Source: Patescibacteria group bacterium | GTDB taxonomy: Bacteria; Patescibacteriota; Minisyncoccia; Phycocordibacterales; DATDWN01 | Length of the DNA stretch: 34,600 nucleotides | Assembly: GCA_013816135.1 (NCBI GenBank) | Contig: JACDEV010000008.1 | Location: 1 to 34,600, forward strand | Reading direction: 5' to 3' | Shown here: piece after piece, positions 1-34,600 of the stretch | How the letters are laid out: each line of letters begins with the position of its first letter | How positions within the stretch are numbered: the stretch's first letter is position 1 | Program-made: the position numbers and the translations under genes | Notes under the pieces: generated by a model | Told to the model about the DNA's origin: nothing | What the model saw: only the letters and a program-made list of their open reading frames with translations | Database searches by the model: none

Positions 1-195
1 TAAGAAATAGTCTCGACGCAAAGCGCCTCGGCATGGTATTTTTCCGCAATTTTGAAGGCATTTTTGAAATCGCACGCCAGCGTGCGGTCGGCAATGCGGA
101 AGTTCCTGTGCAAAAGCACAGAGAAAACGAAGTTTTCAGAACCAATCTTTTTTCTTTCGCTTTCAGCGAAAGGTTGAGCGTATTTTTCTTTGATT
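1..195 (-). pseudogene. Inverted partial copy of the serine recombinase 3' end (runs off the window)
   Basis: Reverse complement of ~1..185 matches 1526..1696 in long identical blocks (e.g. AAAAATACGCTCAAC, GAACTTCCGCATTGCCGACCGC, and the last ~54 nt), interrupted by different hairpin segments. No remaining recombinase sequence lies 5' of it before 221. Confidence 0.85.
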
Positions 196-220
196 GCCCA
201 AAAACTAATCTAAAAACAAT

Positions 221-1774
221 ATGGACAACATAAATTTACAAACCAAAAAGTTTTTCCTCTATGCCCGTAAATCCACGGACGAACCCGAAAGACAAGTTTT
301 GAGTATTGAAGCGCAAATTTTCGAGCTGAAGGAGTACGCACGAAAAGAAAATTTGCAGATCGTCCGTGAATTTGTGGAAAGCAAAACCGCCAAAGAGCCG
401 GGGCGAGAAATTTTTAATGAAATGGTGGCGGGCATAGAGAAAAACGAAGCCGAGGGAATTTTAGCGTGGCACCCCGACCGCCTTGCTCGCAATTCAATAG
501 ACGGCGGACGGATAATTTATTTGGTAGATACTGGGAAAATTACCACGCTAAAATTTCCCACTTTTTGGTTTGACTGCACACCGCAGGGAAAATTTATGTT
601 GTCCATTGCTTTTGGGCAATCAAAATACTATGTGGATAATCTTTCGGAAAATATACGGAGGGGTATTCGCCAGAAATTGCGCAATGGAATTTGGCCCGCT
701 TGGGCGCCACTTGGCTATGTGAACGACAAAAACGCCCGCTGTATCGTGGTTGATAAAGAAAAGGCGAAGTATATCAAGCGGGCATTTGAAATGTACTCTA
801 CTGGCGAATACCCCCTTGCTCAAATCCGAAAGATTATCAATTTCTTGGGCTTGGTTGGCAAGAAAGGCAAAATGCTTTCCGTCTCAAATTATCAATATAT
901 GCTCAAGAACAAAATCTATTTTGGAATGATTGAGTATAACGGCGAATTGTATGACGGAAAGCATGAACCGATTATTACAAAGAAACTCTTTGATTTATGC
1001 CAAGAAGTGATGGCGAACAAGAGCAAACCAAAATCACCGAAATTGAAACCTTATGTGTATAGAGGATTTTTCCGATGTGGCGAGTGCGGTTGTTTCATTA
1101 CCACCGAAACGCAAAAAGGTCATAATTATTTGCGATGTACGAAACGGAAAAATCCTTGTTCGCAAAGATACGCCAGAGAGGACGCCATCACTTCTCAAAT
1201 AAAAGAAGAAATCAAAAAAGTTTCTTTGTCTTCCGCTTGGGTCAATGCTTCAATTTCATATTTTGAAAAAGAGAAAATTAAAATTGCCCAAGCGGAAAGC
1301 TCTTTCGCCCAAAAAGCGAGAAATGAGCTTGTAGAGATAGAAACAAAACTAGATCGCTTGCTTGATTTGCAACTGGACGGCAATTTGTCGCAAGCGGAAT
1401 ATACCGCTAAAAAGTACAAGCTCATTCTCGCTAAAAAAGATTTGGAAGAAAAAATCTCCGCTTTTGGGCGAAAGAGCAATAATCGGTTCGAACTTGCCAT
1501 TGCCTTTCTAAAAGACGCCAACCAAGCCGAAAAATACGCTCAACAAGAAAATCCCGAACGGATTCGGGATTTTCTCAAAAAGATTGGTTCGAACTTCCGC
1601 ATTGCCGACCGCTCTTTGTTTTTGGATTTCAAAAATGCCTTTAAAATTGCGGAAAAATACCATGCCGAGGCGCTTTGCGTCGAGACTATTTCTTACGACT
1701 TCACAAAAAGTGAAAATTGGCGGAGACGGAGAGATTCGAACTCTCGGTGCGTTTTAAAGCGCACGCCTCTTTAG
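221..1774 (+). CDS. Large serine site-specific recombinase (resolvase domain, recombinase domain, zinc ribbon)
   Basis: N-terminal YARKSTDEPERQVLSIEAQ, LAWHPDRLARN, zinc-ribbon FRCGECGCFITTETQKGHNYLRCTKRKNPCSQ, then a coiled coil. Confidence 0.95.
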   Translation: MDNINLQTKKFFLYARKSTDEPERQVLSIEAQIFELKEYARKENLQIVREFVESKTAKEPGREIFNEMVAGIEKNEAEGILAWHPDRLARNSIDGGRIIYLVDTGKITTLKFPTFWFDCTPQGKFMLSIAFGQSKYYVDNLSENIRRGIRQKLRNGIWPAWAPLGYVNDKNARCIVVDKEKAKYIKRAFEMYSTGEYPLAQIRKIINFLGLVGKKGKMLSVSNYQYMLKNKIYFGMIEYNGELYDGKHEPIITKKLFDLCQEVMANKSKPKSPKLKPYVYRGFFRCGECGCFITTETQKGHNYLRCTKRKNPCSQRYAREDAITSQIKEEIKKVSLSSAWVNASISYFEKEKIKIAQAESSFAQKARNELVEIETKLDRLLDLQLDGNLSQAEYTAKKYKLILAKKDLEEKISAFGRKSNNRFELAIAFLKDANQAEKYAQQENPERIRDFLKKIGSNFRIADRSLFLDFKNAFKIAEKYHAEALCVETISYDFTKSENWRRRRDSNSRCVLKRTPL

Positions 1775-1809
1775 CAAAGAGGTACATTAGACCACTCTGA
1801 CACGTCTCC
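1718..1809 (-). tRNA. tRNA-Ser(GCU) with long variable arm, CCA encoded
   Basis: Reverse complement GGAGACG...CCTCT-TTGCTAA-AGAGG...GTGCG/CGCAC variable arm...GAGAG-TTCGAAT-CTCTC...CGTCTCC-G-CCA. Confidence 0.95.
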
Positions 1810-1839
1810 ATACGTAATTAAATTGAAATCAGTATCAAA

Positions 1840-1969
1840 TTTAGCAAAGAGGTACATTAGGTCACGAATCTTTTTCTGCTGAAAAAGTCCTCGACCCCGA
1901 CTCGGCTGCCCGCCTCCGTCTTTGATTTGCTAAATATGCTTCGCAAATCAACACTCTGACACGTCTCCA
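1840..1969 (-). repeat. Split duplicate of the tRNA-Ser 5' half interrupted by a 91-bp hairpin-rich insert
   Basis: 21-bp direct repeat 1770-1790 = 1840-1860 and 18-bp direct repeat 1793-1810 = 1952-1969; 1861-1951 replaces the 2-nt 'ac' between them. Confidence 0.85.
1861..1908 (+). repeat. Modular hairpin element, copy A: GTCACGAAT-[hairpin]-CTCGACCCCGACTCGGCTG
   Basis: Linkers identical to 6155-6210; stem CTTTTTC-TGCT-GAAAAAG differs from copy B. Confidence 0.75.
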
Positions 1970-2003
1970 ATTAAGTCAGATTATCATAATAATTAGCATT
2001 ATT

Positions 2004-2032
2004 AAAGGGCGACCGTTGGGCCGCCCTTTATT
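2004..2032. terminator. Intrinsic terminator-like hairpin AAAGGGCGACCGTTGGGCCGCCCTTT
   Basis: GC-rich inverted repeat flanked by A/T tracts. Confidence 0.6.
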
Positions 2033-2067
2033 GTTGTGCTTTATTTCTTGTGTTTAGTTGTCCGTTC

Positions 2068-2157
2068 TCATCTGGACACCCAATGGACGGATAAGTTCTT
2101 CAAGGCTTGCGAAACGATGAGTTTTTCTGAGTCGCTCAGTTCATGCTTTTGGGGCAT
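2068..2157 (-). CDS. Small hypothetical protein (29 aa) MPQKHELSDSEKLIVSQALKNLSVHWVSR
   Basis: Manual translation; SD-like GGGAGAAGA just upstream of ATG. Confidence 0.4.
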   Translation of the reverse strand: MPQKHELSDSEKLIVSQALKNLSVHWVSR

Positions 2158-2166
2158 TCTTCTCCC

Positions 2167-2328
2167 TTAACCCCGGCGGCGCGGTTTACGGAGGTATGTC
2201 GACTGCTTATCGACCTGAATCTTCTGATCGGTCTCCATTACAGCAACGACTCCGTGTTCACCTGACTGCACAGCGTTCTTCACGACTTGTTTCAGGCTCT
2301 TCCTGTTCATTCCGATCTGTCGACACAT
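2167..2328 (-). CDS. Small basic hypothetical protein (53 aa) MCRQIGMNRKSLKQVVKNAVQSGEHGVVAVMETDQKIQVDKQSTYLRKPRRRG
   Basis: Manual translation; SD GGAGAGGT and promoter-like TTGACT-N16-TATATT upstream. Confidence 0.55.
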   Translation of the reverse strand: MCRQIGMNRKSLKQVVKNAVQSGEHGVVAVMETDQKIQVDKQSTYLRKPRRRG

Positions 2329-2457
2329 AAGTTGTACCTCTCCGTCAGGAATATATCACATTTAAAATATAAGTCAATTAGGAATTTATTAAAAACTGGA
2401 AGACTCTTTTTGTGACTAGTAGTATACTGGTGAGATTAATTTTGAAAAATATTTGAA

Positions 2458-3618
2458 ATGAATTATTCGAAACTATCACTTGTGCTTCACAAAAAATTTA
2501 AAGGTAAGTTAGAGGTCAAATCCAAGACTCCTCTCCGAAACAAGCATGACTTGTCGATTTCTTATACACCAGGTGTTGCAGAAGTCTCCAGACAAATCGC
2601 TAAAGATAAAAATCTCGCTTATACATATACCTTAAAATCTAATTCTGTGGCTGTCATTACTGATGGTTCTGCAGTTCTGGGACTTGGCAATATAGGCCCA
2701 TATGCCGCATTACCAGTGATGGAAGGTAAAGCACTTCTTTTCAAAGAATTTGCCGATGTAAACGCCTACCCTATTTGTCTAAATACTCAAGACACTGAAG
2801 AGATTATAAAAACTATAAAAAATATCTCTGTAGGCTTCGGTGGAATAAATCTGGAAGATATCTCTGCTCCAAAATGTTTTGAAATTGAAGAAAGATTGAA
2901 AAATGAACTCAATATCCCGGTCATGCACGATGATCAACATGGCACAGCAATCGTAATCCTCTCCGCATTAATAAACGCACTCAAAGTTGTTAAAAAAGAG
3001 AAAAGTGAAATAAAAGTCGTAGTAAATGGCGCAGGCTCAGCAGCGATTGCTACTACAAATCTGCTTTTAAAATATGGAGTATCAGGGAAAAACATAATCA
3101 TGGTTGATACAAAAGGAACAATACATACTGAACGCACGGATCTAAATCCATACAAACAAAAAATTGCCAAGAAAACTAACTCTAAAAAAATAACTGGAGA
3201 CCTCGGTGAAGCGCTCCGAAACGCAGATGTTTTTATAGGAGTATCTGTTGCGGATGTATTGAAACCAGAATATGTAGAAAGGATGGCTGTGGACCCGATA
3301 GTTTTCGCAATGGCCAATCCAAATCCCGAAATAAGTATTGAAGAAGCAAAAAAAACGAAGATAAAAGTTTTCGGTACAGGAAGATCTGATTACCCAAATC
3401 AGATAAACAACATTTTGGTTTTTCCAGGAATATTTCGAGGTGTTTTAGACAGTGGAGCAAAAAAAATCACAGAGAAAATGAAGTTGGCATCGGCCATTGC
3501 CATCGCTAGCCTCGTTTCTAAAAAAAAATTATCGCCCGAATACATAATTCCAAATCCCTTTGATAAAAGAGTGGCAAAGGTAGTGGCAAAGGCAGTAATG
3601 AAAGTTGCAAAGAAATAA
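2458..3618 (+). CDS. NAD(P)-dependent malic enzyme
   Basis: [64 protein letters not shown]. Confidence 0.95.
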
Positions 3619-3634
3619 GTGCTAAAATAGAGCA

Positions 3635-5803
3635 ATGGATTTATACACCAAACTTGAGAAAGAATTTCGCCTAGTCGAAATTCAAAAAAAAGCCCTAGCT
3701 AAAATGGGTATCTCTACTATTGAAGATCTCCTCTATTATTTCCCTATCCGATATGGAAACACCAGCCAGGTGACAAATGTTGGAACTCTAGCCAAAGGTG
3801 ATGACTCAACTGTATTTGGAAAAGTAACCGGTCTAAAGACAAGCAAAGCTTTTATAAAAAAAATCCCAATGTCAGAGGCTTTTGTGACAGATGAAACCGG
3901 AAAAATAAAACTTGTCTGGTTTAATCAACCATATATTGCCAAAATGCTTCACGAAGGTCAGTTAGTTAGAGTAGAAGGAAAAATCACAGAGCGTAAAGGT
4001 GAACTCTATATGAGTAATCCGAAGATTGAGGGAGTTAATACTTTACCAAACGCTGTTGGCGAATCTTTATTTACCAAAACTGAAGCAAATGAAGAAGATG
4101 TCCATGTCATGTATCCAGTATATCCAGAAAGCAAAGGTGTAACTTCCTATTGGATATACCACACTATCCAAAAGATATTCCGTAGCGGAATTATTGACTC
4201 AATAGTAGATCCTATTCCAAAAGAGATTTTGGAAAAGTATCATCTTCCAAATATTCGTTCAGCTTTTATTTGGATGCACACTCCAAAAAAAGACGATGAT
4301 GCCTTATCTGCTAGAAAAAGATTCGCTTTTCAAGAAATATTTTTTATTCAACTAGAAAAGCAAAAAGAAAGAAAACTATGGAGCAAGAAAAATGCTTTTA
4401 AGATATTAGCAGACAAAAAAAATACTGACTCATTTGTTAAACGATTTCCTTTTGAAGCAACTCTGTCCCAAACTAAAGCCATTGAATCTATAGAGCAAGA
4501 TTTCCAGCGAGGATATCCCATGTCACGTCTTCTGGAAGGAGATGTCGGCTCTGGTAAGACAGCTGTTGCTGCTACCACTATCTATACTGTAACCACTTCC
4601 CGACCTTCAAATAAAGACTATGGAAATTTGCAAACCGCATACATGGTACCAACAGAAATTCTAGCTAAACAGCATTATGAAAATTTTATAACTTATTTCC
4701 AGCATTTACCTATAAAGATAGGTTTGATTACTGGAAGCGGATGTCAGATATTTCCTTCAAAATCTAATCCAACAAAACCTACAAGCATTTCCAGAGCTCA
4801 GCTTCTGAAATGGGTAGCGAACGGAGAAGTGCCTATACTCATCGGTACTCACGCATTAATTCAAAAATCTGTTTCATTCAAACATTTAGCTTATGTAGTC
4901 ATAGACGAACAACATAGGTTTGGTACACTTCAGCGTCAGAAATTAACTAGCAAAAGCGATATTGTTCCGCATTTATTATCAATGACTGCCACTCCAATTC
5001 CTCGAACATTAGCATTAACCATTTACGGCGACTTGGACATTACCCTTTTGGATCAAATGCCTCATGGTAGAAAACCTATAACCACAAAAATTATTTTACC
5101 TACTGAACGGGATAATACTTATACTGAAATTCGAAAAGAATTAAAAGCTGGCAGACAACTGTACGTGATTTGTCCTCGAATTGATGAGCCGGATCCTACC
5201 AAAGAATTAGCGGTAATTGCTAAATCGGTCAGTCTTGAAACTGAAAGGCTGAAGAATGATATCTTCCAAGAATATATAATAGACAGCCTTCATAGCAAAA
5301 TGAGTCCTGCAGAAAAAGAAGCAGTGATGAAGAAATTTTCTGAAGGAAAAACAAATATTTTAGTAGCTACATCTGTAGTTGAAGTCGGCGTGAATGTCCC
5401 AAATGCTACCATGATAATTATAGAAGGAGCAGAAAGATTCGGACTCTCTCAGCTACATCAACTTCGTGGACGAGTTATTCGTTCTAATCATCAAGCTTAT
5501 TGTTATGTATTTGCGGAAAGCCAAGGTCAAAAGACCAGAGATCGTCTAAAAGCATTAATTACTGCTAAAAATGGTTTTGAATTAGCTGAATTCGATTTAT
5601 CACAACGAGGATCAGGAGAACTTTATGGTCGTAAGCAATGGGGTATTTCCGACCTAGCTATGGAAGCTATAAAAAACCTAAAAATGGTAGAGGCTTCTCG
5701 AACAGAAGCTGTAAGAATAGTTGAAGAAGATCCGGAGTTCTCTTCCTATCCCCTCATCCAAGAATATTTCAAAAATCAAACAACAAAAATTCATTTTGAA
5801 TAA
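3635..5803 (+). CDS. recG: ATP-dependent DNA helicase RecG
   Basis: OB-fold wedge domain, Walker A LLEGDVGSGKTAVA, VIDEQHRFG, SMTATPIPRTLALT, QLHQLRGRVIRS. Confidence 0.95.
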   Translation: MDLYTKLEKEFRLVEIQKKALAKMGISTIEDLLYYFPIRYGNTSQVTNVGTLAKGDDSTVFGKVTGLKTSKAFIKKIPMSEAFVTDETGKIKLVWFNQPYIAKMLHEGQLVRVEGKITERKGELYMSNPKIEGVNTLPNAVGESLFTKTEANEEDVHVMYPVYPESKGVTSYWIYHTIQKIFRSGIIDSIVDPIPKEILEKYHLPNIRSAFIWMHTPKKDDDALSARKRFAFQEIFFIQLEKQKERKLWSKKNAFKILADKKNTDSFVKRFPFEATLSQTKAIESIEQDFQRGYPMSRLLEGDVGSGKTAVAATTIYTVTTSRPSNKDYGNLQTAYMVPTEILAKQHYENFITYFQHLPIKIGLITGSGCQIFPSKSNPTKPTSISRAQLLKWVANGEVPILIGTHALIQKSVSFKHLAYVVIDEQHRFGTLQRQKLTSKSDIVPHLLSMTATPIPRTLALTIYGDLDITLLDQMPHGRKPITTKIILPTERDNTYTEIRKELKAGRQLYVICPRIDEPDPTKELAVIAKSVSLETERLKNDIFQEYIIDSLHSKMSPAEKEAVMKKFSEGKTNILVATSVVEVGVNVPNATMIIIEGAERFGLSQLHQLRGRVIRSNHQAYCYVFAESQGQKTRDRLKALITAKNGFELAEFDLSQRGSGELYGRKQWGISDLAMEAIKNLKMVEASRTEAVRIVEEDPEFSSYPLIQEYFKNQTTKIHFE

Positions 5804-5807
5804 TACA

Positions 5808-5846
5808 AAAGGCGAGGTACCTTTTGTACTCTCGCCTTTATCTTTT
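5808..5846. terminator. Hairpin AAAGGCGAG...CTCGCCTTT + T tract
   Basis: Inverted repeat between convergent genes. Confidence 0.65.
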
Positions 5847-6020
5847 TTTTATTTCCTGAGGCATTCTCCATCCACGACTGTCGTATGCCAGAACGTAGAT
5901 TTCGAAGGTCACATCATCCATACCGGCGTATCTAGCCTCCATGAGATGCGCATCGAGCTCTTCGATCTTAGCGATCTTCTCTAGTTCCTGACGTAGCGTG
6001 ACGTGATTTTTTTCGGTCAT
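5838..6020 (-). CDS. Small hypothetical protein MTEKNHVTLRQELEKIAKIEELDAHLMEARYAGMDD...
   Basis: ORF re-started at internal ATG preceded by SD TAGGAGC; TTGACA element upstream. Confidence 0.6.
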   Translation of the reverse strand: MTEKNHVTLRQELEKIAKIEELDAHLMEARYAGMDDVTFEIYVLAYDSRGWRMPQEIKKR

Positions 6021-6106
6021 AATCAAAGCTCCTAAGTAGATTAATAACATTTTATTAACTTAATGTCAATGGAGAAGAGAAACTAGAAATTCTGAGATCC
6101 CGCCTC

Positions 6107-6227
6107 GCCTGTTTTGTGCGCTCACAAAACAGGCTTCCGGTTCGGACCAATGTCGTCACGAATATTTTGTTCGTCGTCACTCGCAAAATTTCTCGACCCC
6201 GACTCGGCTGTTTGCGTACTCGCAAAC
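6107..6227 (+). repeat. Modular hairpin element, copy B, with three hairpins and the shared linkers
   Basis: GCCTGTTTTGTG-CGCT-CACAAAACAGGC (12-bp stem), GTCACGAAT...CTCGACCCCGACTCGGCTG linkers, GTTTGCG-TACT-CGCAAAC. Confidence 0.75.
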
Positions 6228-6241
6228 TATGCCTCAGTCTC

Positions 6242-6291
6242 GGACTAGATATAAAAAACAGCACGCAGGTGCTGTTTTTTATATCTAGTCC
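6242..6291. terminator. Perfect 23-bp-stem palindrome at the tRNA-Ile 3' end, probable bidirectional terminator
   Basis: GGACTAGATATAAAAAACAGCAC-GCAG-GTGCTGTTTTTTATATCTAGTCC. Confidence 0.75.
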
Positions 6292-6362
6292 GCCCTCATG
6301 GATTCGAACCATGGACCCCAGAGGTATAAGCTCTGTGCTCTAACCAACTGAGCTAAGGGCGG
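6289..6362 (-). tRNA. tRNA-Ile(UAU)
   Basis: Reverse complement CCGCCCT-TA-GCTC...CAGAG-CTTATAC-CTCTG...CATGG-TTCGAAT-CCATG-AGGGCGG-A; CCA not encoded. Confidence 0.9.
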
Positions 6363-6372
6363 ATATTATAAT
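6354..6372. repeat. 19-bp direct repeat, proximal copy (tRNA-Ile 5' end plus upstream -10-like sequence)
   Basis: TAAGGGCGGATATTATAAT, identical to 6662-6680. Confidence 0.9.
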
Positions 6373-6602
6373 CTTCTTTTTAAATAGGCTCTGCCGAAAC
6401 CCGTTTTTAATGATTTTTCCCTTTCAACCGCCTTACTATAACTCAAACATGCTTCATAGTACACAACTTTTAAAGGTCTTCTGTTTTTTGTAGCGTTCAC
6501 TAAACCCTTATTGTGTTCAGTTATACGATTTTTTAAATCTTTGGAAAAACCCACATACAATTCATTATCCTTTGAACTCATCAAAACATATGTATAAAAC
6601 AT
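6366..6602 (-). CDS. Single-domain GIY-YIG nuclease family protein
   Basis: MFYTYVLMSSKDNELYVGFSKDLKNRITEHNKG...PLKVVYYEACLSYSKAVEREKSLKTGFGRAYLKRRL; GIY-YIG-like YTYVL...LYVGFS and small-family architecture. Confidence 0.9.
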   Translation of the reverse strand: MFYTYVLMSSKDNELYVGFSKDLKNRITEHNKGLVNATKNRRPLKVVYYEACLSYSKAVEREKSLKTGFGRAYLKRRL

Positions 6603-6661
6603 GATTTGTTGTTTTAAGTGAGCCCCGCCTGCAACGCTATGCGCGTAGCATTGCGGGCAGG

Positions 6662-6680
6662 TAAGGGCGGATATTATAAT
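6662..6680. repeat. 19-bp direct repeat, distal copy of the tRNA-Ile 5' end
   Basis: TAAGGGCGGATATTATAAT, identical to 6354-6372. Confidence 0.9.
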
Positions 6681-6726
6681 TTATTTCTACAATAGAACTA
6701 TAACAAATTAGCATACTTTATGGAAA

Positions 6727-6760
6727 ATAAAAAAGGCCGAACAGCTCGGCCTTTTTTCTT
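6727..6760. terminator. Hairpin AAAAAAGGCCGAACAGCTCGGCCTTTTTT
   Basis: GC stem flanked by A and T tracts. Confidence 0.75.
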
Positions 6761-6778
6761 TCTAAGATTTCGATCGAT

Positions 6779-7045
6779 CTACATGAGATACGACCCACCG
6801 AATCCACTGAAACCTGAACGAACGAACACAGGCATTGAGATAACCGATTCCCCGCGATCAGAGCCGACAAACGGGTCTGCTGAAACTATCGGATACTCAG
6901 CTCCACAGCTTTGGCACTTGGGAGGCGTGGCGGAACATCCGCCTTCGCTCACTTGGCTCAGTACCAGACCACCGCAGATGTCTTCTTTGTATTGTCCTTC
7001 GACTATTCTCACACACTTGTTGTCGATCGACTGTTCGTTTTTCAT
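6779..7045 (-). CDS. Small hypothetical protein with CxxC motif (KCQSCG)
   Basis: 88-aa ORF, SD AGAGGTG upstream, downstream terminator. Confidence 0.65.
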   Translation of the reverse strand: MKNEQSIDNKCVRIVEGQYKEDICGGLVLSQVSEGGCSATPPKCQSCGAEYPIVSADPFVGSDRGESVISMPVFVRSGFSGFGGSYLM

Positions 7046-7105
7046 AAAACACCTCTAACCGATATGCTACAGGAAAAAAAGTAAGTTGTGAAGAGTTTTT
7101 GAAAA

Positions 7106-9043
7106 CTAAACTTGATGTTCAATATCTAACTTTTTCTTAGGGGTAACACCATGAGCAACGAGAAGAGTTTCAAATTCTGCTCTTTCGATAGTTTCAGTTT
7201 CCATTAGTCTTTTTGCAATTGCATCAAGAAGGTTTCTATTTTCCCCAATTACCTTTTCTGCTTTCTGATGTGATTCTCTCATAATTCTCGCAACCTCTGA
7301 ATCAATATCTGCGGCAACTTTCTGAGAAAACTCCTTTTCCTCTACTCCCCGTCCATAAATGACCTTGCCACCTTGTCCTTCAAGAGCAATAGGACCCAAC
7401 ATATCCGACATTCCATATTTTGTAACCATATCTCTCGCAAGAGCTGTAGAAACCTGCAAATCATTTGAAGGTCCAGTTGTCAGATCATCAAAAAGTATTT
7501 TCTCTGTTACATATCCACCTAGTGATACAGTGATATCATCAAGGAATTCTTTTTTAGATTGGAGTTTATTATCCTCAAGTGGAAGTTTGAATACATAACC
7601 CAAAGCTCTGCCTCGAGAAATTATTGAAATTTTATGCACTGGATCAGCATAAGGAAGAAGTGACGCCAGAACAGCATGACCTGCTTCGTGGTATGCAGTT
7701 ATTTCTTTTTCTTTTTTGGATAATATGTGACTTTTTCTTTCAGGTCCTAACATAACTTTTTCAATTGATCGAATCAGATCATATTGTGATATCTTTGTGC
7801 GACTTTCACGGGCAGCTAGAATAGCTCCTTCGTTCATAAGCGAGTATAAGTCAGCTCCAGAAAAACCAGGGGTTCTTTCAGCGATTACTTTCAAATTCAC
7901 GTCTTCACCAAATGGTTTCTTTCCGCTGTGCACTGTTAGGATTTCTTCACGATCTTTTCTATCTGGCAAATCCAAAGTTACTCGTCTATCAAACCTACCT
8001 GGTCTAAGTAGTGCAGGGTCGAGAACATCCGGCCTGTTTGTAGCCGCCATTACAATGACTTTTTCATTTGGCTCAAAACCATCCATCTCCACTAAAATCT
8101 GGTTAAGGGTCTGCTCTCTCTCATCATTTCCCCCTCCCGCACCTACACCTCGAACTCGTCCGACGGCATCTATTTCATCAACGAAAATGATAGCTGGAGA
8201 ATTCTTTTTGGCCATTAAAAACAAGTCACGGACTCTCGAAGCACCAACTCCCACAAACATTTCCACAAACTCTGATCCTGAAATTGAAAAGAAAGCTACT
8301 CCTGCTTCACCTGCCACAGCACGCGCCAACAAAGTCTTACCAGTTCCTGGGGCCCCCATAAGCAAAATACCTTTTGGTATTCTCGCTCCTATATCTAAGA
8401 ATTTTTTTGGATTACGAAGAAAATCTACAATTTCCAAAAGCTCTTCTTTTGCTTCTTTGGCTCCTGCCACATCTTTAAATGTCACTCTTTGGCTTTTATC
8501 ATTTGGATCTATCATTCTAGCTTTTGATTGTCCGAAAGTTAGAGCCTGCATTCCCGCTCCTTTGACTTGTCGTGTGATAAACCAGATAAAAACCAAAATA
8601 AATAAGATAGGAAATATAATTGGAGCCAAATTCAATATCCAATACCCCAAGCCTGTGTCATTTTTTATATCGATACTAACTTGTGAGATTTGGTCTTTTG
8701 TAACACCATAATTTACTAGTGTCTGCAACAAAGCTTCAGATTCTTCTTTTTTTGAGGTCTTTTTTTCTCCAGTCCTGTATTCAATATCTAATGATTCCCC
8801 TTTTACTAAAATAGATTTAACTAATCCAGCCTTAACATCTTGAGAAAGTTGAGAGATTGCAATAGCTTCGACTGACTTTGAAACACGGTTAGAAATAAAA
8901 GAATAAACGGCAGATAGAATGATAAAAATTATTAGAACTGAAACTACATAACTAACCAAAGAACTATCTTGTGGATCTTTGCCTCCATTCTTCCTTTTTA
9001 TTATTATTTTTTTTTCGTTTGGTTCATTATTCATTGAAGCCAA
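7106..9043 (-). CDS. ftsH: ATP-dependent zinc metalloprotease FtsH
   Basis: [23 protein letters not shown] region, HEAGH zinc motif, two N-terminal TM segments. Start may be 9034. Confidence 0.97.
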
Positions 9044-9110
9044 GTATACACGAAATTTAACAAAATAAAAGCAATTTAAAAATCATTTTAATGTGCTATA
9101 TTTGTACATT

Positions 9111-9554
9111 ATGTCCTTGATTACCAACCGTAAAGCCCACTTTAATTACGAGATAACAGATACTTACGCCGCGGGTATCGAACTTTTCGGCTACGAAGTC
9201 AAATCACTTAAAGGCAGTCATGGTTCAATAGAAGGGGCGCATGTGACAATAAGAGGCAATGAAGCATACATAGTAGGAATGTTCATACCACCATATCAAA
9301 CTGGAAACACACCAAAGGACTATGACCCTTATCGTAATCGCAGACTTTTACTCAAAAAGGCTGAGATATTAGATCTTTCAACAATTGAGGGTACAAAAGG
9401 ATTGACAATAGTGCCATTATCAGTGTATAATAAAGGTACTAAAGTCAAGTTAGACATCGCTACTGCTAAAGGTAAAAAGAAATTCGACAAGAGAGAAACT
9501 CTAAAAAAACGTGATAGCGTTCGCGATGTGGCTAGGGACTTTAAGGATAGATAG
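9111..9554 (+). CDS. smpB: SsrA-binding protein SmpB
   Basis: NRKAHFNYEITDTYAAGIELFGYEVKSLKGSHGSIEGAHV; basic C-terminus. Confidence 0.97.
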   Translation: MSLITNRKAHFNYEITDTYAAGIELFGYEVKSLKGSHGSIEGAHVTIRGNEAYIVGMFIPPYQTGNTPKDYDPYRNRRLLLKKAEILDLSTIEGTKGLTIVPLSVYNKGTKVKLDIATAKGKKKFDKRETLKKRDSVRDVARDFKDR

Positions 9555-9568
9555 TACTTTGACAATTA

Positions 9569-9636
9569 ATCCGCACACTAAATTTGTTATCACGCTTCGC
9601 GTATGACAAAGTCAATAACAAAATTAGTGTGCGGAT
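9569..9636. terminator. Long near-perfect hairpin (21 of 22 paired) downstream of smpB
   Basis: ATCCGCACACTAAATTTGTTAT / ATAACAAAATTAGTGTGCGGAT. Confidence 0.55.
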
Positions 9637-9785
9637 AAAACCTGATTCACCTATAGCACGTTAAGCAAATATTTTGGTAATGTTTTTTGGAGGCCCAGAG
9701 CGCGACGGCGCGAGGATTCGAGCATCTTTTCTAGCAAGAAAAGTGCGTACTCCAAAAACTGATTCAATGAGCTAATTTGTTTCAG

Positions 9786-10178
9786 GGGGATGACAGGTTT
9801 TGACATAGAGAAGATATTGACTCGTGCAAAGCAGAGAACCAAGTTCTCTTTAAACAGCTTGGAAACATTAAGTGTAAACAACTTAGTTACAAAAGCGAAG
9901 GCTTCAGTTTCTCCATTTTTTGGACAAGCTGACCTCGCTTTCTCTTACGCTATCGCCTAAGGGACGGTCACTTACCACATATCTCGTACGGTAGGTTGAT
10001 TGCTATAAATTGAGGTTAGGATAACTTTCAGTCTCGGAGGTTATCTGAAAAAAAGATGACTCGTTCGTATTGTATTTTGCTTGTTCCAAGCACTACGAAC
10101 TAAAACACTAAACAAGCTATGCATTGTAGACCCGTTTCAATTCTCTTTATGGATGTGGTTTCGATACCACCATCTCCA
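9786..10178 (+). ncRNA. ssrA: Transfer-messenger RNA (tmRNA)
   Basis: GGGGATGACAGGTTTTGAC 5' end; TGTAGACCCG...GTGGTTTCGATACCACCATCTCCA 3' T-arm; GGGGATG/CATCTCC acceptor stem; tag ORF ending at 9960; adjacent to smpB. Confidence 0.93.
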
Positions 10179-10183
10179 CAATA

Positions 10184-10217
10184 AACAAAAATCCGCCTAA
10201 AGGCGGATTTTTGTTTA
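10184..10217. terminator. Hairpin AAACAAAAATCCGCCTAAAGGCGGATTTTTGTTT
   Basis: Perfect stem with T tract directly after tmRNA. Confidence 0.85.
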
Positions 10218-10233
10218 TCTATTTAGCTAGAAA

Positions 10234-11289
10234 CTATAGTGTTCCCGAAATAGTAGCTGAGTTATCAAACTCATTTGATTCTTTGATGGCATTGTTTGGA
10301 TCAACATTGACTGTAGCATTGATGAAAGTTCCTGTTGTACTAGAAACTCCCCAAACATCATATGACCAAGTCATTGAAGAACATTTACCGTGAACATAAG
10401 CGCTAGATATATCAAAATCTTTGATTGCACCATTCATTGTTACTCTTACAGGATAGGTAGTTAGGTCTGTATCTCCGAGATTACAAAATGTTCCTTGTAA
10501 ACCATTAGACTTAAGTGTAATTCCACGGATAGAAAGATGGGCTCCTGCAATTGCTGGTACAGACAAGGTAGTTGTTGCACTAAGAGGATAAAGTAGAGAG
10601 CTTTTCTTATACATCCCGTTTGGATCAAGAGCACTAACAACACCGTAGGTTACTCCAGGATCGTAAGTCAGCCCCCAAGTTGAGTATGGAAATAGATCTG
10701 TATCGCAAGTTCCAGCACCAATAGCACCTACGATGTTGAAGTCACGAACAATACCATTCACTCGAAGTCTTGCTGGAAAAACTGGAAGAGCGGAGGTGCT
10801 GTTATTACAAAATACTGCTGTTATTCCATTGCTGTCTAATGACACGTTCTTTACGGACATAGAGACATTTGTTGGTAAATTGGAAGCTGGTGCAGTACTA
10901 ACAACACTACAACCATAGATAGAGTTAAGCTTTGCTCGAGTCCTTACACCCACCATTCCTGTAGGCAATGATCCGTCTGTAAGAATATCAGCGGAATATT
11001 TCTGCTGGAAAGCATTCAAAGCAGTTTGGGTTTCAAGACCAAAAGTTCCATACTCTGAAACACTTATAGTAAATCCTTCTTTTTGCAAAGCAAACTGAAG
11101 AGCTCGAACATCATAGCTCGTACTTCCCATTTTCAATGTTCTCGTAAAATTAAAGCAAGAAAGCGGGCTTACTACAGAAGGAACTACTACTGCAGATTGC
11201 AATGTCTGAACTGAACTTATATCTGCACTGGCTGATAGCGGAAGGAGAAGTATTCCTCCAATTGCCAACTTTAAAATCAATTTTTTCAT
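10234..11289 (-). CDS. Secreted protein with peptidoglycan-binding-like domain and beta-rich C-terminal region
   Basis: Signal peptide MKKLILKLAIGGILLLPLSASA; LKMGSTSYDVRALQFALQKEGF...YGTFGLETQTALNAFQQKY. Confidence 0.8.
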   Translation of the reverse strand: MKKLILKLAIGGILLLPLSASADISSVQTLQSAVVVPSVVSPLSCFNFTRTLKMGSTSYDVRALQFALQKEGFTISVSEYGTFGLETQTALNAFQQKYSADILTDGSLPTGMVGVRTRAKLNSIYGCSVVSTAPASNLPTNVSMSVKNVSLDSNGITAVFCNNSTSALPVFPARLRVNGIVRDFNIVGAIGAGTCDTDLFPYSTWGLTYDPGVTYGVVSALDPNGMYKKSSLLYPLSATTTLSVPAIAGAHLSIRGITLKSNGLQGTFCNLGDTDLTTYPVRVTMNGAIKDFDISSAYVHGKCSSMTWSYDVWGVSSTTGTFINATVNVDPNNAIKESNEFDNSATISGTL

Positions 11290-11430
11290 AAATAAAACTA
11301 AATTAGAAATAATAATACTAACTTTATTATTATACCTGATTTGTTATATTTGTTTATCTTGATTGTGGATAAGATTTTCTATTGGTAATTGTAATAAAAA
11401 ATATCTTCAATATTAAATCAGGTATAAACA

Positions 11431-11455
11431 CAAAAGCTCGCTTAGCGAGCTTTTG
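11431..11455. terminator. Hairpin AAAAGCTCGCTTAGCGAGCTTTT
   Basis: Inverted repeat plus T tract. Confidence 0.75.
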
Positions 11456-11483
11456 TTAATCCCTTTTATATTAGAATCTCAAA

Positions 11484-12026
11484 CTAATTAAACTTTACGT
11501 AAGATGGCTTAACCAAGATAGAAGCGTCTGTTGACCAAGGATGACAATCCCAACTTACATTCTTTGGGCTTGTTCCAAATATTGCAGCTGAAGTAATATC
11601 AGCTGGAATAACGCTTGGTAATTCAGATATAGTCTTTGGTTCTGTTCTTACTCCAGTAGAAGCTCCCTCTCTCCATACATAAAGATATCGTCCGTCATAA
11701 AGAGCAATGTTGGCCACAGTTCCAGTTGAAGTAGAAGTTCTAAACTCCCCTCTCATCTTTCCACCTGATAGGTAAATCACGTTTGTGCTTCGGAATTTAG
11801 GATCAACTTCTTCGTATTTACATTCAAAGTTACCATTCTGTGACAATAACCCCTTAAATGTAGTTGGCTTCAGTGTGGAAGTTGTGTTTGTAGTGTTTGA
11901 TGTGGTACTTGAAGCAACAGTATTTACATTATTTACTTCATCAGCATCATGTCCTCTTGAATTAAACCACCATATTCCTAAAACAATAACTACAACTGCC
12001 AAAATCCCCCAATATATATTCTTCAT
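11484..12026 (-). CDS. Hypothetical membrane-anchored protein
   Basis: 180-aa ORF with N-terminal TM WGILAVVVIVLGIWWF. Confidence 0.75.
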   Translation of the reverse strand: MKNIYWGILAVVVIVLGIWWFNSRGHDADEVNNVNTVASSTTSNTTNTTSTLKPTTFKGLLSQNGNFECKYEEVDPKFRSTNVIYLSGGKMRGEFRTSTSTGTVANIALYDGRYLYVWREGASTGVRTEPKTISELPSVIPADITSAAIFGTSPKNVSWDCHPWSTDASILVKPSYVKFN

Positions 12027-12146
12027 GTTTATTAAACTTTAATATTAATTTAAAACTTATTCTTAATTTTATCTATAAAACTAAGAAATACAATAGGTTT
12101 ATACACACAATAAACCTATTTAAGAAATTTATGATAAACTAGGCCT

Positions 12147-12788
12147 ATGAAGAAACTTAGCACGATAATTGTTTTGTTAGGACTTTTGTCAATCGGAGCT
12201 TGGTATATGACCAAAAAGCCGAGGAATTTAGTCAATACGGACTTAAAAACCTACAGGAATTCAAATATGGGTATATCTTTTATTTACCCTAAAATACTGA
12301 CAGCAAGTACTACAAAAGACCTAGTAACCCTTCATCATGAAGTTGGACCATTTCCTCACCACGACTTTTGTGACTTCAAAGGTGATAGCAACACAATAAT
12401 CCAAACTCTTACAGACTTCCAAGTGGATTTCCATGTTTCAGACAAAAATATAGTGGACACAATGAAGTCTGAAAGCCCTTACATTCCGCAGGAAAGCTTT
12501 GTTAATAATACTGTTATTGTTTCTCCAGGATTTATAGACGAATACACAGCAGGTGACAAAAGAGGATATAAGATATTTGAAGGGGCAGAAGGTTGTGGTC
12601 ATACAACTTATTACCTTTCTATTTCCAGTAAGAAGACCATTGTAGTACGTGAAGACTTGATAACAGTATTCACTGGATCAATAGATGCTTCTAGCCAAAA
12701 GGCAGCTGAAGCCATTCCAAATGTAATAAACAAACAAAAAGAAACTGAAATCTTGACTTCTGTTCTTCAGAGTTTAAGTGTTCAGTAA
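12147..12788 (+). CDS. Hypothetical exported/membrane-anchored protein
   Basis: 213-aa ORF with N-terminal hydrophobic segment. Confidence 0.75.
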   Translation: MKKLSTIIVLLGLLSIGAWYMTKKPRNLVNTDLKTYRNSNMGISFIYPKILTASTTKDLVTLHHEVGPFPHHDFCDFKGDSNTIIQTLTDFQVDFHVSDKNIVDTMKSESPYIPQESFVNNTVIVSPGFIDEYTAGDKRGYKIFEGAEGCGHTTYYLSISSKKTIVVREDLITVFTGSIDASSQKAAEAIPNVINKQKETEILTSVLQSLSVQ

Positions 12789-12850
12789 TTTTGCATATAT
12801 GGCTAGATAATGCTATATTTTGTGAGCCTTAACAGCTAAATCCATAATAA

Positions 12851-13360
12851 TTGTCTACATTTGTAAGAATAAACAACCAAATACAAGCAACTGAACTCCG
12901 TGTAATTATGGAGGACGGAGAAAACTTAGGAGTACTCTCCTTCAAGGATGCTTTGGACAAGGCCCGAGAAGCTGGATTAGATCTAATTGAAATATCGCCA
13001 AAAGCCAATCCACCAGTTGCAAAAATCATGGATTATGGTAAATTTCAGTATGCTGAAAACAAAAAGCAAAAGGTAGCCAAGACCAAGGCTCACACAGTAG
13101 AAATTAAGAATATACAGGTCAAAGTAGGTACTGGTGAGCACGATTTAGGATTGAAAGCTAAAAAAGCTTCAGCTTGGCTAAAGGAAGGCAACCGAATCAA
13201 GATAGATCTATTCCTTCCTGGTAGAACTAAGTACATGGACCTCAAATTCCTCAAGGAAAGAATGGATCGTGTCCTGAAACTCATTACAGAGCAATACAAA
13301 ATAGCAGATGAAGCCAAGAAAAGCCCAAAGGGTCTATCGATAATCATCGAAAAAGCGTAA
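12851..13360 (+). CDS. infC: Translation initiation factor IF-3 (TTG start)
   Basis: RINNQIQATELRVIMEDGENLGVLSFKDALDKAREAGLDLIEISPKANPPVAKIMDYGKF; in-frame stops immediately before TTG; followed by rpmI-rplT. Confidence 0.96.
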   Translation: MSTFVRINNQIQATELRVIMEDGENLGVLSFKDALDKAREAGLDLIEISPKANPPVAKIMDYGKFQYAENKKQKVAKTKAHTVEIKNIQVKVGTGEHDLGLKAKKASAWLKEGNRIKIDLFLPGRTKYMDLKFLKERMDRVLKLITEQYKIADEAKKSPKGLSIIIEKA

Positions 13361-13369
13361 TACAAAGTC

Positions 13370-13558
13370 ATGTCAACAAAAACTAACAAATCATTTACTA
13401 AGAGACTAAAAGTCTCAAAGAACGGCAAGATAACTGCTCGAAAGACTGGCCGTAACCATTTTAATGCAAAGGAAGGCCGACGCTCACAGCTTAATAAAAA
13501 CAGAAGCGTGGTTTTCAATATCAGCAACAAGGATCGAGCCTTCTATATTAAGAATTAA
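13370..13558 (+). CDS. rpmI: 50S ribosomal protein L35
   Basis: MSTKTNKSFTKRLKVSKNGKITARKTGRNHFNAK; infC-rpmI-rplT synteny. Confidence 0.95.
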   Translation: MSTKTNKSFTKRLKVSKNGKITARKTGRNHFNAKEGRRSQLNKNRSVVFNISNKDRAFYIKN

Positions 13559-13588
13559 TATAGAACCATAAATAGCATATAAAATAAC

Positions 13589-13933
13589 ATGACAAGAGTA
13601 AAAAAAGGCGTTAACGCCCTAAAAGCAAGAAAGAATGTACTTCGACGAACAAAAGGTTTTCGACATGGACGAAGTACAAAGGAAAGACAAGCAACAGAAG
13701 CGATATTTCACGCTGGAACATCAGCTTTTGCTCACCGTAAAGACAAGAAGGGTGATGCTCGAAAACTTTGGAATGTAAAAATCTCCTATGCCGCAAAGGA
13801 ACTTGGTACTTCATACAGCAAGCTTATGGGAGGATTAAAGAAAAAAGGTGTGCTATTAGACCGAAAAATCCTAGCGACCCTTATCGAAGAGAATCCAGAA
13901 ATCTTCAAGAAAGTTGCAGAACTAGTCAAATAA
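13589..13933 (+). CDS. rplT: 50S ribosomal protein L20
   Basis: MTRVKKGVNALKARKNVLRRTKGFRHGRSTKERQA. Confidence 0.97.
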   Translation: MTRVKKGVNALKARKNVLRRTKGFRHGRSTKERQATEAIFHAGTSAFAHRKDKKGDARKLWNVKISYAAKELGTSYSKLMGGLKKKGVLLDRKILATLIEENPEIFKKVAELVK

Positions 13934-13934
13934 A

Positions 13935-13962
13935 CAAAAAAACTGCCGATGGCGGTTTTTTT
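13935..13962. terminator. Hairpin ACTGCCGATGGCGGT + T tract
   Basis: Follows rplT. Confidence 0.75.
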
Positions 13963-14001
13963 ATTAATCCCATATTCCCATAATTTTTCGCATATTTTTT
14001 A

Positions 14002-15381
14002 TTATAATTCTAATTTATATATCTTACCACGTTCTGGATAGATAGCTTCCACTCCAAGCTCTTCGTGAAGTCTCTGAGCTAAATATGTAGAAGCTTTGGG
14101 TTCACCCATGACAACAAAAACTTTTTTTACTTTTTCTGCAGTATCGCTAACCATATCTACTATTCCATTTGAGTCTTTGTGTGAAGAATAGCCAGATATC
14201 ATTTCTATTCTAGCCTTAACTTGGACAACTGTATTCTTTATAACCACCTGACTTGGCTTGTCTTGAATCTCACGACCTAGTGTACCAATAGCTTGGTAAC
14301 CCATGAGTAAGATTGTGCTTTTTGGATCAGGAAGAAAATGCATTTCGTGCCACAAGACCCTCCCCCCTGTCGACATTCCTGAACCCGCAATAATTATTTT
14401 AGGATTGGGAGTATTTACTATTTCTTGGGAATCTCTCGAGCCATGTGTAACGGAAAGTTTTGGAAAATTAAAAATATTATCCCCTCCTTTTATCTCACTC
14501 TGGACTCCGGAATTAAAATCTTTGGAAGTATGCGAATATATCTCTGTTACTTTGGCGCCCAAAGGTGAATCTAGAAAAATAGGTACGGATGGAATCTTGC
14601 CTTCTTCCACCAGATTATTGAGTTCATACAATATAACTTGGGTACGTTCTATAGAAAAAGCTGGAATAACCAATGCTCCTCCTGCTTTGATAGTATCAAT
14701 GACTATCTGTTTGAATTTCTGGTCCCTTTCCGCCTTTGGCTCATGATTTCTGTCTCCATAAACACTATCTACAATAAGATAATCAGCATCAGTAATTCTT
14801 TCGGTATCTTTCAATAGTGGTGCGGGAGAATTTCCTGAGTCACCTGTAAAAACAATTTTTTTGCCTTTATAAGTAAATTCATACATTGATGAACCAAGTA
14901 TATGTCCAGAATCTTTAAGATAAACAGAAAAATCAGAACTGATTTGGGTTTGAAGATGGTATTGAATAGTCTTCCATTGCATAAAAGCTTGATTATAATC
15001 AGCCATTTCATATAAAGGCTTTTCTTCCGGGCCTTGAGCAGACTCCTTGGACTTCATATCCATAACTTTCAAAGCATCAAGAAGCATGACATTGGCCAGC
15101 TCCTTGGTTTCGGGTGTAGAAAAGATAGTTCCACGAAAGCCATCACGCACAAGCTTGCAGACCTTGCCTATATGATCCATGTGAGCATGAGTGATAAAAA
15201 GAAAGTCCACAAACTTCACATCATATGGAAATGGCTTTTTATTCTCATCTGTAGAATCTGGTGTTCCTTGTAAAATTCCGCAATCAACTAGAATTTTAGT
15301 ATCGTTTCCTTCTAATAGAAAATTAGCTCCAGTAACAGTCCCCACTCCACCCCAAAATGTAATTTGTAATTCGTTAGTCAT
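14002..15381 (-). CDS. MBL-fold/beta-CASP RNA-processing exonuclease-like protein
   Basis: THAHMDHIGKV metallo-beta-lactamase motif, FTGDSG, GSGMSTGGRVLWHEMHFL, SGYSSHKDSNG. Confidence 0.93.
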   Translation of the reverse strand: MTNELQITFWGGVGTVTGANFLLEGNDTKILVDCGILQGTPDSTDENKKPFPYDVKFVDFLFITHAHMDHIGKVCKLVRDGFRGTIFSTPETKELANVMLLDALKVMDMKSKESAQGPEEKPLYEMADYNQAFMQWKTIQYHLQTQISSDFSVYLKDSGHILGSSMYEFTYKGKKIVFTGDSGNSPAPLLKDTERITDADYLIVDSVYGDRNHEPKAERDQKFKQIVIDTIKAGGALVIPAFSIERTQVILYELNNLVEEGKIPSVPIFLDSPLGAKVTEIYSHTSKDFNSGVQSEIKGGDNIFNFPKLSVTHGSRDSQEIVNTPNPKIIIAGSGMSTGGRVLWHEMHFLPDPKSTILLMGYQAIGTLGREIQDKPSQVVIKNTVVQVKARIEMISGYSSHKDSNGIVDMVSDTAEKVKKVFVVMGEPKASTYLAQRLHEELGVEAIYPERGKIYKLEL

Positions 15382-15439
15382 AGTAATTTATTTTAGTATT
15401 CCCTGCTTCCTTACAGGAACAGTACACCTTGTCGATTTT

Positions 15440-15541
15440 TTATTCACTTTGTTCTAAAAAATCAGGTAAGGTCTTGCGGTTGGGTCCCATCCCAACCTCA
15501 CCCCAAAAAGTTATCTGCAAAGAACTGTTTGTATTTATCAT
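15440..15541 (-). pseudogene. 33-aa ORF resembling the N-terminus of the downstream beta-CASP gene
   Basis: MINTNSSLQITFWGEVGMGPNRKTLPDFLEQSE versus MTNELQITFWGGVGTVTG; ATGA overlap with the upstream gene stop. Confidence 0.55.
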
Positions 15542-15957
15542 ATTGATAGTGTGTTATTTTTTGTCCTCAGTAGGTTATGGGAATACAGTGCTCCAAAAAA
15601 ACCGCCGCTAATATCCATTAATATATCGGATAAAGTATCTCTGAAATATATAATTCCATCCGACAATAAAGTGATGCCAAAATATAGCTCATATAGTTCC
15701 CAAATTATTCCGACTACAAGCGCACCTAGAACAGCAAGAATGATATTTTTTATCAGACTATTTTCTTCATAAGTTCTGTATAAAAACGACAAAACCAAAA
15801 CAGTTGCCATTGCTACTGTCGCTCCAGCCAAAAAATGGACTAGCATATCAAACCACCAAATCACCCAATATAAATATAGGTAATCAGCAAAAAAGTTCAA
15901 TATCCCAACTAAAAATAAGAGAAATAATGTATGCCTGAGTAATTTGCTCCTTATCAT
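15538..15957 (-). CDS. Polytopic membrane protein (YjdF/DUF2238-like)
   Basis: WWFDMLVHFLAGATVA...GIIWELYELYFG...FRDTLSDILMDISGGFFGAL. Confidence 0.7.
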   Translation of the reverse strand: MIRSKLLRHTLFLLFLVGILNFFADYLYLYWVIWWFDMLVHFLAGATVAMATVLVLSFLYRTYEENSLIKNIILAVLGALVVGIIWELYELYFGITLLSDGIIYFRDTLSDILMDISGGFFGALYSHNLLRTKNNTLSI

Positions 15958-15994
15958 CCTTTTATTATACTGTTAAATTGACGAATTAAAAACT

Positions 15995-16174
15995 AAAAAA
16001 ACCACAATACGTGGCTCTCTTAGTAGGATTACACCGATATTCCCCTACTCGCAATAGTAGGTGGGTTGCCGCAAATGTACTCGTCAGAACCAAAATAAAT
16101 AAGGCTCATCGTGGCACAAAGATATAAGCGTCCCTGACAAATTGTTAGGTAGAAAATATCAAATGTAACCCTAT
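15995..16174 (-). ncRNA. ssrS: Probable 6S RNA
   Basis: Promoter TTGAAA-N16-TATAAT at the 5' side; closing stem AGGGTTACA/TGTAATCCT, GATATT/AATATC; central bubble with small hairpin CCTACT-ATTGCG-AGTAGG; upper stem TTGTCAG/CTGACGA; terminator CCACGTATTGTGGTTTTTTT. Confidence 0.7.
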
Positions 16175-16275
16175 GTCGATTATACTCCCGACAAATTCGG
16201 TTTCAACTTGCGGGCTTGTTTCAAACAGGTTATAGAAAATAAAATCTCTAGAATGGCTTACTTTCCGAGTAAATT

Positions 16276-16881
16276 TTATTCCATTATTCCATCCAAATTC
16301 ACATCGTAAATAATTTGTTCCTGAACCAAACGATAATCAATAAGCTCATTTTCATTAAACCAATGAGGAATTTCCATTTGAGCTTCAGCGGAAGAACCTG
16401 ATGCGTGGACAAGGTTTCGTACAGCACGCTTATCTGTATCTGCCATCATATATGAATCCAAAACAAAATCTCCTCTGATAGTTCCTACGTCTGAAGTACG
16501 AGGTTCTGTAATTCCAGTAATCTTTTTCACAACTTCTGCTGCATGCGCTCCTTCCCAAACCATAGGAATGACAGGGCCAGATGCCATGTATTTTTTTAAA
16601 GTTGTCAGAAGCACTGTTGTCACTTCCAATGGATCAGTTGTCCAAGGTGTTTCACCTTTTTTTACATAACTAGCAATTGTTTTCTCACCTGTAATCCTTC
16701 TCCATTCTGGGTCTAAAGTATAATGCTTCTCCACATGTTCAGGAGTTGGTACAACCATTTTTATTCCAACCATTTTCAATCCTGCTCTTTCAAATCTTTG
16801 AATTATCTCTCCTATCAACGTTCTTTGGACTCCGTCCGGCTTAATAATTACTAATGTTCTTTCTTTTTTTGGATGTGACAT
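16276..16881 (-). CDS. ndk: Nucleoside diphosphate kinase (long form)
   Basis: RTLVIIKPDGVQRTLIGEIIQRFERAGLKMVGIKM; PRTSDVGTIRGDF; NLVHASGSSAEAQMEIPHWF. Confidence 0.93.
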   Translation of the reverse strand: MSHPKKERTLVIIKPDGVQRTLIGEIIQRFERAGLKMVGIKMVVPTPEHVEKHYTLDPEWRRITGEKTIASYVKKGETPWTTDPLEVTTVLLTTLKKYMASGPVIPMVWEGAHAAEVVKKITGITEPRTSDVGTIRGDFVLDSYMMADTDKRAVRNLVHASGSSAEAQMEIPHWFNENELIDYRLVQEQIIYDVNLDGIME

Positions 16882-16885
16882 TTTT

Positions 16886-17653
16886 TTATTTTGTTAATAT
16901 TATTGGCTCACCTTCTGTTATCACTATTGTGTGTTCAAAGTGACAAGCATTACTTCCATCAGCAGTTTTGTAAGTATAACCATCCTTCGATAACACTATC
17001 TTATTCGTTCCAAGTGTCATCATTGGTTCGATTGCAATGGTCATACCGGGCCGTAATAACTCGCCTGTACCTTGTCGTCCTTCATTTGGTACAAATGGGT
17101 CCTCATGTACTTTGTAACCAACACCGTGACCAGCCAAGCCTTCCGACAAGCCATATCCTAGTGGCCTTGCGAAAGACTCAATAGCATATCCAATGTCGCC
17201 TACATGATTTCCACCTCTAGCTGCTTTGATTCCTAAATACAAAGCTTCCTCACAATGAACAATTAATTTTTTATCCTTATCAGAGACTTCTCCAACTGCT
17301 ACTGTTAAAGCACTGTCAGTAATTAGCTTTCCATGAACCAGACCTAAATCAATGGAAACTATATCACCTTCTTGGAGAATTCTTGGACTTTCGTTTGGTA
17401 TTCCATGGACAATTTCATTATTAACCGAAACACACAATGCCGCTGGATAAGCTCTCTTCGCTCCCCTCGGAGTGTAGTTTAAAAAAGCCGCTCTATCTCC
17501 TCCGTCGCCAATTAATTTTCTAGCCAAGAGTTCCAAATCATTTGTCGATACGCCGGGAGCTATGATTTTCTTAATTTCCTGCAGAATAAAAGCATGACGT
17601 TTACCGCCTTCTTTCATTATTTCTATTTCTTCTGCTGTCTTTATCTTTATCAC
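16886..17653 (-). CDS. map: Methionine aminopeptidase type I
   Basis: CVSVNNEIVHGIP, GDIVSIDLGLVHGKLITDSALTV, GHGVGYKVHEDPFVPN, MTIAIEPM. Confidence 0.96.
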   Translation of the reverse strand: MIKIKTAEEIEIMKEGGKRHAFILQEIKKIIAPGVSTNDLELLARKLIGDGGDRAAFLNYTPRGAKRAYPAALCVSVNNEIVHGIPNESPRILQEGDIVSIDLGLVHGKLITDSALTVAVGEVSDKDKKLIVHCEEALYLGIKAARGGNHVGDIGYAIESFARPLGYGLSEGLAGHGVGYKVHEDPFVPNEGRQGTGELLRPGMTIAIEPMMTLGTNKIVLSKDGYTYKTADGSNACHFEHTIVITEGEPIILTK

Positions 17654-17661
17654 AAATTTAT

Positions 17662-18252
17662 CTATGCTGCGATTCGAGTCATCATCTCTTGATGTATCTC
17701 TTCAATTGTCCTTTCACCATTTATGTCCAGAAAGTTACAGTCCTTACTATATCGAAAGTACTCTACTGCAGGAAGTATAGTGGAGTCAAACCAATCCAAT
17801 CTCTTCTTTACATCCTCTGCCTTCACGTCATCTATTCGGCCACGGCCTTTTAGGCGCTCCTCTGACCACTCTCTACCGACGTTTATATAAATTACTGTAG
17901 GTCGACGATTATAAAATTTCAAAGCGGAAGACAGAACTAATGCCTCAGGATATGATCTTGGAGTTCCATCAATGACCAAATGTTCATTGCCTTTGAAATC
18001 CTCAACCATAAAATGTGACCACATCCAAATAGCCAAGAATTCTGGTTGAGGATCTGCGTCGTGATATATTTTTTTTGACAGTCCACTCGTATAAGTCGAT
18101 TCATCAATAAATTTCCTAAAACTTTGGCCAGTTTCGAGATAAAGAATTGGCGACTCTGAAAAATTATTTTTTAGATGTTCTTGGAGAAGTGCTGCTTGGG
18201 TTCCCTTTCCGCAACCTGATCGGCCAATAAATATATAAGTCTGAGGATTCAT
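17662..18252 (-). CDS. adk: Adenylate kinase-like nucleoside monophosphate kinase
   Basis: P-loop GRSGCGKGTQAALLQEHL, IDGTPRSYPEA, GRGRIDD; secY-adk-map synteny. Confidence 0.88.
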   Translation of the reverse strand: MNPQTYIFIGRSGCGKGTQAALLQEHLKNNFSESPILYLETGQSFRKFIDESTYTSGLSKKIYHDADPQPEFLAIWMWSHFMVEDFKGNEHLVIDGTPRSYPEALVLSSALKFYNRRPTVIYINVGREWSEERLKGRGRIDDVKAEDVKKRLDWFDSTILPAVEYFRYSKDCNFLDINGERTIEEIHQEMMTRIAA

Positions 18253-18296
18253 AAAAATAAATATTAATATCTCTTTATTATACGTGATAGTGATAC

Positions 18297-18327
18297 TAAA
18301 CAAAATCGCCCGAAGGCGATTTGTTTT
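18297..18327. terminator. Hairpin AAACAAAATCGCCCGAAGGCGATTTGTTTT
   Basis: Stem plus T tract between secY and adk. Confidence 0.75.
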
Positions 18328-19597
18328 AGTACTCTCTTATGGAAACTTGCGCGTCAATTTTTTTGATGAGATCGATCACTACTGACACCACGATAAGTAA
18401 TGCCGTACCTCCAATAGAAACTGCTGTGATACCAGTTAAACCTTTCATAATAAGTGGCAAAATAGCTATGAACCCAAGAAACAATGCTCCAACCAATGTC
18501 AGTCTTGTTAGGATTCTAGAGATATGATCTGAAGTTGATTTTCCTGGACGTACTCCTGGAATAAAAGCTCCATTTTTCTGAAGATTTGTAGAAATCTGAT
18601 CTGGATCAAAAGTCACTGCTGTATAGAAGTAAGTAAACATGAAAACCAATAGGAAGTAAGCAATAGCATAGAACCATGAGTTAGCTAGGACTCCTAGAAC
18701 AGTTGTGGATATAGATTTTATTGTCGGGTTCGCGGCATTCTGTAAAAATCTCAATATCATCTGTGGGAAAAGAAGAATGGATAATGCAAAGATTATTGGA
18801 ATAACTCCAGCCTGATTTATTCTAAGTGGTAAATATGTTGATGTTCCTCCATAAACCTTGTTGCCTCTTACCTGCTTGGCATATGTAACTGGGATAGGTC
18901 TCTCAGCTTCAGTAATAATGACAACAGCGACAATGACGATTATTCCAACTAAGAAGAATGCTAGATAAAGTGGTAACTGAGATTTATCAAATGTATAGAT
19001 AAGCTGACCAATAGTTGTAGGAAGTGCTGCGACGATACCTGAGAAAATAATAAGCGACACTCCGTTTCCAATTCCGTATTCTGAAATAAGTTCACCAATC
19101 CACATCAAGAGTACTGAACCTGCTGTTATAACAATAAGGTCAGTTGCTAAAGCAAAACCGGTAAGGTGCGGAAGAACTTGCTGAGTCTGAAGGATTTTTA
19201 TAAAGCTGAAAGCTTGGATAAGGGCTAAAGGAATAGTTACTATTCGTCCATACTGAGCAAATCTCTTTCGTCCTGCTTCACCTTCTTCCTGATACATCTC
19301 CTTTAGTTTTGGAGACATGATGGTTAGAAGCTGCATGATGATAGAACCAGTGATGTACGGACCCACTCCTAGCATTACGATAGAAAGCTGTGACAAGCCT
19401 CCTCCTGAGAAAATGTTAAGTAATCCAAAGAATTCATTACTTGAAAAAAACTGTGCTAGACGGCCGTGATCTACTCCTGGGACAGGGATAGCTGCAAGTA
19501 ATCGAAATATAACAAGGGCAAAAAGCGTAAAAAATATACGCTTTCTTAATACATTATCCTGGAAAACTAAAGCGATTTTGTTCAGGAAGTCTTTCAT
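18326..19597 (-). CDS. secY: Preprotein translocase subunit SecY
   Basis: FFTLFALVIFRLLAAIPVPGVD, GPYITGSIIMQLLT, EYGIGNGVSLIIFSGIV. Confidence 0.98.
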   Translation of the reverse strand: MKDFLNKIALVFQDNVLRKRIFFTLFALVIFRLLAAIPVPGVDHGRLAQFFSSNEFFGLLNIFSGGGLSQLSIVMLGVGPYITGSIIMQLLTIMSPKLKEMYQEEGEAGRKRFAQYGRIVTIPLALIQAFSFIKILQTQQVLPHLTGFALATDLIVITAGSVLLMWIGELISEYGIGNGVSLIIFSGIVAALPTTIGQLIYTFDKSQLPLYLAFFLVGIIVIVAVVIITEAERPIPVTYAKQVRGNKVYGGTSTYLPLRINQAGVIPIIFALSILLFPQMILRFLQNAANPTIKSISTTVLGVLANSWFYAIAYFLLVFMFTYFYTAVTFDPDQISTNLQKNGAFIPGVRPGKSTSDHISRILTRLTLVGALFLGFIAILPLIMKGLTGITAVSIGGTALLIVVSVVIDLIKKIDAQVSIREY

Positions 19598-19607
19598 TTT
19601 TGTTTGA

Positions 19608-20051
19608 TTACAGAGTAACTGTTCCCCCCGCCTTCTCTACTGCTGCTTTAGCAGAGCCAGAGATTTGGCAATGCTTTACTGTTAGTTTCTTATCTAGAAC
19701 TCCTGTTCCAAGAATCTTTACTCGTGGAAGGTCTCCAGCAATCTTGCTTACAAGTCCTAATCTTACCAATGTTACTGGAGAAACTGTATCTCCATTTTTG
19801 AATATATTATTTAAATCACCGATATTTACTCCTCGTGGCTTTGTTTCAATAGAAGGGTTACTGTTTTTTCCATGACCTCGAAGTTTTGGAATTCTCTTGA
19901 TAAAATCTCGGATTTCTGGACGCTTCTTGTGACCTGCTCGAGCATTCTGACCTTTTGTTCCTCGTCCCGCTGTCTTTCCACGTGTTCCTCCTCGTCCAAC
20001 TGTTTTGGACTTTTTGTTTGGATGAACTCTTTTTAGATTGTGTGTCTGCAT
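19608..20051 (-). CDS. rplO: 50S ribosomal protein L15
   Basis: KTVGRGGTRGKTAGRGTKGQNARAGHKKRP. Confidence 0.96.
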   Translation of the reverse strand: MQTHNLKRVHPNKKSKTVGRGGTRGKTAGRGTKGQNARAGHKKRPEIRDFIKRIPKLRGHGKNSNPSIETKPRGVNIGDLNNIFKNGDTVSPVTLVRLGLVSKIAGDLPRVKILGTGVLDKKLTVKHCQISGSAKAAVEKAGGTVTL

Positions 20052-20061
20052 GTTTTTATAA

Positions 20062-20646
20062 TTATTTTCGAAGAGTTAGTTCGCTCAAAGCCTTAATCGC
20101 AGCTTTTGCATTGTTTACTTTGTTCTTGCTTCGAGAAAAGATTTTTGCGCTCACCTCTCTTACCCCAGCAAATTCCAAAACAGTTCGCACAGAGCTACCT
20201 GCAAGAATACCCTTTCCTGGAGCTCTCATGATATGCACTCGTGAACTTGAAAACTTTGCATCAACTTCGTGAGGAATTGAAGAATGCTTTGTAAGATTGA
20301 CCTTAATCATATTCTTTCGAGCATCTCTCACAGCCTTATCAATAGCGAGTGGAGTGTCGCCTGCCTTACCTTGTCCTACTCCTACTCGGCCCTTTCGGTC
20401 ACCTATAACAATACCTACTGAGAAAGCGAATCGTCGTCCTCCGGTTACCACTCGAGTCACACGTCGAATACTAACAATCTTCTGGTCGAATTCAGGCTTT
20501 ACTCGAGCTTCTCTTCGTGGAGCTGGCTTTCGTGAGTTCTTTCGAAACTCTCTTGGAGCCTGTGCAAAAGATGCTTCCTGTACAGGAGGTACTGCAGCTA
20601 CTTCTGCCACCACCACTTCTTCGTTTTTAATTTCTTCTGGTTCCAT
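20062..20646 (-). CDS. rpsE: 30S ribosomal protein S5
   Basis: RVTRVVTGGRRFAFSVGIVIGDRKGRVGVGQGKA. Confidence 0.97.
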   Translation of the reverse strand: MEPEEIKNEEVVVAEVAAVPPVQEASFAQAPREFRKNSRKPAPRREARVKPEFDQKIVSIRRVTRVVTGGRRFAFSVGIVIGDRKGRVGVGQGKAGDTPLAIDKAVRDARKNMIKVNLTKHSSIPHEVDAKFSSSRVHIMRAPGKGILAGSSVRTVLEFAGVREVSAKIFSRSKNKVNNAKAAIKALSELTLRK

Positions 20647-20655
20647 TTGTTTGTA

Positions 20656-21006
20656 TTAAAATTTTAGTCCACCTTTTCTTGCTCCATCAGCAACCGCTTT
20701 GACGTTTCCTGTATAGATAAATCCTCCGCGATCAAACACAACAGTCTTCACATTTTTTTCACCAGCTTTCTTTGCGATTGCTTCCCCCACTAATGATGCC
20801 TTTTCTGTCATAGTTTTGCCTTTTACATCTCTTGAGTGTGCTGATGCTAGAGTTACTGAATTTTCATCATCAATAAGCTGAACAGAAATATGCTTGTTGG
20901 ATTTGTAAACTGAAAGACGGGGTCTTTCTGTTGTACCAGAAATAGTCGATCGGATTTTTGCGTGCCGTCGTGTTCTCTTTTTTAGTTTTTGCTCTGACTT
21001 TTTCAT
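20656..21006 (-). CDS. rplR: 50S ribosomal protein L18
   Basis: RPRLSVYKSNKHISVQLIDD...FDRGGFIYTGNVKAVADGARKGGLKF. Confidence 0.96.
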   Translation of the reverse strand: MKKSEQKLKKRTRRHAKIRSTISGTTERPRLSVYKSNKHISVQLIDDENSVTLASAHSRDVKGKTMTEKASLVGEAIAKKAGEKNVKTVVFDRGGFIYTGNVKAVADGARKGGLKF

Positions 21007-21011
21007 ATTTT

Positions 21012-21545
21012 TTATGCGGTTTTCTTACCTTGCTTTCGTTTAACCACTTCACCTTCGTATCTCATTCCCTTTCCTTTGTATGGTTCAGGCTTCTTGAGTG
21101 ATCTTACGTTAGCAACGAACTCACCCACTACTTCCTTATCAATACCTGTTGCTGTAATAATGTTTTTTTCAGCTACAACCTTTAGAGTAGCAGGAATAGG
21201 TACGTTTACAAGGTGAGAAAATCCTAATGCTAAAACAAGATTTGTTCCTTTAACTTCTGATTTATAGCCGATTCCTTCCAAGATTAGCTTCTTTACAAAA
21301 GGAGTAGTTACACCAGTTATCATATTCATGATGTGTGAGGCATAAGTTCCCCACAATGCTCGAGTTTCAAGGGTCACTCTCTTAGGCTCAAGAGTGATTT
21401 CAGTTGGAGCGATTTTGATTTCAATCTCTGGTTTGAACTTTTTTGTAAGAGTTCCCATAGGACCTTTTACAGTAAGAACACCTTCTGAGAAAGTGACTTC
21501 AGTCTTTGCAGGAATTGCTATTATTTTTTTTCCGATTCGTGACAT
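21012..21545 (-). CDS. rplF: 50S ribosomal protein L6
   Basis: MSRIGKKIIAIPAKTEVTFSEGVLTVKGPMGTL; KKPEPYKGKGMRYEGEVVKRKQGK. Confidence 0.97.
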   Translation of the reverse strand: MSRIGKKIIAIPAKTEVTFSEGVLTVKGPMGTLTKKFKPEIEIKIAPTEITLEPKRVTLETRALWGTYASHIMNMITGVTTPFVKKLILEGIGYKSEVKGTNLVLALGFSHLVNVPIPATLKVVAEKNIITATGIDKEVVGEFVANVRSLKKPEPYKGKGMRYEGEVVKRKQGKKTA

Positions 21546-21556
21546 TATATTTTTAT

Positions 21557-21943
21557 TTACCAAACCTTAAACAAAGCCTCTCCTCCAACCTTTGCTTCCT
21601 TGGCCATCTTGTCTGTCATGATGCCTTTTGGAGTTGAAAGAATAAGAAGACCCATTCCATTTCTAACTTTTCGAATATCCTGTGATTTGTTGTAAATTCT
21701 TTTTGAAGACTTTGAAACTCTTTCTACACCTTTGATCTTTGCTAAATTTCCATCGTAAACCAATCCTACTTCAATAAACTTAGCTACCTTCTTACCTTTC
21801 TTTCCAAATGACTTTATAAAGCCTTCTTTGAACAAAACATCAAGAATAGCTAACTTTAGCTTTGAATGAGGAAAAACTACTGATTCTTTCTTTGAATCAG
21901 AAGCATTCTTAATTCTAATTATCATATCTGAGATTGGATCCAT
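21557..21943 (-). CDS. rpsH: 30S ribosomal protein S8
   Basis: MDPISDMIIRIKNASDSKKESVVFPHSKLK. Confidence 0.96.
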   Translation of the reverse strand: MDPISDMIIRIKNASDSKKESVVFPHSKLKLAILDVLFKEGFIKSFGKKGKKVAKFIEVGLVYDGNLAKIKGVERVSKSSKRIYNKSQDIRKVRNGMGLLILSTPKGIMTDKMAKEAKVGGEALFKVW

Positions 21944-22013
21944 TTTTGTTTTGTATTATATCTCGGCAGTATCTTGTCTCTAGTGAGAAAGACTTACCAA
22001 AACTTACTTGTCT

Positions 22014-22139
22014 AATCTACATGATTTTTTGTTCGAGTTCAAGGCGCGAAGCTTTGTTTCTGACCAAGCTGTACAACTAGTACAGTGCGGGAGGAAACAA
22101 AGCTAGCAACACAGAAATCGGACAAAAAGACTGTAGATT
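22014..22139 (-). repeat. Structured dispersed repeat, copy C1, immediately 3' of rpsN
   Basis: ~108-nt homology to 29024-29130; nested inverted repeats AATCTACA/TGTAGATT, AGCTTTGTTTC/GAAACAAAGCT, CTGTAC/GTACAG. Confidence 0.85.
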
Positions 22140-22325
22140 TTACCAAGAGGACTTCTTCACTCCTGGAATTTTTCCCTCATTGGCAAGTTCGCGGAAACAG
22201 ATTCGGCAGAGACCGAAGTCTCTCATGAATCCTCTTCCTCGTCCACACTTAAAACATCGGTTCGTTGCCCTTGTAGGAAATTTTGGCTTCTTTGCTGCCC
22301 GAGCTAATACTGATGCTTTTGCCAT
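22140..22325 (-). CDS. rpsN: 30S ribosomal protein S14 type Z
   Basis: [41 protein letters not shown] (CxxC...CxxC). Confidence 0.97.
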
Positions 22326-22398
22326 TTAAATAAAAAAGCTTTTAACAAGCTGGGATTATACTAACAATTAAGCCTTTGGAAGTCAACGTAATAGAAAT

Positions 22399-22428
22399 CA
22401 CCCGGTCCTCGTAAGAGAGAACCGGGTG
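22399..22428. terminator. Hairpin CACCCGGT...ACCGGGTG
   Basis: GC-rich inverted repeat after the 22449 ORF. Confidence 0.5.
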
Positions 22429-22448
22429 GCGCGTGATACCTAGAACAA

Positions 22449-22868
22449 TTAGCGGGCTGGCTCGAGATGAATTTGAATGAGAAGATCATTCGTTTCATCC
22501 GTCATTGTAGTTGCAAACAATGCCCAGTTTTTTTCTGGATCCTCGAAGAGGAGAATGCCCATAGGAGATCCATCATCGTTCAACGACTCATGGATCAAAC
22601 ATGCGAGAGTCCACTGGGCCTGTTCACTCATTTGACCCAAGCGTAGATGTACATCTTTCGATGTGGTGAGAAAAGTTTCCGGCTGAGGCCCTACGAACTT
22701 GGACCTCACAGTTGTGCGGTAGACTCTGGCTTTTTGAGCCCGGATTTCGGCTAATTCGCTAACCAGATTAATGCTGTCCAAATCCGTTCTCTGACTCAAA
22801 ACCACTTCCTTAAACATTCTAGCTTCTTTCGTGGGATCCGCGGTAACGTCGCAAACCCGCTTACCCAC
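22449..22868 (-). CDS. Hypothetical protein inserted between rplE and rpsN (start uncertain)
   Basis: 139-aa ORF (GTG start in track; internal starts possible), bounded by hairpins. Confidence 0.6.
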   Translation of the reverse strand: MGKRVCDVTADPTKEARMFKEVVLSQRTDLDSINLVSELAEIRAQKARVYRTTVRSKFVGPQPETFLTTSKDVHLRLGQMSEQAQWTLACLIHESLNDDGSPMGILLFEDPEKNWALFATTMTDETNDLLIQIHLEPAR

Positions 22869-22929
22869 TAAAAAGAACAGGCGACGTTATACTAAAAATA
22901 ACATATTATCTACTATTGTCAATGATACC

Positions 22930-22954
22930 AAAAATCCCCTTTCGGGGATTTTTA
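22930..22954. terminator. Hairpin AAAAATCCCCTTTCGGGGATTTTTA
   Basis: Perfect stem plus T tract after rplE. Confidence 0.85.
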
Positions 22955-23554
22955 TTAAGCTGTTACTTTCTTCTTCTTGGCTGCTGCCATTGGAAGTTTT
23001 ATTCTTTCGTCCTTGGTCTCTACTTTCTTAAATGGGAATCCTAAGTGAGTTAGGAATGCCTTTGTCTCTTTCTTATTATTAACGTTAGTTACAATAGTAA
23101 CGGCTAATCCGAAGACATCCTTCAATTCTTCGTCCGCTGACTCAGGGAAAATAGTGTTTTCTCTAATACCTAGAGTATAGTTACCCATATCATCAATAGC
23201 GTTTGCTGTAATACCTCGGAAGTCTTTTGTTCGTGGAAGAGCTATATTTATTAGCTTATCCAAAAAGTCGTACATTCTATGTCCTCGAAGAGTAACCTGC
23301 ATTCCCACTGTATCTCCTTCTCGAACTTTGAAAGCTGCAAGTGAAACCTTTGCACCTTTTCGCACTGCTTTCTGTCCAGTTATTTTTGAAAGTCTGTCAG
23401 CAATCATATCAAGCTTCTTCTTATCCTTCTGAGATCCAACTCCACAAGAAATAACTAGCTTCTCAATTTTTGGAGCCTGCATCTTGTTCTTGTATCCGAA
23501 CTCCCCTTTCAAGGCCTCGAATGCTTTTGCTGTTTTGTCTTTGATTGTTTCCAT
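22955..23554 (-). CDS. rplE: 50S ribosomal protein L5
   Basis: KIEKLVISCGVGSQKDKKKLDMIADRLSKITGQKAV; GHRMYDFLDKLINIALPRTKDFRGI. Confidence 0.97.
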   Translation of the reverse strand: METIKDKTAKAFEALKGEFGYKNKMQAPKIEKLVISCGVGSQKDKKKLDMIADRLSKITGQKAVRKGAKVSLAAFKVREGDTVGMQVTLRGHRMYDFLDKLINIALPRTKDFRGITANAIDDMGNYTLGIRENTIFPESADEELKDVFGLAVTIVTNVNNKKETKAFLTHLGFPFKKVETKDERIKLPMAAAKKKKVTA

Positions 23555-23563
23555 GGAATTTTA

Positions 23564-23881
23564 TTATTTCTTTGTTGCCTTTTTCTCAGCCTTTTTTACT
23601 GTTGGCTTAGCTGTCGGAGCTGACGCCTTATTTGATTTATTGCCTGCGCTTCGCTTCGGCGTAGAATCTGTCTTCTTTACGTTTGAAACATGGATAGGCA
23701 TAGCTCGATCTACAATCTGACCCTTCTCTCCACCCTTTCGAGCCTTCTGGTGAACCTTTACTAGATTCAAACCACCCACAATTACTTTGTTCTCACGTGG
23801 AAATGACTTAAGGATAGTGCCTGTTTTGCCTTTATCCTTTCCAGCTAAGATTATTACTTTGTCGTCTTTTTTTACATGCAT
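23564..23881 (-). CDS. rplX: 50S ribosomal protein L24
   Basis: MHVKKDDKVIILAGKDKGKTGTILKSFPRENKVIVGGLNLVKVH; K/A-rich C-terminal tail. Confidence 0.95.
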   Translation of the reverse strand: MHVKKDDKVIILAGKDKGKTGTILKSFPRENKVIVGGLNLVKVHQKARKGGEKGQIVDRAMPIHVSNVKKTDSTPKRSAGNKSNKASAPTAKPTVKKAEKKATKK

Positions 23882-23891
23882 ATTTTTATTG

Positions 23892-24263
23892 TTATACAAC
23901 CTCAGGAGCAAGTGAAATAATTTTCTGATATCCCACTTCACCGATTTCTCGAGGAATAGGACCGAAAACACGTCCAGCTACAGGTTCTTTCTTGTCTTTC
24001 ATTACGATAACCACTGCGTTCTCATCAAATCTTATATATGAACCGTCTTTTCTTCGGAAAGGAGCTCTCTGTCTTACAACCACTGCGTAAAGAACATCCT
24101 TTTTCTTTGTGGCTTTTCGAGGCTGTGCTTTCTGAACTGAGATTACAACTAGTTCGCCGATAGAAGCATATCGCTTCTTTGAGCTTCCAAGCACCTTGAA
24201 CACGCGTCCTACTGTTCCTCCAGTGTTGTCAGCTATTTTTACGATTGATTGTGGCTGTACCAT
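23892..24263 (-). CDS. rplN: 50S ribosomal protein L14
   Basis: MVQPQSIVKIADNTGGTVGRVFKVLG...RVFGPIPREIGEVGYQKIISLAPEVV. Confidence 0.97.
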   Translation of the reverse strand: MVQPQSIVKIADNTGGTVGRVFKVLGSSKKRYASIGELVVISVQKAQPRKATKKKDVLYAVVVRQRAPFRRKDGSYIRFDENAVVIVMKDKKEPVAGRVFGPIPREIGEVGYQKIISLAPEVV

Positions 24264-24273
24264 TTTTTTTTAG

Positions 24274-24531
24274 TTATATGATTCTGAACTTCTTGTCCTT
24301 TGAAATAGGAGCACACTCTTCAATAGTGACTTTGTCTCCGATTTTCTTTGTATTACCAGTATCATGTGCCTTGAATTTCTTGTTGATAGATACATACTTC
24401 CCATACTTAGGGTGCTTTATAAATCGGCTAACCTCGACAACTATAGTGTCTTTCATTTTATCTGAGGTAACAACGCCTGACATTGTCTTGCGATTTACTT
24501 TCTTTTCTGTTGTGTTTACTGTTTTTTCCAT
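24274..24531 (-). CDS. rpsQ: 30S ribosomal protein S17
   Basis: MSGVVTSDKMKDTIVVEVSRFIKHPKYGKYV...IEECAPISKDKKFRI. Confidence 0.95.
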   Translation of the reverse strand: MEKTVNTTEKKVNRKTMSGVVTSDKMKDTIVVEVSRFIKHPKYGKYVSINKKFKAHDTGNTKKIGDKVTIEECAPISKDKKFRII

Positions 24532-24535
24532 TTTA

Positions 24536-24727
24536 TTATTTTACTGCCTTAGCTTTTGAATTGACGAGTCCAAGGATTCTAGCAATGTCTTTCTTCAAAG
24601 CATTTCCCTCTTTTACATTTCGAGTATTGCTTCCTGCAATTGAGAATCGAAATGCTCGCAAAGCCTGTCTCTTTTCCAAGAGTAGGTTCTTCAGTTCTTT
24701 TTCTGTTTTTTTAATAAAATCTTTCAT
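24536..24727 (-). CDS. rpmC: 50S ribosomal protein L29
   Basis: MKDFIKKTEKELKNLLLEKRQALRAFRFSIAGSNTRNV; position between rplP and rpsQ. Confidence 0.92.
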   Translation of the reverse strand: MKDFIKKTEKELKNLLLEKRQALRAFRFSIAGSNTRNVKEGNALKKDIARILGLVNSKAKAVK

Positions 24728-24731
24728 AGGT

Positions 24732-25157
24732 TTATATGTGCATAGCGGCAATTACCTTTGTCTTCAAAGGAAGCTTTGTTCCTGCTTTTCGTAGAGCTTC
24801 TCGAGCAATAGCGTCAGTAACGCCATCCACTTCAAAAATAACTCTTCCTGGCTTCACTGGTGCGCAGTAACCAAAAAGATCTCCCTTTCCTTTTCCAAGC
24901 TTCACTTCAGCTGGCTTCTTTGTAAGAGGCATATCTGGGAAAATTCTTATCCAAACCTTTCCTGTTTTTCCAACTTCTCGAGAAAGAGCTTTTCTAGCAG
25001 CTTCAATCTGGTTAGACATGATGCGAGCACCAGCCATAGCCTTCAAGCCATGTGAACCAAAAGAAATGGTTGTTCCACGTGAAGCAACCCCAACTTTGTT
25101 GGCGTTCTTTCGGAATGTATGCCATTTTCTATATTTAACTTTTTTTGGTAGTAACAT
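24732..25157 (-). CDS. rplP: 50S ribosomal protein L16
   Basis: MLLPKKVKYRKWH...GSHGLKAMAGARIMSNQIEAARKALSRE. Confidence 0.97.
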   Translation of the reverse strand: MLLPKKVKYRKWHTFRKNANKVGVASRGTTISFGSHGLKAMAGARIMSNQIEAARKALSREVGKTGKVWIRIFPDMPLTKKPAEVKLGKGKGDLFGYCAPVKPGRVIFEVDGVTDAIAREALRKAGTKLPLKTKVIAAMHI

Positions 25158-25175
25158 GGTAGTTTATCAAAAATA

Positions 25176-25832
25176 TTATTTCGCGAAAATTTCACCTTTG
25201 TAGATCCAGACCTTTATTCCGATTCCTCCGTATGGAAGTCTTGCTTCGTATTTCACGAAATCAACATCTGCTCGGAAAGTCTGTAGAGGGATTCGGCCTT
25301 TCTTTATTTTTTCTTGTCGGGCCATTGAAGCACCTCCAAGTCTTCCAGAAAGTTCTACCTTTACTCCAAGAACATCTCGGTTAGCCATAACCTTCTCAAC
25401 CATCTGCTTTGTAACTCGTCTAAATGGAAGTCTCTTCTCAAGACCATCAGCAATCATCTGAGCCACAATAGCGGCGTTTGATTCTGGTGATCGGATTTCC
25501 TTAATATCAATTTTCACTTCTCCTCCTGAAGAAAGCTTTTTCTTTTCGATAAATTTCAAAATATCATTCTTTAGTTTTACTGCTCCGTCTCCAGATCGTC
25601 CGATGATCATACCTGGGCGTGATGTTTCGATGATGATTCGTAGGATTTTCTCCCCTCTTTCCATTTCGATATTAGCAACATACATTCCTCGAAGCTTCTT
25701 TTCCAAAAATTCTCGAAGTAAAACATCGCTTTTCAAAAATTCTCTGTATTTATTCTTTACACCAAACCATCGTGACTTCCAGTCTCGAATAATTCCTAAT
25801 CTATGTGAATATGGATGTACTGTATGAGTCAT
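25176..25832 (-). CDS. rpsC: 30S ribosomal protein S3
   Basis: MTHTVHPYSHRLGIIRDWKSRWF; PGMIIGRSGDGAVKLKNDI. Confidence 0.97.
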   Translation of the reverse strand: MTHTVHPYSHRLGIIRDWKSRWFGVKNKYREFLKSDVLLREFLEKKLRGMYVANIEMERGEKILRIIIETSRPGMIIGRSGDGAVKLKNDILKFIEKKKLSSGGEVKIDIKEIRSPESNAAIVAQMIADGLEKRLPFRRVTKQMVEKVMANRDVLGVKVELSGRLGGASMARQEKIKKGRIPLQTFRADVDFVKYEARLPYGGIGIKVWIYKGEIFAK

Positions 25833-25836
25833 GATT

Positions 25837-26223
25837 TTATTTTTTGGCTTTCGGCGCAACTTCCTTTGCTACTCTAACTTTCTTCTTTGGTGCTGCTTCT
25901 CCTAGTTCAATAAAGATAGCGCTTGTTCGCTTTCGGATAGGGTGAGCAGAACCTCGAGCAGCTGGTCGTCTTCGATACATGATAGCTCCACTGTCTACTT
26001 TGATTATCTTCACAATCAAATTTTCTGTAGGAATATCAAGTGACTTAGCGTTAGCAAGAGCTGACATAATCAAAGTCTTGATAGGTTGAGCAGCTTTCTT
26101 TGCAGTAAAGTCCAAGTTAGTCAAAACATCAGTAACTTTCTTTCCACGTACGATATTTGCAACCATTCGCATTTTACGAGGTGCCTGTCGGAAGTTTGAT
26201 AATGTAGCGTGAGCTGTGGCCAT
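25837..26223 (-). CDS. rplV: 50S ribosomal protein L22
   Basis: LSNFRQAPRKMRMVANIVRGKKVTDVLTNLDF; GAIMYRRRPAARGSAHPIRKRTS. Confidence 0.96.
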   Translation of the reverse strand: MATAHATLSNFRQAPRKMRMVANIVRGKKVTDVLTNLDFTAKKAAQPIKTLIMSALANAKSLDIPTENLIVKIIKVDSGAIMYRRRPAARGSAHPIRKRTSAIFIELGEAAPKKKVRVAKEVAPKAKK

Positions 26224-26232
26224 GATAATTTA

Positions 26233-26586
26233 TTATTTCTTTGCTGCGGCTTTATCAGCAGCAGGAGCTTTTGCAGCTTGTGCAGATGCAATCTCACCTT
26301 CTTTCTTCTTCTGTTCCAATTCTTTCTGCATCTTTCCTCCGTGTTTGATGAATTTCTTTGTAGGTGAGAATTCTCCTAGTCTGTGTCCAACCATGTCTTC
26401 AGAAACTGATACTTCAATATGATTCTTTCCGTTGTGAACACCGAAAATAAAACCAATCATTTCAGGAGCAATCACACAAGCTCGAGACCAAGTCTTAATA
26501 ACCCCGGTTTCACTGGATTTCTTTCCTTCGATTTTTTTCATTAATCGTGGGTCTACGTATGGGCCTTTTTTAGATGATCGAGACAT
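26233..26586 (-). CDS. rpsS: 30S ribosomal protein S19
   Basis: [20 protein letters not shown]...[29 protein letters not shown]. Confidence 0.97.
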
Positions 26587-26677
26587 TGTATTTTTTCAAA
26601 ACAAAAACCACTTTGCTGTGGTACTTCCGAGATACCATACAAAAATGTATAAGAGTCACACTCTTAACTTGGCGTTT

Positions 26678-26706
26678 ATACTATACAAAATGGCTATTAA
26701 TGTCAA
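26678..26706 (-). promoter_or_regulatory. Sigma70-type promoter upstream of rpsS
   Basis: Minus strand TTGACA-N17-TAGTAT, ~92 nt upstream of the rpsS start. Confidence 0.75.
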
Positions 26707-26722
26707 CAGTTATGCATACATT

Positions 26723-26760
26723 AAAGGGCGAGCTGGGCATTTCTGCTTTGCTCGCCCTTT
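26723..26760. terminator. Hairpin AAAGGGCGAGC...GCTCGCCCTTT
   Basis: Inverted repeat with A/T flanks. Confidence 0.75.
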
Positions 26761-26777
26761 CTTTAATTATTACTTAC

Positions 26778-26936
26778 CTACTTGACCTCTGTCTGAATCC
26801 TCTCTTTCAACAATTTGAGTAGGTCTGAAGCCTTGACCAAGGTCATCCGACGAAGATAAATTTCCTGGTCAATTATTACTTCGACTTGCTTTAAGACTTC
26901 GAGCTGAACTGCTAACTGCTCCTGTGTTTTCGGCAT
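26778..26936 (-). CDS. Small hypothetical protein (52 aa) MPKTQEQLAVQLEVLKQVEVIIDQEIYLRRMTLVKASDLLKLLKERIQTEVK
   Basis: Manual translation; SD GAGAGGAT overlaps the stop of the preceding gene. Confidence 0.6.
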   Translation of the reverse strand: MPKTQEQLAVQLEVLKQVEVIIDQEIYLRRMTLVKASDLLKLLKERIQTEVK

Positions 26937-26937
26937 T

Positions 26938-27249
26938 TTATCCTCTCGGATCGTTATTTACTTGCTTCTGGTCTTTATTTTGATGTTTAGTGAAGTATTC
27001 CCAAGCTGCCTCTGCTTGAGCCAATTGAGAATACACACTAACTCCATTACGAGTTCCACACATAGCCACGATTACCGGATTTCTATAATGAAGTGAACTA
27101 TCTCCAACAAAAATTCCTAAATCCATAGCGTGAGCCCATGCCATCCTAGACTCATATGTCGTAAAGTCTTCAGGTAAATCATTCACCCATGGATCAGTCA
27201 AAGCTCTCATTCCCGAACGAATCCTTGCTTCCCCGGTGCTAAGTAGCAT
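26938..27249 (-). CDS. AWEY-motif small paralog 1 (N-terminus uncertain)
   Basis: NPVIVAMCGTRNGVSVYSQLAQAEAAWEYFTKHQ near C-terminus; SD GAGGAGG 27 nt upstream of ATG. Confidence 0.6.
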   Translation of the reverse strand: MLLSTGEARIRSGMRALTDPWVNDLPEDFTTYESRMAWAHAMDLGIFVGDSSLHYRNPVIVAMCGTRNGVSVYSQLAQAEAAWEYFTKHQNKDQKQVNNDPRG

Positions 27250-27312
27250 CAGAAACTTAGATTTTTCTAAAAAAAACCTCCTCGAATAATATACACTTTT
27301 TTATGTAATTTT

Positions 27313-27349
27313 AAAGGGCGACCTCGGCACATTGCCTTAGTCGCCCTTT
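27313..27349. terminator. Hairpin AAAGGGCGAC...GTCGCCCTTT
   Basis: Inverted repeat with A/T flanks. Confidence 0.75.
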
Positions 27350-27351
27350 CT

Positions 27352-27660
27352 TCAAATTGGTTCGTTCCCTATGCTTTCTTTCGAGGAACTTTCGTAATGA
27401 ATCCATGCCTGTTCAGTTCGAGCCATGACCTCTACGATTGCAGACGGTGTACTACAATCTAGAACTGCAACTGCATATAGAGTTGCGGTGAAGATAGGAT
27501 TTTCGCTGACGTCGCCTGGATCCTTCCAAAAAAAGAGATTTTTCTTGCGAAGCAGATCCATGATGTAAATCTTCCTTTTTTCAATCTCAGCGCTAATATC
27601 TCTTGCATCTGCTAGAACAGACGAAAATTCGAGAAGAAATTGCACACGATTGTACGACAA
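27352..27660 (-). CDS. AWEY-motif small paralog 2 (TTG start proposed)
   Basis: SD AAGGTGG then TTG; ENPIFTATLYAVAVLDCSTPSAIVEVMARTEQAWIHYE. Confidence 0.6.
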   Translation of the reverse strand: MSYNRVQFLLEFSSVLADARDISAEIEKRKIYIMDLLRKKNLFFWKDPGDVSENPIFTATLYAVAVLDCSTPSAIVEVMARTEQAWIHYESSSKESIGNEPI

Positions 27661-27726
27661 TTCAAACCACCTTTCTACGTTTAGACTATAGGTATGAGTA
27701 TATTTGTCAACAGCTATTAATATAAA

Positions 27727-27755
27727 AAGGTGGTCGTCTGTCACACGACCACCCT
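27727..27755. terminator. Hairpin AAGGTGGTCGT...ACGACCACCCTT
   Basis: Inverted repeat. Confidence 0.65.
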
Positions 27756-27758
27756 TAT

Positions 27759-28085
27759 TTAGATCCGACTCAACGGAACCCCTTTTAGCTCAGCTTCTGC
27801 CGACTTCTCCTCGTAGTACTCCCAGGCTTTCTCCATGAAATGAAAGATTGACATAATCCCGACAACAGAAGGATGATTTTCCTTGGACAATTGATGAAGT
27901 TGAAGCATTGATTGAATGACGAGGTTTTTGTCCTCAGAGACCTCATTCGAATAGGTATTGATTCTACATTCTTTAGCCACAGCTAATGCCTGTGATGTGG
28001 CATCTTTACAACCATTCGAAAGATCAAAATTCATCGACCCAACAGCCTGCGTTAGTCTGCAATAAAATTCTGATTTTGTAATCAC
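27759..28085 (-). CDS. AWEY-motif small paralog 3 (GTG start proposed)
   Basis: SD TTGGAGG then GTG; DKNLVIQSMLQLHQLSKENHPSVVGIMSIFHFMEKAWEYYEEK. Confidence 0.65.
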   Translation of the reverse strand: MITKSEFYCRLTQAVGSMNFDLSNGCKDATSQALAVAKECRINTYSNEVSEDKNLVIQSMLQLHQLSKENHPSVVGIMSIFHFMEKAWEYYEEKSAEAELKGVPLSRI

Positions 28086-28149
28086 ACAAACCTCCAACAA
28101 TAATTTTGTTGACTCTATTTAAGAACACTACACTCCTTTACAGAATAGT

Positions 28150-28173
28150 CAAAACCGCCTTTCGGCTATTTTT
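28150..28173. terminator. Hairpin AAAACCGCCTTTCGGCTATTTTT
   Basis: Imperfect inverted repeat with T tract. Confidence 0.5.
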
Positions 28174-28201
28174 CTTTATTATAGGGTGTTAGTATTGAAC
28201 T

Positions 28202-28543
28202 ATGAAATCTAATCCAGAAGAATTTCCAAATAACATTTTAGATACGGAGGGAGGAATGTTTCAAATGGAAATAATGACTATTATGCCGGAAGCTCTTCAG
28301 TTAATTGAAATATCTCAGGTAAATGAAGAAATAAAGGAAAAATGTAAGCTTATATTAGATGATTTTGTGAAAGTTGTTAAATTTGAGAAAGACAAAATTG
28401 ATCCATATATACTAAGTAAAGGTCCAGTAATTAAACTTCTTGATCTCCTTGATGAAAAAGATGATGAACAAAAGCAATTATTTGAAAGCTTACGAGATGT
28501 CATATTAAAAGCACGTGATTCTGTCAAAGGTTGGAAAAGTTAA
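28202..28543 (+). CDS. Hypothetical protein
   Basis: 113-aa ORF opposite in orientation to the surrounding island genes. Confidence 0.6.
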   Translation: MKSNPEEFPNNILDTEGGMFQMEIMTIMPEALQLIEISQVNEEIKEKCKLILDDFVKVVKFEKDKIDPYILSKGPVIKLLDLLDEKDDEQKQLFESLRDVILKARDSVKGWKS

Positions 28544-28571
28544 AACCTTCTCTAATTATATTGATACGTTT

Positions 28572-28607
28572 AAGGGCGACCACAGCATTTCTACTGTGTC
28601 GCCCTTT
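28572..28607. terminator. Hairpin AAGGGCGACCACAG...CTGTGTCGCCCTTT
   Basis: Inverted repeat with A/T flanks. Confidence 0.75.
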
Positions 28608-28618
28608 ATAGTTATAAG

Positions 28619-28936
28619 CTACCTAAGCCACCAAACTCTCCATTTCCTGGAGTTTCGTTCATACTCCCAGGCCTTTCTCATTAGATATACGGCAGATGTT
28701 GCAACAACCATTGGATCTATTACTGGGTTAATTGCCATCAGCGCAATTGATTCAATTGGTTCATTCCGTTCTCCAAACAAAGGTTCTCTGTAAACTCCCA
28801 CTGCCCGACAAGCGCATTCTGCTTCCAACCTATAGTCATTAACTGTAGGCTCTCTCTGAGTTTTAAGTCCTTCAATCGCTGATTTTACCTGCATTACAGC
28901 GATTGATAACTTCATGTAAAACATGGATTCGGTCAT
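28619..28936 (-). CDS. AWEY-motif small paralog 4
   Basis: SD AGAAGGAG; TTGACA-N16-TAGTCT upstream; NEPIESIALMAINPVIDPMVVATSAVYLMRKAWEYERN. Confidence 0.65.
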   Translation of the reverse strand: MTESMFYMKLSIAVMQVKSAIEGLKTQREPTVNDYRLEAECACRAVGVYREPLFGERNEPIESIALMAINPVIDPMVVATSAVYLMRKAWEYERNSRKWRVWWLR

Positions 28937-28980
28937 CAAAATCTCCTTCTAAATTCAGACTACTATACATTCATAATATG

Positions 28981-29006
28981 TCAAAACCGCCTTTCGGCGG
29001 TTTTGA
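28981..29006. terminator. Hairpin TCAAAACCGCCTTTCGGCGGTTTTGA
   Basis: Perfect stem with T tract downstream of rplB. Confidence 0.85.
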
Positions 29007-29023
29007 AGTTTATTAATTTTGTG

Positions 29024-29130
29024 GATTTTTGTTTGAGTTCAAGGCGCGACGTTTTGTTTTTGACCAAGGTGTATATTTAGTACTCCGCGGGAGAAAACGA
29101 AACTAGCAACGCAGAAATCGAACAAAAAGA
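29024..29130 (-). repeat. Structured dispersed repeat, copy C2, immediately 3' of rplB
   Basis: Homologous to 22023-22130 with compensatory stem changes. Confidence 0.85.
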
Positions 29131-29136
29131 CCAGAA

Positions 29137-29979
29137 TTACTTTCGCTTGCCAACTTTTCGGCGACTTACAATATATTTGTTTGAGTATTTCTTTGGAGTT
29201 CGTGACTTCTGACCCTTTCCTGTTGGCTTACCATAAACTGAGATAGCTCGTCTTCGTCCTCGTCCCTGAACACCTTCACCTCCTCCGTATGGGTGGTCAA
29301 CTGGGTTCTGAGCAGTACCTCGAACTGTTGGTCGAATACCTAACCATCGTGAACGTCCTGCCTTTCCAAGATTTACCAATCGGTTCTCATCGTTTGATAC
29401 ATCTCCAATAGATGCCCAAGCTGTTTCCTTAACTTTTCTAACTTCTGTTGAAGGAAGCTTGATGTCAACGTAACCTGCATCCTTTGCAATTACTTCAACA
29501 TAGTTTCCAGCTGATCGGGCAAGTTTTGCACCTCCGAGTGGCTTTATCTCAACGTTGTATACAAAAGTACCAATTGTAATATTTCTTAGTGGAAGTCTGT
29601 TTCCTGGCTTTGCTTCTGCGTTTTCTGAAGTAACCAACTCATCTCCAACCTTCACTGATCTTGGAAGTAGAACGTATCTTTTTTCTCCATCTTTATACTG
29701 TGCAAGTCCGATAAATCCAGTTCTGTTTGGATCGTATTCTACAGTTTTGATTGTGTAAGGGATATCTCTTTTGTCGTATGTAAAATCTATCTCACGGAAA
29801 AGTCTCTTGTGTCCTCCTCCTTTGTGTCGAGTAGTGATGTGACCGTGGTGGTTTCTTCCCATCTGGCGTCGGAAACCGTGAGTCAAAGATTTGACTGGTT
29901 CTGAAACAGTAATAGACAGTCCGTATGAAGGTGTTGTCATCTGTCGTCTTGATGGTGATGTTGGTTTATATCGTTTCAT
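29137..29979 (-). CDS. rplB: 50S ribosomal protein L2
   Basis: MGRNHHGHITTRHKGGGHKRLFREIDF...NPVDHPYGGGEGVQGRGRR. Confidence 0.98.
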   Translation of the reverse strand: MKRYKPTSPSRRQMTTPSYGLSITVSEPVKSLTHGFRRQMGRNHHGHITTRHKGGGHKRLFREIDFTYDKRDIPYTIKTVEYDPNRTGFIGLAQYKDGEKRYVLLPRSVKVGDELVTSENAEAKPGNRLPLRNITIGTFVYNVEIKPLGGAKLARSAGNYVEVIAKDAGYVDIKLPSTEVRKVKETAWASIGDVSNDENRLVNLGKAGRSRWLGIRPTVRGTAQNPVDHPYGGGEGVQGRGRRRAISVYGKPTGKGQKSRTPKKYSNKYIVSRRKVGKRK

Positions 29980-29989
29980 CTTTTTATTT

Positions 29990-30271
29990 TTATAGGTTTT
30001 CTATCTTTGTTCCCGGCTTAAGGTAAATGTACGCCTTCTTGTATCCTGATTTCTTTCCTTTCTTACCTCGGACAAAAACATTCTTTGCAGGAATAGTAAC
30101 AGTTGAGATATTTAGAGGTGTAATCTTGTATCTTTCAATGAAAGCAGCTCGAACTAGGTGCTTTGTTGAGCTTGGAGCTACTTGAAAAACGAATACTGAT
30201 GATTCTGATTTCAAGCTGGCCTTCTCTGTAACATGAGGCTTTATTAAAATGTGATTTAAATCTTTCTTCAT
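29990..30271 (-). CDS. rplW: 50S ribosomal protein L23
   Basis: LIKPHVTEKASLKSESSVFVFQVAPSSTKHLVRAAFIERYKI. Confidence 0.95.
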   Translation of the reverse strand: MKKDLNHILIKPHVTEKASLKSESSVFVFQVAPSSTKHLVRAAFIERYKITPLNISTVTIPAKNVFVRGKKGKKSGYKKAYIYLKPGTKIENL

Positions 30272-30272
30272 A

Positions 30273-30989
30273 TTATTTTGTTGCTTTCGCAGTCTTTGTT
30301 ACTTTCTTTTCTACCCCAACTTTCTTGCTTCCCAACTTTTCTGAAATTTGTGAAAGTCCTTGTTCTGGGTTTGAGATAACAACGTATTTGTATTTCATCA
30401 AGTCCAATGGACTCATGTTTCGGATTTCATCCACAACAACATTACCTAGATTTCTAAAGCTTTTTTCTGTAGTTGTATCCTTAGTAGAAAGGGCGATATA
30501 TGCTGAGTTCTTTCGCTTGTTCATCAAGTCCTTGAAACCACTTACTCCAGATAGTGATGACAATACATCTTTTGCATCCTTAGTTTTAATAACTCGCAAT
30601 GTAAGATCGTTTACGAAAAGTACTTCTCCTTTCTTGTATTTAGCTGAAAGAATAGTGTAAAGAGCCTTAGCCTTCATTTTCTTGTTAATCTTTCGATCAA
30701 AGTTCTTTAGATTGTTTGGACCATGAGTAACACCTCCTCCAACCCAGATAGGTGATCGAATAGAACCGTGTCGAGCGCGTCCAGTTCCCTTTTGCTGCCA
30801 TGGCTTCTTTCCTCCTCCACTTACCTGTCCTCGGTTCTTTGTATAAGCAACGTTGTTTCGAGCAATAGAGTTCATTGAAACTACAACCTGGTGAACTAGG
30901 TCGGCATTCCATTTCAATCCGAAAACTGCTTCAGGAATGGTTATTTTCTTTGCTTCGGCTCCTTTTGGTGTATAAAGTGTTGCTTCCAT
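30273..30989 (-). CDS. rplD: 50S ribosomal protein L4
   Basis: NVAYTKNRGQVSGGGKKPWQQKGTGRARHGSIRSPIWVGGGVTHGP. Confidence 0.97.
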   Translation of the reverse strand: MEATLYTPKGAEAKKITIPEAVFGLKWNADLVHQVVVSMNSIARNNVAYTKNRGQVSGGGKKPWQQKGTGRARHGSIRSPIWVGGGVTHGPNNLKNFDRKINKKMKAKALYTILSAKYKKGEVLFVNDLTLRVIKTKDAKDVLSSLSGVSGFKDLMNKRKNSAYIALSTKDTTTEKSFRNLGNVVVDEIRNMSPLDLMKYKYVVISNPEQGLSQISEKLGSKKVGVEKKVTKTAKATK

Positions 30990-31032
30990 AAATTTTTTTC
31001 TTTTTTATTTATAAATTTTCATAACTGAAAAT

Positions 31033-31644
31033 TTATCCGTTTACTTCAACTAGAGTTCCTCTTCGTCCAGGAACAGATCCTCGTATGAAAATTTCGCCAG
31101 TTTCTGGTTTTACAGAAACAACTGTTAGTCCTTTTGTAGTTATACGATCACCACCCATTCTTCCGGCCATTCTCTTTCCTTTTGCCACTCGGCCTCCATC
31201 TCGTCCTCCTCCTCCGATAGATCCAGGCTCTCGCTCAGAGTGCTTCTGACCGTGTGATCGAGGTCCTCCTTTGAAACCATATCGCTTTACTGCTCCTTGG
31301 AAACCTTTTCCTTTTGATATTGAAGAAACTGTAACAGTATCTCCTGTTGCGAAAGTTGTAAGATCAATTGAGTCACCGATTTTAAATGTTGGCTCACCTT
31401 CTGTTCGAACTTCTCGTAAATACATAAAATTTCCACCGTTCATCTGTCCAAGCTGTGCTTTATTTATATTTTTTGCACCTCTTGTTCCATATCCAACCTG
31501 GATAGCATTGTAACCATCTGTGGCTACAGTTTTTATTGCAGTAACAGTCATAGGGCTTGCCTTAAGAGCAGTTACTGGATGAACCATACCCGCCTCATCG
31601 AAGATTTGGGTCATATTTACTTTTGTTCCTAGTATAAATTTCAT
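31033..31644 (-). CDS. rplC: 50S ribosomal protein L3
   Basis: LGTKVNMTQIFDEAGMVHPVTALKA...KGKGFQGAVKRYGFKGGPRSHGQKHSEREPGSIG. Confidence 0.97.
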   Translation of the reverse strand: MKFILGTKVNMTQIFDEAGMVHPVTALKASPMTVTAIKTVATDGYNAIQVGYGTRGAKNINKAQLGQMNGGNFMYLREVRTEGEPTFKIGDSIDLTTFATGDTVTVSSISKGKGFQGAVKRYGFKGGPRSHGQKHSEREPGSIGGGGRDGGRVAKGKRMAGRMGGDRITTKGLTVVSVKPETGEIFIRGSVPGRRGTLVEVNG

Positions 31645-31665
31645 TTTTTTGATTTTAAATTTGAA

Positions 31666-31785
31666 GCATTTCGTTGTTGGACTTCAGAAAACTCTCGTCA
31701 CTTTACACTTGTAAAGCTCCTCGAATTTTCCTTGTCCGCCTAGAATTGCACTCAAATTTCAAACAAAACACTTATTTTTTGGTAA
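31666..31785 (+). repeat. Possible third, divergent copy (C3) of the structured repeat, opposite orientation, upstream of rplC
   Basis: CGTTGTTGG...CTCTCGTCACTTTACACTTGTAAAGCT...CCGCCTAGAATTGCACTC resembles the minus-strand C1/C2 linkers; stems AAATTTGA/TCAAATTT and CTTTACA/TGTAAAG. Confidence 0.45.
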
Positions 31786-31950
31786 CGATTTGCGGACAGT
31801 AATGAGAAAGATTTTCTCAACATTGCCCTTCGCTAGTCACCATTAAAAAAGCCCGAAGGCGATTTGAAGATACTAACAGATAACGATTTTTAATACAAGT
31901 GTATTGACTCACATCCTTTAGTTAGTTAAGTTAATCAGAGAGAGGTATTT

Positions 31951-32253
31951 ATGACTGACGGCAAGGAGTATGTTCTGCTAGGAATTCTCTCAGCTGAAGG
32001 GGTGTTCTGGCTCATTCAGATGATTAGAGCGATAGTTCAGTTGCCCAGAAATAACGGCTACGGAAATGGTCCGGATGAATTCACACAAAAGTGGCTCAGT
32101 CCTGTAATAGCCCTGTCGGCGTCTATTTTCATGGGGTATGATATCCCTATGTTGATCTGGATATTAGCATTAAGCCTCAGAATCGGGGTTATCGCTACAT
32201 ACAAACATAGAGACCTCCAAAATAAGAAACTTATCCTTCAGAACTGGAGATGA
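31951..32253 (+). CDS. Small hypothetical membrane protein
   Basis: 100-aa ORF with SD AGAGAGGT and hydrophobic segments. Confidence 0.65.
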   Translation: MTDGKEYVLLGILSAEGVFWLIQMIRAIVQLPRNNGYGNGPDEFTQKWLSPVIALSASIFMGYDIPMLIWILALSLRIGVIATYKHRDLQNKKLILQNWR

Positions 32254-32273
32254 GACAAAACTCTATTTACGAA

Positions 32274-32307
32274 AGCCGCCGACTCATGTCGGCGGCTAAC
32301 TTTTTTT
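32274..32307. terminator. Hairpin AGCCGCCGAC-TCAT-GTCGGCGGCT + T tract
   Basis: Perfect 10-bp stem downstream of the 31951 ORF. Confidence 0.85.
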
Positions 32308-32309
32308 AT

Positions 32310-32690
32310 TTAAATGATCTTAACGTCGATATTAACTCCTGAAGGAAGTGACAAGTTAGTCAAAGCTTCCATTATCTTTGGAGTAGGGTTTAGGATATCT
32401 ATCACTCGCTTGTGAACTCGGATTTCAAACTGTTCTCTTGCATTCTTGTATACGAAAGATGATCGGTTTACAGTGTACTTCTTTATTTCTGTCGGTAGAG
32501 GTATAGGACCTTCTACTTTGGCATCATAACGAAGAGCGGTATCGATTATCTGCTTAACAGATAGATCGAGAATCTTGTATTCATATGCTCGTACTCGGAT
32601 TCTAAGTTTAGAAATTACATCCGCCTTAGCTGCTACTTTTGGAGCTGCTTTCTTTGTCGTCTTTTTTGTTGAAGGTTCTTTTGTGGCCAT
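32310..32690 (-). CDS. rpsJ: 30S ribosomal protein S10 with K/A-rich N-terminal extension
   Basis: [72 protein letters not shown]. Confidence 0.97.
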
Positions 32691-32773
32691 TTCTTTAATA
32701 GGAAGATACTAGCAGATATTGTTTTTTTATTCAAGTATAAAAAATAGGCGCCTGTGGTCAGTACGCCTAATTA

Positions 32774-33046
32774 TTACTTTGGCCATTTTGGGGCAAACAT
32801 TTTATACACTTTTGGGCTAGAAACTCCAAGATGAAACCAAAAGTATTCAAAACATTTTGGACATTCAAAGATTGCAATACCTCCTCTATCCGATCTTTGT
32901 GGACCAGCCGTTTGTGTAAATCCAACTATCAAATTAGCTCTTAGTTGAGTTTGAAAAGGAAATTCAGCTCCACAGTGGCAGGAATGATCCATTCCGTGAT
33001 ACATATCTGAACTGTAAGTAACACCCCACGATTTAAATTCGGACAC
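32774..33046 (-). CDS. Small hypothetical protein with zinc-binding-like CxC/CxxC motifs
   Basis: HSCHCGAEF...FECPKCFEYFWF; SD AAGGAG before GTG start. Confidence 0.65.
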   Translation of the reverse strand: MSEFKSWGVTYSSDMYHGMDHSCHCGAEFPFQTQLRANLIVGFTQTAGPQRSDRGGIAIFECPKCFEYFWFHLGVSSPKVYKMFAPKWPK

Positions 33047-33123
33047 AAAAACTCCTTCTTATCATTTTATATTACACAATCAATAATTACGCAAACAAAA
33101 TACATTGCTGACAAAAATTTAAA

Positions 33124-33149
33124 GGGCTCTTGTCTTTCGACAAGAGCCC
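33124..33149. terminator. Hairpin GGGCTCTTGTC-TTTC-GACAAGAGCCC
   Basis: Perfect 11-bp stem downstream of the 33165 ORF. Confidence 0.8.
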
Positions 33150-33164
33150 TAATTCCGATCTGGC

Positions 33165-33572
33165 TCAGGAAGCCATGAAGATCTGTTCCTGAACCTCGTC
33201 GACGTACGACCTCCAGCTCTCCCGGCGCTTCTCTTGGAAACGCTCCGATGCAACTCTCAGGGCAACCAGCAACTCCTTCTGGTACTGCACTCGCTCCTCG
33301 AGCGTGATGAGATCCTGCAACTGCTTGCCGGCGCCTGTGTAGTAACGCTGACAAGCAAAGCGATGTTCCGGATTGAGCTCGCAGAACAGAAAGTCAATGA
33401 TCGATTCGTACCTGCTCATCACCTTCTTGGAAGCAATGTACTGCAACCCACTTAAGTAATCATTGCCTGGGGCGAGCAGTAATGCTTCGACTTCTGGGAA
33501 GATTGAGTTGGTCATTCCCCCAATCACCAACAGTGCCTGACGAATTTCCTGACGGAGAGCAATGTCTCCCAT
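33165..33572 (-). CDS. Hypothetical protein, visibly more GC-rich than its neighbours
   Basis: 135-aa ORF with a downstream terminator. Confidence 0.65.
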   Translation of the reverse strand: MGDIALRQEIRQALLVIGGMTNSIFPEVEALLLAPGNDYLSGLQYIASKKVMSRYESIIDFLFCELNPEHRFACQRYYTGAGKQLQDLITLEERVQYQKELLVALRVASERFQEKRRESWRSYVDEVQEQIFMAS

Positions 33573-33588
33573 AATGATAATTCTTGTT

Positions 33589-34585
33589 TGAAATGCAACT
33601 CATATAATTAATATATGAGACAAACATTTAAGCATTTGGACTTTCGAATTCGCGATCGAATTGAATCACTGTGGGACAAAGGAGTCGAACAAAAAGAAAT
33701 TGCAAAGATTGTTGGTGTACACAAAAGCACTGTATCCCGTGAGATACAGTGGAGAAAGAAAGAAGACGGCACATATTCAGCAACAGTGGCTGAACACAAG
33801 GCAGGAGTGAAGCGAGCAAACTCAAAATACCAAGGAATGAAGATCGAACAGAATCAGTGGTTGAAAAGACACATCGTCAGGGAAATGAAACAATACAGAT
33901 CACCAGATGAAATAGCTGGAAAAATGAAAGAGGAACGGTGGAAAGTCAGAGTCTCAGCAGATGCTATATACAGATGGCTTCGGAGTTCCATGGGTCAGAG
34001 ATATTGCAGATATTTGTGTACAAAAAGGTACAGGAAAAAACCACATTCAGATGCTCCAAAGAGACATATCATTCAGAATATGAGGAGTATTCACAGTATT
34101 CCAGCTGATCCAGGATGGGTCACTGAAGGTGACACCTTCTTGTCTCCCAAGAAAGTATCAAGATATGCGGGTGTACTCGTGGGATGGAGAGAAACTAAAT
34201 TGTTGAAGGGAGACTTGGTTAAAAGTTTAAGACCGATTCACACAACAAAAGTGGTGAGGAAAATTAGAAATGAATGTGCAATTGATGCTTTGATTTTAGA
34301 TCAAGGTGGTGAAAATAGAGAACATGAGAAGTTTGGGGTGCCTTCATATTTCTGTGACCCTGCTTCTCCAAGACAGAAACCTTTCATTGAAAGCAGTATT
34401 GGACTTCTTCGTCGATGGTTCTGGCCAAAAGGCACAGATCTTTCCAAGATTTCAAAAGAAGAATTTCAAGAAAAGTTGGAAATCATTAACAACAAATACA
34501 GAAAAACACTCCGATACAGGAGTGCGAGTGAGGTGTCGAGAGAGTGTGGTATATTGAAGTGATTAGCAACCAGAGTTGCATTTCA
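33589..34585 (+). mobile_element. IS30-family-like insertion sequence
   Basis: Perfect 13-bp terminal inverted repeats TGAAATGCAACTC (33589-33601) / GAGTTGCATTTCA (34573-34585) flanking the transposase. Confidence 0.85.
33615..34562 (+). CDS. IS30-family transposase
   Basis: N-terminal HTH QKEIAKIVGVHKSTVSREI; DDE core WVTEGDT, ALILDQGGEN, PFIESSIGLLRRWFWPKGTDL. Confidence 0.92.
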   Translation: MRQTFKHLDFRIRDRIESLWDKGVEQKEIAKIVGVHKSTVSREIQWRKKEDGTYSATVAEHKAGVKRANSKYQGMKIEQNQWLKRHIVREMKQYRSPDEIAGKMKEERWKVRVSADAIYRWLRSSMGQRYCRYLCTKRYRKKPHSDAPKRHIIQNMRSIHSIPADPGWVTEGDTFLSPKKVSRYAGVLVGWRETKLLKGDLVKSLRPIHTTKVVRKIRNECAIDALILDQGGENREHEKFGVPSYFCDPASPRQKPFIESSIGLLRRWFWPKGTDLSKISKEEFQEKLEIINNKYRKTLRYRSASEVSRECGILK

Positions 34586-34600
34586 GCCCAGAATTTACAT

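Follow-up and report, generated by a model that had tools for sequence, protein, structure and literature searches.

Why should two inverted copies of the 3' end of one recombinase gene, alike over their flanks, differ by perfect hairpins, and do so even within coding DNA? The question is raised by the window, the 34,600-nt stretch of a Patescibacteria genome (789 kb) analyzed here, which begins at a contig edge. An earlier note had described five hairpins that distinguish the two copies and proposed either template switching or mobile mini-hairpins as their source. The features needed below are the following.

221 to 1774, forward strand: large serine recombinase gene (Pfam Resolvase, Recombinase and Zn_ribbon_recom).
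1718 to 1809, reverse strand: tRNA-Ser(GCT) (ARAGORN), attB side of the integration junction, with a TTCGAA T-loop motif downstream of the core as in relatives.
1591 to 1723, forward strand: X, right inverted repeat, the last ∼45 codons of the recombinase (inverted-repeat match).
1 to 188, reverse strand: X', second copy of the recombinase 3' end, inverted and truncated by the contig edge (inverted-repeat match).
189 to 237, reverse strand: continuation of X', pieces matching window positions 590 to 625 (complement of the start codon region; inverted repeat pairs I2 and I7).
1546 to 1575, forward strand: hp0, coding hairpin with a 13-bp stem and loop CGGA, codons ENPERIRDF; same place, other sequences and covariation in relatives.
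154 to 172, reverse strand: hp1, at the position homologous to hp0, stem 8, loop 3; other stems in relatives.
123 to 137, reverse strand: hp2, first of a double hairpin splitting GGTT/CGAAC, stem 6, loop 3.
106 to 121, reverse strand: hp3, second of the double hairpin, stem 6, loop 4.
71 to 86, reverse strand: hp5, CGCACGC-TG-GCGTGCG, in place of a 12-nt block.

The recombinase exceeds the curated cut-offs of PF00239, PF07508 and PF13408, the domain set of large serine recombinases/integrases. In an NCBIfam search its best match was CcrB, far under the cut-off of that family; a PDB search returned two resolvase-type chains only, and plasmid relatives reached at most 29% identity among the matches listed. 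The 3' end of the gene overlaps tRNA-Ser(GCT) in antisense, and X terminates in the core TGGCGG (1718-1723). X pairs with positions 1-105 as far as 1695, beyond which the partner is cut by the contig edge; where complete, the inverted repeats bracketing the recombinase are ∼130 bp long and contain the gene's own last ∼45 codons. The minus strand of X' begins within the complement of the recombinase start and, because up to position 237 it has pieces matching 590-625, X' looks like an internally deleted recombinase; it is no gene end in use. Judged from its sequence, the window carries the tRNA-proximal end of a mobile element integrated at tRNA-Ser. The tRNA side alone of its junctions is present, and the second half-site (P', described below) and the cargo lie beyond the contig edge. 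A second, partial tRNA-Ser copy (TTTAGCAAAGAGGTACATTAG ... CACTCTGACACGTCTCCA) is found at 1840-1969, split by ∼90 nt that have inverted repeats of their own.

All five hairpins are present in the window as the earlier note described them, and so are the 33-nt insertion after GGTTC, the 12-nt block replacement and the identical flanks, of which AAAAATACGCTCAAC and AAAAAGATTGGTTC recur exactly in inverted orientation (pairs I11 and I20). The hp5 palindrome reads CGCACGC-CA-GCGTGCG on the forward strand at 71-86, around the 72-85 given earlier, and its block also occurs in the gene copy of locus L059. hp0 (AGAAAATCCCGAA-CGGA-TTCGGGATTTTCT) has a 13-bp stem, and stems of at least 12 bp appeared in 0/200 dinucleotide shuffles of the same 198 nt. 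For the small hairpins the evidence from a single sequence is modest, because 6 of 200 shuffles of positions 1-237 reached the observed count of four stems of at least 6 bp (0.86 expected). Over the whole genome, a Markov model accounts for the number of coding stems of 7-8 bp (356 against 343 expected, 111 against 94), and we rejected a genome-wide insertion of hairpins on this ground; coding stems of at least 12 bp are in slight excess (6 against 0), one further such stem sitting at the same place in the genome's paralogous recombinase. On inspection for intrinsic terminators, neither hp0 nor any hairpin of X' was immediately followed by a T-run.

We collected ∼110 related loci from Patescibacteria and Elusimicrobia bins, and the layout is common to them. 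In most family members, down to ∼40% amino-acid identity, the gene is preceded by its own 3' end in inverted copy; the repeat is usually 120-134 bp long and terminates in a core whose sequence matches that at the 3' end of the adjacent tRNA gene (Ser commonest; also Gln, Asp, Glu, Arg, Ala, Thr, Gly, Leu, Val, and His). The median X/X' identity is 98.5% within a locus and 57% between loci, the within-locus value being biased upward because the repeats were found by similarity search. In a full-length comparison the own-locus copy was the best match in 54/63 cases, plus 2 ties; this comparison was used in place of one limited to aligned columns, whose result (17/63) is misleading. We infer from this identity that X and X' are homogenized within each locus. 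The copies in L040, L041, and L042 differ by ordinary divergence or end swaps. The recombinases of L037-L053 are mostly 87-94% identical and their bins bear the names of very different phyla, which points to recent transfer or misbinning. In L028 the recombinase module is flanked by a tRNA gene on either side, Phe and Leu.

The differences between X and X' are the next point of the argument. Over all loci, 58 of the 131 unmatched blocks of at least 12 nt are mostly perfect hairpin, with 1.75 expected, and hairpins account for 1949 of the 4907 bases in these blocks (81 expected), so that the earlier statement that the unlike blocks are perfect hairpins holds far beyond chance; the other 73 blocks are not mostly hairpin. 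The hairpins keep constant places near the inner repeat edge, hp0 among them in coding DNA, and hp1 occupies the place of hp0 in X'. The double hairpin hp2/hp3, which in the window splits GGTTCGAAC in X', splits GGTT/CGAAC likewise in X' of clade A, of several other CPR lineages, and of Elusimicrobia, with >20 distinct stem sequences for each of the two hairpins. In rows of fixed geometry, 98.2% of its positions are paired and the covariation score was reached in 0/500 shuffles; this count relied on equal-length rows only (alignment A3), because the MAFFT alignment A2 misplaced arms with unequal loops. In the clade of L023, L024, and L026 the double hairpin is in the gene and missing from X', and a further clade has a ∼78-nt block with hp0 in the gene only. 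The earlier claim that the changes are in frame survives in part: in 14 close loci X and X' differ in length by a multiple of 3, but L049 (+23) and L051 (+22) break this, so that the non-coding copy does not keep frame as a general rule, and the inverted copy of L039 contains a stop (by eye).

The coding hairpin hp0 gave the decisive test against a shuffled null. Among 48 CPR representatives at <90% identity, codons 432-456 contain a perfect stem of at least 9 bp in 28, against 0.45 expected from synonymous-codon permutation, and at other positions at most 4 members have such a stem. No stem of at least 9 bp was found at these codons in five relatives without the repeats. About 40 different hp0 sequences exist among the relatives, for example GGAAATCTTTTT-GAAC-AAAAAGATTTCC, GAACAAATGAAG-AAAAA-CTTCATTTGTTC, and AGCAACCTTTTT-GCT-AAAAAGGTTGCT, and in 13 window-type sequences 95.9% of cells are paired, with seven pairs changed on both sides (0/500 shuffles). 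Elusimicrobia genes are without hp0, and some have two other coding hairpins. These lie at gene nt ∼520-560 and ∼620-660, with stems up to 15 bp (L062-L066, L069, L071, L072, L077, L080, L081, and L083), and paired changes are seen in those of L071. Another coding hairpin with paired changes is located at codon ∼345 of the recombinase (for example TGATTTCTCATTTGG.. and TGATTTTTCATTTGG..; L040, L047, L038, L054, L055, L056, and L068).

Within hp0, the loop TCCT, reverse complement of the common AGGA, is found between identical stems in two lineages (L030 and L186); hp0 thereby shows loop inversion as well as the multi-base paired changes described above. Template switching is known to make and keep hairpins, and loop inversion is among its signatures (PMC8794818). 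Because stems keep pairing during turnover and loops invert, we concluded that arm copying (template switching) acts on these hairpins, as the earlier note had suggested as one of its two options. Its wider idea of a process working in coding DNA is borne out as turnover inside this coding sequence, but not as a general one, given the 7-8 bp coding stems at Markov level. Since their positions are conserved and their arms covary, the hairpins are inherited structures and not random insertions; they are old, position-conserved parts of the element ends that turn over by arm copying, and are neither chance nor mobile mini-hairpins. Their conservation in position across very diverged clades may need selection for function, with neutral arm copying alone insufficient.

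The relatives also supply the part of the element that the contig edge cuts off from the window. Beyond the left repeat copy they have the second half-site P' (TGT..TTGGACGAAGTTCGAAC..), which recurs inverted 2-6 kb away around cargo genes in the five loci read for it. The cargo genes, putative in that their names were assigned by eye from translations, are D-Ala-D-Ala ligase-like, carbamoyltransferase-like, nitroreductase-like, UbiA-like, and others. The layout is chromosome-[core]-P' cargo P'-[core]-X' recombinase X-[core]-tRNA. In L008/L045 (one record, G069:C18) the recombinase is reversed, so that X' is the copy next to the tRNA and the gene reads into P', and in L040 and L041 P'-like sequence is on both sides. 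A circular form would carry two inverted attP sites (X-core-P'), either of which could enter a tRNA gene, and the reversed recombinase and the two-sided P' are what such a circle would lead one to expect. The genome's own paralog on G000:C10 (L002, L181) appears reversed likewise, its inverted copy facing the tRNA. In integrated relatives the distance between the core and TTCGAA is 5 nt greater on the P' side than towards the tRNA (typically 16 against 11), and the offset is swapped in the reversed record; the count relies only on rows with exact TTCGAA on both sides, because the automatic motif scan also caught look-alike words. By sequence comparison the integrated relatives thus agree with serine integrases, in which the attP motif lies 5 bp farther from the core than that of attB (PMC3783163). 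Different hairpins end the P' repeats at the two cargo sides in L043 (464-2752) and L048 (559-2743), GCCAGTT-GAA-AACTGGC and ATTTTGC-TTT-GCAAAAT. We rejected hairpins at every P' inner end as a rule: they are present in L043 and L048, partly in L090, and absent in L110.

How the hairpins persist between arms that are otherwise kept alike is a matter of interpretation. Conversion or template switching between the long arms would keep X and X' alike, and the hairpins would persist since palindromic heterologies escape the homogenizing correction; in this way they may preserve a difference between the two ends and also bar conversion from reaching the start of the gene. From yeast work it is known that correction of heteroduplex DNA is poor at palindromic loops. 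Our literature search found no paper supporting an escape of palindromes from heteroduplex correction. The hairpins probably function as DNA-level heterologies that escape homogenization, and a role as end marks or barriers is possible. Taken as a whole, a tRNA-proximal element end with homogenized X and X', whose hairpins are turned over by arm copying and escape correction, is the best explanation we have, and we hold it with a confidence a little above even.

Four other readings of the same hairpins were weighed against it. That they are selected RNA structures, with hp1 to hp3 (or a single hairpin by the start codon) forming a leader through which translation or transcription of the recombinase is controlled, and with hp0 acting in the mRNA, would accord with the covariation and fixed geometry, with the conserved short lineage-specific loops (TTC/TTT, GCCA), and with the location of X' directly upstream of the start codon (∼9-18 nt in most loci of one clade). 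However, there is no sign of sense-RNA selection on hp0, because G.U-type and C.A-type mismatches are about equal (3 G.T/T.G and 4 C.A, small numbers). Rfam at gathering scores returned tRNA and tmRNA only in the window, with no family for the hairpins, and in six relatives tRNAs only, plus sub-threshold matches to tRNA complements or chance. The copy with the double hairpin also varies by clade, X' in clade A and Elusimicrobia and the gene in another, and we consider this reading unlikely.

Less credible again, in our estimate, is a role as DNA recombination signals, cruciform or single-stranded, that the recombinase or some host factor would recognize at the element ends. The hairpins do lie at the inner edges of both arms and are near-perfect in Watson-Crick pairing, they split or flank GGTTCGAAC, a motif that resembles the integrase's tRNA motif, and hairpins specific to one end are also found at the inner edge of some P' arms (L043, L048). 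Serine integrases, however, act on double-stranded DNA, and hairpins are missing at some P' ends (L110). Moreover, known serine integrases contact an attP of ∼50 bp (PMC3783163), and the hairpins, ∼130 bp away from the crossover core, lie beyond it.

The second option of the earlier note, mobile mini-hairpins or palindromic elements that insert in the element, is very improbable. The double hairpins do resemble clean insertions between identical flanks, and Rickettsia-type palindromic elements within genes are known, but each window hairpin is single copy in its genome (G000), stem sequences are unrelated between clades at fixed positions, and in a search of 384 genomes of the class the hp0 pattern lay inside the recombinase in every fetched locus except L193. 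In L193, a single case, the hp0 arm pattern is in an unrelated, apparently intergenic context. Chance, codon bias, or an assembly fold-back at the contig edge, with which the window does begin, is refuted here and deserves next to no credence: the synonymous permutation gave 0.45 against 28 (above), and the layout is found mid-contig in L043 (a 420-kb contig) and L110 (826 kb) and recurs across dozens of independent assemblies.

Returning to the proposed homogenized element end with correction-resistant hairpins, we compared it with known systems. The recombinase is like large serine integrases of the A118/phiC31/Bxb1 type in its Resolvase, Recombinase, and zinc-ribbon domains and in the 5-bp attP offset; unlike them, the element would have two inverted attP sites, uses the 3' end of many kinds of tRNA gene as attB, and has long, hairpin-tagged inverted repeats that include the integrase 3' end. 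By analogy, it may resemble the yeast 2-micron circle, which, as is generally known, has two unique segments between inverted repeats that hold recombination sites; the differences here are a serine recombinase, integration at tRNA genes, the lack of replication genes among the cargo modules read, and a circle that is itself predicted. Rickettsia palindromic elements and REP are likewise small palindromes, some in frame in genes, whereas here each hairpin is single copy and there is no repeated family at many sites. IS110-type bridge-RNA systems, in which the recombinase is guided by a structured RNA from the element end, offer no more than an analogy. As in template-switch evolution of hairpins in rRNA (PMC8794818) and yeast coding genes (PMC8604942), perfect stems are kept by paired changes and loops invert, but here this is concentrated at one conserved coding place in one mobile-element family. 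Perfect inverted repeats within protein-coding genes are shared with Nematomorpha mitochondria (PMC6649704), where they affect many genes and are far longer; here they occur in one gene family and are tied to inverted element ends.

Searches of the open-access literature found no description of the element layout, and nothing relevant on Patescibacteria serine recombinases at tRNA genes. Only tentatively, and with more doubt than belief, we suggest a new class of mobile element, in which two modules, one for the recombinase and one for cargo and both bounded by inverted ends of their own, would be joined at two inverted attP sites and target the T-loop end of many tRNA genes, with perfect hairpins, even coding ones, as correction-proof marks that keep homogenized ends distinct. 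The family brings together, in one natural system sampled many-fold, the concerted evolution of inverted repeats, template-switch evolution of hairpins, and coding constraint. It also shows how a mobile element of ultra-small bacteria (Patescibacteria, with Elusimicrobia bins) is constructed and directed to its sites, with inverted ends enclosing the cargo genes, tRNA genes as targets and an integrase motif that can be predicted.
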